In this document: positions 1 through 64,000 of the stretch, piece after piece
Layout: each line of letters opens with the position of its first letter
How positions within the stretch are numbered: the first letter of the stretch is position 1
Assembly: GCF_025998535.1 (NCBI RefSeq)
Contig: NZ_AP024233.1
Span: 186,001 to 250,000 of the forward strand
Source: Desulfolithobacter dissulfuricans
Lineage (GTDB): Bacteria > Desulfobacterota > Desulfobulbia > Desulfobulbales > Desulfobulbaceae
DNA length: 64,000 nucleotides
Reading direction: 5' to 3'
Made by a program: the position numbers and the translations under genes
Notes under the pieces: model-generated
Databases searched by the model: none
What the model was told of the DNA's origin: nothing
The model's input: the letters and a program-made list of their open reading frames with translations, nothing else

Positions 1-82
1 CGGCCCGGGCCAGGGCCAGCACTGTGGTGGAGTCGAGGCCGCCGCTGAAAAGAATCACTGCTTTTTTTTCCTGCTGCTCCAT
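1..82 (-). CDS. queC: 7-cyano-7-deazaguanine synthase QueC, N-terminal part (runs off the window edge)
   Basis: The 27 N-terminal residues are visible, reading from an ATG at 82 and leaving the window at base 1. They contain the PP-loop ATP-pyrophosphatase signature SGGLDSTT directly after a beta-strand (AVILF), which is characteristic of QueC. The family converts 7-carboxy-7-deazaguanine to preQ0 with ATP and ammonia in queuosine biosynthesis. The gene lies 9 bases downstream of queE on the same strand, its direct pathway predecessor, which supports the call. The rest of the protein is outside the window. Confidence 0.88.
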   Translation of the reverse strand, partial: MEQQEKKAVILFSGGLDSTTVLALARA

Positions 83-91
83 GGCTGGTGT

Positions 92-736
92 CTATACTCC
101 TCTTGTGTTGGGGTCCCAGATGATCTTGTGGAGCTGCGCCTGGAGCCGTACTTCCAGGCTGTCCTCAAGGATCCACCGGGCCAGGGTGGCGTGGTCCAGT
201 TTGTTCGCAATGGCTGAAAGCAGGATGGTGGTCCCGCGCAGGGCGGGCCCGACCCGCCGAATAATCTCCCGGGCCCACTCATAGTCGTGTCGGTCACCGA
301 GGACGAATTTGATTTCATCGGCGGGAGTGAGACGGTGGAGATTTTCCAGGTCGTTTTGCTCCACCTCGCCGCTGGATGGACATTTCAGGTCCATGATCCG
401 TATACAGCGGCTGTCCACCTGGCTGATATCCAGGCTGCCGTTGGTCTCCAGCAGTACCCGGTACCCGCAGTCCAGTAGGCGGCGGACAAGTTCCGGGGTT
501 TCTTCCTGCAGGAGCGGCTCGCCACCGGTGATCTCCACAAGGGAACATCGGTGGAGCCTGAGCTGGTGTTCGATCTGCTCCAGAGTCATCGGTCGCCCCT
601 GGTCAAAGGCATACCGGGTGTCACAATAGGTGCAGCGGAGGTTGCAGCCGGTGAGGCGGACAAAGATACAGGGCAACCCGGCATAGGTCGATTCACCCTG
701 GATACTGTAAAATATTTCATTGACCACGAGTGCCAT
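92..736 (-). CDS. queE: 7-carboxy-7-deazaguanine synthase QueE (radical SAM)
   Basis: 214 aa. The radical SAM motif CNLRCTYC (CX3CX2C) lies near residue 35, followed by TGGEPLLQ, the SAM-binding GGE motif. The N-terminus VVNEIFYSIQGES is the usual QueE opening, with IQGE involved in substrate contact. The family rearranges 6-carboxy-tetrahydropterin to 7-carboxy-7-deazaguanine. I prefer the ATG at 736. A TTG two codons upstream (742) would overlap the stop of the oxidase gene by 4 bases and give MNMALVV, so translational coupling with that gene is possible. queC follows 9 bases later, forming a queuosine pair. Confidence 0.93.
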   Translation of the reverse strand: MALVVNEIFYSIQGESTYAGLPCIFVRLTGCNLRCTYCDTRYAFDQGRPMTLEQIEHQLRLHRCSLVEITGGEPLLQEETPELVRRLLDCGYRVLLETNGSLDISQVDSRCIRIMDLKCPSSGEVEQNDLENLHRLTPADEIKFVLGDRHDYEWAREIIRRVGPALRGTTILLSAIANKLDHATLARWILEDSLEVRLQAQLHKIIWDPNTRGV

Positions 737-738
737 GT

Positions 739-2136
739 TCAATCGTCGCCCGTCTGGAGTTCCTGCCGGGGAAATATCTTGCCCGGGTTAAGTATGTCGT
801 TTGGATCAAAGAGGTTCTTGATTTTTTGCATGAGCGCAAGGGCAGTGGGGTCGAGTTCCTGGGCGAGAAAGGACGACTTGGTGATGCCGATACCATGTTC
901 CCCGGACAGGGTGCCCTGGAGCTTGAGGACCCGGGTGAAGAGCTCCTCTCTGGCCTTGAGAGCTCGCTCAAGCTCAGCCTGGTCGGTTTTGTCCAGCATG
1001 ATATTGACGTGGATATTGCCGTCGCCGGCATGGCCGAAGGTGAGGATGGTCAGCTCGAGTCGCTGGCTCAGTTCGGTGGTGAACCGGACCAGCTCGGGAA
1101 TCCTTGAGCGCGGGACCACCACGTCCTCGCTGATCTTGTGGGGCCTGATGGCAAAGGTGGCCGGGGATATGGCCCGGCGAGCCTGCCAGAGTTCCCGGAT
1201 CTCGTCATCGTCTGTCGCCTGGCGATACGAGATCTTCCTGTCGGCAAGAAACCGGAGCAGCCTTCGGCTCTGGTCGGACACCTCGGTCTTGCTGCCATCC
1301 AGCTCCACCAGCAGCAGGGCCTCGGTGGACTTGGGCAGGGGGAGGGAAATCCTGTCCGCCACCACGCTGATGGCTGTTTTGTCCATGTACTCCAGGGTGC
1401 AGGGCGAGAGGCCGGATTGAATGATTTCCGCCACCAGGCCGGTGGCGCGAGACAGGGAGTCCAGGGTCAAGAGAAAGGTGGTCCTGGCCTCCGGGGCCGG
1501 CAGAAGCCGCAGGATCAGCCTGGTGAAGATCCCCAGGGTGCCTTCGGAGCCGGCGAAGAGATGGGTCAGGTCATAGCCGGTCACCCCCTTTTCGGTGCGG
1601 ACCCCGGTCCGCATGATCTCTCCGGTGGGCAGGACCACTTCCAGGCCCAGGAGAGAGTCGCGGGTTACGCCATATTTCACCGCGCTCGGGCCACCGGCGC
1701 ATTCTGCCACGTTGCCGCCGATGGTGCAGAATTTCAAGCTGGCAGGGTCCGGGGCATACATGAGTCCATGGTGACGGACAGCTTCCTGCAGCTCACCGGT
1801 GATGACCCCGGGTTCCACCACACAGAGCATGTTGTCCGCATCGATCTCCACGATCCGGTTCATCCGGCTGCAGGCCAGAACCACGCCGCCCCGCACCGGC
1901 AGGGAGCCGCCGGTCATGCCGCTGCCCGCCCCCCGGGCAACCACCGGAAACCGGTGCTGGTTGGCCAGGCGAAGGATGGCCGCCACCTGCGTCGCCCGGT
2001 CGGGAAACAGGACCACCTCAGGCATGAAGGCCTGACCGCTGGCGTCATAACTGTAGCAGGCAAGTTCTTCCGGCGAGGTCAGGCAGTGTTCCTGGCCGAC
2101 AATGGCTGCCAGCTGCTTACAAAGGGATTTTTCCAT
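739..2136 (-). CDS. FAD-linked oxidase, GlcD/D-lactate dehydrogenase type
   Basis: 465 aa from the ATG at 2136 (a TTG at 2145 is also open). The N-terminal PCMH-type FAD-binding domain shows ARGAGSGMTGG and the CTIGGNVAECAGG segment that wraps the flavin pyrophosphate. The C-terminal FAD-oxidase domain shows GHAGDGNIHVN and ends with SGEHGIG, all typical of GlcD and bacterial D-lactate dehydrogenases. Such enzymes oxidise 2-hydroxy acids (glycolate, D-lactate) and pass electrons to an FeS partner. No FeS subunit (GlcF/LutA-like) lies next to it in this window, so substrate and electron acceptor remain open. It ends against queE, probably in one transcript. Confidence 0.9.
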   Translation of the reverse strand: MEKSLCKQLAAIVGQEHCLTSPEELACYSYDASGQAFMPEVVLFPDRATQVAAILRLANQHRFPVVARGAGSGMTGGSLPVRGGVVLACSRMNRIVEIDADNMLCVVEPGVITGELQEAVRHHGLMYAPDPASLKFCTIGGNVAECAGGPSAVKYGVTRDSLLGLEVVLPTGEIMRTGVRTEKGVTGYDLTHLFAGSEGTLGIFTRLILRLLPAPEARTTFLLTLDSLSRATGLVAEIIQSGLSPCTLEYMDKTAISVVADRISLPLPKSTEALLLVELDGSKTEVSDQSRRLLRFLADRKISYRQATDDDEIRELWQARRAISPATFAIRPHKISEDVVVPRSRIPELVRFTTELSQRLELTILTFGHAGDGNIHVNIMLDKTDQAELERALKAREELFTRVLKLQGTLSGEHGIGITKSSFLAQELDPTALALMQKIKNLFDPNDILNPGKIFPRQELQTGDD

Positions 2137-2310
2137 GGTCGCCAAGGTAGCGTAAAACGAAACGATGGACCAGCATTAAAGAGGGGATGACAGGGTAGAA
2201 TTGAAAAAAACAGGGTCCAACCGGGCGCAGGCCACGGGAATGGTGGGATGATTGCGTTGAGGGAATCCATTTTCTGGAAGAACGCAGACCTGTCGGCAAC
2301 CGTGCCGGGG

Positions 2311-2348
2311 AAAAAGCTGGAGGCAGGAGCCGGTCCCGCCTCCAGCTT
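2311..2348 (-). terminator. Rho-independent terminator downstream of the MCP-hemerythrin gene
   Basis: A perfect 11-bp stem (AAGCTGGAGGC and its complement, at 2314-2324 and 2338-2348) with a 13-base loop is followed on the minus strand by a run of T (2311-2315). It lies 15 bases beyond the stop codon of the chemoreceptor gene. Confidence 0.85.
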
Positions 2349-2362
2349 ACACTTTCGGTTTC

Positions 2363-4807
2363 TCAGGATACGCCATGCTGGCGGAGGAAGCTTGAATAGC
2401 GCTTGTCGGTCTTCATGATGTGGTTGACCAGCCAGTCCTTGAGGAACTCCAGCAGGGACATGTCCAGCTCTGCCCCGGCATGGAACTGCTGCTGGAACTC
2501 AACGACCTGCTTGACCAGTTTTTCATGCACGTTTTTATGCTGCTTCGTTTCACTGTAGCCATACTGGTCGAAGAGTCTTTCTTCGGTCTGGAAATGGGTG
2601 GCTGTGTAGTTGACCAGCTCGTCCAGGATCTCACCGGATACCGTACGGTTTTCACCATTGATCACAGCCCGGTAGAGACGGTTGATCAGGTCGACCAGTT
2701 TTTTGTGCTGATTGTCGATGGTCTCAATCCCCACAGACAGGGCACTGCTCCAGGCGAAGATAGTATCCTTGCCACTGTCCAGACCGCTTTCCTGGAGCGA
2801 GGCATCCAGAATTTCCCGGGCAATCTTGAAACGACCGGTCTCCTTCCGGACCTCGTCGACAATGGCGGTGAGCAGCTGGGCGCTGATTTCCACCTGGATA
2901 CTGCATTTCCGCGAATTATCGGCCAGCTCGCTGACCTCGGAGATATCGCGGGCGATTTCCCCGGCCACAGCCGAACTCTGAGCAACGTTTTCATTGACCT
3001 CGCTGATACCCTGGGCCGCCTCGGTCACATTGGCCGAGATATCGCTGGTGACACTGGTCTGTTCTTCCACAGCGGTGGCAATGGAGGAGACGATGTCGTT
3101 GACGTCGTTTATCACCTGGGATATCTGCTGGATTTCACCAACCGTGTCGTCGGTGGACTGCTGGATGGAATTGATCCGGTTCTTGATCTCACCGGTGGCC
3201 TCGGCGGTCTGTTTGGCCAACTCCTTGATCTCATTGGCCACGACCGCAAATCCCTTGCCGGCCTCACCGGCCCGGGCTGCCTCGATGGTGGCGTTCAGGG
3301 CCAGGAGGTTGGTCTGTTCGGAAATTTCGGTGATTACCTCGGTGACCTTGGAGATTTCCCGGGCCGCCTCGCCCAGGGTGTTGACCTTTTCTGAGGAGCT
3401 TTCCGCATACCGGACCGCCTCCTGGGTAATACGGCTGGCCTTGTCGGTGTTGCCGGCGATTTCCCTGACTGCCGAGGACATCTCCTCCACCGCAGTGGCG
3501 ACAATGTTGACATTGTTGGCCGCCTGCTCGCTGGCCATGGAAACCGTGTTCATGTTGACGCTCATTTCCTCGGTGGCCGCGGCTACAGCGGTGGCCCGCT
3601 CGGCCGACTGGAGGGCGTCGCCCGACATCTCCTCGGCCGCCTTTTCAAGATCCCTGGATGTGGAGCTGAGTCGACTGCTTTCAGCAGTGACCTTGCCGAT
3701 GAGCTGCTGCAGGCTGACGACCATGTCATGGAGGGCGGCCAGCAGGCTGGACTGGTCGCCGGGCTGTTTGCTGATCTCGATATCCAGGTCTCCCCCGGCG
3801 ATCCGCCGGGCCATGTTCACCATGCTGGTCGGCTCGCCGCCCAGGAGCCGGAGAATCGAGCGGGCATTGAGCATCAGGATGATGATGACAATGGCCAGCC
3901 CACCCAGGCTGCCGAAGACGAACAGCCGGCGCATCTGGGAGACCATTTTCGAGTTGGCCTGCTTGATATCGTCACGAATGGTCTGGGCCGTGGTCTGGAT
4001 ATCCTGGCGCAGATCGGCGATAACAGTGTTTATGGCGGTGAGGATCTCGGAGGATTCCCGGCCGAGAATGGTTTCGATCTGCTCTTCGTTGGATTCGATC
4101 AGTTCCTCGAAGTGTTCCTGCATGGTCGCGGCTTTGGCCCGGGCCGAGGTCATGTCCAGGGCCAGGTAGACCATCCCCAACTTGTCTCCGTCGGATTCCA
4201 CCTGCTGGCCGATAACCAGTACATCAGGGTCATCCTGGGCTTTCTTGATGATCACGTCGATATCCGGCCGTCCTTTCTCAGGCAGATAGGATTTGAGCTT
4301 TTCGTTCCTGCGGTTCAGGTAGCGGGTCAGCGGTCGGCCGGAGAGATCCTGGTAGAAGACAAAGACCACGTTTGGATTCTTGTGGGCCCCGCGCACATAC
4401 TGGTTGAGGGCGGCGTAGTCCTTGGCAAGCAGTGCCGGGCCGGCCATCTGGGCCAGGAGCAGGGCCACGGTCTGGCCGTTTTGCCGCCGCATCTGCCGGA
4501 GCTCTTGCTGGATGGAATCCGCTGTCTCGGTCAGGGCGTCACGGGAGGCCCTGGTCAGGGCCTCCTTGACCGAGTCTCTCATCTGCCGAAGTTTTTTTTG
4601 ATGATGGGAAGCAAGCTTTTCCAGGTCAGAGTTGACCATTTCGGCGAGCTGGTCGAAGCCGGCGCCGATCTTGTCGTTCATCACCAGGCTGGCGCGGTTT
4701 TGCATGACGACAATATAAGTGATCGCGCCAACGATGCAAAGTGTCATGGCAACGGCGACAGGAGCTATGAGCTGTATTCGGAAATTATTGCGCAGGAATG
4801 ATTTCAT
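2363..4807 (-). CDS. Methyl-accepting chemotaxis protein fused to a C-terminal bacteriohemerythrin domain
   Basis: 814 aa, inner membrane. The first transmembrane helix is at about residues 13-35, followed by a ~260-residue, helix-rich periplasmic sensor region, a second helix near 296-316 (GGLAIVIIILML) and a HAMP segment. The long cytoplasmic coiled coil carries the conserved hairpin tip EISEQTNLLALNATIEAARAG. The last ~130 residues are a hemerythrin domain with all expected diiron ligands in order: H in DNQHKK, H and E in THFQTEE, two H in HKNVHEK, then H and D in NHIMKTD. Known relatives (DcrH of Desulfovibrio) sense oxygen through the diiron site. It is a single gene ending at a strong terminator. 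The hemerythrin domain sits where the CheR/CheB tail would be, so oxygen input from the cytoplasmic side is inferred. Confidence 0.93.
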   Translation of the reverse strand: MKSFLRNNFRIQLIAPVAVAMTLCIVGAITYIVVMQNRASLVMNDKIGAGFDQLAEMVNSDLEKLASHHQKKLRQMRDSVKEALTRASRDALTETADSIQQELRQMRRQNGQTVALLLAQMAGPALLAKDYAALNQYVRGAHKNPNVVFVFYQDLSGRPLTRYLNRRNEKLKSYLPEKGRPDIDVIIKKAQDDPDVLVIGQQVESDGDKLGMVYLALDMTSARAKAATMQEHFEELIESNEEQIETILGRESSEILTAINTVIADLRQDIQTTAQTIRDDIKQANSKMVSQMRRLFVFGSLGGLAIVIIILMLNARSILRLLGGEPTSMVNMARRIAGGDLDIEISKQPGDQSSLLAALHDMVVSLQQLIGKVTAESSRLSSTSRDLEKAAEEMSGDALQSAERATAVAAATEEMSVNMNTVSMASEQAANNVNIVATAVEEMSSAVREIAGNTDKASRITQEAVRYAESSSEKVNTLGEAAREISKVTEVITEISEQTNLLALNATIEAARAGEAGKGFAVVANEIKELAKQTAEATGEIKNRINSIQQSTDDTVGEIQQISQVINDVNDIVSSIATAVEEQTSVTSDISANVTEAAQGISEVNENVAQSSAVAGEIARDISEVSELADNSRKCSIQVEISAQLLTAIVDEVRKETGRFKIAREILDASLQESGLDSGKDTIFAWSSALSVGIETIDNQHKKLVDLINRLYRAVINGENRTVSGEILDELVNYTATHFQTEERLFDQYGYSETKQHKNVHEKLVKQVVEFQQQFHAGAELDMSLLEFLKDWLVNHIMKTDKRYSSFLRQHGVS

Positions 4808-5001
4808 AAGCTTCCTCTATCCTGAAAATTCAGTATTGCATTTGATAGCTTTTGCAAAAAGTGTATCACCTCGATGACACCTTGTGAAGGTGTTTTGTGG
4901 AAAAATGATTGGAGAGCGGAAAAGTCATGGTAGGAAATTTTCCTTGAGGCATAATGGCAGATGAAAAATCCACCTTTGAAAAAAACATGGGGAGTGAGGA
5001 G

Positions 5002-5943
5002 ATGAAGAAATTGCGTCTGGCACTGCTCGCCGGCGGCACCTCCGGCGAGCGCGAGGTGTCTCTCAAGGGAGCGGCCGAGGTGGAAAAGGCTCTGGATCCG
5101 GCAAAATACAAGGTGGTTCGCTATGATCCGGCCACCGACCTGGCCCGGCTTGCCGCCGAGGCGAATGAGCTCGATGTGGCCTTTATCCTCCTGCACGGCC
5201 TGCATGGGGAAGACGGGACCATTCAGGGTTTTCTGGACCTGCTGGGTGTTCCCTATCAGGGGGCGGGGGTGCTTGGCAGCGCGCTGGCGATGGATAAGAA
5301 CCTGGCCAAGGCTCTCTACCGTCTGCACGGGCTACCGGTAGCCCCGTGGGAGATGGCCAGACCAGCGGATATCACCGACCCGAAGCGGTTGCTCGCCACC
5401 CTCAGACTGCCGCTGGTGGTCAAGCCGGTCCGCCAGGGATCGTCGCTGGGCATGTCCATCGTCCACCAGGCAGGAGATTTACCCCCGGCCCTGGAGCTGG
5501 CCTTCACTCATGACACCGAGGTCATGGTGGAGGAATTTGTCAGCGGCACGGAGATAACCGTGGGTGTGCTCGGCAATGACGAGCTCGAAGCCCTGCCGCT
5601 GGTGGAGATCATACCGGACAGCCGGTTTGAATTTTTTGATTACGAGGCCAAGTATCAGCCTGGGGCCACCACCGAGATCTGTCCCGCCCGGGTGAGCGAT
5701 CGGGTCCGGGACCAGGCTCAGAAATACTCCATTCTGGCCCACCGTGCCCTCAAATTGCGGGGCTACAGTCGCACCGACATGATCGTTGCCGGTGAGGAGA
5801 TCTTTCTCCTGGAGACCAACACCATCCCCGGCATGACCCCCACCAGCCTCTTTCCCCAGGCCGCAGCCGAGTATGGGCTTTCCTTTTCAGCCCTGCTCGA
5901 CCGTCTCATCGAGCTGGCCCTTGAGCGGCAAACTGGTGGTTGA
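5002..5943 (+). CDS. ddl: D-alanine--D-alanine ligase
   Basis: 313 aa. Ligates two D-Ala for peptidoglycan precursors using ATP. The N-terminal motif LLAGGTSGEREVSL, the HGLHGEDG loop, the ATP-grasp region PLVVKPVRQGSSLGM and the catalytic end LETNTIPGMTPTSLFP are all present and in family order. I chose the ATG at 5002 because GGGGAG lies 8-13 bases upstream and the protein then begins MKKLRLALL; an upstream ATG at 4954 would add 16 unlikely charged residues. It is divergent from the chemoreceptor and convergent with serS. No other cell-wall genes adjoin it. Confidence 0.95.
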   Translation: MKKLRLALLAGGTSGEREVSLKGAAEVEKALDPAKYKVVRYDPATDLARLAAEANELDVAFILLHGLHGEDGTIQGFLDLLGVPYQGAGVLGSALAMDKNLAKALYRLHGLPVAPWEMARPADITDPKRLLATLRLPLVVKPVRQGSSLGMSIVHQAGDLPPALELAFTHDTEVMVEEFVSGTEITVGVLGNDELEALPLVEIIPDSRFEFFDYEAKYQPGATTEICPARVSDRVRDQAQKYSILAHRALKLRGYSRTDMIVAGEEIFLLETNTIPGMTPTSLFPQAAAEYGLSFSALLDRLIELALERQTGG

Positions 5944-6032
5944 TTCAAGTGCCTGTCTGTCCTGACAAAAAAAGCATGAAGTTTTTCTCTCCATGCCCTT
6001 TTTGATGATGACCTGTCGGGAATCCGCGATAC

Positions 6033-7607
<1,575 letters not shown>

Positions 7608-7905
7608 GTGGATTCAGGTTTTGCTTTTGAGGCTTTGATTTGCTACCTTAACCTGGAGCCTGAATCAGTGAACCTGAAATTTCGCCGCCGCCAGGTAAGC
7701 GAAAACTCAGGGAAGAGGCCCTTTTTTTAGAGTGACGCTCTGTCAAAGGGTTGATGACGCAGCGGATGTGGTGAAATTCCAGATCCCGAAGGGCGGCATC
7801 ACATTACGACAGGTGACTTGCAACACCCTATGGCACCTGTCCTTTTTGATTTTGATTCAAAAGACAGATAACAAAAAAGCAATAATTTTTCCGTCATTGA
7901 TTCAG
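7608..7905 (+). repeat. Degenerate copy 1 of a mini-ORF cassette (copy 2 at 42665-43080)
   Basis: Aligned by eye with the reverse complement of 42665-43080. Both copies start with GTGGATTCAGGTTT, then share CTGAATC.GTGAA.CTG.AATTTC, then GAAGAGGCCC, TAGAGTGACGCTCT and GGTTGATGACGCAG almost exactly, and finish with CAGATAACAAA.AA.CAATAATTTTTCCGTCA. In this copy the first frame (7608-7730, 40 codons, GTG start) lacks most of the middle present in copy 2. The second frame (GTG 7732) keeps VTL.Q.VDDAA..VK.Q.P.GG and is then shifted by small indels, so it no longer ends like copy 2. It therefore looks decayed. It sits directly upstream of tatC. Confidence 0.7.
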
Positions 7906-7993
7906 GTGGAAAACAACGGGCAACAATGGTCGATGGCCCACCCGTGGTATTGCTGCTCAAGTTGGGTGATTTTCTCTTTTTTCTGTTGATGGA

Positions 7994-8797
7994 GTGTTCG
8001 TTTCTGTCGTGACTTCGACCAGTTTCAATAACGGCCTGGTGCTGTTTCTCTCCGAGCTGCGGCGCTCGATCCGGGGCCTTGGCCTGGCCGTCATGGTCAT
8101 GACCGTGGTCCTGTTTATCGGCTCTTCGGGTTTAATTTCGGTATTCCAGGAACATCTGCATGAGAAACTCTATTTTTTCTCGGTGGCGGGTCCGTTCCTG
8201 GCCCATGTGAAGATTGCCTTTTTCGGTGCACTCTACCTGTTGATGCCGTGGATCATGTATGTGCTCTGGAAGGCCCTGGGCGCGCCCTTCGGGGTTCGGG
8301 GTAAAAAGCTCTTCTGGTTTGTGTTCGCCACCTGTTTGCTCTTTTATGCCGGCACCATCTTCTGCTACATGGTCACCCTGCCGCTGGGGGTCAAGTTTCT
8401 GCTCGGTTTCCAGTCCCAGGAGCTGCGGCCGGTGATTTCCATTGGCCGGTTTGTCAACTTTGTCACCATCTTCGTCCTGGCCTTCGGCGTCATTTTTGAA
8501 CTGCCGGTATTCATGATTTTCTGCGCCCAGGTGGGTGTGATCTCCCGCCGCACCTTTGAAAAAAACCGGCGCTATGCCATCCTGGTCATTGCCATCCTGG
8601 CCGCCCTGCTGACCCCCACACCGGATGTGGTCAACATGGCCCTCATGGGTGGGCCGCTTTACCTGCTCTATGAGGCGGGTATCCTGGTGATCAGGCTGCT
8701 GCGGTTGGATGAAAAACGACAGGAGCGGGCCAAGGCCCTGGCCCTGGTCGGACAGAATCCGGAGGAGGGTAGCCCGGTGTCCAGGCCCGAGCAATAA
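7994..8797 (+). CDS. tatC: Twin-arginine translocase subunit TatC
   Basis: 267 aa integral membrane protein, the signal-peptide receptor of the Tat system for folded proteins. The opening FLSELRRS corresponds to the conserved HLxELR motif that contacts the twin-arginine signal. Six hydrophobic helices follow, including the EKLYFFSVAGPF periplasmic segment and the conserved VFELPVFM and LTPTPDVVNM regions. The start is a GTG at 7994 preceded by GATGGA; the exact start is uncertain within about 15 bases. No tatA/tatB gene lies nearby, so the partners must be encoded elsewhere. The C-terminal ~30 residues are a hydrophilic tail. Confidence 0.9.
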   Translation: MFVSVVTSTSFNNGLVLFLSELRRSIRGLGLAVMVMTVVLFIGSSGLISVFQEHLHEKLYFFSVAGPFLAHVKIAFFGALYLLMPWIMYVLWKALGAPFGVRGKKLFWFVFATCLLFYAGTIFCYMVTLPLGVKFLLGFQSQELRPVISIGRFVNFVTIFVLAFGVIFELPVFMIFCAQVGVISRRTFEKNRRYAILVIAILAALLTPTPDVVNMALMGGPLYLLYEAGILVIRLLRLDEKRQERAKALALVGQNPEEGSPVSRPEQ

Positions 8798-8813
8798 AAC
8801 GGACCTCTGGTGT

Positions 8814-9227
8814 TCAGAACTCCTGGACGGTGATGCCGTGGCGCTGCAGCAGGGCCGTGGTCACCCCGGCCAGGGGGGTGGTTCCACACGATGGGCTGCC
8901 GCTTTTTAAAAAGGCCAGGTCTATATCCATCATCTCTGCCAGCAGGAGAACCTGGCGGGCACCACGGATGAAGGCCTCGGTAAGATCCTCCCCGTTCCGG
9001 GTCAGGACCCGGGCCCGGCCATCCAGGACCTGGAAGCCATCGCCTCCAATGAGCTCCGCCGGTGGCCGCGGTGTGGGCAGCCCGCCCAGCTGTTCCGGAC
9101 AGACCGGGATCCAGTGGTACGGGGCCAGGGCTTCCATGCAGGGCCTGGAGTATTTGATACAGCCGTCATAACGGGTGTACAGTCCGGTCAGGCAGGCGCT
9201 GACCAGGCATTTTTTTACAGTATGCAT
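8814..9227 (-). CDS. DUF523 family protein
   Basis: 137 aa. The N-terminus CLVSACLTGLYTRYDG and the later FLKSGSPSCGTT segment are the conserved cysteine-containing blocks of the DUF523 (YbbK-like) family. Cysteines occur in both blocks and in CPEQLGG, giving a putative cluster or metal site. The biochemical function of the family is not established, and nothing here adds to it. The gene is divergent from ftsB with only 16 bases between the two start codons, and it is convergent with tatC. Confidence 0.85.
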   Translation of the reverse strand: MHTVKKCLVSACLTGLYTRYDGCIKYSRPCMEALAPYHWIPVCPEQLGGLPTPRPPAELIGGDGFQVLDGRARVLTRNGEDLTEAFIRGARQVLLLAEMMDIDLAFLKSGSPSCGTTPLAGVTTALLQRHGITVQEF

Positions 9228-9243
9228 AACAGTTTCAGTACCT

Positions 9244-9579
9244 ATGGCCTCCCCATCCCGTCCCTTGACCGGCTATGAAAAACGGCGGTTGCGTCAGATC
9301 ATCGTCGTGGTGATCGTCCTGGTGCTGCTCTGGGTCCTGTTCGCCCCGGGCGGGGGCTACCTGCAGTACCGGCGGCTGCAGAAAGAGATTGATACCCTGG
9401 TCCGGGAGAATATGGTCCTGGAAGAGCAGAACGGTCTCTTGCGCCAGGAGATAAACCGTCTTCAGCGGGACGAGGCCTATCTTGAAGAGCTGGCCAGGAA
9501 GAAGTACGGTCTGCTCAGGAAAAACGAAGAGGTGTTTGATTTCGGTCCGGCCACCCCTTCCAACAGGAAAAAGGAATAA
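9244..9579 (+). CDS. ftsB: Septum formation initiator family protein (FtsB-like)
   Basis: 111 aa bitopic membrane protein. A short basic N-terminus is followed by one transmembrane helix (IIVVVIVLVLLWVLF, about residues 17-32) and a periplasmic leucine-zipper coiled coil (LQKEIDTLVRENMVLEEQNG). It ends in the conserved Y.EE.ARKKYGLLRKNEEVF block. FtsB works with FtsL and FtsQ at the division site. The ATG at 9244 is chosen because it starts just before the basic residues; no clear Shine-Dalgarno is visible. It ends at a bidirectional terminator. Confidence 0.85.
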   Translation: MASPSRPLTGYEKRRLRQIIVVVIVLVLLWVLFAPGGGYLQYRRLQKEIDTLVRENMVLEEQNGLLRQEINRLQRDEAYLEELARKKYGLLRKNEEVFDFGPATPSNRKKE

Positions 9580-9582
9580 AAA

Positions 9583-9636
9583 AGGACAGGAGGCGTACTG
9601 GAGACAGACACTGCTCCCGCCACTGTCCTCTTTTTT
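9583..9636. terminator. Bidirectional terminator between convergent ftsB and the FmdB-type gene
   Basis: AGGACAG at 9583-9589 pairs with CTGTCCT at 9623-9629, with further inner pairing of GGCG/CGCC. A T-run follows at 9631-9636 on the plus strand, and an A-run just before the stem provides the T-run for the minus strand. Confidence 0.7.
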
Positions 9637-9679
9637 GTGCCGGTATCGGTCAGGCCACCCGGGCCTGATTCGACTACGC

Positions 9680-9895
9680 TCAGGAAAAACCACCCTTGGA
9701 GGAGCAGCCGGACATGGCCCCGCCCGGGATGGAGGCGCCCCCAGGTCCAATGCGGAACGAGGCGGCGGAAATGGTTTTTTTCACGTTGAGACTGCCGCAT
9801 TTCTCGCACTTGACAGTCTCGCTCGACCGGGATCCGGTGGTCAGCACTTCAAAATGCTGGCCGCAGTCCTTGCAGACGTATTCATAGATTGGCAT
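9680..9895 (-). CDS. FmdB-type zinc ribbon protein
   Basis: 71 aa. The N-terminus MPIYEYVCKDCGQHFEVL and the second knuckle CEKCGS form the four-cysteine zinc ribbon of the FmdB family (putative regulatory proteins). The glycine/serine-rich tail ending in GCSSKGGFS is common in the family. AAAGGAG lies 8 bases before the ATG. Function is not established; many genomes carry one next to unrelated genes, as here. Confidence 0.9.
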   Translation of the reverse strand: MPIYEYVCKDCGQHFEVLTTGSRSSETVKCEKCGSLNVKKTISAASFRIGPGGASIPGGAMSGCSSKGGFS

Positions 9896-10040
9896 GGTGT
9901 GTACTCCTTTGGAACTTTTTGATATTGTAAAATATTAAAAGGGTTGAACCTGTTATATGTTCTTTGTTCTTCTTTGATCTGAATCGACGCCCATAAGATA
10001 AGCATTGAGCTTCCAGTTGTCAGCAAAAAAACAGCCAGAT

Positions 10041-10844
10041 ATGTCCAGGTCGGAGGAAGCCGCGCTCCGGCTCTCGCCGCGTAACGGCACCATTCTCCTT
10101 GGGGAGGTGCGGCGTCTGCTCCGTTTCCACCAGCAGCTCGGCATTTTCCGCTACCCGGCGTCGAAAGCTCTGCGGTCTTTTCTGCGCCGTGACAGGCAAC
10201 CCGTTGTTTCCGGTTCGGCGCCACTCCGCCCCGGGTTCACGCCGGACAGGGTTATGTCTGAACCCCTGCCCGAGGCAGGCCCCCTCCTGGCGCAGTTGGA
10301 GGAGGAACTGGCCCGCTGTACCCGCTGTCCGCTGGCGAAAGAGCGCCGGGGCGTGGTTCCCGGCCAGGGCAGTCACCGGCCCAGACTGGTGGTGGTGGGA
10401 GACTGGTCTGTCCAGCAGGGGACCTTTGAAGCTGGGCTGATCTGGGGTCGGGAAGAGGACGCCATGTTCTGGAAGATGATGGCGGCCATCGGCCTGGACC
10501 GGGAATCGGTCTATGTCACCAACACCGTCAAATGCTGCTCTGGAAAGGCGGATATTTCCCCTGCCTGCGAACAGGCGTGCCGGGCCTGGCTGGAGCGGGA
10601 ACTGGCCGCTTTTACCCCCCGGGTGATCTGTGGTATGGGCGAGAGCGCGGCCCGGATTCTACTCGACAGCCGGGCGCCCCTGGTCCGCCTCCGGGGCCGG
10701 TTTCACCGCTATAGGCTGGCCCGGAATAACGCTATTCGTATCATGCCCACCTTCCACCCCCGTTTTCTCCTCCGTCACCCGGAGATGAAGAAGGCGGTGT
10801 GGCTGGACCTGCAGGCGATCCAGCGGTGTCTGCAGGCCAGATGA
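10041..10844 (+). CDS. Uracil-DNA glycosylase superfamily protein (family 4-like), divergent active-site motif
   Basis: 267 aa. The core after residue ~95 opens with CTRCPLAKERRGVVPGQG and continues VVVGDWSVQQG, TNTVKCC, RVICGMGESAA and the late motif PTFHPRFLL. These match the order of family 4 UDGs, including cysteines that could hold the FeS cluster (CTRC, KCC and a downstream pair). The usual motif A, GEAPG, reads GDWSV here, so the expected active-site residues are replaced. An N-terminal domain (VRRLLRFHQQLGIFRYP) precedes the core. ATG 10041 is preferred over TTG 10005; an internal ATG at 10254 would give the core only. Uracil excision by this protein is uncertain. Confidence 0.75.
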   Translation: MSRSEEAALRLSPRNGTILLGEVRRLLRFHQQLGIFRYPASKALRSFLRRDRQPVVSGSAPLRPGFTPDRVMSEPLPEAGPLLAQLEEELARCTRCPLAKERRGVVPGQGSHRPRLVVVGDWSVQQGTFEAGLIWGREEDAMFWKMMAAIGLDRESVYVTNTVKCCSGKADISPACEQACRAWLERELAAFTPRVICGMGESAARILLDSRAPLVRLRGRFHRYRLARNNAIRIMPTFHPRFLLRHPEMKKAVWLDLQAIQRCLQAR

Positions 10845-10865
10845 GAACTGTGATCGGCCTTTGTC

Positions 10866-11264
10866 TCACTCCCCGGGTGAACGCATGGCCACAAGGCCGC
10901 GCCGGCCCAGTTCCTTGAAGAACGAGGTGACCGCAATCTCGGCCTCGCGCTGTTCCAGCTGATAGAGCTCCTGGAATGCGGTCACGATCTCCCCAACGCT
11001 TTTTTCTCCGTCCACCAGTTTCCAGACCGTCATTCCCAGAATATCGAGCTGCAGTTTTCTGGTGATGACCGCGTTCTGCTGCAGGCTGAACCGTTTGAAA
11101 ACACCCTGGAACCAGGGTCTGACCTCCACCGGCCAGCTAAGTCGCAGTTCACCGTTTTCCTGCATTTCATCCTCCACTTCCGGGTTGCGGACCGGGATGC
11201 AGGCAAGGGCGTGGCGTCGGTCCTGGGGGCTGGGCGTGGCTGGAGTCTTTTTTCTAAACAGCAT
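10866..11264 (-). CDS. PqqD-like (RRE-fold) domain protein
   Basis: 132 aa. The C-terminal ~85 residues fit a PqqD-type winged helix: RKLQLDILGMTVWKLVDGEKSV, then IVTAFQELYQLE and VTSFFKELGRRGLV. The fold is known as a recognition element for ribosomally made peptides in PQQ and RiPP pathways, but many PqqD-like proteins occur elsewhere. The start ATG at 11264 overlaps the end of the preceding gene by 11 bases. It is the last gene of a five-gene minus-strand operon that begins with an ABC exporter. A precursor peptide and a radical SAM enzyme were not found next to it. Confidence 0.75.
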   Translation of the reverse strand: MLFRKKTPATPSPQDRRHALACIPVRNPEVEDEMQENGELRLSWPVEVRPWFQGVFKRFSLQQNAVITRKLQLDILGMTVWKLVDGEKSVGEIVTAFQELYQLEQREAEIAVTSFFKELGRRGLVAMRSPGE

Positions 11265-12150
11265 GGTTTTCGCTCCGGGATCCGCGTAGCGGGCGGATGG
11301 TGAAATCTCTGCAGAGTTGCTGGAGCAGGGCATGATCGAGCCGCCGGTGGCTGCGGGCCTGCAGGCCGAGAATCACGTTGTGGTCGGCCAGGTGCCACAG
11401 CCGGAGCCAGCGGCCCGCCGCCTTTCTCCGCAGCCGGCCGACAAAACGCTGGACAGGTGTCGGTTCCCGGTACCAGTGGAAAACGTTTTCCTTTTTCTTT
11501 TCCCGGTCCTCCATCGGTGTCCCGGCAAGCTGGCCGGCAAAACCTGCCAGGCCCTGGCGGTGCAGTATCGCGTCGGCTGGCCGGAATCGCAACAGTTCAA
11601 CCCGGTGGTCGCCGATCCGGTAGCTGATCCGGAACCGGCCGGCAAGAAACTCCTGGCCTTCCAGTCGGGCTCCGGAAGGGAGCAGAGCCCGGATATCAAA
11701 GACTGTCACCAGCTGTCCGGCGTTCCCGGGGTGATCCTGGAAACTGTCCAGGATCATCTCGGCTTCGCCTGCCTCGCCATGGAACTGGAGGATCGTCACC
11801 CTGGCACATCGGCGACAGTGGAGGAGCAGGCCTGTCCCGGCCTGTCCACCGCCCTGCCAGCGGAATCCGTGCCAGCCAAAACGGTCAAGATGGTTCTGCC
11901 ACCGGTCCGGGACAGTCCAGGGGCTTAATCCTCCCCCGTCCCTGCCCAGAGAACGGTGCAGCTTCTTGAGAATCTGGCCGGCATCAAAGCCGCGACCGGC
12001 CTCCTGCCACCTGACGGCCAGGGCCGGCTGGTACCGGGCCTCAAGGAGCAGGTAATCCCTGCGGAGCACCGTCGGCTGCCAGTCCGGTGGTATCATCAGG
12101 CGGATACCGTTCCAGGCCAGCTCCCGCATCGGTACGGTCTGCCCGGCCAT
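11254..12150 (-). CDS. Protein of unknown function, operon with ABC exporter and PqqD-like protein
   Basis: 298 aa from the ATG at 12150, which overlaps the stop codon of the secreted-protein gene by one base (TGATG), indicating translational coupling. No signal peptide or membrane helix is visible, so it is probably cytoplasmic. It begins MAGQTVPMRELAWNGIRLMIP, is rich in Arg, Trp and Leu, and ends with the basic segment RSHRRLDHALLQQL before RDFTIRPLRGS. The opening (WNGI.L..P..W.P..L..DYL.LE) repeats a pattern I associate with beta-rich unknown proteins paired with PqqD-like genes, but I cannot name a family. The GTG/TTG codons upstream would extend it by up to 34 residues. Confidence 0.6.
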   Translation of the reverse strand: MAGQTVPMRELAWNGIRLMIPPDWQPTVLRRDYLLLEARYQPALAVRWQEAGRGFDAGQILKKLHRSLGRDGGGLSPWTVPDRWQNHLDRFGWHGFRWQGGGQAGTGLLLHCRRCARVTILQFHGEAGEAEMILDSFQDHPGNAGQLVTVFDIRALLPSGARLEGQEFLAGRFRISYRIGDHRVELLRFRPADAILHRQGLAGFAGQLAGTPMEDREKKKENVFHWYREPTPVQRFVGRLRRKAAGRWLRLWHLADHNVILGLQARSHRRLDHALLQQLCRDFTIRPLRGSRSENHAV

Positions 12151-12746
12151 CAGCGGGGAATCATCTTGACCCAGTCCTCGGGAGAGAGCTGCTGCCGGGT
12201 CCTGTGGTCTGTTTGTTGCCGGGTCCGGGCATGGGTCAGTTTCCGGAAGCATTTTTCCTCGGCCCGTATCCTTTCCGGCAGGCTGAGCTTGACCGTGTTG
12301 CCGGTGGATTCATCGGGATTTTGCAGGTTATGCTGGAGCACCAGGGTCACCCGGTTGCCTTGCCTGTCCGTAAAGGTCCATTTCCAGGCCTTGACCACCC
12401 CGAAGGCGTCACCCACATACTCATCGGGCTCGCCGAACCGGTCCTTGTACTTCTTCATCAGTTTCTTGAAGAAACGCTCGGAGCTGTCCTTGTACTTGAG
12501 TTTGATCTTGACGATTTCCCCGGGCCGCTCACAGACGCCATAGTAGATGATTCCCTTGCGAAAACCGGGGATATTCTCCACCACCACCTGGTTGAGAAAG
12601 TTGCGGTAGGAGATGAAGTCATAATCTTCCACCGAGCTGCCCAGACTGAAACCACCTATTTCGTGCGGGACCGGTGCACCCTGGCCGGCGTGGGCGGGAG
12701 GCGGGCTGGTGAGAAAAATGCAGACAGCGAGCAGGAAGTGTTTCAT
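12150..12746 (-). CDS. Secreted protein of unknown function
   Basis: 198 aa with a signal peptide (MKHFLLAVCIFLTSPPPAHA, cleavage probably after AHA). The mature part opens with PVPHEIGGFSLGSSVEDYD, reminiscent of small periplasmic proteins that describe a flow or gate term, and it is rich in Lys and aromatic residues. The tail is hydrophilic and basic (HARTRQQTDHRTRQQ). It is the third gene of the operon; the 24-base gap to the cyclic-nucleotide-binding gene and 1-base overlap with the next imply co-expression. A periplasmic partner of the exporter is possible but not shown. Confidence 0.65.
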   Translation of the reverse strand: MKHFLLAVCIFLTSPPPAHAGQGAPVPHEIGGFSLGSSVEDYDFISYRNFLNQVVVENIPGFRKGIIYYGVCERPGEIVKIKLKYKDSSERFFKKLMKKYKDRFGEPDEYVGDAFGVVKAWKWTFTDRQGNRVTLVLQHNLQNPDESTGNTVKLSLPERIRAEEKCFRKLTHARTRQQTDHRTRQQLSPEDWVKMIPR

Positions 12747-12770
12747 TTTTTTCCTCGTCCGGTGTTGGTG

Positions 12771-13322
12771 TCACATGAAATCCGCTTCGGTCAGGGTAAT
12801 GGCCTCCAGCGCCTCCTCACTCAGCCGATCCAGAAGAAAATTGGTCTGGGCCACGAACCGCTGGATGCGGAGTTCAACTATTTTTTCCACCGCCGATATA
12901 TAGCGCTCCGGGTAGCGTTCCATGACTCGGCGAAAGGCCTCTCTGGTGAGAGAATAGAGCACAGTCTCACTCCGGGCCACGGCGCAGAAGGGCGAGTTGA
13001 ATTTTGAAACCAGGGACAGCTCGCCAAAATAATTGAGTTCCTCGCCCTTGAGCTCCTGGAAAAGAAAAAGCTTGTTCTCCCGGTGATGGCAGATGGCGAC
13101 CTGGCCCGAAACGATGAGGAACATCCGGTCACAGGGAGTGGCATGGCGCAGAATGATATCGCCCTTGTGGTAATGTTCCTTCTGGGCAAGGTAGGCATAA
13201 AGTCGGAGGATATCAAGCGGTGTCTCTGCGAAAACAGGCAGCCGTCTCAGAAACAGCAGGGCCTGCTCTATGTGGTCCTGGGAAAAGATATGCTGCGATT
13301 TAGTTTCCTCTGGTGAGTTCAT
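12771..13322 (-). CDS. Cyclic-nucleotide-binding (cNMP) domain protein without HTH
   Basis: 183 aa. It is a single CAP_ED-type beta-roll: LPVFAETPLDILRLYAYLAQKEHYHKGDIILRHATPCDRMFLIVSG..., with the phosphate-binding-cassette region replaced by GELSLVSKFNSPFCAVARSE. No DNA-binding helix-turn-helix follows; the C-terminal ~50 residues are helical. The start ATG at 13322 has AAAGGAG 6 bases upstream; this start overlaps the end of the ABC exporter gene by 23 bases. A regulatory or docking subunit of that exporter is a reasonable inference. Whether it binds a nucleotide is unknown. Confidence 0.85.
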   Translation of the reverse strand: MNSPEETKSQHIFSQDHIEQALLFLRRLPVFAETPLDILRLYAYLAQKEHYHKGDIILRHATPCDRMFLIVSGQVAICHHRENKLFLFQELKGEELNYFGELSLVSKFNSPFCAVARSETVLYSLTREAFRRVMERYPERYISAVEKIVELRIQRFVAQTNFLLDRLSEEALEAITLTEADFM

Positions 13323-15843
13323 AAAAGGCTCCTTTACGTGCCATGAGTTCGTCATACTTGCCCTGTTCTATGATCGAGCCGGCCTTGAGGACCACGATCC
13401 GGTCATAGGATGGGGCCAGGTCCAGCCGGTGCATGACCGCGATTACGGTCTTGCGCCGGTCCCGGAACCGGGTACTGACCAGCTCCTGTATACGGGCCTG
13501 GGAGGCGTTATCCAGGCTGGCAGTGGCCTCGTCCATGATCAGGATCGGCGTGTCGCGCATGAAGGCCCGGGCAATGGCCAGTTTCTGCTGCTGGCCGCCG
13601 GAAAGCCGGTCCCCCTTGCTGCCGACATGAAAGTTGAGACCGATATCCAGGATGTCGTCAAGCAGGTCTTCCTTTTCAAATGCCTTGCTGGCCAGCTGAA
13701 TCAGCCGGGAGTCGATCTTGTCCGCGGTTTTCAGGGCGCCGAAAAGGATATTGTCGAGCAGGGTATGGGAGTAGAGATACTGGCTGGGACAGTATGGGAT
13801 AAAAGTACATCTATCTCCACATTTTTCATTCTTGCCGCAGGGTCGGAGGGTACCCTTGCTCAGGCAGTGGTCCAGATCGACCCGGGCGACCTCACGGAGA
13901 AACCGGTGGCGCAGTTCCAGGATATTCCGGTCGAGTCCCTGGGGCAGCGAGGTGATCTTGTGGACCGCCGGGATGAAGCGCAGGGCCAGGATGAGCAGCA
14001 TCCGCTGGTCGGTGGCGCTGGTGGGCAGGTCACCGTTGAGTTTCCTTACCAGTTCGGCATAGGCCTGGAGTTCCGTGGGTTCCATCGGTGTGCTGCGGAA
14101 AAAGAACTCGTCGTCAGCATAGTCACCGAGAAGTTCCACTGTATGGATGGCAATGGAAAATCCGAGCTCCAGCAGGGGCTCCAGCATCCCGGTCCGTTCC
14201 AGGAGCTGCATGAATTCGCGGTTGTCCGGCAGGTTATCGGTGGCAAAGAGGTTATCCGCCCCTTCGCCGAATACGATGTTGTCATGAATGCTCGAGTAGT
14301 AGAGGAAACTGCGGGCGTTGTAGAATTCCACCGTATCGGCGAACTCGTGCCGCAGGTCGATGCTGATGATTTGCCGCATGCGCAGGAACCGCTCCCTGAA
14401 TGGTTCGCACTGCTCCTCGTCAAGTACGCTCTGGAAGCCAAACCGGATGATATCCTCCTCGAGGCCCACGTCGCGGACCGCTTGGAGAATAGTCCGCCGC
14501 TCCGGTTCGATGTGCGGATCGCCACCGTGCAGGGCCTGGACCCCGTAGAGCAGGTTCTGGCGGATGGTGCCGGTGAAGATGAACGGCCGCTGGGCGATCA
14601 TGGTCATGTTGTGGTTGATGTCCTGCTTGCTCAGGGTGGCGATGTCGTAGCCATCGAGAAGGATGGAGCCGCTGGTGAGGTCGTAGAGCTGGGCGATGAG
14701 CAGGACCAGGGTGGATTTCCCGGATCCGGAGAAGCCGACCAGGGCCACCTGTTCACCGGCCTGGATGTCCAGGTTGATCCGCTGGAGCAGTTTGATGTCG
14801 GTGTTGATGGAAAATCCTGCGTTTTTTATCTCGATATTACCTTCGAGCTGCAGCGGTTCCCGCCCTTCGGGCAGGATCGAGTGGGCCGGATCCATGTCAA
14901 AGATCTGCATGATCTGTCGATAGCGGACCCTGGCATCCTGGTAGGACTGGTAGTACTCGATCATCTCCTTCCAGGGATCGTAGACCTTTTCGTAGGCCGA
15001 GAGGAAGGCCACCAGCGCGCCGAGGGTAAACTTGCCGTGGATGGCCAGGTAGCCGCCCACCAGGAAGAGGATGAACGGCCCGAAAGACTGGAACAGGTTG
15101 TTAGCGAACTTGATGCCGTATTTGACGAAGAAGAGTTTCTTCAGATGGTTGTAGAGGGCCCGGATATGATTGCCGATCCGGCGCTCCTCAAGGTTATAGC
15201 TGGCATTGGCGTGGATTTCGTGGATGCCGGAGATGGCCTCGTTGACCACGTTGGCCATGGAGCGGACGGTCTTGATTCGCCTCCGGTTGAGACGGTTGTA
15301 TTTTTTCTGCAGCAGGGGGATGACTATTACTTCCAGGGGATAGACTCCCATGCTCAAAAGGGCCAGCAGTGGACTGAGGCTGTACATGTAGCCGAGGAAG
15401 ACCACAAAGGTCAGAATGGAGGTCAGGGGGATGGCCAGGGCGCCGCCGAGGAAGAAACCAATGGCATTGAGTTCCGACGTCATGGCCGAGACCACGGTAC
15501 CCGGCTGCATCTTCCGGTAGAACTGCAGGGGCAGCTGGAGGATGTGGTGGTAGAGTTCCTGGCGCATCTCCACCAGGATTTTCTGGCCGATGATGGTCTG
15601 CAGGACATTGATGGCGTACTTGGATATTCCGGCCAGGGTCACGGCGCCGATATAGAGCCCGCAGTAGAGAAAGAGCAGATCCTGCTTGCGCAGGTGGATG
15701 GCCTCGTTGATGATCCGTTTCTGCATCTCCAGGGGAAAGACCCGGAAAAAGAGGCTGGCGAGGATGATGGCGAGCAGGATCAGCTGCATGCCGCGGTGGC
15801 GGTGCAGAATCCAGGAAAAGAGAGGGCGTCTGGTGACTCGCAT
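13300..15843 (-). CDS. ABC exporter (permease-ATPase) with a large cysteine-containing insertion inside the nucleotide-binding domain
   Basis: 847 aa from ATG 15843. Residues 1-320 are a type IV-like exporter transmembrane domain with about six helices. The nucleotide-binding domain has Walker A GFSGSGKST (about 370-378), a Q-loop (AQRPFIFTG, Q418), then ~270 extra residues before the signature LSGGQQQ (747), Walker B LIMDEA (D771) and the H-loop (H805). Inside the insertion the sequence after the Q-loop recurs: TIRQNLLYG (428-434), SIHDNIVFG (518-526) and TLLDNILFG (694-702). Each copy is followed by a similar helical stretch, and the last is preceded by a second Q (CPSQYLYS). Five cysteines cluster at 660-685. 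It is the first gene of the operon. Substrate unknown. Confidence 0.88.
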   Translation of the reverse strand: MRVTRRPLFSWILHRHRGMQLILLAIILASLFFRVFPLEMQKRIINEAIHLRKQDLLFLYCGLYIGAVTLAGISKYAINVLQTIIGQKILVEMRQELYHHILQLPLQFYRKMQPGTVVSAMTSELNAIGFFLGGALAIPLTSILTFVVFLGYMYSLSPLLALLSMGVYPLEVIVIPLLQKKYNRLNRRRIKTVRSMANVVNEAISGIHEIHANASYNLEERRIGNHIRALYNHLKKLFFVKYGIKFANNLFQSFGPFILFLVGGYLAIHGKFTLGALVAFLSAYEKVYDPWKEMIEYYQSYQDARVRYRQIMQIFDMDPAHSILPEGREPLQLEGNIEIKNAGFSINTDIKLLQRINLDIQAGEQVALVGFSGSGKSTLVLLIAQLYDLTSGSILLDGYDIATLSKQDINHNMTMIAQRPFIFTGTIRQNLLYGVQALHGGDPHIEPERRTILQAVRDVGLEEDIIRFGFQSVLDEEQCEPFRERFLRMRQIISIDLRHEFADTVEFYNARSFLYYSSIHDNIVFGEGADNLFATDNLPDNREFMQLLERTGMLEPLLELGFSIAIHTVELLGDYADDEFFFRSTPMEPTELQAYAELVRKLNGDLPTSATDQRMLLILALRFIPAVHKITSLPQGLDRNILELRHRFLREVARVDLDHCLSKGTLRPCGKNEKCGDRCTFIPYCPSQYLYSHTLLDNILFGALKTADKIDSRLIQLASKAFEKEDLLDDILDIGLNFHVGSKGDRLSGGQQQKLAIARAFMRDTPILIMDEATASLDNASQARIQELVSTRFRDRRKTVIAVMHRLDLAPSYDRIVVLKAGSIIEQGKYDELMARKGAFYELTRGN

Positions 15844-16133
15844 GTTCAGCAAAGACCTTGGGCCGGAAGGCCTGTCCGGGAAGACATGGTGCCGTCCATG
15901 TTGCCGGGCCGGCCTGGTTGTGGAAAAATGAACGGATGGATTTTCGCAGGATCAGGAGGATAATGCAAGGCCTATTTTAGACCGGGAGCCCCGCCAATGC
16001 CCGCCAGGCCGGTCCTGGAAGCGAGGCGGGGATATTTTCCCTCCAGGAGGGGGAATTAGTCTGGATATGATCGCGGTGACGTGCTACTAATTGGCAGTTT
16101 GTTTCCACCTGTTTTCTTCAGAAAGGAGTCGTC

Positions 16134-16805
16134 ATGGCAGTACACGAGATTTCCCATCCCCTGGTCAGGCACAAGCTGGGGCTGCTGCGGGAAAAGGATA
16201 TTTCCACCAGAGAATTTCGCGAGCTGGCATCCGAGGTCGGCATGCTGCTCACCTACGAGGCCACCAAGGATCTGCCGGCGGAAAAAGTGACCATCGAATG
16301 CTGGTCCGGGCCGGTGGAGGTGGAGCGGATCAAGGGCAAGAAGATCACCGTGGTTCCCATTCTCCGGGCCGGGCTCGGCATGATGGACGGGGTGCTTAAG
16401 GCCATTCCCAGCGCCAAGGTATCGGTGGTGGGGCTGTATCGCAATGAAGAGACCCTGGAACCGGTGGTCTATTTCGAAAAACTGGTTCAGGACATTTCGG
16501 AACGCAAGGCCATGATTCTCGATCCCATGCTGGCCACTGGCGGGACCCTGATCGCCACCATCGACATGCTGAAAAAGGCGGGTTGCAGGGATATCAACGG
16601 TATCTTTCTGGTCGCCGCTCCGGAAGGGATCAAGCGGCTGGAGGAGGCCCATCCGGATGTGGATATCTGGGTGGCCGGAATCGACGATCATCTCAACGAG
16701 CAGGGGTATATCATCCCGGGCTCGGTGATGCCGGTGACAAGATCTTCGGCACCAAGTAAGGTCCTGCGGACCGGTTGTCCGACAATGACAAACCATAGCG
16801 AGTAA
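16134..16805 (+). CDS. upp: Uracil phosphoribosyltransferase, C-terminus frameshifted
   Basis: Converts uracil and PRPP to UMP. The first ~195 residues are a normal [19 protein letters not shown] at the start, [13 protein letters not shown], and the PRPP loop [12 protein letters not shown]. After YIIPG the frame continues as [13 protein letters not shown], but the plus-one frame reads [13 protein letters not shown] then stops at 16757-16759. That is the normal uracil-binding C-terminus. One missing G in the run at 16718-16720 explains the shift. AAAGGAG precedes the ATG by 6 bases. The gene lies 16 bases before the uracil permease, forming a uracil salvage pair. Consensus error is more likely than a real mutation. 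Confidence 0.9.
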
Positions 16806-16821
16806 GGAGAAGAGTGAAAGC

Positions 16822-18084
16822 ATGAATGCGGAAAGTGATACCAGCAGTATCTTCCGGCAGGCCCTGGTCGGCCTGCAGATGTTGTTTGTTGCCTTTGGTG
16901 CCCTGGTCCTGGTACCGATCCTCACCGGACTGGACCCCAACGTGGCCCTGTTCACCGCCGGCCTGGGAACCCTGCTCTTTCAGGTCATCACCAAACGGCA
17001 GGTCCCCATTTTTCTGGCCTCCTCCTTTGCCTTTATCGCTCCGATCATCTACGGCGTGCAGACCTGGGGAATTCCCGGCACCCTGTCCGGCCTGCTGGCC
17101 GCCGGTCTGGTCTATGTCCTGCTGGCCCTGCTGATCAAGGCCCGGGGTCGCGGTATCATCAAAAAGGTCCTGCCGCCGGTGGTGGTCGGTCCGGTCATCA
17201 TGGTGATCGGCCTGTCGCTGGCGCCGGTGGCCGTCCACCTGGCCATGGGCAAAACCGGCGACGGCACGGCGGTGCTGGTGGCCAAGGGGCCGGCCCTGGC
17301 CGTGGCCCTGGTCTCGCTGCTGGTGACCATCCTCGCGGTACTGCTCGGCCGGGGCATGATCCGGCTGATCTCTATTCTTATCGGTATCACAGCCGGATAC
17401 ATTCTGTCGGTTGTGCTGGGGCTGGTGGATTTCACCCCGGTGCTGGAGGCGCCGCTCTTCCGGGTGCCGGCTTTTGTCCTCCCCCAGCTCAACTGGCAGG
17501 CGATCCTGTTCATCGTTCCGGTGGCCATCGCCCCGGCCATCGAACATATCGGCGACATGCTGGCCATCAGCCATGTCACCGGTAAGAACTATCTGGAAAA
17601 ACCTGGTCTGCACCGGACGCTGATGGGAGACGGGCTGGCCACCTCCCTGGCGGCCATGCTCGGCGGTCCCCCCAATACCACCTATTCCGAGGTCACCGGG
17701 GCCGTGACCCTGACCCGAGCCTTCAATCCAGCGGTTATGACCTGGGCAGCCCTGGCAGCCATTGTCCTGTCCTTTTCCGGTACCCTGGGCGCCCTGCTGG
17801 CCACCATACCTACCCCGGTCATGGGCGGGATCATGACCCTGCTCTTCGGTACCATCGCCACCATCGGCATGAACACCCTGGTCCGGGAGGGAACGGACCT
17901 GGCCAAGCCGCGCAACCTGGTCATCGTCTCCCTTATTCTGGTCTTCGGTGTCGGAGACATGGCTCTGGGGTATGCAGGTTTCATGGTCAAGGGTATTGGG
18001 CTCTCCGCCATTGTCGGCGTGCTCCTCAACCTGCTTCTGCCCGGCAAGAGCGGTTCGGTGGCCACTGAGGTCGGAGATCTGTAG
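16822..18084 (+). CDS. uraA: Uracil/xanthine permease (UraA-type, NCS2 family)
   Basis: 420 aa with about 14 membrane segments. Family markers include VGLQMLFVAFGALVLVPILTG at the N-terminus, the substrate-site helix FLASSFAFIAPI and the motif AIEHIGDMLAIS, followed by DGLATSLAAMLGGPPNTTYSEV (NCS2 signature with the Glu and the GGPPNTTY loop). The proton-coupled transporter brings uracil into the cell for the upstream upp enzyme. The two genes are 16 bases apart. The gene ends ~110 bases before a strong terminator. Confidence 0.93.
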   Translation: MNAESDTSSIFRQALVGLQMLFVAFGALVLVPILTGLDPNVALFTAGLGTLLFQVITKRQVPIFLASSFAFIAPIIYGVQTWGIPGTLSGLLAAGLVYVLLALLIKARGRGIIKKVLPPVVVGPVIMVIGLSLAPVAVHLAMGKTGDGTAVLVAKGPALAVALVSLLVTILAVLLGRGMIRLISILIGITAGYILSVVLGLVDFTPVLEAPLFRVPAFVLPQLNWQAILFIVPVAIAPAIEHIGDMLAISHVTGKNYLEKPGLHRTLMGDGLATSLAAMLGGPPNTTYSEVTGAVTLTRAFNPAVMTWAALAAIVLSFSGTLGALLATIPTPVMGGIMTLLFGTIATIGMNTLVREGTDLAKPRNLVIVSLILVFGVGDMALGYAGFMVKGIGLSAIVGVLLNLLLPGKSGSVATEVGDL

Positions 18085-18193
18085 ATGGCTCTGCGAATGT
18101 TTTCGCCCGCCCTGCCGGTCTTGTGAAATTTTTAATTTTCCAGGGCAGCGAGGGTGATTGTGACTGATATACGGTTTTGTCAATAGACAGTAG

Positions 18194-18234
18194 ACGGCGG
18201 TTTCCCGGATCCGGGGGAGCCGCCGTTTTTTTTT
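18194..18234 (+). terminator. Rho-independent terminator of the upp-uraA transcript
   Basis: ACGGCGG (18194-18200) pairs with CCGCCGT (18220-18226) and the stem continues inward with CCC/GGG. Nine T residues follow (18226-18234). Confidence 0.85.
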
Positions 18235-18328
18235 CAGGTCCAGCTTGCTCAATCACAGAAAAAATTTATAGTGAACAGGTAACCATCGATCAGAAAACCA
18301 TTGCATCCCTGCAGGGAGGAGGTGCCAG

Positions 18329-19465
18329 TTGAAGATCTGCATACCCAGGGAAACCCATCCCGGTGAGACACGGGTGCCGGTGGTACCGGCCACGGTGAAG
18401 AAGCTGATCGGTCTTGGGGCCCAGGTCCTGGTGGAAAGCGGGCTGGGACGCAGCTGCCGTTTCGAGGATGAGGCGTATCTGGAGGCCGGGGCCCGACTGG
18501 TGGACGACCGCACCGAGCTCCTGGGCCAGGCCGACATGGTCCTTCGGCTGCGCAAGCCGCCCCTGGAAGAGGTGGACGTGCTCAGGCCGGGTACCATCCA
18601 GGTCAGCTATCTTGATCCTTTCAACGAACAGACCCTGCTGGAGCGGTTGCGGGAACGCAGGATTTCCGCCTTCAGCCTGGAGATGATACCGCGGACCACC
18701 ATTGCCCAGAAGATGGATGTGCTCAGCTCCCAGGCCAACCTGGGTGGGTACGTGGCGGTGATCCTGGCCGCCGAACAGCTGGACCGGATCCTGCCCATGA
18801 TGACCACCCCGGCCGGAACCATCAAGCCGGCCCGGGTCTTTATCATCGGTGTCGGCGTGGCCGGTCTCCAGGCCATTGCCACTGCCCGGCGCCTGGGCGC
18901 CCGCGTGGAGGCCTTTGACACCCGGCCCGAGGTCAAGGAGCAGGTCCAGTCGCTCGGGGCCCGGTTCGTGGAGATCGACCTGGGCGAGACCGGCTCTACC
19001 AGGGACGGCTATGCCCGGGCCCTGACCCCTGAGCAGCTTGAAAAACAGAAGCAGGGCATGGCCCGGGCCTGCGAGCTGGCCGATGTGGTCATCACCACGG
19101 CCCAGGTCTTTGGCCGCCCGGCGCCCCGGATCATCGACCGGCCCATCATCGACCGCATGCAGCCGGGTTCGGTGATAGTGGACATGGCGGTGGAGACGGG
19201 CGGCAATGTGGAAGGCTCCCGGGTGGACGAGGTGGTGGAAATCGGCGGAGTGCGGATCATCGGTTTTGCTAACCTGCCCGGCCGGGTGGCGGTGACCGCC
19301 TCGGAAATGTTTTCCGCAAACCTCGGCAACTTTGTCGACCATTTCTGGGACCGGGAGAGCAAAACCTTCCGGCTCGAGCTGGAAAACGATCTGGTCCAGG
19401 GGGCCCTGATCACCCATGCCGGGGAGATCTTCAGCCAGACCTACAAGCAAATCATGAGCAAGTGA
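18329..19465 (+). CDS. pntAA: Proton-translocating NAD(P) transhydrogenase, alpha subunit part 1 (NAD(H)-binding domain I)
   Basis: 378 aa soluble dI component. The N-terminal half begins MKICIPRETHPGETRVPVVP, and the Rossmann region contains IIGVGVAGLQAIATARRLGARVEAFDTR. It ends with the domain I conserved FANLPGRVAVTASEMFSANLGNFV region. dI passes hydride between NAD(H) and NADP(H) on PntB. The start codon is a TTG at 18329 with GGAGGAGG about 6 bases upstream. Three-gene split form (AA, AB, B), 10 bases before pntAB. Confidence 0.95.
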   Translation: MKICIPRETHPGETRVPVVPATVKKLIGLGAQVLVESGLGRSCRFEDEAYLEAGARLVDDRTELLGQADMVLRLRKPPLEEVDVLRPGTIQVSYLDPFNEQTLLERLRERRISAFSLEMIPRTTIAQKMDVLSSQANLGGYVAVILAAEQLDRILPMMTTPAGTIKPARVFIIGVGVAGLQAIATARRLGARVEAFDTRPEVKEQVQSLGARFVEIDLGETGSTRDGYARALTPEQLEKQKQGMARACELADVVITTAQVFGRPAPRIIDRPIIDRMQPGSVIVDMAVETGGNVEGSRVDEVVEIGGVRIIGFANLPGRVAVTASEMFSANLGNFVDHFWDRESKTFRLELENDLVQGALITHAGEIFSQTYKQIMSK

Positions 19466-19475
19466 GGCCGATTCC

Positions 19476-19769
19476 ATGGATGCTGTCTATCTCGCGTTTG
19501 TCTTTGTCCTGACCATCTTTCTTGGCTTTGAACTGATCGCCAAGGTCCCCTCCACCCTGCACACGCCGCTGATGTCCGGCTCCAACGCCATCTCCGGCAT
19601 CACCCTGGTGGGGGCCATTGCCTCGCTCAAGCTGGGTAGTGGCTTTTTCGCCACCCTGCTCGGGGTGCTGGCGGTGATCTTTGCCACCATCAACGTGGTG
19701 GGCGGCTATGCCGTGACCAATCGGATGCTGGAGATGTTCAAGAAAAAGGATGATGGAGGTGCGGTGTGA
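19476..19769 (+). CDS. pntAB: NAD(P) transhydrogenase, alpha subunit part 2 (membrane domain)
   Basis: 97 aa with three to four membrane helices (AFVFVLTIFLGFELI, SGSNAISGITLVGAIASL, ATLLGVLAVIFATINVVGGY). The HTPLMSGSNAISGI segment is the conserved half of the proton channel contributed by this subunit. The tail is short and charged (KKKDDGG). The last 4 bases overlap pntB (GTGA), indicating translational coupling and equal synthesis. Confidence 0.95.
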   Translation: MDAVYLAFVFVLTIFLGFELIAKVPSTLHTPLMSGSNAISGITLVGAIASLKLGSGFFATLLGVLAVIFATINVVGGYAVTNRMLEMFKKKDDGGAV

Positions 19770-21127
19770 ATCTGTTTATCAATTTCAGCTACCTGGTGGC
19801 CGCGGTTCTGTTCATCTTCGGCCTGAAGATGCTCAGCTCGCCGGCCACGGCCCGGCGGGGCAACCTGGTTTCGGCCTGCGGCATGCTGCTGGCCGTGGTG
19901 GTGACCCTGCTGGCTTCGGGGCTGGCCTATGTCTGGATTGTCCTGGGACTGGTCATCGGTTCCGGCATCGGCCTGGTGGCCGCCCGTCGGGTGGAGATGA
20001 CCCAGATGCCGGAGATGGTGGCCCTGTTCAACGGGTTCGGTGGCATAGCCAGCCTGCTCCTGGCCTGGGGCGAGTTCCACCAGGGCCATGAGTACACCGC
20101 CTTTCTCCTCACCGTGACTTTCCTCTCGGCCTTTATCGGCGGGGTTACCTTCTCCGGCTCCATGGTCGCCTTCGGCAAGCTCAGTGAACGGATGCCGAGC
20201 CGACCGCTGACCTTTGCCGGCCAGCATCTGGTCAATGGCGCCATTCTGCTTCTGGCCGTGGTTTCGGGAATCCTGTTTGCCATGACCGGTGGCTATGGCT
20301 GGTTTCTGCTCACCGTGGTCCTGGCCCTGGTCTTCGGTGTGACCTCGGTTATCCCCATCGGCGGTGCCGACATGCCGGTGGTGATCTCGCTTCTGAACTC
20401 CTACTCGGGCCTGGCCGCCTGTGCCGCCGGTTTCGTGATCCACAACAATATCCTGATCGTGGCCGGTGCACTGGTCGGGGCCTCGGGAGTGATCCTCACC
20501 AATATCATGTGCAAGGCCATGAACCGTTCCCTGGCCAATGTCCTCTTTTCCGGTTTCGGCGCGACATCGAAAAAGAGTGAAGGACCCCAGGGCGAGGTCC
20601 GGCCCGCCACGGCTGAGGATGTTTACTACCTGCTGGAGGCCGCCGACACGGTGGTCTTTGTCCCCGGTTACGGCCTGGCCGTGGCCCAGGCCCAGCATGC
20701 GGTCCGCGAACTGGGTGAGCTGCTGGAGAAAAACGGCACCGAGGTTCTCTATGCCATCCATCCGGTGGCCGGCCGCATGCCGGGCCACATGAACGTCCTG
20801 CTGGCCGAGGCCAACGTGCCCTATGATCAGCTCGTGGAAATGGATGAGATCAATCCGCGCATGGACAGTGTCGATGTCTGCGTGGTGATCGGCGCCAACG
20901 ACGTGGTCAATCCGGCGGCTCTCGATGATCCGGACAGTCCCATCTACGGTATGCCCATCATCGAGACCCATCGGGCCCGAACCGTGGTGGTGCTCAAACG
21001 CTCCATGGGGGCCGGGTTTGCCGGGATCCAGAATGCGCTGTTCTTTTATCCCAATACCAGGATGTATTTCGGCGACGCCAAGGCCTCTTTGCAGGCACTC
21101 ATTGCCGAGTTCAAGGACGTGGATTAA
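19766..21127 (+). CDS. pntB: NAD(P) transhydrogenase, beta subunit
   Basis: 453 aa. About nine membrane helices occupy residues 1-270, followed by a soluble NADP(H)-binding domain III. Within it PGYGLAVAQAQHAV and HPVAGRMPGHMNVLLAEA are the NADP(H) loop motifs, and GANDVVNPAA is the family signature. It uses GTG at 19766. The enzyme uses the proton gradient to drive NADPH formation (or the reverse), useful for biosynthesis in an anaerobe. A perfect hairpin terminator follows 39 bases after the stop. Confidence 0.95.
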   Translation: MNLFINFSYLVAAVLFIFGLKMLSSPATARRGNLVSACGMLLAVVVTLLASGLAYVWIVLGLVIGSGIGLVAARRVEMTQMPEMVALFNGFGGIASLLLAWGEFHQGHEYTAFLLTVTFLSAFIGGVTFSGSMVAFGKLSERMPSRPLTFAGQHLVNGAILLLAVVSGILFAMTGGYGWFLLTVVLALVFGVTSVIPIGGADMPVVISLLNSYSGLAACAAGFVIHNNILIVAGALVGASGVILTNIMCKAMNRSLANVLFSGFGATSKKSEGPQGEVRPATAEDVYYLLEAADTVVFVPGYGLAVAQAQHAVRELGELLEKNGTEVLYAIHPVAGRMPGHMNVLLAEANVPYDQLVEMDEINPRMDSVDVCVVIGANDVVNPAALDDPDSPIYGMPIIETHRARTVVVLKRSMGAGFAGIQNALFFYPNTRMYFGDAKASLQALIAEFKDVD

Positions 21128-21165
21128 GAAACGCTGGAACGCGGGAAGGGGTGTGGCGGGAGTAT

Positions 21166-21209
21166 GGCGTCTTTCCAGAGAATCTGTTTCTCTGGAAAGA
21201 CGCCTTTTT
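21166..21209 (+). terminator. Strong Rho-independent terminator of the pnt operon
   Basis: A perfect 16-bp stem (GGCGTCTTTCCAGAGA with its complement, 21166-21181 and 21189-21204), 7-base loop, then TTTTT. The minus strand has no T-run after the stem, so it mainly serves the pnt genes. Confidence 0.92.
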
Positions 21210-21233
21210 GTTTGCTTATTTCAGGTTTGTTAA

Positions 21234-23111
21234 TCAGGCGGAAAGGCCAAGAGCTTCGCGCTTCTGCCGTATCCGCTCATCAATCAGGTCTGCTGCCTTG
21301 AACGGATCCGGTTCGATGCCGAAGCAGGCGCCGACCAGATCGTCGAGACCACTCAGAGCCAGGTCGGTAACGACCTTTGAGCCGGTGATGTTGGGCGGAT
21401 GGCCAAGATGGGTGTAGATACCCGAGGCCACCGCGTAGGTGCCGATGGTGGCTGCCTTTTCCGAATACCACTCCGGCGAGGAGGCGGCCAGGGGCAGATC
21501 GGCGATGGTAACTCCGAGTTCATTGGCCAGCAGGGCCGCCAGCTGCAGGATCCGGGCGTTGTCCACGCAGGAACCCATGTGGACCACCGGTGGGATACCG
21601 AGCGCCCCGCAGATTTCTTTCAATCCCGGGCCGGCCATGTCGATGGCCTCCGGGACCAGGAGCCCGGCCTTGCCAGCGGCCGTGGTCACGCAGCCGGTGA
21701 CAAGGACCAGAATATCTTTTTTGATCAGCTCGCGGGCCAGGTTGACATTGCAGTGGTCGTGCTTGTACTTGGGGTTGTTGCAGCCGACAATGGCCACGGC
21801 GCCACGGATCTTGCCGGCCTTGATCGCCTCGATGAGCGGGGTCAGGGTGCCGCCCAGGGCCTCCAGCAGGGCCTCGTTGGAAAAACCGGTGACAATGTCG
21901 ACCGGGTCGCAGGGAATCTCCACCCGATCCTGGTCGCGGAGCGGAAAGCGTTCGATGGCCATCCGTACCACGCGGCGGGCCTGGTCCATGCCGTTGTGCA
22001 TCTCGAACTTGACATGCTCGGCCCCGGTGAAACGGGCCTTGTCGGCGGTGGTGATCATCTTGGTGTGGAAGCAGTTGCCCACCTGGACCAGGCTCGGCAT
22101 GATGCACTGGTAATCGACCACGATAAGCTCCACCGCCCCGGTGATAATGGCCAGCTCGGTCATCAGGTGGTTGCCGGCCATGGGGATACCCTGGCGCATC
22201 ATCAGTTCGTTACCCGTGCAGCAAAGTCCGGCCAGATTGATGCCGGCGGCCCCTTTCTCTTTGGCCAGGGCGATAAGCTCAGGATCGTTGACCGCCTCCA
22301 TGATCTTCTCCGAGACAATGGGATTATGGCCATGAACCAGGATATTGACATGGTCCTTCTTGAGTACCCCCAGATTGACCTGGGCTTTGCGCGGTTTCGG
22401 GGTCCCAAACAGAATGTCTGATATTTCCGTGGCGATCATGGAGCCGGCCCAGCCATCGGCCAGGCACATACGGGCGCTGTGGAGCATGGTGTTGGCGGCG
22501 TCGTTGTCGCAGCCCATATGGGTCCGGTGCATCATCTCGGTGATCTCCCGATCGACGCCGCGCGGGGTGATGCCCAGTTTCCGCCAGGTTTCCTGCTGCT
22601 TCTCAGGCAGCCGGCTGACAAAACAGACCTGGGAGCGCTGGCTGCCGAAACTGGCCCAGAATTCTTCGACCAGGTCCCTGGCGATATCGAGCAGTTCTCG
22701 TCCCTCCACAGCAATGCCCAGCTCTTCGGCTATTCGCCGTAGCTTGGCCTCGTCTTTTATCTGGTAATCTTCGGTTTCCCCATGGGCCACGGCGTGAAAG
22801 GCCTCGATGCAGTCCCGACCATGGTCCGAGTGGCCGGCCGCACCACCGGCCAGGAAGCGGCCGAAGTTGCGGGCCACGATCACGTCGGTGTCGGCACCGC
22901 ACACGCCCAGAGGCGCTTTCTTGGATATCCGGCACGGACCCATGGTGCAGATCCGGCAGCAGATCCCGCTTTCACCAAAGGTGCAGTGCGGAGTCTGTTG
23001 CAGGAGTCGGTCCCAGGCTGTTTCAATGCCTTCCTTTTCCGCCTTGGCAAGCATCTTGTGGGCGTCCTCCCACAGGGAGCGTTCCTCGATAGGTGGTAGT
23101 TCCTTGGCCAT
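21234..23111 (-). CDS. cooS: Ni,Fe-carbon monoxide dehydrogenase catalytic subunit CooS
   Basis: 625 aa, typical length for CooS. Cysteine block CTFGESGICCRICTMGPCRI near residue 45 supplies B- and D-cluster ligands. The HMGCDNDAAN segment and later cysteine motifs (LAGLCCTGNE, GCVTTAAGKAG, MGSCVDNAR) supply the C-cluster ligands. It oxidises CO to CO2 or the reverse, in the cytoplasm. The ATG at 23111 has AAAGGAGATG upstream. No cooF, cooC or acetyl-CoA synthase genes lie here, so the electron partner is elsewhere. A palindrome and a -10 box lie upstream (see promoter). The neighbouring cooA gene is the probable regulator. Confidence 0.96.
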   Translation of the reverse strand: MAKELPPIEERSLWEDAHKMLAKAEKEGIETAWDRLLQQTPHCTFGESGICCRICTMGPCRISKKAPLGVCGADTDVIVARNFGRFLAGGAAGHSDHGRDCIEAFHAVAHGETEDYQIKDEAKLRRIAEELGIAVEGRELLDIARDLVEEFWASFGSQRSQVCFVSRLPEKQQETWRKLGITPRGVDREITEMMHRTHMGCDNDAANTMLHSARMCLADGWAGSMIATEISDILFGTPKPRKAQVNLGVLKKDHVNILVHGHNPIVSEKIMEAVNDPELIALAKEKGAAGINLAGLCCTGNELMMRQGIPMAGNHLMTELAIITGAVELIVVDYQCIMPSLVQVGNCFHTKMITTADKARFTGAEHVKFEMHNGMDQARRVVRMAIERFPLRDQDRVEIPCDPVDIVTGFSNEALLEALGGTLTPLIEAIKAGKIRGAVAIVGCNNPKYKHDHCNVNLARELIKKDILVLVTGCVTTAAGKAGLLVPEAIDMAGPGLKEICGALGIPPVVHMGSCVDNARILQLAALLANELGVTIADLPLAASSPEWYSEKAATIGTYAVASGIYTHLGHPPNITGSKVVTDLALSGLDDLVGACFGIEPDPFKAADLIDERIRQKREALGLSA

Positions 23112-23175
23112 GATACATCTCCTTTGCAAACGGTTTCCGATTTTAACTGTTAGTACAGTGTTTGGTGTTTGACAC

Positions 23176-23218
23176 AGTATACCCGGCAGAAAACAGTCCA
23201 ACTGTCAGATAGCTGACA
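23176..23218 (-). promoter_or_regulatory. Candidate CooA-activated promoter of cooS
   Basis: On the minus strand the palindrome TGTCA-GCTATC-TGACA (23203-23218) is followed by a TATACT -10 box (23176-23181). Counted to a start site about 6 bases beyond the -10 box, the palindrome centre falls near -41.5. This is the position used by class II CRP-type activators, and no consensus -35 box is visible. TGTCA-N6-TGACA matches the known CooA/CRP half-site pattern. The transcript start is inferred, not shown. Confidence 0.7.
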
Positions 23219-23261
23219 GAAGAGAAAAAATATTTGTTGGCCGAGGAAAAAACCGAAAGGC

Positions 23262-23918
23262 TCAGGCGTTGGGGTAAGCCTTCAGCAGTTCCAGGTTCGG
23301 TATAAGAAAGATGCCGCGTCCTTCCCTCAGGATCACCTCGCTGCGCAGCATCTCGCCGATGATGGTGGACACGGTCTGACGAGAGGAACCGACAATGGCG
23401 GCCAACTGGCCCATGGTCAGGTCCAGTCGGATACGGATACCGCCTGCGTCCTGCTCACCGTTATGGAGGGCCTCGTGGACCAGTAAATCTGTCAGCCGCT
23501 GGCTGATATCCTTGAACACCAGAGAATAGATGATGGAAAATGACTGTTTAAGCAGTTCGCCGAGGATGGAGATGATGGTCCGCGACAGGGCCGGGTGGAT
23601 GGACATGTAGGCATGGAAGGTGTCGGTGGGCATGGTCAGCAGGGTAACCTCGGTCAGGGTCTGGACATAGGCCCGGGTGTGGGTAGTGTAGATGTCGCCT
23701 GGCTCGAGAACCGCGAGAGAAAACTCCTTGTCCTCGACGCCAAGATAGATCCGGAGCCTGCCGGCGCTGACAATGAAGACCAGGTTGTCTGCGTCGCCGG
23801 GACTGAACAGAAGCTGGCCTGCCGGCCGGGTTATCCTGGTGAACTTTTCGAGAAAGGGGCGGTATTTTTCCTGCTTGAGTTCCTGGAGCAGGTTGATGGA
23901 GGACATCTTGGTTTTCAT
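23262..23918 (-). CDS. cooA: CRP/FNR family regulator, CooA-like
   Basis: 218 aa. N-terminal beta-roll, C-helix and C-terminal winged HTH (MGQLAAIVGSSRQTVSTII). Compared from memory with Rhodospirillum CooA, the effector loop reads GDIYTTHT: the redox-switch histidine is kept (His80) but the Cys that ligates ferric heme is Thr78. DLTMGQLAAIVGSSRQT and the end GRGIFLIPNLE..KAY are also close to CooA. The gene lies 150 bases upstream of cooS on the same strand. CO-dependent activation of cooS is a strong inference. A plain FNR-like role cannot be excluded. Confidence 0.8.
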   Translation of the reverse strand: MKTKMSSINLLQELKQEKYRPFLEKFTRITRPAGQLLFSPGDADNLVFIVSAGRLRIYLGVEDKEFSLAVLEPGDIYTTHTRAYVQTLTEVTLLTMPTDTFHAYMSIHPALSRTIISILGELLKQSFSIIYSLVFKDISQRLTDLLVHEALHNGEQDAGGIRIRLDLTMGQLAAIVGSSRQTVSTIIGEMLRSEVILREGRGIFLIPNLELLKAYPNA

Positions 23919-23979
23919 GGTCCTAGTATGACACGCTTCCTTTGTGCTGTAAAGCCCGGCAAGCCGTCCTGCAGGGCGG

Positions 23980-25938
23980 TCAGTAGGCCATGTAACTCAG
24001 TGATTTGAGGATCAGGGCAAAACCCATGGCAAACATACCGGTCAGCCCCATGCCGCAGGAGAACCCGGCCAGCAGGACCGGGGCGTACTGGCGCCACATG
24101 GAACCGTAGCGTTTGTGAAAATAGTAGCGGCCCAAGAGCGCTCCGGCCATCTCCAGGATGATGCCGTGCGGCGTGGACTGGCCCAGGCCGCGCACCACCC
24201 CGTAGATCAGCAGCACCGGCAACCCGAGAATTGAGAGAATCATGTACATGAAAAGGCCCAGACCCAGGCCGGAGAGGACATAGCTCGAGTTGAGGGCCTG
24301 GAAGAAGAGCGAGTTGCCCTCCAGAGTGGATGTCTGCATGAGCAGGGTGTTGAGGGCCTGGAGATGCCACAGTTCCTGGGCATAGGGGTAGGAACTGGAC
24401 GGGATCGGCGCCAGTCGCCAGATGAACTGGGAAAAGAGCAGGCTTGATATCATGACCACCGGAAAGACCACCAGTTCCGCCTTGATGATGCCGCGCAGAG
24501 AGGTCCCGGTGAGCTCGATCTCCCGAAAGCCCACCGTGGCCTCGCCATAGTTGTGGATGGGAATGGGCGCATACCATATTTCGATTCCCTGGTAGCCGAA
24601 ATACTTGGCCCCGGCAATGAAACTGGCCTCCCGGACCAGGGGCAGGCTGACAAACTGTCCGGCGATACCCTCCATCCGGGCGGTGATGTAGGAGATGATC
24701 GGGGTGTAGATGAAGCCGTAGCCGATGAAGAAGATCCACGGGAAGTTGGGCACCAGGAGGATGCAGAGCCCTACATAGGACAAGGTGGAGACGATATAGA
24801 TGGTGATGGAGAGCCAGAAATTGATATCGCCCCGACCCGGCGGCGGGTTGAACAGGGCCTGGAGGCCGCCACGGCCTGCGCTGTTCTTGCCAAAGGAACG
24901 GAGTACGGTCCAGACGCCGATCACGCCGATGGCCAGGCCCAGGCCGATGCCGAAACTCATGTAGAAATCAAAATTATTGGCAAACACAGTGTCCACCGTG
25001 GCCATACCCTGGTGCCAGCGGTGGAGGATGCCCTGTTTCCAGAGGATGGGGTTGAGCACCACGGTGATGATCAGCCCTGCCAGGCCGCCGACCACAGCCC
25101 AGAAGGGCAGGACCATGCCGATGAAGACCAGGCCCAGGTCGAGCTGCAGTCCGGTGGCCACCGCCGGCAGCACCTCTTCGGTGTGACGGGTCAGTTCGAT
25201 CCAGGGAATGGGGATCAACCCGATGGGCTCGGTGAAGATGAGTCCCGACACCACGGGCAGCAGGACATAAATGGATCCGAACAGCAGGCCGATAACCCCG
25301 CCGATGGAAAAGACCCGCCATTTCCAGCCGCTCTTCTTTTCTTCCTCGGTCTCGGCCAGGGCCATGGTCCCCAGCGCCCCCACCGGCGCCATGGGGAAGG
25401 GGAGCCGCTCCACGTCCGAGGTGATCCGGTACAGGGCGTACCCCAGGCCGAAACGGTCCACCCGCTGAATGATCTGGGAACCCACCAGGAGCAGGATCGG
25501 GATCAGCCAGTCGCGGTGGAAAAAGGTGCGCTGGGCCATGGAATCGGAACTGGCCGCGGGCGCCACCCAGGACGGAATGAATTCGGTGAGGCCCAGCATC
25601 TTGGCCGCATCGGACTGGACCAGGTACTGGTTCCAGAGAAGTCCCTGGAAGGGTGAGGCCAGGGCTGCGCCGGCCATGTAGTAGAGGATGAATATCTCCT
25701 GCTGCTTAAGGCTGGTGTGGGCCCGCCGGGCGATCTCGGCAAAGAGGATGATGGTGACCCAGCGGGCCGCCGGGCCGATGCCGGAACCGATGACCAGCTG
25801 CAGGTACATGGAACCCGGCATCATCAGAAAACCGATGAACACGGCCCCGACCACGGTCTTCCAGTCAAACCCCTCCTCGAAGTGATCCGGCGGAGTCAGC
25901 AGGTCGCGGTATTCCTTGAGTTCCTTGTCGTCGTACAT
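23980..25938 (-). CDS. Large multi-pass membrane protein, DUF6784/DUF6785-like (OPT-transporter-like)
   Basis: 652 aa with about 14 hydrophobic helices spread over the whole length and only short loops. Notable stretches are WVTIILFAEIARRAHT near the N-terminus, a long loop around residues 180-205 carrying VERLPFPMAP, and conserved-looking ARMEGIAGQF and FGYQGIEIW in the second half. The pattern resembles the DUF6784/6785 membrane proteins related to OPT-type transporters; the assignment rests on family memory, not a search. It is the last gene of the operon starting near 34.1 kb, after a second protein of the same class. Substrate unknown. Confidence 0.65.
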   Translation of the reverse strand: MYDDKELKEYRDLLTPPDHFEEGFDWKTVVGAVFIGFLMMPGSMYLQLVIGSGIGPAARWVTIILFAEIARRAHTSLKQQEIFILYYMAGAALASPFQGLLWNQYLVQSDAAKMLGLTEFIPSWVAPAASSDSMAQRTFFHRDWLIPILLLVGSQIIQRVDRFGLGYALYRITSDVERLPFPMAPVGALGTMALAETEEEKKSGWKWRVFSIGGVIGLLFGSIYVLLPVVSGLIFTEPIGLIPIPWIELTRHTEEVLPAVATGLQLDLGLVFIGMVLPFWAVVGGLAGLIITVVLNPILWKQGILHRWHQGMATVDTVFANNFDFYMSFGIGLGLAIGVIGVWTVLRSFGKNSAGRGGLQALFNPPPGRGDINFWLSITIYIVSTLSYVGLCILLVPNFPWIFFIGYGFIYTPIISYITARMEGIAGQFVSLPLVREASFIAGAKYFGYQGIEIWYAPIPIHNYGEATVGFREIELTGTSLRGIIKAELVVFPVVMISSLLFSQFIWRLAPIPSSSYPYAQELWHLQALNTLLMQTSTLEGNSLFFQALNSSYVLSGLGLGLFMYMILSILGLPVLLIYGVVRGLGQSTPHGIILEMAGALLGRYYFHKRYGSMWRQYAPVLLAGFSCGMGLTGMFAMGFALILKSLSYMAY

Positions 25939-25958
25939 AGGGTAACGAAGAATTTTCC

Positions 25959-27962
25959 TTAATCGGGCAGAACCTGATAGCCGCCATCGGTGAACAGGCC
26001 GATGATTGCCCAGCTGCCACCCATGAGCATGTCACCGATGATAAGACCGATGAAAAAGAGCCGCAATCTGCGAAAGAGCAATACCCCGCCGTAGCGCATG
26101 CAGATGGCGTTGCACAGCCAGCCGATGAAGAACGAAAACCAAAGAATCCGCATGCTCGACGAGTAGGCGGTCAAGTAGCCGATGGGGTGGATGGGCCACC
26201 AGTAGAACCGGTGGTAACAGGCCACCAGGACCAGCATGACCAGGGCTCCGGCCAGGGAGAACACCTTGACCCAGTGACTCGGGCCCTGGCCGGATTCGTT
26301 GAGCCGGACCACGTTTTCATACACCCCGGTGGTAGTGCGGATGGCCCAGTCCAGTTGCAGTTCCCGGATCCCGTAGCGGTAACAGAGCGCCATCATGGCC
26401 ACAAAAGACACTGTCACCGCCACCAGCAGGGTGGCGCCGATACCGGCCAGCAGCAGCCGCCGGTTGCGCATGGTGTGATGCACCTGGCGGGCATGGAGCA
26501 GAGAGGGCATGAGCGATTCGCGCAGGTCAACGAACAGCATCTTCTGGGCCACGGCGGCCACCAGCAGGCCCACCTGGCCAAACAGGCCGGGGCCGAAAAG
26601 GATGAGCAGGCCGTCCATGGGGCCGCAGTCAGGGTGAAATAGGCCAGGCCGCCCTGGCAGATGATCCGCGAGGCCACCAGAGTGATCATGAAAAAGACTG
26701 CTACCAGCAGGGTGGCGGTCTGGAGCCGCATGCCGAAGAAAACCGCCCACAGGACGATTCCCGCCATGGCGGCTACCCCGATCCAGAAGGCGAGTCGGAC
26801 CGAAAACCATTCGGTTTCCACCACCACCGGGCCGGGCCGGAAAGCCTGACGCAGGACATCGCGCAGGTGGTATCTGGAGAGCCAGAGCAGGAAGAGAAAG
26901 AACACCCCGTAGGCGCCGATCATCTGGGTCTCCTCGGGTCGGGCCAGGGTGGGACCGAAGGTGACCCCCAGGGAGGCGGCCGGAATGTTATATCCCAGGA
27001 CCGAGAGCAGGCCGACGAGCAGAGCGCCAAGGAGGAAGAACAGCCAGAAGGAGAGCGAGATCTGCCGGGCGGTGAGAAAGGCAAAGCCGATGAAGGCCGG
27101 ATAGATGTAGATCTTGAGCTTGTGGAATCCGGCCAGCAGACCGTGCTTGGGAAAATAGGGGCCGGCCAGCAGCAGGGTGGGCAGCTGGGGCACGGAGGGG
27201 TAGTAGTAGTGGAGGCCGCCCAGCAGGTGCAGACAGATGGGGATGGACAGTCCCCAGAGGAGGTAGGGATGAAGTAGAAATCCGCCCAGGTTGTCCTGGT
27301 CCAGGCTCTCTTCCATGAGCCGGGGTACCCGCAGCAGGGGAAGGTCATGCGTTCGTTGTGGATCCACTGGCGGGAAAACAGGTTGATGACGGCGATCATC
27401 ACCGTGTAGCAGAGCAGGATGAATACGGACCAGGCCAGCAGCGGGCGCTGCCAGTCCTGCCAGGGAATATGGCGGATGACGTCCAGCCAGCCCATGTCGC
27501 GGCCTCCCTCCAGGCCGTTGTAGAGGAGTTCGACGGTGGCGGGATCAGGATAGAGCCAGCCGGGCAGCAGGGGGTGGAGAAGCTGCTGCCAGTTGTTCTC
27601 GGCGGTGGCGAACTGGAACGGGGCGGTGAGATTGATAAAAAAGGTCCGGGTCAGTCCGGTATAGGCGATACCCGAGGCCAGGACCATCTGGATCCAGATC
27701 ACCAGCAGTTCCTGGCCGGTGATCCAGCGGCCACGGGGCAGGATCCGGTGGAGAAAGGCGGCCAGCAGGGTGGAGATGAACAGGATGTAGAAGGGGGCCA
27801 GCGGGAAATGGCCGCCTCCCAGGGGGTAGCCTGGTGGTAGATATTGTTGAGCGGGGTCAGGGCGCAGATCACCCCGGAGAGCAGCAACCCGATGAGCACG
27901 GCCCGGGCCCGGATCATCGGGTGCAGAGCGGCGGATTGAGAGGGACTGCCTGCCGGGTTCAT
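25959..27962 (-). pseudogene. Second DUF6785-like multi-pass membrane protein, split by three single-base frameshifts
   Basis: Joining the three frames gives one ~670-residue membrane protein starting with ATG 27962 (MNPAGSPSQSAALHP) and ending VLPD. The start overlaps the stop of the upstream gene by 4 bases. Frame breaks fall at G/C runs: near 27822-27826, 27337-27340 and 26619-26622. Adding one G at each restores the frame: LNNIYHQATP continues as LGGGHFPLAPFY, ERMTFP as LLRVPRLMEES, and LTAAP as MDGLLILFG. The intact protein has ~14 helices and resembles its downstream neighbour in layout and size (both ~650 aa), so the two may form a pair. Sequencing error is more likely than decay. Confidence 0.65.
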
Positions 27963-30900
27963 GATTCTCGCTCCCTGGTATTTCCTGCCGCCTGGAGAAA
28001 CAGGGCCGCATACTCCCGGTGCCCCTCGTCATCCAGGGACCGCCAGGCCAGCAGCTGTTTACGCAGCCCGTTGAGAAACTGTTTGTTGGCCCGGTACCAG
28101 AGGGCGAACTCCCCGGCCAGCCGGGTCAGCCTCACCCTGATCTCGAGGAATTCCTTGCCTTCCCGAGCCGGACAGAAATGGATCTCCACCCTCTGTACAA
28201 TACCGAAGTCAAAGGGCGCAAGCCATACTTTGGCCCTCAGGTGGACACAGCCGTCTCCATGGTCCAGGACTCTGGCCAGGCCGGAGTGGTCGGCCAGCAG
28301 CTCCACCTCGCCGGTGCTGAAGAGGCCGTGGGAGACATCCTGGTGGCCAAGGAGGTAGCTGTAAAGAAAGCCGCAGATGGAGGCGTGCTCGTGGTACCGC
28401 ATGAGAAAGGGCAGGGTTACCTCGATGGTGTCTTCTCTGGCCTTGGGCATGGACCAGGAGCGGTTGACATCGGGGATGGCGATGGCCGCGGCCATGCGGG
28501 AGGGATAGATCACCGACAGCAGCACTACGCCCATGACCAGGACCAGGGCCGCCACCCCGGCGGTGGAGGAATAGTTGACAGTGATCCCCTGCCAGAGCTG
28601 GGTGTCGGCCAGCAGGACCGCACTGGTCTGGGCCAGGAGGTAGCCGAGCACCACCGAGATGACCCCGAAGGCCAGGGCCTCGGCCACAAAGAGAAAGGAG
28701 ACATGGGTCGGGGCCAGGCCCACCGAGGTGTAGACTGCGATTTCCCGCTTGCGTTCATGGACCGAGCTGATCATGGTGTTGAGGACAATGAGTACCGAGA
28801 TCAACAGCGGGATTATGATGCCCGGTATACCGGAATAGGAGATGGTTTCGGCCCCGTTGTAGAGAAAGACACCGTTTTTTTCGCCGCTGAACAGGGCCAG
28901 GCCGAACCGTTCGTTGAGCCGGGCGGCCTGGGCTGACGGATCGCCGGGCGGTGGTTTGATGGCCACCCCCTTGAGGCGGCCGCCAAGCGCCAGCAGGGTG
29001 TCGGCGGGCAGAATCAGGATCTGGTCCGGCTCCAGGTGGCGGTAGCGGCCCTGGAAGCTGCGCACGTCCTCGCCGGATTCCAGGGCTTCCTTTTCCACCT
29101 CGCTCATTTCCATACCATTCTCGGACGGGAAGACCACCGGGGTGAGGGTTTCTCCGTCCAGGTCCGGACGCTGGCCAAGGAGCTGCTCGGAAAATACCCC
29201 GATGATCTGCAGCTCAAGACCCCACAGGTTCAGGGTCCGCTGATCGGCCGATCTCCGGGGATCAAAGCCGATCCGCCTGGCCAGGCGCGTCGGGATCAGG
29301 ACACTGTTTCGTTCCCCGCTCCGGAACCAGCGGCCAGCCACCAGGATATCATCGAGGCCGGTCACCGCCGGTTCGGTAGCGCCAAGGCCGATCAGGCCGT
29401 GGAAGATACCGGTGGTCGGACCGGACCGGATCTGGATGGTCGGCGGCCGATCGGGCTCGTCGCCCTGGAACCAGATCCGCGGCGAGATTACCGCCGTGGT
29501 ATCAAAGAGCAGACTGAAGGCGAAAAGGGCTTCCCGGGGCAGATCGTTCCAGCCGATATCCTTGAGCAGCATGCCTTGATAGGGGGCCTGGTCGGTGAAC
29601 TGGAGCCGGTTCTGGGTCCGCACCGACTTAACGGTGGTGAAACTCATGATGGTGAAGGTGAGGATGACCAGGGTCAGGCAGGTAAGACCGGTGCGCAGCC
29701 GCCGGCGGCGCAGGTTGGAGACCCCGAGGAAAAAGGCGGCCACAAAGGCCTTCCAGGCGGATATCTCCGAGGGCCGTCGGTGGGAGGCCCGCCGCTGCAG
29801 GACCTGCATCTCCTGCTCGAAACGCGCAACGATGATCACCGTGACCAGCAGGGAAAGACCGATGATGAAAAAGGCCAGGATGACCACCGTGGGGCTGTAG
29901 GCCAGCTTGAAGGCCGGGTGGACCTGGGAGATCACGCCGATGAGCAGGAGCAGCAGGCCGGAAAAGGCGACAATGCGCTTGTAGATGGAGACAAAGCCGA
30001 ACAGGAGGCGCTCCATGCAGAAGGCAAATGGGACAAAGAGGGCGATGTAGAAGAGAACCCCGAAGAGAACATCCTTCTGGGTCTGTTCCACGTGGAGGTA
30101 GACCTGGCTGGCCAGGGCCCAGGAGCGGGAGGCCTGTTCCCGGAAGATATCGTAGCGTTTGGCGGTCAGGGCGCGGGCGGCCCGTTCCAGGGTCTGTTCC
30201 CCTTCCCGGCGCAGGGTTTTAATGCGCTGGTTGTGGATTCCGTGTTCTTCCAGGTTTTCGATCCGCGGTCCCAGCAGGGTCCACATGTCCCGAGCGGCCA
30301 GAAAGTCGGTATGGGGAAGCCTGGGATTGGCATCGATCAGGTAACCCCGGCCCAGTGGCTGCTCGAGGCTACCATTGGTGAGGATCATCTTCCTGGCCAG
30401 GACGGTGTCCGACAGGGTCAGCTTGAGTGGCGTGCGCGGTTCGAGAAAGATGGAGCCGATGGTGGAGGCACGGGTGTCGAGGCGGGAATACCAGGAGCGC
30501 AGGGGTGGGGCCTCCCGGCGGCCGTCGATGAGCTGCATTTTTGTCAGGTAGCGAAAACTGCGTGGTTCCAGCAGGTTGAAAATGGTGGTCTGGCGGCAGG
30601 GAAACATGACCAGATCGGTTTTCATGGCCCGGCGCCGCATCTTGATCCGGTAGGCGGCTTTTCCGGTCAGTTTCTTGTCAATGGCCCACAGGGCGTTGCC
30701 GTCGCGCTCGGAGAAGCGGTATCCCTCGAGAATGACCTTGTCCAGCACATGTTTTTTATCCGCCACCCCCTTGAGCAGGAAACGGCCCCGCCGGTCGGTG
30801 ATGACGTGGTAGCGGGCCGGACCCTGGTACGCCAGAATGACCGTGCCCGGCGCCGGGCTGTCGGGAAATAGTTCGCCCTGGAGCAGCAGCGAGGTCCGGC

Positions 30901-32748
30901 CGCTGATGGTGGCAAAGCCGTTGCGGATCCTGGTATGGTTCAGGGTGGCCGCCCGGTCCAGGCTATCGAGGAGCTGGCGGACCAGCTGGAACTGGCGGCG
31001 GGCAAAGCCCCAGTCGATCCGTCCGGGTGTATCGAACGGGGTTCCCCACCAGGGGCGGATATCGCCGGTGGTGGCCAGGGTCAGGCCCACCAGGCCGGCC
31101 AGGCTGGCCACCTCGCCCCGAGTTGCGGCCGGTCCGGCAGCAGGTCCTGCCAGGGCTGGAGCCGGTTGGGCCGCAGGAAGGAGATAAAGGACGGAGCGTC
31201 ACTGGCGGCCCGGGCTGCACCCTGTTCCAGGGCCGCGTTGAGGTTGCGGTAGCTCGAGGTCCGGTTGATCATGGGCCGCAGGGGATAGAGAAAGCCCCCA
31301 TGGAAGGCCCCCAGGCCGGATCCCTGGCTGGACAGGTGGAGGGAGACCACGGCCTGTATGGTGGTCCGGTCAAGCTGGGACCGCAAGGTTGCCAGGTGCT
31401 GGAGCATGTCCTGTTCGGCCTGGATCTCTGCCAGTACCTGCCTGTGTTCTGCCACTGCCAGGGTTGTGATCTCCTGGAGGATTTTTTCCTCTTCCGGGTG
31501 CATATCTGTAAAGCTGGTCCGCCAGCTCAACCGGCGCAGTTGCAACCGGTGGCTGGCAAGCTCCCGGATCTGCGCTTCCCGCCCTTCTCTGGTTTCAAGC
31601 CTCAGCTGCATCAGGCGGGTGGTCAGGGCGTCGATCTGTTTTTTGAGCGGCTCCTTGATGGCCTCCTGGAACAGAGAACCCCTGTCCGGTTGCAGAGACC
31701 TGTTGCGGTACTGGTCAATGACCTCGAGCCAGGCCAGGACCTGCTGGCGTTCTTTTTTGAGGCCTCTGACCATTTTCCGCAGTGTTTTCTCCGACGTGGT
31801 CAGGCACCAGATCGCCTCCCGCATGCCTGCCTGGGCCTGGGCCCGTGCTCCGGTGGCCAGGAGGAGAAAGGAACGTTTCGGCGGATTTGCGCCCAGGATA
31901 TCGGCCAGTTCCAGCAGCGTGCTGATGGAAAGGGCCTCGTCCGCGCCCGGGGCGGCGCCGGGCAGAAAGACCGAAGCGTCGTAGGCCGCCTCGACGATGA
32001 TCAGCTCCTGGCCAAGCTCAGGATCTGTGCCGGGAAACAGGGCGCCGATATTTTCGCTCACCGCCGCCTCCCAGTTCAGGCCACCGCGGAGACGGGCTGA
32101 AATCTTCTCTCCTCGCTCCAGCCTGGCAGGCAGGTCCTCCAGGGACGCGGCTTCCACCCAGAAGCAGGGAAAGTCGATGGGGGAGAGTTCCTCTTTCTCC
32201 TTGAACCGGCTGCGGACAGGGGTGTTCCGGTTGACAAAGATCAGGGCCCGGGCACCCAGGGCAGCAGCAATCTCCCAGTTGCGGCCCGAATCAAAATCCA
32301 TCAGGATGATACTGCCCTTGATTTCATGGCCGTTGAAGTCACTGGTTTCCCCTCGGCCCACGTAGATCAGCGGACCCGTGATCCCCTCTGGCGGCAATTT
32401 TTCCGGGGTGATCTGGTTGTAAATAAAGGGTTTGAGTTCAAAGGTGGCACCGCCGACATAGAGGGCGGCGTAGCTGGCTTGCAGGACCGGGACGGTGAAG
32501 GGTAGGGAAAAGAGCTTCTCAGGCCCGGCGCTCTTCAGCCGGTTGCGGACATAGGCGGCCGCCCGCCGGTTGCCCGGAGTGCCGGTGGAGCGGTCTTCAA
32601 GGCCTGCCAGGAAGTGGACGGTATCTTCCAGGGAGGAGGATGTGGCGAGAGCCAGTGTCGGCAGACCAGACAGCAGGACCAGGAGCATGGCCACAAGCAG
32701 CACCGGTGGCCGGGGCCTGGAGCAGATTGATGCTGCCGGGGAGTTCAC
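27959..32748 (-). pseudogene. M28-peptidase-like / FtsX-type permease fusion, one apparent frameshift
   Basis: About 1600 aa if a missing G near 31116-31119 is restored. The two open frames, 32748-31081 and 31111-27959, then join. Order: signal peptide, protease-associated insert (GPLIYVGRGETSDFNGHEIKG), M28-like domain, helical linker, the M28 end WWGTPFDTPGRIDW, a carboxypeptidase-regulatory-like beta domain (~660-760), an FtsX-type permease with helices and a periplasmic domain, then a C-terminal tail. The expected M28 zinc ligands are lost (AYDAS replaces HxD), so the peptidase part is probably a binding domain. GTG start at 32748 overlaps the ABC ATPase stop by 4 bases. Confidence 0.75.
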
Positions 32749-33470
32749 TGGATGGTGCCCACCGAGATGTTGAGCTCGTCGCGCTCTTCGATCTTGTCGA
32801 TCCGGCCGTCACGAATCCAGATGACCTGGTCCGAGACCGAGAGCATTTTGAAGTCGTGGGTGGCGGAGATGACGGTCACCCCGCGTTCACTGCTCATCTC
32901 CTTGAGCAGCCTGATGATCTCTTCCCCGGTGGTCAGGTCCAGATTGCCGGTGGGTTCGTCGGCCAGGATGATGGCTGGATTGTTGGCCAGGGCCCGGGCC
33001 ACGGCCACCCGCTGCTGCTGGCCGCCGGAAAGCTCGAAGGGCTTGTGGTCGCACCGATCCCGGAGTCCCACCAGCTCCAGCAGGTTCATGCCCCGCTCCA
33101 CGGCTTCATCGTTGGTCGTGCCGGCAAAGATCATCGGCAGGGTGACGTTTTCCAGTGCGGTCATCACCGGGATCAGGTTGAAGGTCTGGAAGATGTAGCC
33201 GATCTTGCGGCAGCGCAGCCAGGCCAGTTCGTAGGCGTCAAGCTGGGCGATGTCCACCTCGTCGATGAACACCTTGCCCGAAGTGGGTTTGTCCAGGCCG
33301 CCGATCATGTTGAACAAGGTGGACTTACCTGAACCCGAGGGGCCCATGATGGAGATGTAGCGGCCTGCCTCGATGGTCAGGTTGATGCCCTTGAGCACCT
33401 CCAGGGTATGTTTGCCAAGCTGGAAGGTTTTGACCACGTCGCTTGTCCGGACAATGATGTGTGAGGCCAT
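32745..33470 (-). CDS. ABC transporter ATP-binding protein, LolD/MacB type
   Basis: 241 aa. Walker A GPSGSGKST, Q-loop IFQTFNLIP, signature LSGGQQQRVA, Walker B IILADEPTGNLD and H-loop ATHD are all intact; DEPTGNLD is the LolD/MacB hallmark. Such ATPases pair with FtsX-like permeases to move or release periplasmic substrates mechanically. It lies 25 bases after an FtsX-type gene and overlaps the M28/FtsX fusion by 4 bases, so it probably energises both permeases as an asymmetric pair. Confidence 0.93.
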   Translation of the reverse strand: MASHIIVRTSDVVKTFQLGKHTLEVLKGINLTIEAGRYISIMGPSGSGKSTLFNMIGGLDKPTSGKVFIDEVDIAQLDAYELAWLRCRKIGYIFQTFNLIPVMTALENVTLPMIFAGTTNDEAVERGMNLLELVGLRDRCDHKPFELSGGQQQRVAVARALANNPAIILADEPTGNLDLTTGEEIIRLLKEMSSERGVTVISATHDFKMLSVSDQVIWIRDGRIDKIEERDELNISVGTIQ

Positions 33471-33495
33471 GGGAGACTATTTTAAGGAGTATGGG

Positions 33496-34146
33496 TTATT
33501 GTTCCACCCGCATGGCCTCCACCGGTTCCATGCGGGCCGCGGTGATGGCGGGATAGATAACACCGAGCAGGCTGAGCAGACAGCCTACCCCGGTGGCGGT
33601 CAGCCCAGTCCGCGCCAGTTCGGCCAGGGGCAGGACAGGAAAGATGAGTGAGCCCATGGAGATGGCCGAGGCGAGGATGGCGGTGGCACCACCCAGCAGG
33701 GCGCCGATGGCGGCTCCGGCCAGTCCCTGCATGGCGGCTTCGAGGAGAAAGAGCCGCAGGATGAACCGGTCCAGGGCTCCCAGGCATTTCATGGTGCCTA
33801 TTTCCCGGAACCGCTCGGTCACGGCCATGAGCTGGGCATTGACGATGCCGACCACGCAGACCAGCAGGGAGAGGATGACAATCCAGCGCTGTTTGGCGGT
33901 TTCGCCGATACCACCCATGGCAGGGGTTACGTCGTAGCCGGCATGCTCCAGGGCGCGCAGGGCCTCCCGGGTGCCGGAATGCAGCAGGCTGGTGGCGATA
34001 TCGGTACTTGCCTGGACATGGGCCAGAAACGCCACTGCCAGCACCAGCGAGGTAGTGGTGATCAGGGAGCGGAACAGGCGAACCCGGATGGATTTGTAGG
34101 CGATCTCCACCGATTTCGCAAAGGGCAGGGCGACAAGGCGTTCCAT
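33496..34146 (-). CDS. FtsX-like permease, short form
   Basis: 216 aa with four membrane helices in the FtsX arrangement: one near residues 27-47 (SLITTTSLVLAVAFLAHV), then a short extracytoplasmic part, then three helices. The last block (GVIYPAITAARMEPVEAMRVEQ) is the FtsX C-terminal signature. The periplasmic part between helices 1 and 2 has only ~60 residues, much smaller than MacB or LolC. First gene of the operon that also encodes the ABC ATPase, M28 fusion and two large membrane proteins. Confidence 0.85.
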   Translation of the reverse strand: MERLVALPFAKSVEIAYKSIRVRLFRSLITTTSLVLAVAFLAHVQASTDIATSLLHSGTREALRALEHAGYDVTPAMGGIGETAKQRWIVILSLLVCVVGIVNAQLMAVTERFREIGTMKCLGALDRFILRLFLLEAAMQGLAGAAIGALLGGATAILASAISMGSLIFPVLPLAELARTGLTATGVGCLLSLLGVIYPAITAARMEPVEAMRVEQ

Positions 34147-34203
34147 GGCATTTTCCGAAAAATCTCAACCTGTACAAAACAAAAGAAGAATGATTCTCCG
34201 TCC

Positions 34204-34231
34204 ACTATATCAGAAAAACTCTGGGCGGCAA
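34204..34231 (-). promoter_or_regulatory. Candidate sigma-70 promoter of the FtsX/ABC/M28 operon
   Basis: TTGCCG (34226-34231) and TATAGT (34204-34209) with a 16-base spacer lie in the 89-base gap between the deacetylase stop and the FtsX-type start. The preceding gene has no terminator in this gap, so read-through is also possible. Confidence 0.4.
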
Positions 34232-34235
34232 ACAA

Positions 34236-35024
34236 TCAAAGAAGATCTTCCCGGATCAGATCGTGAAAGGTCAGAACCCGGATCCGCGGTGCCCGGGCGA
34301 GGGTCTCCAGCAGTATCTCCAGAAATGTAAAGGCTGACCCGTTCATGAGCTGGTGATGGAGCATGATCCCGGCGACACCGGTCTGCACCGCCTGTTCCAG
34401 CTCATGGAGCAGGTTGTCCATGCCCTGTTCCGGCTGGTTTTCCTTCCTGGTATGCAGATCCACGTTCATGGCCAGGTCCGGCAGTCCGGCCGGCGGGAGC
34501 GGCCTGGCATTTCGGAAGCGTGAAACAGCCTGGAAACCAAGGGAGACCAGGGATTCCAGGGTGGCCTGGGAACAGCGGTTCCAGGGCGGGGTGAAGACCG
34601 GGCAGAAGAGGTCGCCCAGCAGGTTCCGGAGATGGTCGCGCCCGGCCCGCAGGTCCCGGTGGATATCTTCAGGGGCCCGATCTTCGCCGAACTCGGCTTT
34701 TTTGCTCTCCGGGCCCTGGTGATTGCTGTGGGACAACCCATGCTGGTGCCAGCACCACAGTGGGCTGGCCACATGGAACCGGTCCATTGTCTCCCAGCTT
34801 TCCCGGTCGATCCAGCGCGGGACTACGGCCAGGTTGAGAGGGGTCTGGAAAAGCTGGAACAGTTCCATCATGGTGATGAATTCCGGGTCCATCCGGCCGA
34901 TATCATCGGCTCGAAAGGAGACAACCAGATCCCGGCCGGTTGTCCACGGCCCGTTGAGTATGGCCTGCAACCTGGTGGGCAGATCCGGAGGCAGGGGGCG
35001 GGTCCAGAGAGAACCGGTGGTCAT
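34236..35024 (-). CDS. Polysaccharide deacetylase-like protein
   Basis: 262 aa. NodB-like features are SFRADDIG (Asp pair in the first motif), HQHGLSHSNH (metal-binding histidines), FTPPWNRCS (the RPPY-like motif) and LHHQL (final histidine). Enzymes of this type remove N-acetyl groups from surface or cell-wall glycans. The ATG at 35024 overlaps the glycosyltransferase stop (ATGA); AAAGGAG lies 8 bases upstream. Last gene of a four-gene cluster joined by 4-base overlaps. The in-frame ATG at 35030 is too close to the ribosome site. Confidence 0.8.
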   Translation of the reverse strand: MTTGSLWTRPLPPDLPTRLQAILNGPWTTGRDLVVSFRADDIGRMDPEFITMMELFQLFQTPLNLAVVPRWIDRESWETMDRFHVASPLWCWHQHGLSHSNHQGPESKKAEFGEDRAPEDIHRDLRAGRDHLRNLLGDLFCPVFTPPWNRCSQATLESLVSLGFQAVSRFRNARPLPPAGLPDLAMNVDLHTRKENQPEQGMDNLLHELEQAVQTGVAGIMLHHQLMNGSAFTFLEILLETLARAPRIRVLTFHDLIREDLL

Positions 35025-36196
35025 CGGCATGCTCCTTTGCTGATAAGTGCCTGCGCTGCTTCTCTGGCACCGTCAAGGCGGATATCCGGTCGGATACGTT
35101 GCCGCCGGAGCATGTGGTCCATCCTGTTCGCCAGCCGTCCTGGTTCCAGGTCATGTCGGTCAACGATTTCCAGGCAGGTCAGGGGGAGGAGCCGCTCGGC
35201 CCGGAGCCGCTGTTCCCGGTTCTGGCCAAAGGGGTGGATCAGGGCCGGGATGGTGGCGGCCACCACGTTCATGGTGGTGTTGTACCCGCCCATGGAGATG
35301 GAGAGATCGGCCGCGGCCAGCCAGGCGGGGAAGATATCGGTAAAGCGGGACAACCGGAGCCTGTCCTTGCCAAAGGGTGTCTCGGGCCTGGCCACGAGAG
35401 AGGCCTCCTTCCGCAGCCTGGTCACCTGCGCCTCTGCCATGTAGGGGCCGGTGAAGAGCTGCATCCGGGCCGGAAAATCCAGGGAGCCGTGGGCCAGAGT
35501 TGCGGCCTGGAGCAGGGCGGCGCCGACACTGCCGCCGCCGGCACTGGCCACGATCAGCAACTCGTCGGCAGACAGCCCCAGCCTCCGTCGCAACCTTGTC
35601 CGGTCGTCCGCTTCCGGCGGATGGCAGATATAGCCGGTATAGCGGACCGGGATCCGGATATCCCCCATCCTGGAAAAGGTCTCGTCGAGCCGGATTACCT
35701 GTTCATCGCCATGGATCAGGAGGAGATCAAAGTAGCGGTTCAGCTGTTCAATCACCCTGGTTTCGAACTTTTCCGCCTGGTCTTTTTCCACCAGGATATC
35801 GCGGACGCTGGAGGCCGTGAAGCAGCCGGACCGGTTTGCCAGGGCAAGGAGGGGTTCGAGCTCAAAGCGAAAGCCCTTGCGGCCAAAGGGATAAAGCTCG
35901 ACCAGGAGGATATCGGGTTTCTCGGCAATGAACAGTTCGAGAAGCAACCGGACCCTTTCCTCCTTGACCTGGGCAAGGTCGGCCTGCGGGTCCACGGGCT
36001 GGAGGCCGGAAAAGCCGGGATCCATCTTCAGGCCGGGCAGCAGGATCGGCCGTACGTGGGCTGGAATCTCCACTGCCGCCGGGGGACCGCCCAGGACCAG
36101 GATAACCTCATGGCTGCTCAGCCGTTTAAGTATTTCCAGGGTCCGGCAGAGATGGCCGATCCCCAGGACATGCTGGCAGTAGACAAGCAGTTTCAT
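35021..36196 (-). CDS. Glycosyltransferase, MurG-like (GT28-type C-terminal domain)
   Basis: 391 aa. GT-B fold: N-terminal MKLLVYCQHVLGIGHLCRTLEI with a glycine-rich donor/acceptor loop, and a C-terminal donor site SISMGGYNTTMNVVAATIPALIHPFGQNREQRLRA, the MurG/UGT-like pattern. It resembles the gene at 52165-53397 in both halves (.YSHDTYGLGH and SMGGYNT..E.L), so the window holds two paralogues. Starts 4 bases inside the phosphatase gene. A surface glycan or lipid substrate is inferred from the neighbours. Confidence 0.85.
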   Translation of the reverse strand: MKLLVYCQHVLGIGHLCRTLEILKRLSSHEVILVLGGPPAAVEIPAHVRPILLPGLKMDPGFSGLQPVDPQADLAQVKEERVRLLLELFIAEKPDILLVELYPFGRKGFRFELEPLLALANRSGCFTASSVRDILVEKDQAEKFETRVIEQLNRYFDLLLIHGDEQVIRLDETFSRMGDIRIPVRYTGYICHPPEADDRTRLRRRLGLSADELLIVASAGGGSVGAALLQAATLAHGSLDFPARMQLFTGPYMAEAQVTRLRKEASLVARPETPFGKDRLRLSRFTDIFPAWLAAADLSISMGGYNTTMNVVAATIPALIHPFGQNREQRLRAERLLPLTCLEIVDRHDLEPGRLANRMDHMLRRQRIRPDIRLDGAREAAQALISKGACR

Positions 36197-36822
36197 GGCG
36201 TCGGGGTATCCAGGAAAAGGGCATTGGCCTGGCGGAGCACCAGTTTATCCCGCCGGTATTCCAGCATATGCAGACCATAGCCGCGCAGCAGCCTGGGCTC
36301 GTCCGGGAGAAATTTTCTTGCAAGCAGGTGATAGAGCACACACTTGATGTTGCCCTCGTGGCAGACAACCAGGATCCTCTGGCCCGGCCAGCGGCCTCCG
36401 GCTTCTTCCAGGGCGGCCATGGTCCGGGCAAGTACCTCCCGCCGGGATTCCCCTCCCGGCGGCCGGAAGTCCCAGCCCTTTTTTCCCTCGGCCTGGACCC
36501 GGTCCCTGAATCGGTTGGAGAGTTCCGGAAAAGTGAGCCCGCTCCAGCGGCCCCAGTCCTGTTCCCTGAGTCGCCCGTCAAAATCGACCTCCAGGTCCAG
36601 AGTAGTGTTCACCAGTTCCACTGTTTCCCGCGCCCGGCCCAGATCAGAGGCCAGTATCCTGTCCCACGGGCAGTCGGCCAGCTGTCGTCCCCACATCCGG
36701 GCCATCTGCCGACCAACAGTGCTCAGTCTGGAGTTCAGACGCCCCTGGATACGGCGCTCTTCGTTCCAGAGCGTCCGGGCGTGGCGGATCAGGCCAAGGG
36801 TGGTGGGAGGTGTGTTGTTCAT
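36193..36822 (-). CDS. Histidine phosphatase superfamily protein
   Basis: 209 aa. The catalytic RHG-type motif reads LIRHARTLWNEE (His near residue 14), the second Arg is in ASDLGRARETVEL, and the late histidine is in VVCHEGNI. These are the phospho-histidine and proton donor features of the phosphoglycerate-mutase/alpha-ribazole phosphatase group. Its place between two glycosyltransferases, with 4-base overlaps on each side, suggests a sugar- or lipid-phosphate substrate rather than PGM activity, but this is inference. Confidence 0.85.
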   Translation of the reverse strand: MNNTPPTTLGLIRHARTLWNEERRIQGRLNSRLSTVGRQMARMWGRQLADCPWDRILASDLGRARETVELVNTTLDLEVDFDGRLREQDWGRWSGLTFPELSNRFRDRVQAEGKKGWDFRPPGGESRREVLARTMAALEEAGGRWPGQRILVVCHEGNIKCVLYHLLARKFLPDEPRLLRGYGLHMLEYRRDKLVLRQANALFLDTPTP

Positions 36823-38066
36823 GCCAGCGCCGGGATGTGGTGGCGGTATATCCGGGCAAGTTTTTCGGCCAGCCGCCGGTTGTCAAAGCTGGTTTCCACC
36901 AGCTTCCGGCCCGAGCGCGAAGACCTACGGCGCAAGTTGTGGTCGGTCAGCAGCCGCAGGATGGCCTTGGCCATGGCCTCGGGATTTTCCGGCTCCACCA
37001 GCAGGCCGGTCTCCCCATGGCGAACGATCTCGGACAGGGCGGAGACCGTGGTCGCCACCGCAGGCAGTTCCATGGCCTGGGTCTCCACCAGGACATTGGG
37101 AATGCCGTCCCGGTCGCCGTTTTCAGCGATCTGGCAGCCAAGGACAAAGAGGTCGGCCCGGCGGAACTCCTCGATGACCTGTTCGTGGGGCAGGGTACCG
37201 AGCCAGCGGCACCGGTCCTGGAGGCCCAGGTCAAAGATCAGGCCAAGGATCTGATCCCGGTCGTCGCCGCTGCCGATCAGGGTGTAGCGAAAATCGACAC
37301 CCCGGTCCCGAAGCAGGGCCAGGGCCCGGAGGATGGTGGGGATCCCCTTTTTTTCGGTCAACCGGGCGACGGTAAGCAGCCGGTAGGGTTCCCGGGGCTC
37401 ATTTCTGGTCACCCCGCCGGAAAAGAGCTGCAGGTCAATTCCGTGGTACACGCAGTGGATCGGGGTGTCGACGCCTCCGGCCAGCTCCTGAAGATATTTT
37501 TTGTTGTAGTTGGTGCAGGTGACCACAAAGGAGGCCAGACTGATCTTTTCCCGTAACTGCGCCCGGTTGGAGGTATAGATGTCCTTGGCATGGGCGGTGA
37601 AGCTGAAGTTCAGGCCGCTTTGCATGGAGGAGAACAGGGCCACCGAGCTGGGGGAATGGGCGAAATGGGCGTGGAGATGGACCACATCCGGATGACGCCT
37701 GAGCAGGTGGCCGCTCAGGTAGCCGGCCTGGAGCAGGTGTTTGACGGTCCCCAGGCTGCGGGTCCGGGCAAAACGTTCGCCGGCCTTGCCCAGGGCGGCC
37801 AGGAAACGGTGCGGCTCACGAACAGCCAGCATGGCTGTGGGCAGCACCAGGCGCGGAAAATCGGTGAACAGCTCTGTTGGCAGGTAGTCGACCCCGGCCC
37901 GGATCCGCCGGACACTGTCGTGGCAGAAGGGCTCCCGGGGATGACGCATGGAAAAGATGCGGATGCGGAAGCCAAGCTCTTCGAGCAGCAGGATTTCATT
38001 GGAGATAAAGGACTCGGAGATCCGTGGATAGCCCTTGAGGATCATTCCCAGTGTCGGTCCGGTCAT
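36819..38066 (-). CDS. Glycosyltransferase family 4 protein
   Basis: 415 aa GT-B enzyme. N-terminal LKGYPRISESFISNEILLL and HLHAHFAHSPSSVAL are typical of exopolysaccharide GT4 enzymes, and the C-terminal half has LTVARLTEKKGIPTILRAL, the GSGDDRDQ loop and the E-x7-E motif around DGIPNVLVETQAMELPAVAT. Probably transfers a hexose to a lipid-linked or surface glycan. First gene of the coupled cluster; the ATG of the next gene overlaps its stop by 4 bases. Confidence 0.92.
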   Translation of the reverse strand: MTGPTLGMILKGYPRISESFISNEILLLEELGFRIRIFSMRHPREPFCHDSVRRIRAGVDYLPTELFTDFPRLVLPTAMLAVREPHRFLAALGKAGERFARTRSLGTVKHLLQAGYLSGHLLRRHPDVVHLHAHFAHSPSSVALFSSMQSGLNFSFTAHAKDIYTSNRAQLREKISLASFVVTCTNYNKKYLQELAGGVDTPIHCVYHGIDLQLFSGGVTRNEPREPYRLLTVARLTEKKGIPTILRALALLRDRGVDFRYTLIGSGDDRDQILGLIFDLGLQDRCRWLGTLPHEQVIEEFRRADLFVLGCQIAENGDRDGIPNVLVETQAMELPAVATTVSALSEIVRHGETGLLVEPENPEAMAKAILRLLTDHNLRRRSSRSGRKLVETSFDNRRLAEKLARIYRHHIPALA

Positions 38067-38108
38067 GGATGTGGTTCCTGCAGATTGGGTTGATGTGGCA
38101 CCTGTCTT

Positions 38109-39065
38109 TCAGCCTCCCTGGAGCAGTTCCTGGACCCCGACAATGCGGGCGTTTCTTAGCAACCGGTCCCGGCAGCTGGTCAGTGCCTGCAGGGTGGCCT
38201 GGTTGGGATGACCGATGCCGATGGCCCAGCCGTCTGCTCTTGCCTTTTCCACCAGCCGTTCCAGTTGCCGGCAGACGTCTTTCTGATTGTGGACGTTATC
38301 CAGGAACACATGCCGTCGACCGGTGGGCAGGCCCAGCTTCTTTGCTTCCTTCATGCCGGTGCTCTTTGGGGTGGTGTAGGAGTCGATGAAAAAGAACCCG
38401 TGTCTGGCCAGGACCGACAAAACCTGGCGCATGGCTGCGGGATCTTCGGTGAACTTTGACCCCATGTGGTTGTTGGCGCCGATGGCGTGGGGAACGGCCA
38501 GCAGGTTGTCCCGGGTGATCGATCGTAGTATCTCCGGCGGATCCGTGACATGGAGGGTGCCTGGCCCCGGGTCCCAGGCCGGATTCCTGGCCTCCATGGG
38601 CAGATGGACCAGGATGTCGCGCCCGGCCAGGTAGGCCAGTTCTTCCTGGTGCAGGGTGAAGGGCGCGTGGGGCAGAAAGGAGAAGGTGAGGTTCATGTCC
38701 AGCCCGATCAGCCGGTTGCCAAGCTTCTCATGGTACCCCATGTCGTCGATGATGATGGCGATCCTCGGCACGATCTCCACCGGCCCGGTCCCGCCGCAAC
38801 AACCGGATTCAGTCTCCTCACCGGCCCCGGACGCGACCTCGGGTTCAGGCAGGTCGGGCTCTTCAAAGGGAGGGGGGGCTGGCGTGGGAGCGGTTGCCCT
38901 GGCCTGGACGGTTTCGGCCGTTATCCTGCCAGGCCTGTCAGCACGTTCCGGTTCCTGCCTGTCACGACATCCAGCCAGACCAAGTCCCAGGACCAGGCCG
39001 ATAAGAAGAGAGCACAGACCGCCCCTGGAGAAAAAGAAAAATAAAAAATTTTGCAGGCCGGTCAT
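38109..39065 (-). CDS. YibQ-like divergent polysaccharide deacetylase, lipoprotein
   Basis: 318 aa. The N-terminus carries a hydrophobic segment ending in a lipobox (GLAGC), so it is probably anchored as a lipoprotein, followed by a Pro/Glu-rich linker to about residue 95. The domain starts AIIIDDMGYHEKLGNRLIGL and continues FLPHAPF, HLPMEARNP, GANNHMGSKFTED, FFIDSYT and IGIGHPNQATL, the conserved blocks of the divergent deacetylase (YibQ/DUF610) family. ATG 39065 lies 2 bases after the polyprenyl synthetase stop. Function of the family is not settled. Confidence 0.85.
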   Translation of the reverse strand: MTGLQNFLFFFFSRGGLCSLLIGLVLGLGLAGCRDRQEPERADRPGRITAETVQARATAPTPAPPPFEEPDLPEPEVASGAGEETESGCCGGTGPVEIVPRIAIIIDDMGYHEKLGNRLIGLDMNLTFSFLPHAPFTLHQEELAYLAGRDILVHLPMEARNPAWDPGPGTLHVTDPPEILRSITRDNLLAVPHAIGANNHMGSKFTEDPAAMRQVLSVLARHGFFFIDSYTTPKSTGMKEAKKLGLPTGRRHVFLDNVHNQKDVCRQLERLVEKARADGWAIGIGHPNQATLQALTSCRDRLLRNARIVGVQELLQGG

Positions 39066-39067
39066 GA

Positions 39068-40087
39068 TCAGCTGTTCCGCGACAGGATGTACAGGGCCAG
39101 GGTGCGCAGCAGCCCGTAGATTTCCTGACACCCGTCCCGGAAAATATCCAGGGCGCCAATTCCCCCGGCCACCAACTCCTCGGCGGTCTTCCTGGCCGTG
39201 GCATAGCCGTCGTACTGTTCCATCATCGAACAGATCGTGGCGTAGGCGGCGGCATCGTCCCGGTCGCCCAGGATGCAGTCGGAAATGGTGGAGCGGTCTG
39301 TCGCCGAGGCAGCTCCCAGGGTATGGATAAGGGGCAGGGTGAGTTTGCCCTCGATGAAATCATTGCCTGTTTTCTTGCCCGTGGCCTCCTGGTCGCCCAG
39401 GTAGTCGAGCAGGTCGTCGATCACCTGGAAGGCGGCGCCGATCCGGGCCCCGTAGGTGCGCAGGGCCTCCCGCTGCCCGGGGGTGGCACCTGCGAAAATA
39501 GCGCCGATTTCACAGGTAGAACTGATCAGACGACCGGTTTTCCGCTCGATGACATCAAAGTACTGCTGGCTGCTTACCGAGGGGTTGGCCACGTGACGCA
39601 GCTGGAGGAACTCGCCGTCCACCATGGCGGTGGTGGCGCTGCAGAACACTTCCAGACCCTCGGGCCCGGCCAGGTGCCCGATGAGGTACATGGAACGGGC
39701 ATGAAGCCAGTCACCGGCCAGGATGGCGGCTGCCATGCCATATTTCGCCCCCACAGCCTCCCGACCCCGCCGGGTGGCGGCATGGTCGATGACGTCGTCA
39801 TGGATCAGGGTCGCCACATGCAGGTATTCAAAGGCTGCGGCAAGGCGGTAAATGGCATCGTCGTCGCAGCCGCAGATCCGGGCTGAAAGAATGGCCAGCA
39901 GGGGACGGATCCGTTTGCCACCGCCAAAGAGGGCGTATTCGAGCACTTCGATGAGCAGGGGATCGTTGCCGGCCAGGCACTGGGCCAGGTCGTGGCGCAT
40001 GGTCTCTTCCACCAGAGAGTTTTCCCGGCCTGCGGCATCTTTGAGCCTGGTGATGTCTGCGGGAGATAGTTGAAGGCTCATAACCAT
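39068..40087 (-). CDS. ispB: Polyprenyl diphosphate synthase (octaprenyl-type)
   Basis: 339 aa. First aspartate-rich motif IHDDVIDHAATRRG near residue 100 and second FQVIDDLLDYLGD near residue 225, both intact. GGGKRIRPLLAILSA at residue ~52 is the diphosphate site. It makes the all-trans side chain for respiratory quinones (menaquinone in most members of the presumed group). Chain length cannot be read from the sequence with certainty. An in-frame ATG occurs 2 codons downstream of the chosen start. The YibQ-like gene follows after 2 bases. Confidence 0.93.
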   Translation of the reverse strand: MVMSLQLSPADITRLKDAAGRENSLVEETMRHDLAQCLAGNDPLLIEVLEYALFGGGKRIRPLLAILSARICGCDDDAIYRLAAAFEYLHVATLIHDDVIDHAATRRGREAVGAKYGMAAAILAGDWLHARSMYLIGHLAGPEGLEVFCSATTAMVDGEFLQLRHVANPSVSSQQYFDVIERKTGRLISSTCEIGAIFAGATPGQREALRTYGARIGAAFQVIDDLLDYLGDQEATGKKTGNDFIEGKLTLPLIHTLGAASATDRSTISDCILGDRDDAAAYATICSMMEQYDGYATARKTAEELVAGGIGALDIFRDGCQEIYGLLRTLALYILSRNS

Positions 40088-40152
40088 TGTGGGGTGTTAA
40101 ACAGGGAATGTCGCTTCATGAAATCGTGTCCTGATTTTTTAAGGTAGCCTTT

Positions 40153-42141
40153 TTATGCTCCATCCTGCCGGTCGGCAAAAAAATCCTCCACCTCCTTGAG
40201 ATCACGGCAGATCGGGGCCGGGGGCAGACTCTTTAGAAATTTCCTGCCATAGCCCTTGGTGTAGAGCCGGATATCGAGGATGGCCATGACGCCGCGGTCT
40301 CTGCCGGTGCGCATGAGCCGACCCACCCCCTGGCGCAGGCCAAGGATGGCCCGGGGGACCTGGAATTCGAAAAAAGGGTTGCCACCGTTGTCTTTTATTC
40401 GATTGATCCGGGCCATAATAACAGGGTCGCTGGGGACTTCAAACGGTAATTTGTCGATGACGAGAAGGCTCAGCGATTCACCCGGGATATTGACCCCTTC
40501 CCAGAAACTGGAAACTCCGAGGAGCACCGAGGATCGTTCCTCGCCAAACCGGGTCAACAGCTCGTGGCGGGGCGCGGTTCCCTGACGCAGCAGGGGATAC
40601 TCCAGGGTATTTTGCAGGCTGTGCCAGGCCTGTTCCATGGCCTGGTAGCTGGTGAAAAGAACCAGGGCCCGTCCCCGGGAAAGGGTGAGAAGCTCCCGGA
40701 GCTGTTCATGGAGGGCCTCGGTATATCCAGGGGCGGCGGGCTCGGGGAAGCCTTTTGGTGGAATGTAGAGCAGGGTCCGGTTGCGGTAATCAAAGGGTGA
40801 GGGAAAGGAAAGGGATGGGGTGTCCTCGGGCAGCCCCAACCGTTTTTTGAAATAACCAAAGGAGTTGCCGGTGGACAGGGTGGCCGAGGTGAAGATGCAG
40901 CCGCTGACCGAGGTAAAGAGGGTGGACTGCAGGTCCCGGGCCACGTCCACCGGGGTGGCGGACAGGGTGAGGTTTTTTTCGGTCCGCTCAAACCAGAGGA
41001 CAAACCGGGTATCCTCCTCGCTGTCGGCAGGCTCGGTACTCAGTATCTGTTCCAGCCGGCTGGCAAGATCCGCCGCCCGCTGGCCATACTGTTCCCAGGG
41101 CTCGTCGCCGCTGCCGAGGTTTTCCAGGGCCTTGCCAAGACGACGCAGGCCATCCACCAGGGTATCACGCAGGCTCAGCAGTTCGGGCCTGTTTTCCAGG
41201 AGCTGCTGCAGGGGAAAACGTCCCCGCTCAGGGGGAAAGGCATCGGTAAACTGGTGGGTCAGACCGTCCAGGGAGCGGGCCTGCTGCAGGATCTGGTCCC
41301 GATGTCGACCGCCGAGACCGCTCTGGGCGCTGCGCTCCACATCTGCCACCAGGTCGAGGACCTGGTAGCGGGAAAAGGAGAGACCAAAAAAGGTGGTGGC
41401 CACGTTTTCCACGTGGTGGGCCTCGTCAAAGATCACCGCCTCGTACCGGGGCAGAACCTCCCCGTATCCGGAACGGCGGACAGCCAGGTCGGAAAAGAGC
41501 AGGTGATGGTTGACCACCAGGATCCGTGAAGAGGCGGCTTCCCGGCGGAGCCGGTTGAGAAAGCAGGCCGGGCCGTCCGGACAGTCGCTGCCGAGGCAGA
41601 AATGGGACTGGCAGCATATCTTCTGCCACAGGGGCGAGTTGCCGGGCAGCCAGTCCAGTTCGGCCCGGTCGGCGAAGATCGTTGCGGACAGCCACTCGTT
41701 GATCCTGTCCGCCCGCTCGTTGGTAAAGAGTTCGCCCTGGGCCGCGCTGCGGAGCTGGTGCCAGCGATAGAGACAGAGATAGTTCTGCCTCCCCTTGACG
41801 CAGAGCGCTTTCAGGCTCGGATCGATATATTGCCGGATAAAAGGGATTTCATGCTTGAGAATCTGATCCTGCAGGTTGCGGGTATTGGTGGACACCACCA
41901 CCCGCCGCCCGGAGAGGACCGCCGGCACCAGGTAGGCCAGGGTCTTGCCCAGCCCGGTTTCCGCCTCCACCACCAGGCACTCGGCCCGCTCCCCCGGTGG
42001 GGTATCAAACTCGTCCGGAAAATCCAGTACCTCGGCCACGGCCCGGGCCATTTCCTCCTGGCCTGGCCGGGGTTCGAATCCGTCGAGGTGGGTTGCCAGG
42101 ATACCGTCGGGGCCGAATATCTTTTCTATGGAATCGATCAT
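40153..42141 (-). CDS. dinG: ATP-dependent DNA helicase, DinG/YoaA type
   Basis: 662 aa. Helicase motif I AETGLGKTLAY, motif Ia STNTRNLQDQI, the FeS cysteines around GRQNYLCLYRW and ICCQSHFCLGSDCPDGPAC, motif II FDEAHH, and motif VI GVGRLMRTGRDRG are present. XPD-like 5'-3' helicases of this type resolve R-loops and replication blocks. ATG 42141 is preferred because MIDSIEKIFGPDGILA is the typical DinG beginning; a TTG at 42267 would add 42 residues overlapping the HEAT gene. No clear Shine-Dalgarno precedes the ATG. Confidence 0.9.
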   Translation of the reverse strand: MIDSIEKIFGPDGILATHLDGFEPRPGQEEMARAVAEVLDFPDEFDTPPGERAECLVVEAETGLGKTLAYLVPAVLSGRRVVVSTNTRNLQDQILKHEIPFIRQYIDPSLKALCVKGRQNYLCLYRWHQLRSAAQGELFTNERADRINEWLSATIFADRAELDWLPGNSPLWQKICCQSHFCLGSDCPDGPACFLNRLRREAASSRILVVNHHLLFSDLAVRRSGYGEVLPRYEAVIFDEAHHVENVATTFFGLSFSRYQVLDLVADVERSAQSGLGGRHRDQILQQARSLDGLTHQFTDAFPPERGRFPLQQLLENRPELLSLRDTLVDGLRRLGKALENLGSGDEPWEQYGQRAADLASRLEQILSTEPADSEEDTRFVLWFERTEKNLTLSATPVDVARDLQSTLFTSVSGCIFTSATLSTGNSFGYFKKRLGLPEDTPSLSFPSPFDYRNRTLLYIPPKGFPEPAAPGYTEALHEQLRELLTLSRGRALVLFTSYQAMEQAWHSLQNTLEYPLLRQGTAPRHELLTRFGEERSSVLLGVSSFWEGVNIPGESLSLLVIDKLPFEVPSDPVIMARINRIKDNGGNPFFEFQVPRAILGLRQGVGRLMRTGRDRGVMAILDIRLYTKGYGRKFLKSLPPAPICRDLKEVEDFFADRQDGA

Positions 42142-42226
42142 GGTCTGTGAAAGTAGGAGCGGGCAGTCTTCCAGGTCCAGAGGCTTGTCGGACCTCGGGA
42201 GTTTTTTCGGTCCCGGTGGTCCCTGG

Positions 42227-42664
42227 TCAGGAACCTGGCAGATTCGGCTCTGTTTCCTGTCCGACAATGTCTCTGGCCACTTCGGCTACCTGCGGGTCAG
42301 GGTCGTTGACCAGGGGGTGCACGTGGGCAAGGGCTTTTTCCGTGCCAATGATTCCCAGAACGCTGACCGCTTCGCCCCTGATCCAGGTCGGCGTGTTGTT
42401 GTCCAGTTGGCGAACCAGGGAATCGATGGCCAGCTCCACCTGGTCGGGCCGCTGTTCCACCAGGTATTCAAACAGGACCGAAACACCCAGCCGGACGGCG
42501 AACCGTTCGTCCCGGAGCAGGTCCCCGGTCCAGTCGTAGTACCGCGGTTCGGCCTTGAACATGGCGACAATGTTTTCCACATGGCCCATTTCCAGAAAGT
42601 CACCGATCACTTCAAGCAGGGTTTCATCGCTGACTTCACCGGTGGCTGCAGGGTGTGATGACAT
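42227..42664 (-). CDS. HEAT-repeat protein
   Basis: 145 aa, acidic and helical, with no signal peptide. HEAT-like helices are seen at residues ~60-70 (VSVLFEYLVEQ), and in IRGEAVSVLGIIGTEKALAHVHPLVNDPDPQVAEVARDIV, the usual Pro/Asp/Val/Ala pattern. Probably a small protein-protein adaptor. It ends 86 bases before the preferred DinG start and begins 24 bases after the small ORF at 42689. Confidence 0.8.
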   Translation of the reverse strand: MSSHPAATGEVSDETLLEVIGDFLEMGHVENIVAMFKAEPRYYDWTGDLLRDERFAVRLGVSVLFEYLVEQRPDQVELAIDSLVRQLDNNTPTWIRGEAVSVLGIIGTEKALAHVHPLVNDPDPQVAEVARDIVGQETEPNLPGS

Positions 42665-42688
42665 GATCTTGAATCCGTGACGGAAAAA

Positions 42689-42838
42689 TTATTGTTTCTT
42701 TGTTATCTGCCTTGAATCACGATAAAAAAGGAAAGAGCGCCAGGTGTATTTTAAATCATCCATCGTAATGAAGCCGCCCTCCGGGAGCTGTACTTTCACC
42801 GTATACGCTGCGTCATCAACCCACTGATAGAGCGTCAC
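42689..42838 (-). CDS. Predicted 49-residue protein in the repeated cassette
   Basis: GTG start at 42838, TAA at 42689-42691, 6 bases after the first cassette frame. The deduced protein starts VTLYQWVDDAAYTVKVQLP and continues GGFITMDDLKYTWRSFLF, ending in RDSRQITKKQ. I do not recognise a family. The support is that copy 1 has kept 23 codons in the same frame with mainly silent or conservative changes. No ribosome site is evident. It might be a remnant of a longer gene. Confidence 0.35.
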   Translation of the reverse strand: MTLYQWVDDAAYTVKVQLPEGGFITMDDLKYTWRSFLFYRDSRQITKKQ

Positions 42839-42843
42839 TCTAA

Positions 42844-43080
42844 TCAATGGGCCTCTTCCTGGCGTATACGGTGAAATTCCAGCTTCACGGATTCAGGAGT
42901 GTATTTTTTCCTTCTCGTTTCAGGACCGGGCCCGGCCGGGGAATCGATCGGTTGCCGGCCACAATACCACAGCTTACCACCATCAGGTGGCACAGGCAAT
43001 CCGAGAATGGGCTCCCTTGCTTGACATGGGGTTTTTTCAGCGGTATTAACAAAACCATGCCCATCGAAACCTGAATCCAC
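42844..43080 (-). CDS. Predicted 78-residue protein in the repeated cassette
   Basis: GTG at 43080 to TGA at 42844-42846. It begins VDSGFDGHGFVNTAEKTP, has a central stretch LPVPPDGGKLWYCGRQP and ends YTPESVKLEFHRIRQEEAH. Copy 1 (7608-7730) keeps the start VDSGF and the PESV.L.F.R.RQ end in the same frame. Family unknown. The frame stays open upstream for longer, but it then overlaps the divergent kinase gene. Confidence 0.3.
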   Translation of the reverse strand: MDSGFDGHGFVNTAEKTPCQAREPILGLPVPPDGGKLWYCGRQPIDSPAGPGPETRRKKYTPESVKLEFHRIRQEEAH

Positions 43081-43156
43081 GCCAACCGGATGGTGGTCCG
43101 GCAGCAAGGCCGGCCTTGAGCGGCGCTGGTCCGGATTCAGAACACAAGGAGCGGCC

Positions 43157-45007
43157 ATGTCCAAGGACGATCCCCTGCAGCCCGAATGTTCCCCCTCTTC
43201 CCTGCCCAGGGAACAGCTTCTCGAAGAACGGGAGGCGATCGTCATTGTCGACGATTACCCGGAACTTGTCCACCTTGTGGCCGATTTTCTCCGTGAGAAG
43301 GGTTTTCCCGTGCTGACTGCTGCTTCGGCGGCCGGGCTGCGTGAGCATCTGGAGCAGCATCCGGTGGCCCTGGTTCTGCTGGATATCGGCCTGCCTGATG
43401 GTGATGGCAGGGAGCTGCTGCCGGAACTGAAACAGCAGTTTCCCGACACCTCCATCATCATGCTCACCGCGGTGACCGATCTCCAGACGGCGCTGGCCTG
43501 TTTACGCCTCGGCGCCGACGATTACCTCACCAAGCCGCTCCAGTTCACCGATTTTCTCCAGACGGTCTGCCGGGTGCTTGAAAAGCGACGTTTGACCATC
43601 AACAACCGTCGCTATCAGCTGCAGCTCGAACAGGCCCATTTCCGGATCGGTCTCCTGCACGAGTTGACCATGAAAATGAATTCGGCCTACCTGAGCATGA
43701 CCGAGCTCGATGAGATACTCCAGGCTATTCTGGTGGGAATCACGGCCCGGGAAGGGCTGGGCTTCAACCGGGCCTTTCTTGCCCTTTTTGACGACGAGGG
43801 TGAGGTGCTTGAAGGGCGGCTGGCCATCGGCCCGGGCCGGCGGGAGGATGCCGGGGATATCTGGCGTGAAATGCGGGAGAAGGAGCTTGGCTTTCAGGAG
43901 ATTCTCGACAGTATCAAGGCCCACTGCTTCACCGGAGACAGCGAGGTTAACCGGATTGTCCAGGCCATGCGGGTGGAGGGCTGGCATGACGATCATATCC
44001 TGATTCGGGCGGTCCGGGAACGGCGTTCCATCAATGTGAAGGAAGGGCAAAGTGACTGCCCGGTGGATCCTGGCCTGATCGGTCTTTTGCAGGAGGAGTC
44101 CTTTGTGGTGGTGCCCCTCTATTCCCCCAGCCGCGCTCTGGGGGTGTTGATCGCTGATCATTTTGTCACCAGGGAGTCCATCACCGAGGACCTGATCCGG
44201 GCCCTGGAGAGTTTCGCAAGCCAGGCCAGCCTGGCCATCGAACACTGCCATCTCTACATGTCCATGGAACGCAAGATCCGTGAGTTGGAGGCCATGACCC
44301 GCGAGTTGGAGAAGAACAAGGACATGCTGGTCGAGGCGGAACGGTATTCCGCCCTGGGTCACATGGCGGCCCAGCTGGCACATAATATTCGCAACCCCAT
44401 TACCTCCATAGGCGGTACCGCCAGGTTGCTTGCCAGGAAGACCAGTGATCCCGAGTGGCTCAAGTTTCTCAACATGATGACCCGGGAGGCCACCAGGATC
44501 GAAAAGACCCTCATCGATCTCTTCTCCTTTGTCGAACAGACGGAACCGGTGCGCAGGTCCGTATCGCTCTACCAGCTGATTCAGAAATCCCTGGTTCTCT
44601 GCTACAGCACAATGCAGCGCTACCATATAGTCCATGAACTGATCCTGCCGGAGCCGGAACCGGTTCTGGATATCGATCCGGACCAGATTGGCCAGGTACT
44701 GGTACACTTGATCCGCAACGCGGTGGAGGCCATGGCCAGCGGCGGCCGGCTGACCATCGAGGTGCAGCGCCATGGGGACGAAATCGCGATCATTGTACGA
44801 GACACCGGCGTGGGCATAGCTGATTTCAACCTGGAGCGCGCCACCGCGCCTTTCTTCACCACCAAGACCTATGGCACCGGCATGGGGCTGACCCTGGTCA
44901 AACGTATCGTCAAGGACCATGGCGGCCGACTGGAGATACAGTCCGGAACCGGAGAGAACGGGGGGACGGAGGTCGTGGTTTCCCTGCCTGCCTCGCCGAT
45001 GCCCTGA
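43157..45007 (+). CDS. Hybrid sensor histidine kinase with N-terminal receiver and GAF domain
   Basis: 616 aa, cytoplasmic. Receiver: acidic pair at residues 32-33 (VIVDDYPE), phospho-acceptor Asp76 (LLDIGLP), Lys126 (YLTKP). GAF-like domain ~185-365. The HisKA H-box has His409 (AQLAHNIRNPI). The HATPase_c domain has the N-box LIRNAVEAM, the G1 box DTGVGIA and GTGMGL. Having the receiver first suggests it is itself phosphorylated by another kinase or acts in a relay. No obvious partner response regulator follows. The input signal is unknown. Confidence 0.93.
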   Translation: MSKDDPLQPECSPSSLPREQLLEEREAIVIVDDYPELVHLVADFLREKGFPVLTAASAAGLREHLEQHPVALVLLDIGLPDGDGRELLPELKQQFPDTSIIMLTAVTDLQTALACLRLGADDYLTKPLQFTDFLQTVCRVLEKRRLTINNRRYQLQLEQAHFRIGLLHELTMKMNSAYLSMTELDEILQAILVGITAREGLGFNRAFLALFDDEGEVLEGRLAIGPGRREDAGDIWREMREKELGFQEILDSIKAHCFTGDSEVNRIVQAMRVEGWHDDHILIRAVRERRSINVKEGQSDCPVDPGLIGLLQEESFVVVPLYSPSRALGVLIADHFVTRESITEDLIRALESFASQASLAIEHCHLYMSMERKIRELEAMTRELEKNKDMLVEAERYSALGHMAAQLAHNIRNPITSIGGTARLLARKTSDPEWLKFLNMMTREATRIEKTLIDLFSFVEQTEPVRRSVSLYQLIQKSLVLCYSTMQRYHIVHELILPEPEPVLDIDPDQIGQVLVHLIRNAVEAMASGGRLTIEVQRHGDEIAIIVRDTGVGIADFNLERATAPFFTTKTYGTGMGLTLVKRIVKDHGGRLEIQSGTGENGGTEVVVSLPASPMP

Positions 45008-45025
45008 ACCATCTTCAACCCAGGT

Positions 45026-46447
45026 TCAACTTTTTTCGCCTCGATTCCACGAGGCCGCCACAGCGCCAAAAGCAAGAAGACAACCGACCTGAAAGGTACG
45101 CCTGAGGGCCGAGAGAAAGGCGGGTGCAAGTTCCGGCCGATAATCTTTCATGTCCAGCCCGCCGGTGAGGCGGGAAAAATACCAGGAAAAAAGCAGGGCA
45201 GCCAGCGCGGTCCCCAGCAGCATACCCATGTTCCGGGCCGTGGCCAGCAGGCTCGAGGTGACCCCGGCCTGGTGATTGTTGACCCCGGCCAGGGCCGAGG
45301 CCGAGTTGGGGGCCAGGAACATGGCCTGGCCAAAACCGAGAAGAGCCAGGCTGGCGCCAATACCTCCAAGAGGCGTGTTTCTGGACAGACCGGTGAGGAG
45401 AACCAGGCTGAGCAGGCAGCAGAGAAGGCCGGTGGTGGCGACGATTCTCGCCCCGATCCGGTCGTACAGTCTACCGGCCACAGGGGCGACAAAGAATACG
45501 CACAGGGGAATGGCCATCATCACAAAGCCGATGGTGTCTGAACCAAGCTCCCGGACGTTGGCCAGGTAGAACGGGATGAGGAGGATGACAAAAAAGAGGA
45601 CCATGAAAGAGAGCATGGACGAAAGAATGGCCATGGCCAGAAAACGTTGTCTGATCAGTCGGAGGGGAAGCAGTGGGTTGCGGGTGGAACGTTCGTGCAG
45701 GAGCAGGGCGATCCAGGTGATCCCGGTGCCAAGTCCGGCAACCAGGGTTGTCAGACGGCCGGGTTCCCGGGGGGTGGTCTGGCCGTGGGCCATGGCGCTG
45801 GTGAGCACCACAGTGGTGGAGACAGCAAGGATCCATAGTAGAGCGCCCTTCAGATCAAAGGGCGGGCTGGTCTGCTTGCGAAAGTCTTCCGGCGAAGACA
45901 GGTCCAGGGTGTTGAGTCCCGGGAGAACAGGTAGACCAGCACCCCCACCGGCACGGTGATCAGAAAAATGAGCCGCCAGTGCAACCAGTGGATGATCAGG
46001 CCGGAGAGGACCGGGCCGCCCATCAGGCCAAGTGAGGTGGCAATGCCGATCTTGCCCAGGGCCGCACCCAGCTGGCCCGGGGATAGACTGCCCGGATCAG
46101 GGCCGGGCCAACGGCCATCATCATGGAACCGCCCAAAGCCTGGACAAAGCGGCTCAGGATAAGGAGATGGATGGTCGGGGTCAGCGAGGAACAGAGTGAG
46201 CCCAGTGAAAAAATCACCAGGCCGAGACGGTATATCCGGCCCGGGCCATAGCGGGTGGAAAAATACCCCAGAACAGCAAAAGTCCCGTGATGGTCAGCAG
46301 GTAGACAAGAACTACCCACTGGGTCATGGCCAGACTGCTGCCAAAATCGCGCATCAGGGTCGGCAGGGCCACATTGACCATGGAGCTGTCCAGGGTGGAC
46401 ATGAACACCCCGGCGCCGACTATGGGGAGGATCGCTTCAGGGCGCAT
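45026..46447 (-). pseudogene. MFS drug-efflux transporter, EmrB/DHA2 type, split by three single-base frameshifts
   Basis: Reassembled ~475 aa with about 14 helices. The N-terminal helix (FMSTLDSSMVNVALPTL) and RFVQALGGSMMM are DHA2 signatures. Frames break at runs near 46266-46269, 46079-46082 and 45918-45920. One extra G/C at each joins LLLFWG to YFSTRYGPGRIYRL, then VYP to PGQLGAALGKIGIATS, and SRG to LNTLDLSSPEDFRKQ. The intact reading frame then continues to RGEKS and stops at 45026. The homopolymer pattern favours sequencing error, so the gene is probably functional. It is convergent with the kinase. Confidence 0.75.
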
Positions 46448-46470
46448 TTGTGTTCAACAGAGTGATGCCC

Positions 46471-46506
46471 AAAAAAAAACGGACCCACCAGAAGGCGGGT
46501 CCGTTG
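46471..46506 (-). terminator. Terminator of the porin gene
   Basis: On the minus strand, ACGGACCCGCC pairs with GGTGGGTCCGT (one mismatch) around a 4-base loop and is followed by nine T (46471-46479). It is about 40 bases after the porin stop. Confidence 0.88.
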
Positions 46507-46543
46507 TTCCTACACAGCAAAATGTGTCAGATCTGCATCAAAC

Positions 46544-47812
46544 TTAGAATTTGATCTGCATTTTGGCCATGGCACCGAAAGCGGTGTCGTCGGCTGCGGT
46601 GGGATCGTCGAAATCCGGGGCCAGCATACCGGCGCCGAAGTAGAGGTCAGCTCCTTCGGATACGGTGTACTTGAGCATGGCGGACAGCTCGAAGGCAGAA
46701 CCGTCGAGGTTGGTGGCCGGATTGTTGTCGTCATCGCTGAAGTCAACATAGACCAGGTTACCGGTCAGGCTCATGTTGTCGCTGATGGCGTACTTGACGG
46801 TCGGGGCGATCCACCACCACTCGGTGCTGCTGTCACCGACATTGGAAACCACAGACAGAGGCTCGATGTCACCGATCATGATCCAGCCGAAGTCACCGTC
46901 AGCGGTATAACCGTTGCGGGTGATACCGATGTTGACAGACGGAGTCATGGCGCCCATGGCGTAGGCAAGGTTTGCATACAGACCGATGCCGTTATCATCG
47001 GTTCCCTGTACGTCGGACTCCTTGTAGGCCAGCTCGGCTGCAATGCTCAGAGCGTCAACCTTACCGTCCAGATGAATAGAACCGAGGAAACCGGAAGCGT
47101 CAGTATGGGGGGTAGTGGTGGTAACGGTGTTCAGCTCAATGCTGTCACCATCCTGAACTGCGAAGCTGTTATCAAGGTCGTCGATGACAGTAGTTGTGGA
47201 GATGTCTTCGATCCGCTCGTCATCCTGGTACCGGGCGTATGCCTTTACCGACCAGGCGTCGTTGATCTTGCTGGAAACAACAAGACCGTAGGCGCGGAAG
47301 TCGTTGTCGTCATTGACATCGGTCGGGCCGTTGTCGCCAACGTTGGCATCATCCTTGGTGTCCACCAGGGCCTTGACGGTCAGGCCGCCGGCTTTATACT
47401 GAAGCATGACCCGGCTGGGACGGGTATCATAGGAGAAGAACTCGGAGAAGTTGCCGACCATGCGGCCACCCATCAGGGTAACATTACCCATGGGAATACC
47501 GATGTAGCCGTAGTCAACCCAGATGTTTTTGTCTTCAGTGTAGGCACCCCAGCCTTGGCCATCCCACTTGTAGTCGTCAAAGCGCATCCGGGCCTTCATG
47601 AAGGCGCCGCCTTTTGCCTTGGCATCAACTTTTACCCGGATACGGGAATCAAAGTAGTCCCAGCCATCCTTGGTGGTGGCACCGAAATCATAGCTGTCCT
47701 TGTAGACGTAGCGGACACGGGCATCACCACTCAGGCTAACCTCGGCCACGGCGGCGGAAGCCATGGCGCCGACCAGCATCAGGCCGGCAGCTGCAGCAAT
47801 TACTTTCTTCAT
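46544..47812 (-). CDS. Outer-membrane porin-like beta-barrel
   Basis: 422 aa. Signal peptide MKKVIAAAAGLMLVGAMASA with cleavage near AVAEV. Mature part alternates polar and hydrophobic residues with short turns, is acidic, and ends with F (MQIKF), as outer-membrane barrels do. Strands like ARVRYVYKDSY, GGAFMKARMRFDDY and SVKAYARYQDD recur. Codon use is unusually even and AT-richer than neighbours, as in a highly expressed gene. A strong promoter lies ~90 bases upstream and AGGAGAG precedes the ATG. General diffusion pore is the usual role. Confidence 0.88.
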   Translation of the reverse strand: MKKVIAAAAGLMLVGAMASAAVAEVSLSGDARVRYVYKDSYDFGATTKDGWDYFDSRIRVKVDAKAKGGAFMKARMRFDDYKWDGQGWGAYTEDKNIWVDYGYIGIPMGNVTLMGGRMVGNFSEFFSYDTRPSRVMLQYKAGGLTVKALVDTKDDANVGDNGPTDVNDDNDFRAYGLVVSSKINDAWSVKAYARYQDDERIEDISTTTVIDDLDNSFAVQDGDSIELNTVTTTTPHTDASGFLGSIHLDGKVDALSIAAELAYKESDVQGTDDNGIGLYANLAYAMGAMTPSVNIGITRNGYTADGDFGWIMIGDIEPLSVVSNVGDSSTEWWWIAPTVKYAISDNMSLTGNLVYVDFSDDDNNPATNLDGSAFELSAMLKYTVSEGADLYFGAGMLAPDFDDPTAADDTAFGAMAKMQIKF

Positions 47813-47902
47813 CTCTTCTCTCCTTTCTGTTTATGTAGAACGGTTGTTCCTGCTCCTGACAGTCCGACCGCAGGAGCAAAATTTTACTTCATGATTAGGT
47901 GC

Positions 47903-47931
47903 AGAATATTCCTTCCGGTACGGGTCGTCAA
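47903..47931 (-). promoter_or_regulatory. Sigma-70 promoter of the porin gene
   Basis: TTGACG (47926-47931) and TATTCT (47903-47908) with a 17-base spacer. It leaves a 5' leader of ~85 bases before the ATG. Confidence 0.7.
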
Positions 47932-48023
47932 GTTTTTTTTACCTGTGTACAAATTTTTTTACCGTTCTTCTCTTCATGTCCTCCGGTAAGGGATTGGGCA
48001 GATCCGCGCTGGTGCCAGTTGTC

Positions 48024-49694
48024 TCACCGGGTCACTTTCTTTCCCATCTCATACATGTGGATGGTGCAGGCCTTGGAGCCGAAGAAAAACATCGGATAAC
48101 TCTCCGGTGACTGGGAGAAGTAGAGACGGATCCTTCCGTCCTGTGCCTGGTCACCGGCCGGAACAACCTGGTACCCGGCGGTGTAGCCCGGCAACTTGCC
48201 GGTTTCCCACAGGGTATACATTCTTCCATCCTTCCAGCTGAGGCCAGCGATGGAACTGCCCTCAAAGTACTGCATTTTTTTCAGGTAGGGCACGTGGGTG
48301 AGTCGGTTGCGACCGATGATCAGGTCGGGCTTGCCGTCGCCGTTCATGTCGCGGGCAGCGATCCTGGTGTGAATCTTGAACATCATTTCGCTGGAAATGG
48401 ATTTGGTGCCGTAATAGTTCCTGCTGGCCCCGTAACTGGCGCCGGATTTCCACAACTCCACTCCCTGCCGGTCAAAGATGTGCATCTTGTTGCCCCGGTC
48501 CAGGCCGATGATTTCCTGGGATCCATCCTGGTCCAGGTCCACCAGGGCGAAATCAAACAGGGTGTAGCCCGGCGGGATGGAGATTTTCTGCACCGGCTGC
48601 AGGACATTGTCCGGTCCATAATTCAGCTCGTAAATGGTCTCGCCCACGGGGCTGTCGATGCCGCTTTTCTGGCCGAGGAGGATCTGTTTTCTGGTCGGAT
48701 CGACACTGGGGCGCAGGTACCAGGGCACGTTCTGTCGGATAATGGTCGCCTGCTTGCCGTTCCACTCGATAATCGCCGAGGCGGGCTCTGTGCGGTTGCT
48801 GGCACTGACATAGATTTCCCGGCGGCCGTTGCCGTCCAGGTCCGCGATATTGATGGCATGGATGGCGATATAGTCCGCCAGATCGATGACGCCCTTCTTG
48901 CTGAAGTGTTCATCCACATACTGATAGATGTGCAGCGCCTGGCGGGTGGCCAGAACGATTTCCTGGGTGCCGTCTCCGTCCAGGTCGGCGACGTCCATGT
49001 CCGCAGGGTCCACATCCAGTTCGCGGCTCTTGCGGGCCATGAGCAGGCTGAAATCTTTTGCACCGGCCAGCCCGGATCCGGTGTCCTGGTAAATGCCTTC
49101 CTTGAAGGCCCGTTCGGGATGGGCGGTTTCGAATCCGTCCAGGCCGTCCTGTCGACCTTTGGTGGTGTCGGCAGACGCGGTGGTGTCCGGTCTCGGAATT
49201 GAAAAGACATCGGCGGCGATATCCCAGGCCAGGCTGTCCACGGCCTGGACCGCTTCGCCGATATCGCCAATGGGCCGCGAAAACATCCGGAGCTGTGAGT
49301 TTTCGCCGCCAAGGACAAAGACCGATATCCTGGTGGTGTTCTCTTCCCTGTTTTCAGCCACACTGCCAAGGACAAGATAATCCGCTCCCTGTTGTTTCAG
49401 GATGTCGCGGACCGGCTGCTGCCTGCCGGACTGGAGATCATGGGTCAGTTTCCTGGTCTCGCTGGTCTTGTGCAGGGCGATAATGGGTGCCCGGCTGGCC
49501 AGCCGCGTGGCCAGGATGGAGGCAAGCCCATCGCCCAGGTAGTCATATGGGCCCTGTATTTCAATGGAAAAAGGGAGGAAAACAACTTTACTTTCCCGGG
49601 CTCCGTTCGGGGCGGTCTGGCCTTTTACCGTGGAAATCGTCAGAAAAAGAAACAGGAACAACAGAATGGAGGAACGCGGTGACGACAGGATCAT
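48024..49694 (-). CDS. Secreted protein with TolB/FlgO-like N-terminal domain and FG-GAP (VCBS) repeats
   Basis: 556 aa. Signal peptide in the first ~25 residues. Residues ~35-150 look like a TolB-like nucleic domain (VFLPFSIEIQGPYDYLGDGLASILATRL, then GADYLVLGSVAE). From about 230, FG-GAP motifs repeat: DVADLDGDGTQEIVLA, IADLDGNGRREIYVS, LVDLDQDGSQEIIGLD and ARDMNGDGKPDLIIGR, likely calcium-binding propeller blades. The start is ATG 49694 with AAGAGG 8 bases upstream; a GTG at 49700 is also possible. Probably an extracytoplasmic binding protein. Function not known. Confidence 0.75.
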   Translation of the reverse strand: MILSSPRSSILLFLFLFLTISTVKGQTAPNGARESKVVFLPFSIEIQGPYDYLGDGLASILATRLASRAPIIALHKTSETRKLTHDLQSGRQQPVRDILKQQGADYLVLGSVAENREENTTRISVFVLGGENSQLRMFSRPIGDIGEAVQAVDSLAWDIAADVFSIPRPDTTASADTTKGRQDGLDGFETAHPERAFKEGIYQDTGSGLAGAKDFSLLMARKSRELDVDPADMDVADLDGDGTQEIVLATRQALHIYQYVDEHFSKKGVIDLADYIAIHAINIADLDGNGRREIYVSASNRTEPASAIIEWNGKQATIIRQNVPWYLRPSVDPTRKQILLGQKSGIDSPVGETIYELNYGPDNVLQPVQKISIPPGYTLFDFALVDLDQDGSQEIIGLDRGNKMHIFDRQGVELWKSGASYGASRNYYGTKSISSEMMFKIHTRIAARDMNGDGKPDLIIGRNRLTHVPYLKKMQYFEGSSIAGLSWKDGRMYTLWETGKLPGYTAGYQVVPAGDQAQDGRIRLYFSQSPESYPMFFFGSKACTIHMYEMGKKVTR

Positions 49695-49860
49695 GAACAC
49701 CCTCTTGGCTGGTTGGGACGATATTCAATACGGATGAAGCAAAATATTCGCCGCATTAGAGCATCAGCATGACCACTGTGCAAGCAAAAACAGCAGAGGA
49801 GAACCTATGGAGAAGCCGGGACGTTCCTGCGGTTTCGGAGTGAACGGATACGAACATGGG

Positions 49861-50014
49861 GTGCCTTGAAAAATAAGAATTTTCGTTCGAGATCAAGGAG
49901 CAGGAAAATTAAAAAGCGCAGCATATTAGCCATATGTGAGCATTTTTCATTTCGAAGTCTTCGCTTATCTGCTGTGACGCAGAAATCGGACGAAAAGGCA
50001 ATTCTTCAAGGTAG
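49861..50014. repeat. MITE-like inverted-repeat element, copy A
   Basis: Ends are inverted repeats: left GTGCCTTG.. AATTTTCGTTCGAGATC and right (reverse complement) GCTACCTTGAAGAATTGCC TTTTCGTCCGATTTCTGCG. The interior keeps CTGCGCTTTTTA..TTCCTGC and the CATATG of copy B at 57716-57873 in the opposite orientation. No protein is encoded. It lies in the 345-base gap between the FG-GAP gene and a small envelope protein gene. Confidence 0.65.
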
Positions 50015-50039
50015 CCTATGATGGAAAGGAAAAAACGTA

Positions 50040-50738
50040 TTAGTAGGAAAAGGTGATGGAAACACCGCCGTAAAATACATCCCGGGTGGTTTCATCGACC
50101 TGGAGATTGGCCGAATCGGGATCGGCGGTGTCAGAGGTTGCCGACATGGTGCGGGACCACTGGAGTTCCGGAGTAATGGTGACCCGGTTCTGAATCAGCA
50201 CCGGCATGCTCAGCAGCAGAGAGAGAATACGGTTATCTTCCTCGGCAAAGGGATCATCCATGAGGGCGGTTTTGGAGTCAATCCCCAGCGAGATGTTGTC
50301 GTCCAGTTTGAATGTTCTGGAAAGGTCCACTGCCAGATACCAGGCCCTTGAGGGGTCATGGGGTGTATGCTCACTCATTCCCAGCAGAAGGGTGGGCTGG
50401 CTCTTGTCGTCCGGTGTGGTGTAGAGGTAGCCGGCGGAAAAACCAAGCAGGCCGGAAGAACCTTCGTAGGACAGGGTGATATTCTGCCCGTCAAGCAGGT
50501 CGCCATCTTTGAACAGCTTTCGTTCGCTGCCTGGAACTGGCTGAAGCGAAAAGGAAAATCCAGTCTGCTCCGGTTCCAGACCCTTGAGGCCGGCCGAGAG
50601 CAGAAAACCGTTGACAGCACTGTCCCTGCCGGAGAAGACAGAAATTTTTCCGCTGTCTTCGGCCATGGCAGGCAGCACGCTGCAGGTCATGAGCGCGGCT
50701 GCTGTCATCAATGCTGGAATGATTCCTTTGAGTTTCAT
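50040..50738 (-). CDS. Outer-membrane protein of unknown function, probable small beta-barrel
   Basis: 232 aa. Signal peptide MKLKGIIPALMTAAALMTC with cleavage near AMA-EDS. The mature part is rich in alternating polar/aromatic strands (FSFSLQPVP, NITLSYEGSSGLLGFSAGYLY, RAWYLAVDLSRTF) and ends in ITFSY, the outer-membrane assembly signal. No family is recognised. Gene is isolated; it precedes a MITE-like element on one side and a lipoprotein gene on the other. Confidence 0.75.
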   Translation of the reverse strand: MKLKGIIPALMTAAALMTCSVLPAMAEDSGKISVFSGRDSAVNGFLLSAGLKGLEPEQTGFSFSLQPVPGSERKLFKDGDLLDGQNITLSYEGSSGLLGFSAGYLYTTPDDKSQPTLLLGMSEHTPHDPSRAWYLAVDLSRTFKLDDNISLGIDSKTALMDDPFAEEDNRILSLLLSMPVLIQNRVTITPELQWSRTMSATSDTADPDSANLQVDETTRDVFYGGVSITFSY

Positions 50739-50846
50739 TTTCCCCTAGTGTCTGTTTGATAACTATCCTTACCTTCATAATACCATCGTCCCGGAGAAAG
50801 GCAATACAAAAAATTGTACTTTTTCTCCGTCACCCGGCAAGTCCAC

Positions 50847-51368
50847 CTACATGTCATCAAGACGTTCCTGCCCGATGCAGGTACCCAGGGGAATTGGCTG
50901 GCCCACGGCCACAACCCCGGGCTTTGGGTAGGTTATGGTGGTAAAGGTCCAGCGGGAATACCCCATTCCCACCTGCTGCCCATCCGGGCCGCGAAGGACG
51001 ACACCGCGGTAGGGACAGGCCAGGTCACCTTCGTAGGTTCTGGCCATGAAGGCCCATTGCTGCAGCAGTTTTACGGACGGTTCGGCCCTGGCCCAGGCTC
51101 GACTGGTTTGCAGCCGGTAGCGGTTGTCGATGACGATCACCGCATCGGGATCGTTTTCCGAGCCGAGAAAATAATAGGTATGATCCGGGATGACGGTTGC
51201 GCTCTGGAACAGACCATCCACCCGGTCGCTGTATCGGGCCTGCCCGCTGGACACGGTGGCGCATCCGCTGATAAGAGCGGACAGGAGCAGGAGAGCGGTT
51301 ATAACGGACCGGATCGACAGGGTACGGTCCCGGGCCGGACCCGGGAGGGGCTGGTGTATTTCAGGCAT
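50847..51368 (-). CDS. Lipoprotein of unknown function
   Basis: 173 aa. After a ~20-residue basic N-terminus comes a hydrophobic stretch and lipobox (LISGCATV), so it is lipid-anchored. The ATG at 51368 has AAGGGA 6 bases upstream. Mature region contains DHTYYFLGSENDPDAVIVID and WSRW-like TFTTITYPKPGV. No recognised family. Confidence 0.7.
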   Translation of the reverse strand: MPEIHQPLPGPARDRTLSIRSVITALLLLSALISGCATVSSGQARYSDRVDGLFQSATVIPDHTYYFLGSENDPDAVIVIDNRYRLQTSRAWARAEPSVKLLQQWAFMARTYEGDLACPYRGVVLRGPDGQQVGMGYSRWTFTTITYPKPGVVAVGQPIPLGTCIGQERLDDM

Positions 51369-51451
51369 GGTTGTTCCCTTGTTGAAAGTGTTTTTTGTTC
51401 TTTGTTCTGTCTGGTGCTGGTTGGTGCCGGCGTGTTGCAACATATTTCTAA

Positions 51452-51480
51452 TTGACATTGATAAGAACTATTCCTGCAAT
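51452..51480 (+). promoter_or_regulatory. Candidate promoter for the acyltransferase-glycosyltransferase pair
   Basis: TTGACA (51452-51457), a 17-base spacer, then TGCAAT (51475-51480). The -35 box is perfect, the -10 box weak. It leaves a ~130-base leader before the ATG at 51614. Confidence 0.35.
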
Positions 51481-51613
51481 TGTCCAGAAAGTGTTATACC
51501 TCCGGCAGGGGTGATGCGAATGGTTCTGTTTTTTATTGCCTGTTGCCGCCCCAGCGGGTAGGTTTTGCCAGGGTATTTCAAGTTAAACTGAATCAGTGTG
51601 AAACCGTGCTGTT

Positions 51614-52195
51614 ATGGAATTTCAACCGGCAACCCAGTCCCTGGCCACCCTGCGTGCCTCCCTGAAGGAGGCCCGCCGCCGGCCACACGGTAATGTCCAC
51701 CGGGGCAAGCTCTATATCTCGCCCGAGGCCTTCCATACTGCCGGGACCGAGACCAACCTCTGTATCAGCAGATTTTCCATCCTCGACTGCACCGGTAATA
51801 TCCATATAGGTCCCTGGTGCATGATCGGCGCTCGCAGCCGCATCTATACCCATGACCACATCCATCAGGGACGTCGACCGCTTCTCGAGCAGCAGGAACG
51901 GCATGGTGTCATCTGGCAGGACAAGTATATCGGTCGTGATGTGTGGATCCATGAAAATGCGTTGGTACTCTACCAGGTGACTGAAATTCCCGATGGGGTG
52001 GTCCTCGGCGCCGGGGCCGTATTGACTAAAAATCCAGGACCCTACGAGATCTGGGCCGGGGTTCCGGCCCGGAAGATCGGTGATCGGCGGGACCTCTCCC
52101 CGCTGGAGATCCGGGAACTGGTGCATCGTAAACCCTTCACCCTGAAGGATTACCTGGGCGAGACGTGGCAGACGACGGATTATACAATATTTTGA
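51614..52195 (+). CDS. Acyltransferase with left-handed beta-helix (LbetaH)
   Basis: 193 aa. Hexapeptide-like repeats run from about residue 45 to 165 (NLCISRFSILDCTGNIHIGPWCMIGARSRIYTHDH, then IGRDVWIHENALV, IPDGVVLGAGAVLT, EIWAGVPARKIG), the WcaF/CysE-type fold. His in THDHIHQG is the likely catalytic base. Such enzymes acetylate surface sugars. The next gene overlaps its end by 31 bases (GTG start), indicating a joint polysaccharide role. Confidence 0.85.
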   Translation: MEFQPATQSLATLRASLKEARRRPHGNVHRGKLYISPEAFHTAGTETNLCISRFSILDCTGNIHIGPWCMIGARSRIYTHDHIHQGRRPLLEQQERHGVIWQDKYIGRDVWIHENALVLYQVTEIPDGVVLGAGAVLTKNPGPYEIWAGVPARKIGDRRDLSPLEIRELVHRKPFTLKDYLGETWQTTDYTIF

Positions 52196-53397
52196 TGTAC
52201 TCCCACGACACGTATGGGCTGGGGCATATCCGCCGGACCATGTCCATTGCCTCGCACCTGCGGACGCGGGATGTCAACGTGCTGATCCTGACCGGTTCGC
52301 CCATTGCCGGTCGGTTCTCCCTGCCGGAAAATGTCGATTTTGTCCGGATTCCCGGGATGATCAAGAAGACCAACGATGAGTACCATTCCCTCTCCATCCG
52401 GATCAATCCCGAGCACGCCCTGAATATCCGTAAATCCATCATCCTGGCTACGGCCCAGACCTTCCGGCCAGACCTCTTCATCGTCGACAAGGAACCCCTG
52501 GGCCTCAAAAAAGAGGTCCTGCCCACCCTGCAATGGCTCCGCCACCATACTCCGGCTGCGAAAACGGTCCTTGGCCTGCGTGATATCATGGACGACCGGG
52601 ACACGGTTCGGGCTGATTGGGAACATAAAGGCGTGTATGAGCACCTGGAGACCCTCTACTCGGAAATCTGGATCTATGGCCGCCAGGATATCTACGACGC
52701 CGTGGTCGAGTACCGGATTCCGGAGTCTGTCCAGGAGAAGACCTGTTTCACAGGCTACCTGCCCCGGCGGGTTGCCTCCGAAAAGGTGGTGCGCAAGACC
52801 AGGAAGAAATTCTGTGTCCGTGACGGTGAGAAGATGGTTGTCCTGACCACCGGTGGGGGCGGCGATGGCTTTGAGATGATGGATACCTATCTTACCATGC
52901 TGGAGAAGGAACCTCTGTCCGGGATCAAGTCGGTCCTGGTGACCGGTCCGTTCATGCCCCGGCAGCAGCGCCGCCAACTCTCCAGCCGGGCCCGGGGGCG
53001 CCCGGTCAAGGTCCTGCCCTTCTATCCCCGCATGGAAGAGATGTTCGGGGCTGCAGACCTGGTCATCTCCATGGGCGGATACAACACTATCTGCGAGATC
53101 CTCAGCCAGAAGACACCCTCGTTGATCATCCCCCGGGAAACCCCGCGCCAGGAACAGTTGCTTCGGGCCCGGGCATTCAAGAAAAAGAACCTGGTCGAAT
53201 ATCTTGCATGGTCGGAGCTGACCCCGGAACGGATGCGGCAACGGATCACCGGGATGCTGGATCAGCTGGAACAGTATCGGGCGGTCATCGAGACCTTCCG
53301 CCTGGATGGTGTCGACCATATCAAGCAGCGGTTGGCCGTGTTTCGGCAGGAGGCCGAAACCGGAACTGCTGGAGGGGTTACTGAATTCGACCGGTAA
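52165..53397 (+). CDS. Glycosyltransferase, MurG-like (second copy)
   Basis: 410 aa. ILMYSHDTYGLGHIRRTMSIA at the start and the donor site SMGGYNTICEILSQKTPSLIIPRETPRQEQLLRA. GTG at 52165 is preferred over ATG 52195 because it preserves the first beta strand (YNILMYSHD). Similar in pattern to 35021-36196. Its end overlaps the oppositely oriented CULT-domain gene by 20 bases. Confidence 0.85.
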   Translation: MADDGLYNILMYSHDTYGLGHIRRTMSIASHLRTRDVNVLILTGSPIAGRFSLPENVDFVRIPGMIKKTNDEYHSLSIRINPEHALNIRKSIILATAQTFRPDLFIVDKEPLGLKKEVLPTLQWLRHHTPAAKTVLGLRDIMDDRDTVRADWEHKGVYEHLETLYSEIWIYGRQDIYDAVVEYRIPESVQEKTCFTGYLPRRVASEKVVRKTRKKFCVRDGEKMVVLTTGGGGDGFEMMDTYLTMLEKEPLSGIKSVLVTGPFMPRQQRRQLSSRARGRPVKVLPFYPRMEEMFGAADLVISMGGYNTICEILSQKTPSLIIPRETPRQEQLLRARAFKKKNLVEYLAWSELTPERMRQRITGMLDQLEQYRAVIETFRLDGVDHIKQRLAVFRQEAETGTAGGVTEFDR

Positions 53398-53833
53398 TCA
53401 GGGCGAAGAAGGAGTCGTCCGGCGCGGCAAAGAACCAGCCCAGGTGACTGCGGCAGGTGGCGCAGATGGCCAGCTGCCAGGTGTAGCCGGCAAACCAGGT
53501 GAACTCACTGGTGGGGTGGCCAAGGACCCGGCAGCCCGGTGCCCGGCGGAAACAGCGCAGCTCGAAGGCGATACCGGACGGGTTGAAAAAAGCGTGTTCG
53601 TGGCTGCTGTTGACGGAAATGGCCTGGGATCGGCTGGTGACAGGGGCACGGCAATTGGCGCAGCGCAGGGGGGTGTCGTCCTGTGCGGCAATGTGGTCCT
53701 CGGAGCGGCTGCGGGGCTGGTCACGGTCCCGGGAGCGGTTCCGCTCGCTTCTCTGCTGCAGCGGGGCGTGGACTCTCCGGCGCCGCGTTTCCGCGTCGCC
53801 GGGTCCCTGTGTCGTTGTCACCCCTGCTGGCAT
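53378..53833 (-). CDS. CULT (cereblon-type thalidomide-binding) domain protein
   Basis: 151 aa. N-terminal ~45 residues basic and low-complexity. The domain has zinc cysteine pairs C58-x2-C61 (RCANCR) and C124-x2-C127 (CATC), and three tryptophans W113, W119 and W133. The Trp spacing (6 then 14) is identical to human cereblon W380/W386/W400, and W119 to C124 keeps the same 5-residue distance. FFNPSGIAFELRCFRRAPGC, TSEFTWFAGYTW and HLGW are family blocks. In cereblon the Trp cage binds glutarimides; bacterial single-domain homologues are known. Downstream of cobA-hemD by 15 bases, so co-transcribed. Confidence 0.85.
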   Translation of the reverse strand: MPAGVTTTQGPGDAETRRRRVHAPLQQRSERNRSRDRDQPRSRSEDHIAAQDDTPLRCANCRAPVTSRSQAISVNSSHEHAFFNPSGIAFELRCFRRAPGCRVLGHPTSEFTWFAGYTWQLAICATCRSHLGWFFAAPDDSFFALITGRIQ

Positions 53834-53848
53834 GGATCCTGTCCCGTT

Positions 53849-55414
53849 CTACCCGGCGCCACCTTCCCGGTAATGGTTGACGATGGCCTGTACCATGTCG
53901 GAAATGGTATAGCGCTCTGGTTGTATATCGACCTTCAGGCCGGCATCGGTGACCGTCCTGGCGGTGATCGGCCCTATGGCGGCAATGGTAACCCCATCCA
54001 TCAACCGGTGCAGTTCCTCCTGGTCCCGGGCATCGACCATGGTCAGGAAGTTGCGCACCGTGGATGAGCTGGTAAAGGTGATCAGGTCGATCATACCGCT
54101 CTGGAGCTGTTCGCGCAGTTCCTCCTTCCGCCCCTGGGGAGGCACGTTCCGATACACCGGGGCGACCTGCACTTCGGCCCCGGCCGCGGTCAGTCTCTGC
54201 GGCAGCACCTCCCGGGCCTTGAGAGCCCGGGGCAGAAGAATGCGGGCTCCCTGGACCCCTTCCTGGATCAGTGCTTCGGCCAATCCTTCGCCGGTGAATT
54301 TTTCCGGCAGCAGGTCGGCACGGATACCATACCTCTGCAGTTCATCGGCCGTGGTCCGGCCCACCACCGCGATCCTGCAGCGCAGGTCCCGGGCATCCAT
54401 CTTCAGCTCGAACAACCGTTTGAAAAACCAGGTGACCGCATTGATGCTGGTAAACAGCAGCCAGTCATAGGTGTCGATTTCGCCAAGAGCCGCATCCACT
54501 GCGCCGGTATCCTCCACCGGTTCGATATGGATGGTGGAGTATTCCAGGCAGTCGGCCCCGTTCTCCTCCAGCAGGGACACCAGCTCGCTGGCCTGTTCCC
54601 TGGTTCGGGTCACCACCACCTGTTTACCGAACAGTGGTCGTTTTTCAAACCAGTCAATGGTGTTTCGCAGCTTGACCACCTCGCCGACAATGACCAGGGC
54701 CGGCGGCTTGATACCGCTTTCCCGCACCACTTCGGTGATGGTCTCCAGGGTCCCTTCCACCGAGTGCTGCTGCGGGGTGGAGGCCCAGCGGACCACGGCC
54801 ACCGGGGTCTGGGGATCCCGGCCGTGTTCGATCAGCTTGGCGGTGATGATGGGCAGGTTCTTGATACCCATGTAGACGACAATGGTCCCGGCGCCGGTAG
54901 CCAGTTTGTCCCAGGCGATATTGGATTCCTTCTTGGTCGGATCCTCGTGGCCGGTGACAAAGGCCACCGAGGCGGTATATCCCCTATGGGTGATAGGGAT
55001 GCCGGCATAGGTGGCCGCGGCGGTGGCCGAAGTCACCCCGGGAACCACCTCAAAGGGAATCGAGGCCTGGACCAGTTCCTCGATCTCTTCCGCTCCCCGG
55101 CCGAAGATGAACGGATCACCGCCCTTGAGGCGGACCACCATCTTGCCCGCGCGGGCATGTTCCACCAGCAGACCGTTGATTTCCTGCTGGGTGAAGGCGT
55201 GCAGGCCGCCGCCCTTTTTGCCGGCATAGATCAGTTTGGCCGTGTCCGGCACGTGCCGGAGCAGTTTCTTGCTGGCCAGGTAATCGTAGACCACCACTTC
55301 GGCCCGCTCCAGGAGGTATTTTCCCCGCAGGGTGATGAGTCCTGGATCCCCGGGGCCGGCCCCGACCAGGTACACTTTGCCGGTTCTTTTAATTTTTTCG
55401 TCTGTATTGTTCAT
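53849..55414 (-). CDS. cobA-hemD: Uroporphyrinogen-III C-methyltransferase / uroporphyrinogen-III synthase fusion (CobA-HemD)
   Basis: 521 aa. N-terminal CobA: GAGPGDPGLITLRG, the KKGGGLHAFTQQEIN block, VVRLKGGDPFIFGRG, and TSATAAATYAGIP. C-terminal HemD: VVVTRTREQASELVSLLEENGADCLEYS and the closing VDAALGEIDTYDWLLFTSINAV, then ITFTSSSTVRNF. Acts right after HemC: HemD closes the ring and CobA makes precorrin-2 for siroheme/B12. ATG 55414 is 32 bases after the hemC stop. Confidence 0.95.
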   Translation of the reverse strand: MNNTDEKIKRTGKVYLVGAGPGDPGLITLRGKYLLERAEVVVYDYLASKKLLRHVPDTAKLIYAGKKGGGLHAFTQQEINGLLVEHARAGKMVVRLKGGDPFIFGRGAEEIEELVQASIPFEVVPGVTSATAAATYAGIPITHRGYTASVAFVTGHEDPTKKESNIAWDKLATGAGTIVVYMGIKNLPIITAKLIEHGRDPQTPVAVVRWASTPQQHSVEGTLETITEVVRESGIKPPALVIVGEVVKLRNTIDWFEKRPLFGKQVVVTRTREQASELVSLLEENGADCLEYSTIHIEPVEDTGAVDAALGEIDTYDWLLFTSINAVTWFFKRLFELKMDARDLRCRIAVVGRTTADELQRYGIRADLLPEKFTGEGLAEALIQEGVQGARILLPRALKAREVLPQRLTAAGAEVQVAPVYRNVPPQGRKEELREQLQSGMIDLITFTSSSTVRNFLTMVDARDQEELHRLMDGVTIAAIGPITARTVTDAGLKVDIQPERYTISDMVQAIVNHYREGGAG

Positions 55415-55446
55415 GAATGATTGATTGGCTGGGTTGCAACGGCCTG

Positions 55447-56385
55447 TTATGCCTGGTTGTTTTCTCCGTACACTTCATCGAGGATGGCCCTGCCGCCCCG
55501 GTCGAGCAGTACTTCCGCCAGATTCCGGCCCAGGCTGGCCGCCTCGGACACGGAACCGCTGGCCTGTTCCCTGAGTACGGTCTTGCCGTCCACCGAGGCG
55601 ATCAGGCCGGTCAGGGTCAGGATGTCACCGTCCACAGTGGCATAGGCACCGATGGGAACCTGGCAGCCACCTTCCAGGCGCAGGAGGAAGGCCCGCTCCG
55701 CCGCCACTGCCAGTGCAGTTTCTTCATGGTGGAGAAACTGGAGTCCTTCCAGCAGCTCGCTGTCCGACTCGCGCAGTTCGATACCGAGCGAACCCTGACC
55801 GATGGCAGGCAGCATCTCCTCCACGGAGAAGAGCGCAGTGATCCGTTCCTGCATGCCAAGCCGGTTCAGGCCGGCTCCGGCCAGGATGATGGCATCGTAC
55901 ATGCCTTCGTCAAGTTTGCGCAGTCGGGTGTCCAGATTGCCGCGCAGGTCCTTTATTTCCAGGTCCGGCCGCAGACTGGCGAGCTGGGCCTTGCGGCGCA
56001 GACTCGAGGTGCCGATGGTCGCACCATGGGGCAACTCGGAAAGAGTTGCGTACTTGACCGAGATAAAGGCGTCCTGGGGCACCTCCCGGACCGGGACGAC
56101 GGCCACGTGCAACCCGTCGGGCAGGTCGGTGGGGACATCTTTCATGGAGTGCACGGCCAGATCGACCCGCTTTTCGAGCAACGCGTCTTCGATCTCCTTG
56201 ACAAAGAGCCCCTTGCCGCCCACCTTGGCCAAGGGCACGTCGAGGATCTTGTCGCCCTTGGTAGTGATCTTGACCAGCTCGACACTGGTGCCGGGGTGAT
56301 GTGCTTCGATCTGGTTCTTGACCCAGGTGGACTGGGTGACAGCCAGCAGGCTGGCCCGTGTACCGATTTTGATTGTCTGTTTCAT
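55447..56385 (-). CDS. hemC: Hydroxymethylbilane synthase (porphobilinogen deaminase)
   Basis: 312 aa. Start MKQTIKIGTRASLLAVTQS (ATG 56385), the KDVPTDLP and RRKAQLASLRPDL..RGNLDTRLRKL blocks and the dipyrromethane-cofactor cysteine in RLEGGCQVPIG are all present. It polymerises four porphobilinogens. First gene of the hemC-cobA/hemD-CULT operon. Confidence 0.96.
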   Translation of the reverse strand: MKQTIKIGTRASLLAVTQSTWVKNQIEAHHPGTSVELVKITTKGDKILDVPLAKVGGKGLFVKEIEDALLEKRVDLAVHSMKDVPTDLPDGLHVAVVPVREVPQDAFISVKYATLSELPHGATIGTSSLRRKAQLASLRPDLEIKDLRGNLDTRLRKLDEGMYDAIILAGAGLNRLGMQERITALFSVEEMLPAIGQGSLGIELRESDSELLEGLQFLHHEETALAVAAERAFLLRLEGGCQVPIGAYATVDGDILTLTGLIASVDGKTVLREQASGSVSEAASLGRNLAEVLLDRGGRAILDEVYGENNQA

Positions 56386-56453
56386 GGGAAGATGGAACTC
56401 TTGCGATAGGTCGTTAATCTGGTGAGGTTTGCGTATCAGTAGTTGTTTATAAA

Positions 56454-56523
56454 CCACGAAGAACACGAAGGGCACGAAGAAAAAAAGAAAAAAGAAAAAT
56501 CGTGTTGCTCGTGGTTTTCGTGG
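56454..56523. repeat. CACGAAGAACACGAAG hairpin element, copy 1
   Basis: CCACGAAGAACACGAAGGGC.. at 56454-56477 pairs with 56500-56523 (CCACGAAAACCACGAGCAAC.. read from the other strand) with five mismatches over 24 bases, separated by an A-rich loop. It belongs to the family of short repeats whose spurious translation contains EHEGHEE, common in Geobacter-like and Desulfo genomes. Confidence 0.75.
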
Positions 56524-56664
56524 TGCCGGTACCTGTTACATCCCTGGTGGTCAGGTCCGGATCCGGTGTGTTCAGCGCTTTTTTTTGTTTTCGGATTGCT
56601 GCGTGGAGCAAAAAGACGATCCGGGGGAACCAGTGTAAAAGAAAAGAAGCCGCTTTCAAACTGA

Positions 56665-56704
56665 AAAAAGCGTTTTCATGCCTTGCGACATGAAAACGCT
56701 TTTT
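56665..56704. terminator. Terminator downstream of adk, usable on both strands
   Basis: AAAAGCGTTTTCATG (56666-56680) pairs perfectly with its complement at 56689-56703 around the loop CCTTGCGA. T-rich ends occur on both sides. Confidence 0.85.
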
Positions 56705-56755
56705 GTTGCTCGGGCAACCGTGAAAAAGAGTTGCTACGTTGTTTTGAACATCCTG

Positions 56756-57430
56756 TTACGGCAGTTCTTTCAGGATGGACTCGGAAACTTCCTTGATGTT
56801 CTTGGAGCCGTCCACGGAAATAACCTTGACGTCACCCTTGTTCTTGAAGTAGTTGACTGCGGCCATGGTGCCGGTCTTGTCGTCGTAGTAGATGTCGTGG
56901 CGCTTGTTGATGGCCTCTTCGTCCTGGTCATCGGCCCGGGTGGAGAGCTCGCCGCCGCAGACCCGGCAGACCAGCTTGCCGTCCTTTTCCACCGGCTTGA
57001 TGGCCTCGAAGGCGATATGGTTGGGATGGTTGTTGTCGTTGGCACAGAGGCGGCGGCCCATGATGCGCTCCTTGGCCACTTCACGCGGCAGAACAATCTC
57101 GATCACGTAGTCGAGCTTCATGCCGGACTCCTGCAGGGCCTTGTCCAGGGCCTCGGCCTGGGCCAGGGAGCGGGGGAAGCCATCCAGCAGCCAGCCCTGA
57201 TCCTTGTACTTGCCCAGTGTTTCCAGGACCATGGGGATGGTGATATCATCGGGAACCAGGTCGCCGCGCTCGATGTATTCCTTGGCCTTCTTGCCAAGCT
57301 CGGTCCCGCCCTTGATATGCTCGCGGAAAATGGCACCGGATTCGATATGGGCCAGGCCATACTTATCCTTGATAATAGCGCCCTGGGTGCCCTTGCCACT
57401 GCCGTTCGGTCCAAAAGCCAGAATGTTCAT
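56756..57430 (-). CDS. adk: Adenylate kinase
   Basis: 224 aa. Walker A FGPNGSGKGTQ at residues 7-17, AMP site ESGAIFREHIKGG, DGFPRSLAQAEAL, and a lid with cysteines (RRLCANDNNHP..CRVCGGELSTRADD) that can hold zinc. The lid has three cysteines plus His/Asp nearby. It interconverts AMP + ATP and 2 ADP. Ends at the terminator at 56665-56704. Codons favour C/G strongly, as expected for high expression. Confidence 0.95.
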   Translation of the reverse strand: MNILAFGPNGSGKGTQGAIIKDKYGLAHIESGAIFREHIKGGTELGKKAKEYIERGDLVPDDITIPMVLETLGKYKDQGWLLDGFPRSLAQAEALDKALQESGMKLDYVIEIVLPREVAKERIMGRRLCANDNNHPNHIAFEAIKPVEKDGKLVCRVCGGELSTRADDQDEEAINKRHDIYYDDKTGTMAAVNYFKNKGDVKVISVDGSKNIKEVSESILKELP

Positions 57431-57715
57431 ATCTGTCTCCTTGTGTTGGGTTAGAAAGAAGATGACCTTGTAACTTTATGATATGACAGGAGATGAAGGG
57501 TGCGGTGAAATGAATGACCCCTCATTAACCGGGAAACTATACCGTAACTTGGCCGTTTAAGCTATGAAAATATGTCCCTGGTCCGGGGTCGGGAAACGGT
57601 TGATTTGCGGATCTATTCACGGGGTCGGGATCCTCTGGGGCCTGCCATACTTTTTGACAACTTGGGGTAAAGAGGGTAGAAATGGCCGAATATGGTGCGG
57701 AACAACCGTTAACTG
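57431..57715. other. Non-coding region upstream of adk
   Basis: About 285 bases with no credible gene. It should contain the adk promoter; none was clear enough to mark. A-rich leader at 57440-57500. Confidence 0.4.
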
Positions 57716-57873
57716 GTGCCTGGCCAGAAATGGTATTTTCGCCCGATCTCTGCGTTATGCTCAAAAAATAATGCTCGGAATATTACACATATGCCTGCGC
57801 TTATTTTTTTCGCATTCCTCGGAGTCTCCGCTTACCTGATCTCGAACGAAAATCCTCATTTCTGGACAGGCAC
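57716..57873. repeat. MITE-like inverted-repeat element, copy B (158 bp)
   Basis: Terminal inverted repeats of ~31 bases: left GTGCCTGGCCAGAAATGGTA TTTTCGCCCGA and right (reverse complement) GTGCCTGTCCAGAAATGAGG ATTTTCGTTCGA. The two differ at about 8 positions. No coding capacity. Matches copy A (49861-50014) in the opposite orientation. No clear target-site duplication. Confidence 0.7.
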
Positions 57874-57924
57874 TACCTGACCCTCAATTTGGGCTGACAT
57901 ATGCTGCACCAGGGAGGACACGAG

Positions 57925-57994
57925 CTCACGAAGAACACGAACCTCAATTCAGGACGAAGTTTTTTCTCTTCCTGCCCCTCGTGCTCTTCGTGGA
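57925..57994. repeat. CACGAAGAACACGAAG hairpin element, copy 2
   Basis: CTCACGAAGAACACGA (57925-57940) and TCGTGCTCTTCGTGGA (57979-57994) are inverted copies with two mismatches. Related to copy 1 at 56454-56523; the adk gene and MITE copy B lie between them. Confidence 0.7.
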
Positions 57995-58062
57995 TTAAAA
58001 CACAGCTTGGTTACAGGCACTTCATCCAGGACCTAAAAAGTAAAGAATAAAAGAATTTTATC

Positions 58063-59370
58063 ATGAAAGAAATACGCGTAGGACTCATTGGCTTTGGTAC
58101 TGTCGGCAGCGGGCTGGCCGAAGTACTGCTCGCCCAGCAGGAACGGTTGGAAAAGCGTTCCGGGCTTCGCATCCGGTTGGCCAAGGTGGCTGACATCAAC
58201 ATCTCCGAGATGCCACCCCAGTTTGGCGACGTGGCCCTGACAAACGATGCCGCCGATCTGATAGGTGATCCGGAAATCGATATCGTGGTCGAACTCATCG
58301 GCGGGATCCAGCCGGCAAAGACCTTTGTCATGAATGCCATCGCGGCCGGAAAACACGTGGTGACCGCCAACAAGGCCCTGCTCTCCCAGGAAGGCCGTGA
58401 TATCTTTGCCGCCGCGGCCCGTCATGGAGTGGAAGTAGGCTTCGAGGCCAGTGTCGGCGGCGGTATCCCGGTGATCAAGGCCCTGCGCGAGGGATTGGTT
58501 GCCAATAAAATTCTCTCGATCATGGGCATCATGAACGGGACCGCCAACTACATCCTTACCCGGATGACCGATGAGGGTATTCCTTTTGACGAGGTGCTCA
58601 GAGACGCCCAGCAGCAGGGTTTTGCCGAGGCCGATCCCACCTATGATGTGGAGGGGATCGACACGGCCCACAAGCTGGCCATCCTCATGACCATGGCCTA
58701 TGGGATGAATATCACCCACAACGATATCGCCACCGAGGGTATTTCCCGGATCGAACCGGTGGATATCGAGTTTGCCCGCGAGTTCGGCTGCAGGATCAAA
58801 CTTCTGGCCATCAGCCGTAATCACGGCGATCACGTGGAGGCCCGGGTTCATGCGACCATGGTCCCGGAGCGTCACCTGCTGGCCAGTATCAGCGGCGCCT
58901 TCAACGCGATCCATTTCACCGGCGACATGGTAGGCAACGTTCTGCTCTACGGGCTCGGAGCCGGCAAGATGCCTACCGGTTCGGCCGTGGCTGCGGATAT
59001 CGTCGATATCGCCCGTAATATCGCCACAGGTTCTGTCGGCCGGGTGCCGCCGCTTTCCTATCTCCCCGAGGAGATCAGCGACCGGAAAATAACCCCCATG
59101 GAGGAACTCTCCTGTCCCTATTACTTCCGTATCTCCGCCGTGGACAAGCCCGGGGTCCTCTCGGCCGTTTCGGGCATCCTCAGTCAGCATGATATTTCCA
59201 TCGAGTCGGTGATCCAGAAGGGGCGCAAGCAGAGCGGCCCGGTATCCATTGTCATGCGAACCCATACCGCCCTGGAGTCCTCGGTGAGCAAGGCCCTGGC
59301 TGAAATCGACGCCCTGGACGTGGTGGCCGCGCCCACGGTCAAGATCCGGATTCTGGAAGAGGACGAATAG
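58063..59370 (+). CDS. hom: Homoserine dehydrogenase
   Basis: 435 aa. Rossmann opening VGLIGFGTVGSGLAEVLL, then NKALLSQEG (Lys of the catalytic pair), GIMNGTANYILTRM, and EADPTYDVEGIDTAHKL with the conserved Asp/Lys. A C-terminal ACT domain from ~350 (YYFRISAVDKPGVLSAVSGILSQHDISI) suggests feedback regulation by threonine. It reduces aspartate semialdehyde to homoserine. The COG3635 gene follows after 4 bases. Confidence 0.96.
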   Translation: MKEIRVGLIGFGTVGSGLAEVLLAQQERLEKRSGLRIRLAKVADINISEMPPQFGDVALTNDAADLIGDPEIDIVVELIGGIQPAKTFVMNAIAAGKHVVTANKALLSQEGRDIFAAAARHGVEVGFEASVGGGIPVIKALREGLVANKILSIMGIMNGTANYILTRMTDEGIPFDEVLRDAQQQGFAEADPTYDVEGIDTAHKLAILMTMAYGMNITHNDIATEGISRIEPVDIEFAREFGCRIKLLAISRNHGDHVEARVHATMVPERHLLASISGAFNAIHFTGDMVGNVLLYGLGAGKMPTGSAVAADIVDIARNIATGSVGRVPPLSYLPEEISDRKITPMEELSCPYYFRISAVDKPGVLSAVSGILSQHDISIESVIQKGRKQSGPVSIVMRTHTALESSVSKALAEIDALDVVAAPTVKIRILEEDE

Positions 59371-59374
59371 GGTC

Positions 59375-60607
59375 GTGAAATATATTCTGCTGGTCGGCGA
59401 CGGCATGGGCGATACCCCGGTTCCGTCGCTGGCCGATACAACTCCGCTGGAAGTGGCCCGCAAGCCGGCCATCGACGCCCTGGCCCGCCGGTCCAGGCCC
59501 CTGCTGGTGCAGACCGTGCCGGAAGGGTATCCACCGGGTAGTGACGTGGCCAACCTCTCCCTGCTCGGTTATGCTCCCGAGCGCTATTATACCGGTCGGG
59601 CCCCCCTGGAAGCCGCCTCCATGGGAGTGGAAATCGAGCCCGGGGCCGTGGCTTTCCGCTGCAACCTGGTCACCGTCGAGCGAACCGGCGACGGCCGGAT
59701 TATCATGCTTGATTACTCGGCCGGTCATATCTCCAGTGACGAGGGTCGGATCCTGATCGAGGCTATTCAGGCCGAATGCGGGACCGACCATTTGAGGTTT
59801 CATCCCGGGATCAGCTACCGCCACCTTCTGCTCCGCCAGGGCGAGGTGGACGGCCTGGTCACAGTGCCGCCCCATGATTACCTGGATCAGGACGTGACAG
59901 AGTTTTATAACAGGTATGCCACGGTGCCTGATCTGCAGCAGGTCATGGAACAGGCGGCCGCGATCCTGTCGGATCATCCGGTGAACCGTGAACGGGCTCG
60001 CCGGGGGCAGCTGGTGGCCAATGGTATCTGGCTCTGGGGCGAGGGTCGAAGCCCGGATATGGAGCCGCTCAGGGAGAAGTACGGCGTTTCCGGCAGCCTG
60101 ATATCGGCGGTAGATCTGCTCAAGGGACTCGGGGTCTGCAGCGGTCTCAGGGTTCTGGAGGTCGAGGGGGCGACCGGCTATCTGGACACCAACTACCAGG
60201 GTAAGGCCCAGGCGGCGCTTGCGGCCCTGGAAGAGGACGATTTTGTCCTGGTGCACGTGGAGGCGCCTGACGAGGCCGGGCACCAGGGCAAGGTAGAGGA
60301 CAAGGTCCAGGCCATCGAGGACTTTGATAAAAAAATCGTCGCCCCTATTGTCCAGACCATGGAAGAGCGCGGTGAGGACTTCCGGGTGGTGATCACCATG
60401 GATCATTACACCCCCCTGGCCCGCCGGACTCACGAAGACTGGCCGGTACCCATGATTATTTATGACTCCAGGGGCGTGTCCAACCCTCTTTCCAGGCCCT
60501 ACACCGAGGAGAACGTCAAGCGGGCCGTGGCCGAGCGGGGGGAGCAACCGGTCAGCGGGCCGAGGTTCTTCCAGGCTTTTATCGATCCAGGCCAGGAGGC
60601 CGACTGA
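59375..60607 (+). CDS. COG3635 protein: archaeal-type phosphoglycerate mutase or alternative homoserine kinase
   Basis: 410 aa, alkaline-phosphatase fold. N-terminal LLVGDGMGDTPVPSLA (metal Asp), PPGSDVANLSLLGYAP (Ser nucleophile), VHVEAPDEAGHQGKVEDK (metal Asp/His) and ITMDHYTPLARRTH (late metal ligands) are the family blocks. Annotated elsewhere as ApgM, yet COG3635 genes beside threonine genes are predicted to be homoserine kinases. Position directly after hom (GTG start, 4-base gap) and overlap with the next gene favour the latter. Biochemistry undetermined here. Confidence 0.85.
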   Translation: MKYILLVGDGMGDTPVPSLADTTPLEVARKPAIDALARRSRPLLVQTVPEGYPPGSDVANLSLLGYAPERYYTGRAPLEAASMGVEIEPGAVAFRCNLVTVERTGDGRIIMLDYSAGHISSDEGRILIEAIQAECGTDHLRFHPGISYRHLLLRQGEVDGLVTVPPHDYLDQDVTEFYNRYATVPDLQQVMEQAAAILSDHPVNRERARRGQLVANGIWLWGEGRSPDMEPLREKYGVSGSLISAVDLLKGLGVCSGLRVLEVEGATGYLDTNYQGKAQAALAALEEDDFVLVHVEAPDEAGHQGKVEDKVQAIEDFDKKIVAPIVQTMEERGEDFRVVITMDHYTPLARRTHEDWPVPMIIYDSRGVSNPLSRPYTEENVKRAVAERGEQPVSGPRFFQAFIDPGQEAD

Positions 60608-61059
60608 TGGCCGGTCTGCAGCTCTCGTTGCAGGAACCGGTGTTCACCACCACCTACCGGGTCATCTACGGGGATACTGATGCCGGCGGGGTGATGTATA
60701 ACGCCAATTACCTGCGGCTCTTCGAAATCGGTCGGACCGAGATGATGCGTGCCTGGGCCATGCCCTACAGCGAAATAGAGCAGGCCGGGTTCATCCTTCC
60801 GGTCACCGAGTCCTATCTCCGCTACAAGGCCCCGGCCCGCTATGATGACCTGCTGATCATCGCCACTTCCCTGGTGGAGCTGAAAAAGGTGTCCTGCCGC
60901 TTTACCTACCGGGTCAGCTGCCGGCGGGATGATCGTGAAATTCTCCTGGTCAAGGGGTTCACCAACCATGCCTGCATAACTCGTCAGGGAAAATTGACTC
61001 CCTTTCCTCCTGAAATACGGGACAAGATAGAGGGGATCGGGAAAAAAGCCTGTCCTTGA
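60607..61059 (+). CDS. Hotdog-fold acyl-CoA thioesterase (YbgC/4-HBT family)
   Basis: 150 aa. The motif YGDTDAGGVMYNANYLRLFE near residue 22 has the catalytic Asp and is the YbgC/4-hydroxybenzoyl-CoA thioesterase signature; PVTESYLRYKAPARYDDLL follows. Its start overlaps the previous stop by one base (TGATG). Probably hydrolyses short acyl-CoAs or acyl-ACPs. No functional link to threonine synthesis is evident beyond the transcript. Confidence 0.9.
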   Translation: MAGLQLSLQEPVFTTTYRVIYGDTDAGGVMYNANYLRLFEIGRTEMMRAWAMPYSEIEQAGFILPVTESYLRYKAPARYDDLLIIATSLVELKKVSCRFTYRVSCRRDDREILLVKGFTNHACITRQGKLTPFPPEIRDKIEGIGKKACP

Positions 61060-61071
61060 GCAAACGCGGCC

Positions 61072-61099
61072 TTGACAATCGGCCCGCTTCTGTTAATAT
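61072..61099 (+). promoter_or_regulatory. Promoter of the initiator tRNA gene
   Basis: TTGACA (61072-61077) with a 16-base spacer and TAATAT (61094-61099), 14 bases before the first tRNA base. Strong match for a stable RNA gene. Confidence 0.75.
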
Positions 61100-61112
61100 T
61101 ATCGACACGTGA

Positions 61113-61189
<77 letters not shown>

Positions 61190-61199
61190 AGTAAAATCA

Positions 61200-61234
61200 A
61201 AGGCTTAGGGAGTGCAGCTCCCTAAGCCTTTTTT
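61200..61234 (+). terminator. Terminator of tRNA-fMet, insertion site of the IIC intron
   Basis: AGGCTTAGGGA (61201-61211) and TCCCTAAGCCT (61219-61229) form a perfect 11-bp stem with a 7-base loop, followed by a T run interrupted by the intron at 61235. The 3' exon (TTTATT...) continues the T run. Confidence 0.88.
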
Positions 61235-61943
61235 GTGTTTGCCCGGCATGGCGGGCAAACCCAGCCTGCGGAACGCAGGCGTCACCCCGACCAGGGGGAA
61301 GACAATCCGAATCGCAAGGGCGTTGCTGGCAACGGCAGGGTCTGAAGGAAGCGATAGGAAGTGAGCGGTACATAGCGTAAGTGAACCTGATTCGGCGTCA
61401 TAGGTGGGTAAGCGTGCACAATAGCGTGAAGCCCGATACCTGGTCAGACCTTTGGCGTGATTGAGGATGGGATTGCTCACCGGGAGTTCGCCTTAACCGG
61501 GGAAGCCTCCTAGCGTACTTGCAGTACGAGAGTTAAGGAAGGTTCAAGGAGAGATCCAAGGCCTACCGAAGCGGTGGGAGGTGGCAGATGATTCCGTAGT
61601 AGTGATGAAATCCCGGCCGGAGAAGCCTGGTAACAGCGTGGAGGATAAAACCGGGATGACCTGTCAGCGTTGTTTGACAGGGGCTGGTATTTGCCAAAAG
61701 CGGTATCAGTTGCGAAGGGATGAAGTTTATTTGAAGGTTCCCTGAAGATCATGGAGGTCTGGAGTCAGAACACAAGCTGCCCGACGGGGCGGGGCACATT
61801 TTCGGCGGTATGCTGTGAGAGGCCGTCTGCTGATTTTGGCCGTTCATCGGAGTAACCTGAACAGTTGAGCGTACATTGCCCATTGGGATAGAAGGCGCTC
61901 TCATTTGGGTGAAGACCCGGGGATTCCAGGCAGAAGTGGAGGG

Positions 61944-63233
61944 ATGGGGACGCAGGACAGGAGCATGGTTGACGTTTGGTACAGTCTGTATGACCGGATG
62001 CTGAGCAGGGACGCTCTGCACAAGGCGTTTGGGAAGGTGAGGTCTGCGAAGGGAGCTGCCGGAATAGACGGCCAGTCCATCAAGGACTTTGCCGCATCAG
62101 CCGAAGCCAACATCGACTGTCTCCTGAAGGAACTGTGGGAAAAGAGTTACCAGCCACTGGCCGTGCGCCGGGTAGAGATACCCAAGCCAACCGGAGGAGT
62201 TCGGTTGCTCGGTATTCCAGCAGTCCGTGACCGTGTAGTGCAGCAGGCACTGCTCGACATTCTCCTGCCGATATTCGATCGGGATTTCCACCCGTCGAGC
62301 TATGGCTATCGCCCAGGCCGCAGTTGTCATCAGGCGATATCCAAGGCGACGATGTTTATCCGTGACTACGATCGAAAGTGGGTAGTTGATATGGATCTGT
62401 CCAAATGCTTTGACACCTTGGACCATGATCTCATCCTCAGCGCCTTTCGTCGCCGGATCAGGGACGGGAGTATCCTCGGTCTCCTGGAGAAGTTTCTGAA
62501 GAGCGGTGTAATGACGGATTCGGGATTTACGGCTAGCGAGATCGGCAGTCCACAGGGCGGCGTGATCAGCCCTCTGATAGCCAATGTGTATCTCGATTCT
62601 TTTGATCAATTCATGAAGAATCGTGGCCACCGAATAGTCCGCTATGCGGACGATATCCTGATTCTGTGCCAATCAAAGAAAGCGGCCGAGAATGCTCTTG
62701 AGCAGGCACGGCACTATCTTGAAGGAGAATTGCTGCTGACTGTCAACCGTGAAAAGACCCATATCTGCCACAGCAGTCGGGGCGTAAACTTTCTGGGAGT
62801 ATCCGTATGCTCTCAGTATACGCAAATCCAGCGAGGCAAGATTAAGTCTTTCAAGGCAAAGGTCAAGGCAATGACCCGGCGTAATTCCCCGGTGAATCTT
62901 GAGAAAGTGATTGCAGATCTCAATCCGCTCTTGAGGGGATTTGCCAACTACTTCCGGATAGCGAACTGCACAGGAGAATTTTCAAGGCTGATGAGATGGA
63001 TTCGGAGAAGACTGCGAGCCATCCAGCTGAAATTGTGGAAGAAGCCCAATCGGCTTCACCGCAGGCTGAGGCAGCTTGGATACAGGGGGAAGTTTGATGC
63101 GATCAAAATGAACTCCTGGGCCAATGCGGCAAGTCCTTTGAGCCATTATGCCCTGCCCAACGGATATTTACACCGGGGCTTGGGTCTCTTTGATCTTGGT
63201 GCTGTATCTACTGGAATCTCTGTTTCAATATGA
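61944..63233 (+). CDS. ltrA: Group II intron reverse transcriptase/maturase
   Basis: 429 aa from ATG 61944 (a TTG at 61905 is open). RT motifs: FGKVRSAKGAAGIDGQSI, IPKPTGGVRLLGIPAVRDR, VDMDLSKCFDTLDHDLI, SPQGGVISPLIANVYLD and YADDIL (catalytic). Domain X (LLRGFANYFRIANC) follows near residue 340. No HNH endonuclease domain, in agreement with class C. It splices the intron RNA and mobilises it. Confidence 0.95.
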   Translation: MGTQDRSMVDVWYSLYDRMLSRDALHKAFGKVRSAKGAAGIDGQSIKDFAASAEANIDCLLKELWEKSYQPLAVRRVEIPKPTGGVRLLGIPAVRDRVVQQALLDILLPIFDRDFHPSSYGYRPGRSCHQAISKATMFIRDYDRKWVVDMDLSKCFDTLDHDLILSAFRRRIRDGSILGLLEKFLKSGVMTDSGFTASEIGSPQGGVISPLIANVYLDSFDQFMKNRGHRIVRYADDILILCQSKKAAENALEQARHYLEGELLLTVNREKTHICHSSRGVNFLGVSVCSQYTQIQRGKIKSFKAKVKAMTRRNSPVNLEKVIADLNPLLRGFANYFRIANCTGEFSRLMRWIRRRLRAIQLKLWKKPNRLHRRLRQLGYRGKFDAIKMNSWANAASPLSHYALPNGYLHRGLGLFDLGAVSTGISVSI

Positions 63234-63247
63234 AGGAAAATAAACAG

Positions 63248-63327
63248 GAGCCGTATACGAGACCCGTACGTACGGTTCTGTGAGAGGGATGAGGCAAGCG
63301 TAATTAACTTGCCTCACCCTACTCGAT
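63248..63327 (+). ncRNA. Group II intron domains V and VI
   Basis: Domain V hairpin at 63248-63278 (GAGCCGTATACG opposite CGTACGTACGGTTC) with the catalytic AGC-type triad in GAGCC. Domain VI stem at 63291-63315, with the bulged branch A somewhere on its right side. The exact 3' boundary is inferred from the CGAT-TTT junction. Confidence 0.8.
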
Positions 63328-63374
63328 TTTATTCTGTTCTTATTACCACTGAAATTCAGCCATCGATGGATGAA

Positions 63375-63482
63375 GGTGTCGGGGCTTGCTTGTTGCACGG
63401 GTGTCTGTGGCCTGGATGGCCACAGTCAAGCCCCCAGGGACGGGTTTATGGCGTCCCCGTGAAACAAGCGAGGCCCGACACC
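63375..63482. repeat. Branched palindromic element (three-stem) of 108 bases
   Basis: Outer arms 63375-63401 and 63456-63482 pair over 27 positions with about five mismatches (ends GGTGTCGGG.. and ..CCCGACACC). Inside lie a hairpin CTGTGGCC-TGGAT-GGCCACAG (63405-63425) and another GGGACG..CGTCCC (63437-63457). An alternative pairing of GGGGCTTG (63381-63388) with CAAGCCCC (63427-63434) is possible. No ORF of interest. The element looks like a dispersed palindrome or a structured RNA. Confidence 0.6.
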
Positions 63483-63529
63483 GGTTTCAATGCCAAAAAT
63501 TGATGGTAATCACATTTTTTTAAGGCTTT

Positions 63530-63934
63530 TTAGCGGATGTGGATGGTCATCAGTTTGCCGGTGTCCGGGTCTTTGCAGCGGATTTCCGCCCTGACCCTCT
63601 CGGGTGCTATGGGGGTTTTCAGCTTGAGACGGATGGTCAGCTCTCCTGGTTTCAGGCCCCGGAACAGCCAGCGAACGGTGCCCTTTTTGTGGTTATACTT
63701 CTTGAAGGCAGGGTTGGAGGAGGCAATCTCGGTCCCCGCCGGCAGGTGCTGGATGACGATCAGGCTGGCCGGGGCGGGCGGCTTGACAGTCAGCTGCAGG
63801 GTCAGCCCGGTGGAGGTACGGGTCAGGTACTTGCCGGTGATGACTCCCAGGGCCCAACTCCGGGATGCTGAAATCAGCAGGAGCAGGATGGTGACGGCTA
63901 CCAGGGGTGCCAACCGTTTTCCGTGGTCGGTCAT
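63530..63934 (-). CDS. Secreted protein of unknown function
   Basis: 134 aa. Start ATG 63934 with AAGGAG about 10 bases upstream. N-terminal hydrophobic segment LVAVTILLLLISASRSWA (signal peptide, cleavage near SWA-LGV). The mature part has LTVKPPAPASLIVIQHLPAGTEIAS and GTVRWLFRGLKPGELTIRLKL, like the beta-sandwich modules of adhesin-type repeat proteins (DUF11-like). No family can be named. The frame extends 8 codons upstream to a TTG/ATG that lacks a ribosome site. Confidence 0.65.
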   Translation of the reverse strand: MTDHGKRLAPLVAVTILLLLISASRSWALGVITGKYLTRTSTGLTLQLTVKPPAPASLIVIQHLPAGTEIASSNPAFKKYNHKKGTVRWLFRGLKPGELTIRLKLKTPIAPERVRAEIRCKDPDTGKLMTIHIR

Positions 63935-63975
63935 GGGGGCTCTCCTTAGCGTGATCATAGCGTGTTCTTCCCGAT

Positions 63976-64000
63976 CTATGGCAGGACCTCGATGGCCCTG
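63976..64000 (-). CDS. C-terminal end of an unseen minus-strand gene (partial)
   Basis: The last seven codons before a TAG at 63976-63978 read RAIEVLP. The frame is open to the window edge. Too short to identify; the IEVLP end recalls several secreted proteins of the same DUF11-like class as the neighbour, but this is weak. Confidence 0.25.

Follow-up and report, generated by a model that had tools for sequence, protein, structure and literature searches.

The MsbA/ABCB-type (type IV fold) exporters share their membrane domain and ATPase core with the protein analysed here. The stretch of the ATPase from the Q-loop to the signature couples ATP binding to the membrane domain. Extra domains between Walker A and the signature occur in UvrA (the insertion domains), ABCF proteins (the arm) and SMC/Rad50 (the coiled coil) – to our knowledge, none of these inserts consists of copies of the Q-loop/helix unit, and none of the proteins is an exporter. 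The ABC exporter HetC is a published precedent for a cNMP-type domain that such a protein requires. This domain binds ppGpp in vitro and is needed in vivo (PMC10986499). HetC carries it at the N-terminus and also has a C39 peptidase.

The window, a stretch of 64,000 nucleotides from the genome of Desulfolithobacter dissulfuricans, encodes an exporter that differs from the MsbA/ABCB type in having ca. 273 more residues between the Q-loop and the signature, a triplicated unit within that stretch, and a partner protein of the cNMP-binding type. It is the only full-length match in its genome. Its best NCBIfam match is MsbA, at 320.8 bits, below the TIGR02203 cut-off of 602. Pfam identified ABC_membrane at residues 26–285 (E 1e-33) and a split ABC_tran; with a PF00664 score of 117.7 bits against a cut-off of 28, the membrane domain is that of a type IV fold exporter. 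Walker A, the Q-loop, LSGGQ, the Walker B Glu and the H-loop His are all intact, so the protein should hydrolyse ATP. A Pfam search at E up to 1 found no C39 peptidase in the exporter, and no peptidase matched in the other proteins scanned. The ORF encodes 850 amino acids from its TTG and 847 from the in-frame ATG, which is the more likely start because the matches of relatives begin at residue 3–6; the coordinate 15843 given in an earlier note on this DNA agrees with that ATG.

Table 1. Parts of the exporter gene and conserved neighbouring genes (positions in the window; exporter residues are counted from the TTG at 15852)
Feature	Position	Strand	Remarks
ABC exporter gene, whole	13300..15843	-	ATG at 15843; listed ORF 13300..15852, TTG start
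Transmembrane domain	14893..15825	-	residues 10-320; Pfam ABC_membrane 26-285
ATPase core, first part	14611..14850	-	residues 335-414; Walker A intact
Copy 1	14428..14610	-	residues 415-475; Q-loop Q421 and the helices after it; TIRQNLLYG
Linker 1	14341..14427	-	residues 476-504; mainly one long helix in the models
Copy 2	14113..14340	-	residues 505-580; SIHDNIVFG
Linker 2	13813..14112	-	residues 581-680; mainly helical; no further repeat
Five-cysteine stretch	13789..13866	-	residues 663-688; not conserved
Copy 3	13627..13812	-	residues 681-742; TLLDNILFG; runs into the signature
ATPase core, second part	13303..13626	-	residues 743-850; LSGGQ, Walker B DEATASLD, H-loop His808
Cyclic-nucleotide-binding-domain protein	12771..13322	-	ATG 13322 likely start; longest ORF from 13355
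Conserved neighbour, ca. 200 aa	12150..12746	-	no Pfam family; relatives start with a signal-like stretch (by eye)
Conserved neighbour	11254..12252	-	no Pfam family over cut-off; most relatives 276-304 aa
PqqD-like conserved neighbour	10866..11333	-	Pfam PqqD E 1.4e-8

From the Q-loop Gln to the signature (Q421 to L750) there are 329 residues in the window protein, compared with 55–56 in all 27 rows of ordinary exporters, which were taken from genomes of the window's phylum (two rows, L089 and L090, are the same sequence). The surplus bears out the earlier note, which had put it at ca. 270 residues. The protein thereby departs from the usual single helical subdomain of ordinary length, a feature that does not strictly define type IV exporters. 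Among members of the family the length of the stretch varies from 311 to 447 residues, and in L035 there is low-complexity growth within it.

The earlier note had also read the segment after the Q-loop as recurring three times, and the three motifs on which it based this (TIRQNLLYG, SIHDNIVFG and TLLDNILFG) are all present. Profiles for copy 1 (410–482), copy 2 (501–580) and copy 3 (680–742) were cut from an alignment of 55 members from the window's phylum, made without the partial loci L032, L034, L037 and L040, the copies from the window's own genome (L001/L051) and two identical duplicates. Compared by hhalign, they scored 45.6 (copies 1 and 2), 47.2 (1 and 3) and 61.1 (2 and 3), with probabilities of 96.0, 96.5 and 97.8; the best scores in 100 column permutations per pair were 18.3, 19.3 and 21.7. 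Against the corresponding region in the 27 ordinary exporters, copies 1, 2 and 3 scored 72.0, 32.9 and 35.1 (permuted maximum 18.5). In all six comparisons, three between copies and three with the ordinary exporters, none of the 100 permutations reached the observed score. Rows from Pseudomonadota alone gave copy-copy scores of 42.2 (1 and 2), 41.9 (1 and 3) and 79.0 (2 and 3), and twelve decoy windows from the same protein reached at most 16.2 in the window's phylum and 13.5 in Pseudomonadota. The proposed check, alignment of the segments with one another and with ordinary exporters, was thus run by profile comparison and came out above controls throughout, with recurrence found in the two clades separately. 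At the level of sequence profiles, then, the segment after the Q-loop is triplicated. Linker 2 was tried as a fourth repeat and rejected, its hhalign scores of 9.3–13.6 lying inside the permuted range.

No Pfam or NCBIfam model matched the insert. When a profile of copies 2 and 3, without copy 1, was searched against all PDB sequences, the 10 matches at E ≤1 were all ABC transporters, though weak ones (E 0.25–0.93); in the two alignments displayed, it is the Q-loop stretch of MRP1 that each of the two copies matches. An unrelated known domain, which the earlier note had named as grounds for giving up its reading, did not appear, though the weakness or absence of a fold match proves nothing.

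In each of the 83 family rows, all three copies retain the Asn of the repeated motif. Copy 1 has Q421 and N433 in 55/55 members from the window's phylum, copy 2 has N525 in 83/83 members, and copy 3 has N701 and G705 in 83/83.

Two further features singled out earlier fared less well. The window protein does have five cysteines (663, 672, 678, 682 and 688) within 26 residues, but among the 55 members they are present in 27, 12, 9, 1 and 30, respectively. At Q691, the Gln ascribed to copy 3, only 6 of the 55 members from the window's phylum and 3 of the 28 from Pseudomonadota have this residue. A metal-binding cysteine site and a second Q-loop in copy 3 were therefore both rejected as unlikely, since the alignment conserves neither the cluster nor the Gln.

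Two structure predictions were made, both of monomers – the full-length protein, and residues 476–745 alone. The full-length AlphaFold model (29 sequences) is only of moderate quality, with a mean pLDDT of 70.6 and a pTM of 0.59; pLDDT in ten-residue blocks is 79–93 over residues 451–660 and 44–57 around 661–680. The predicted core fold appears ordinary despite the insert, because the ATPase domain of this model aligns with TAP1 (2ixf_C) over 249 of 252 residues (Z 27.2, rmsd 2.2). The 50 matches listed for the full-length model, which are not assignable to one copy, are ABC proteins by title, except for 7ekl and 7ekm, which we take to be ABC proteins as well.

The model of residues 476–745 is compact and confident (pLDDT 86.0, pTM 0.83). 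Copies 2 and 3 have in common an order of strand, short helix, strand, helix and helix, with one additional helix in copy 3, and this order is in register with their sequence alignment. Copies 2 and 3 with the linker are thus predicted to form an added compact lobe of the ATPase domain. Of the three helical subdomains proposed earlier, the triplicated segment stands on the profile evidence, while copies 2 and 3 and the linker of ca. 100 residues are predicted as a separate compact lobe. Foldseek found no match of this model in the PDB at E ≤0.001, and no ABC fold for copies 2 and 3; this absence speaks mildly against reading them as copies of the unit. VIA-align gave a best Z of 2.9 among the 116 chains aligned, with no ABC match; the six rows with Z 2.0–2.9 belong to RNA polymerase and to a cohesin subunit. 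Neither search of the isolated model thus gave a convincing solved relative.

The insert was searched for in four phyla: that of the window, Pseudomonadota, and those of genomes G397 and G398. The name Pseudomonadota was given to the phylum of genome G395 from its seed locus (L050), a Paraburkholderia. Of the 395 genomes sampled from the window's phylum, 28 have the insert, the genome of the window among them; genome matches in this phylum without an extracted locus were left out of the analysis. The named relatives are Desulfobulbaceae, Desulfocapsa, Desulfogranum and Desulfamplus. In Pseudomonadota, 28 of 299 genomes matched; four with matches to the ordinary part only were dropped, and 24 have the insert at near full length. 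The insert was found in none of the 149 genomes in the phylum of G397 (16 matched) and in none of the 145 in the phylum of G398 (one matched); all of these matches end at profile position 77 or before and were therefore taken as ordinary exporters. Two of the five seed genomes had only short matches of the ordinary type. A tblastn search with the insert returned 245 plasmid records, mainly from Rhizobium and Sinorhizobium, indicating that rhizobial plasmids carry it.

A tree was built without the insert from 27 family rows of <60% identity and 10 ordinary exporters, leaving out L135–137, L139 and L140. In this quick tree, which carries long-branch and composition warnings, a branch with a support of 100 separates the family from the ordinary exporters, and another with the same support sets off the Pseudomonadota members on one side. 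The simple reading of these sequences is that the triplication had one old origin and was kept in two phyla. The titles and abstract beginnings of the matches listed in a full-text literature search, which covers few subscription papers, held no description of the family, and the exporter apparently belongs to an undescribed family without a name. The ordinary exporters compared hold the stretch from Q-loop to signature near-constant, at 55–56 residues in 27 of 27, and it is exactly this unit that the family has triplicated.

The gene directly downstream of the exporter encodes a protein with a Pfam cNMP_binding match (E 7.1e-16). From its likely start it overlaps the end of the exporter gene by 23 bases, and the ribosome-binding-site-like AAAGGAG ahead of this ATG, a pattern that occurs once in the window, lies inside that end. 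When the flanks were searched with a profile, 50 of 54 relatives from the window's phylum and 19 of 28 Pseudomonadota members proved to have such a frame directly downstream of the exporter gene, in the same orientation. In four further Pseudomonadota members it is fused to the C-terminus of the exporter; Pfam confirmed cNMP_binding on both of the fusions tested. With the window counted, the partner is adjacent or fused in 51/55 members from the window's phylum and 23/28 from Pseudomonadota, 74/83 in all. The association recalls HetC in tying a cNMP-type domain to an ABC exporter, but differs from it in that the domain is a separate gene or a C-terminal fusion. Adjacency in two phyla, together with the four fusions, points to a working link between partner and exporter.

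A partner was not detected in nine of the 83 members. For eight of these (L015, L018, L039, L135–137, L139 and L140) no such frame occurs in the 1.1–6 kb of downstream sequence, and for the ninth (L036) the contig ends 311 bases past the exporter gene. L135–137, L139 and L140 are five very degenerate Pseudomonadota members.

The two clades differ in what they have kept of motor and sensor. In the window's phylum, the Walker A Lys, the Q-loop Gln, the signature Ser-Gly, the Walker B Asp-Glu and the H-loop His are present in 55/55 aligned members. Among the 28 Pseudomonadota members, the Walker A Lys is kept in 5, the Q-loop Gln in 1, the Walker B Glu in 5 and the H-loop His in 2, and 22 have none of these four. 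The phosphate-binding motif of cAMP/cGMP receptor domains, R[TS]A[TS], shows the opposite distribution: it is found in 17 of 22 distinct partners from Pseudomonadota and in one of 50 (that of L076) from the window's phylum, after removal of four identical rows and of two that are cut off (L020 and L038). At this position the window's partner reads SPFCAVA, which does not fit the motif. Because the motif is degenerate in 49 of the 50 partners from the window's phylum, the window's own included, their ligand appears doubtful. L076 has both the phosphate-binding motif in its partner and intact ATPase motifs; in the quick tree the 12 remaining rows from its phylum are united by a branch (support 97) that excludes it. 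Nothing else in the family is as striking as this pattern, in which motor and sensor have decayed reciprocally; few independent events lie behind it.

In 18 Pseudomonadota rows of <70% identity, mean pairwise identity was 0.29 for either part of the core and 0.31, 0.36 and 0.32 for the three copies. When the most degenerate members were removed, which left 15 rows, it was 0.32 for the second part of the core and 0.31, 0.34 and 0.30 for the copies; the membrane domain was best conserved in these rows, at 0.49. As the core, its motifs mostly lost, is no better conserved than the copies, the copies outlast catalysis, yet they are not exceptionally conserved. In the window's phylum (29 rows) the C-terminal core has the highest identity, 0.62, and copies 2 and 3 have 0.35. 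This lower conservation of copies 2 and 3 was counted against a regulatory role of the added lobe.

Our preferred explanation, held at somewhat better than even confidence, is that the window encodes an MsbA/ABCB-type exporter whose Q-loop unit is triplicated and whose added lobe serves regulation by a docked partner of the cNMP type. The unit, consisting of the Q-loop strand and the helices that follow, would have been triplicated in the ancestor of the family, most simply once. As their order shows, copy 1 stays joined to the Q-loop and copy 3 leads into the X-loop and the signature; copies 2 and 3 with the linker would make up the predicted lobe. This lobe may be the docking site of the cyclic-nucleotide-binding protein, whether that is encoded by the adjacent gene or fused to the exporter. 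Copies 1 and 3 adjoin the Q-loop and the signature, and by way of them the sensor could then gate the coupling of ATP binding or hydrolysis to the membrane domain. The window protein itself would be an ATP-hydrolysing homodimeric exporter under the control of its cNMP-type partner. A triplicated unit that is kept through the loss of ATPase motifs and is paired with a sensor offers a natural experiment on the roles of this unit besides hydrolysis.

A rather unlikely alternative gives the extra copies a role in structure or dimer contact, in which they would dock the second ATPase domain, the surface of the membrane or the substrate; the neighbouring sensor would then regulate something else. 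The nine members with the insert and no detected cNMP gene fit this, and so does the conservation of the Pseudomonadota copies, which equals that of the degenerate core. The adjacency seen in two phyla and the four fusions are hard to square with it. Neutral growth, in which an internal duplication is tolerated and has no special role, would accommodate the variable length and the low-complexity sequence of L035, but we consider it improbable – the three Asn are kept in 83/83 members although the ATPase motifs have decayed in one clade, and the tree fits a single old origin with retention in two phyla.

That the insert is an unrelated domain, with the three motifs alike by convergence, agrees with the lack of an ABC match to the isolated 476–745 model in Foldseek and VIA-align. 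It is nevertheless highly improbable, as the profile scores in both clades far exceed the permuted and same-protein controls, the strand and helix order of copies 2 and 3 agrees apart from the one extra helix, and the PDB sequence search gave only ABC transporters, if weakly. The chance that a frameshift, chimera or assembly error accounts for the long insert, a possibility that the earlier note had raised against itself, is close to nil: the exporter is one open frame in a single-contig genome, the same architecture recurs in dozens of genomes, and nothing was found in favour of such an error.

A more speculative reading, to which we give a rather low probability, takes the reciprocal decay as a handover. 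In the ancestor, a motor that hydrolysed ATP and a cNMP sensor that bound its ligand would have been linked by the triplicated lobe; judging by its motifs, L076 retains both. Pseudomonadota would then have lost the motor, so that a cyclic nucleotide, not ATP hydrolysis, might drive or gate the membrane domain, and the window's phylum would have retained the motor while the ligand pocket of the sensor decayed. If true, an exporter scaffold would have been converted into a cyclic-nucleotide-gated membrane device.

Among the conserved neighbours, the true start of the gene at 11254..12252 is probably later than listed. Two annotated rhizobial records contain the same kind of pair as the window, exporter and partner, named "ABC transporter ATP-binding protein" and "cyclic nucleotide-binding domain-containing protein"; for this gene pair, named only generically there, annotators gain a testable reading.

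Three more genes repeatedly adjoin the pair formed by the ABC exporter gene and the gene for its cyclic-nucleotide-binding-domain (cNMP) partner. Where found among the 31 loci compared, the protein clusters to which they belong run in the same direction as the pair or divergently from it.

Genes adjoining the exporter/cNMP pair in the window
Gene	Position	Strand	Product	Loci with cluster
Neighbour 1	within 10866-12746	-	ca. 200 aa, no Pfam family	22 of 31
Neighbour 2	within 10866-12746	-	ca. 290 aa, no Pfam family	22 of 31
Neighbour 3	within 10866-12746	-	PqqD-like	20 of 31

Large membrane proteins are also encoded near the pair in L014, L031 and other loci, and fall into two clusters, C8 (10 of 31 loci) and C9 (9 of 31). 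The single L031 protein scanned against Pfam matched DUF6785/DUF6784; a Pfam scan of the protein from L014 matched no family.

Five Pseudomonadota loci (L135, L136, L137, L139 and L140) encode very degenerate relatives of the exporter. Their membrane domain is barely recognisable – that of L135 scores slightly below the Pfam cut-off – and the Walker A lysine is absent from all five. No cNMP frame was found in the available flank of these loci. Despite this degeneration, all five retain the three motif asparagines, one for each copy of the Q-loop/helix unit.

Within the membrane domain of the exporter, C64 (window 15661–15663) is a cysteine in 54 of the 55 aligned members of the window's phylum, in contrast to the noted cluster of five cysteines (residues 663–688), which is not conserved in the same alignment.

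An open antisense frame of 897 codons (window 13270–15963, + strand) spans the entire exporter gene. Because none of the 851 codons of the sense gene is TTA, CTA or TCA, this frame can be explained by the codon choice of the exporter gene.

Two observations concern single members. The copy 1 loop of the Desulfamplus member (L035, 7234–8565) contains CVDLGN-like units in tandem, and in L034 (333–2925), from a metagenome genome, the exporter reads as separate frames, one 420 and the other 449 codons long.
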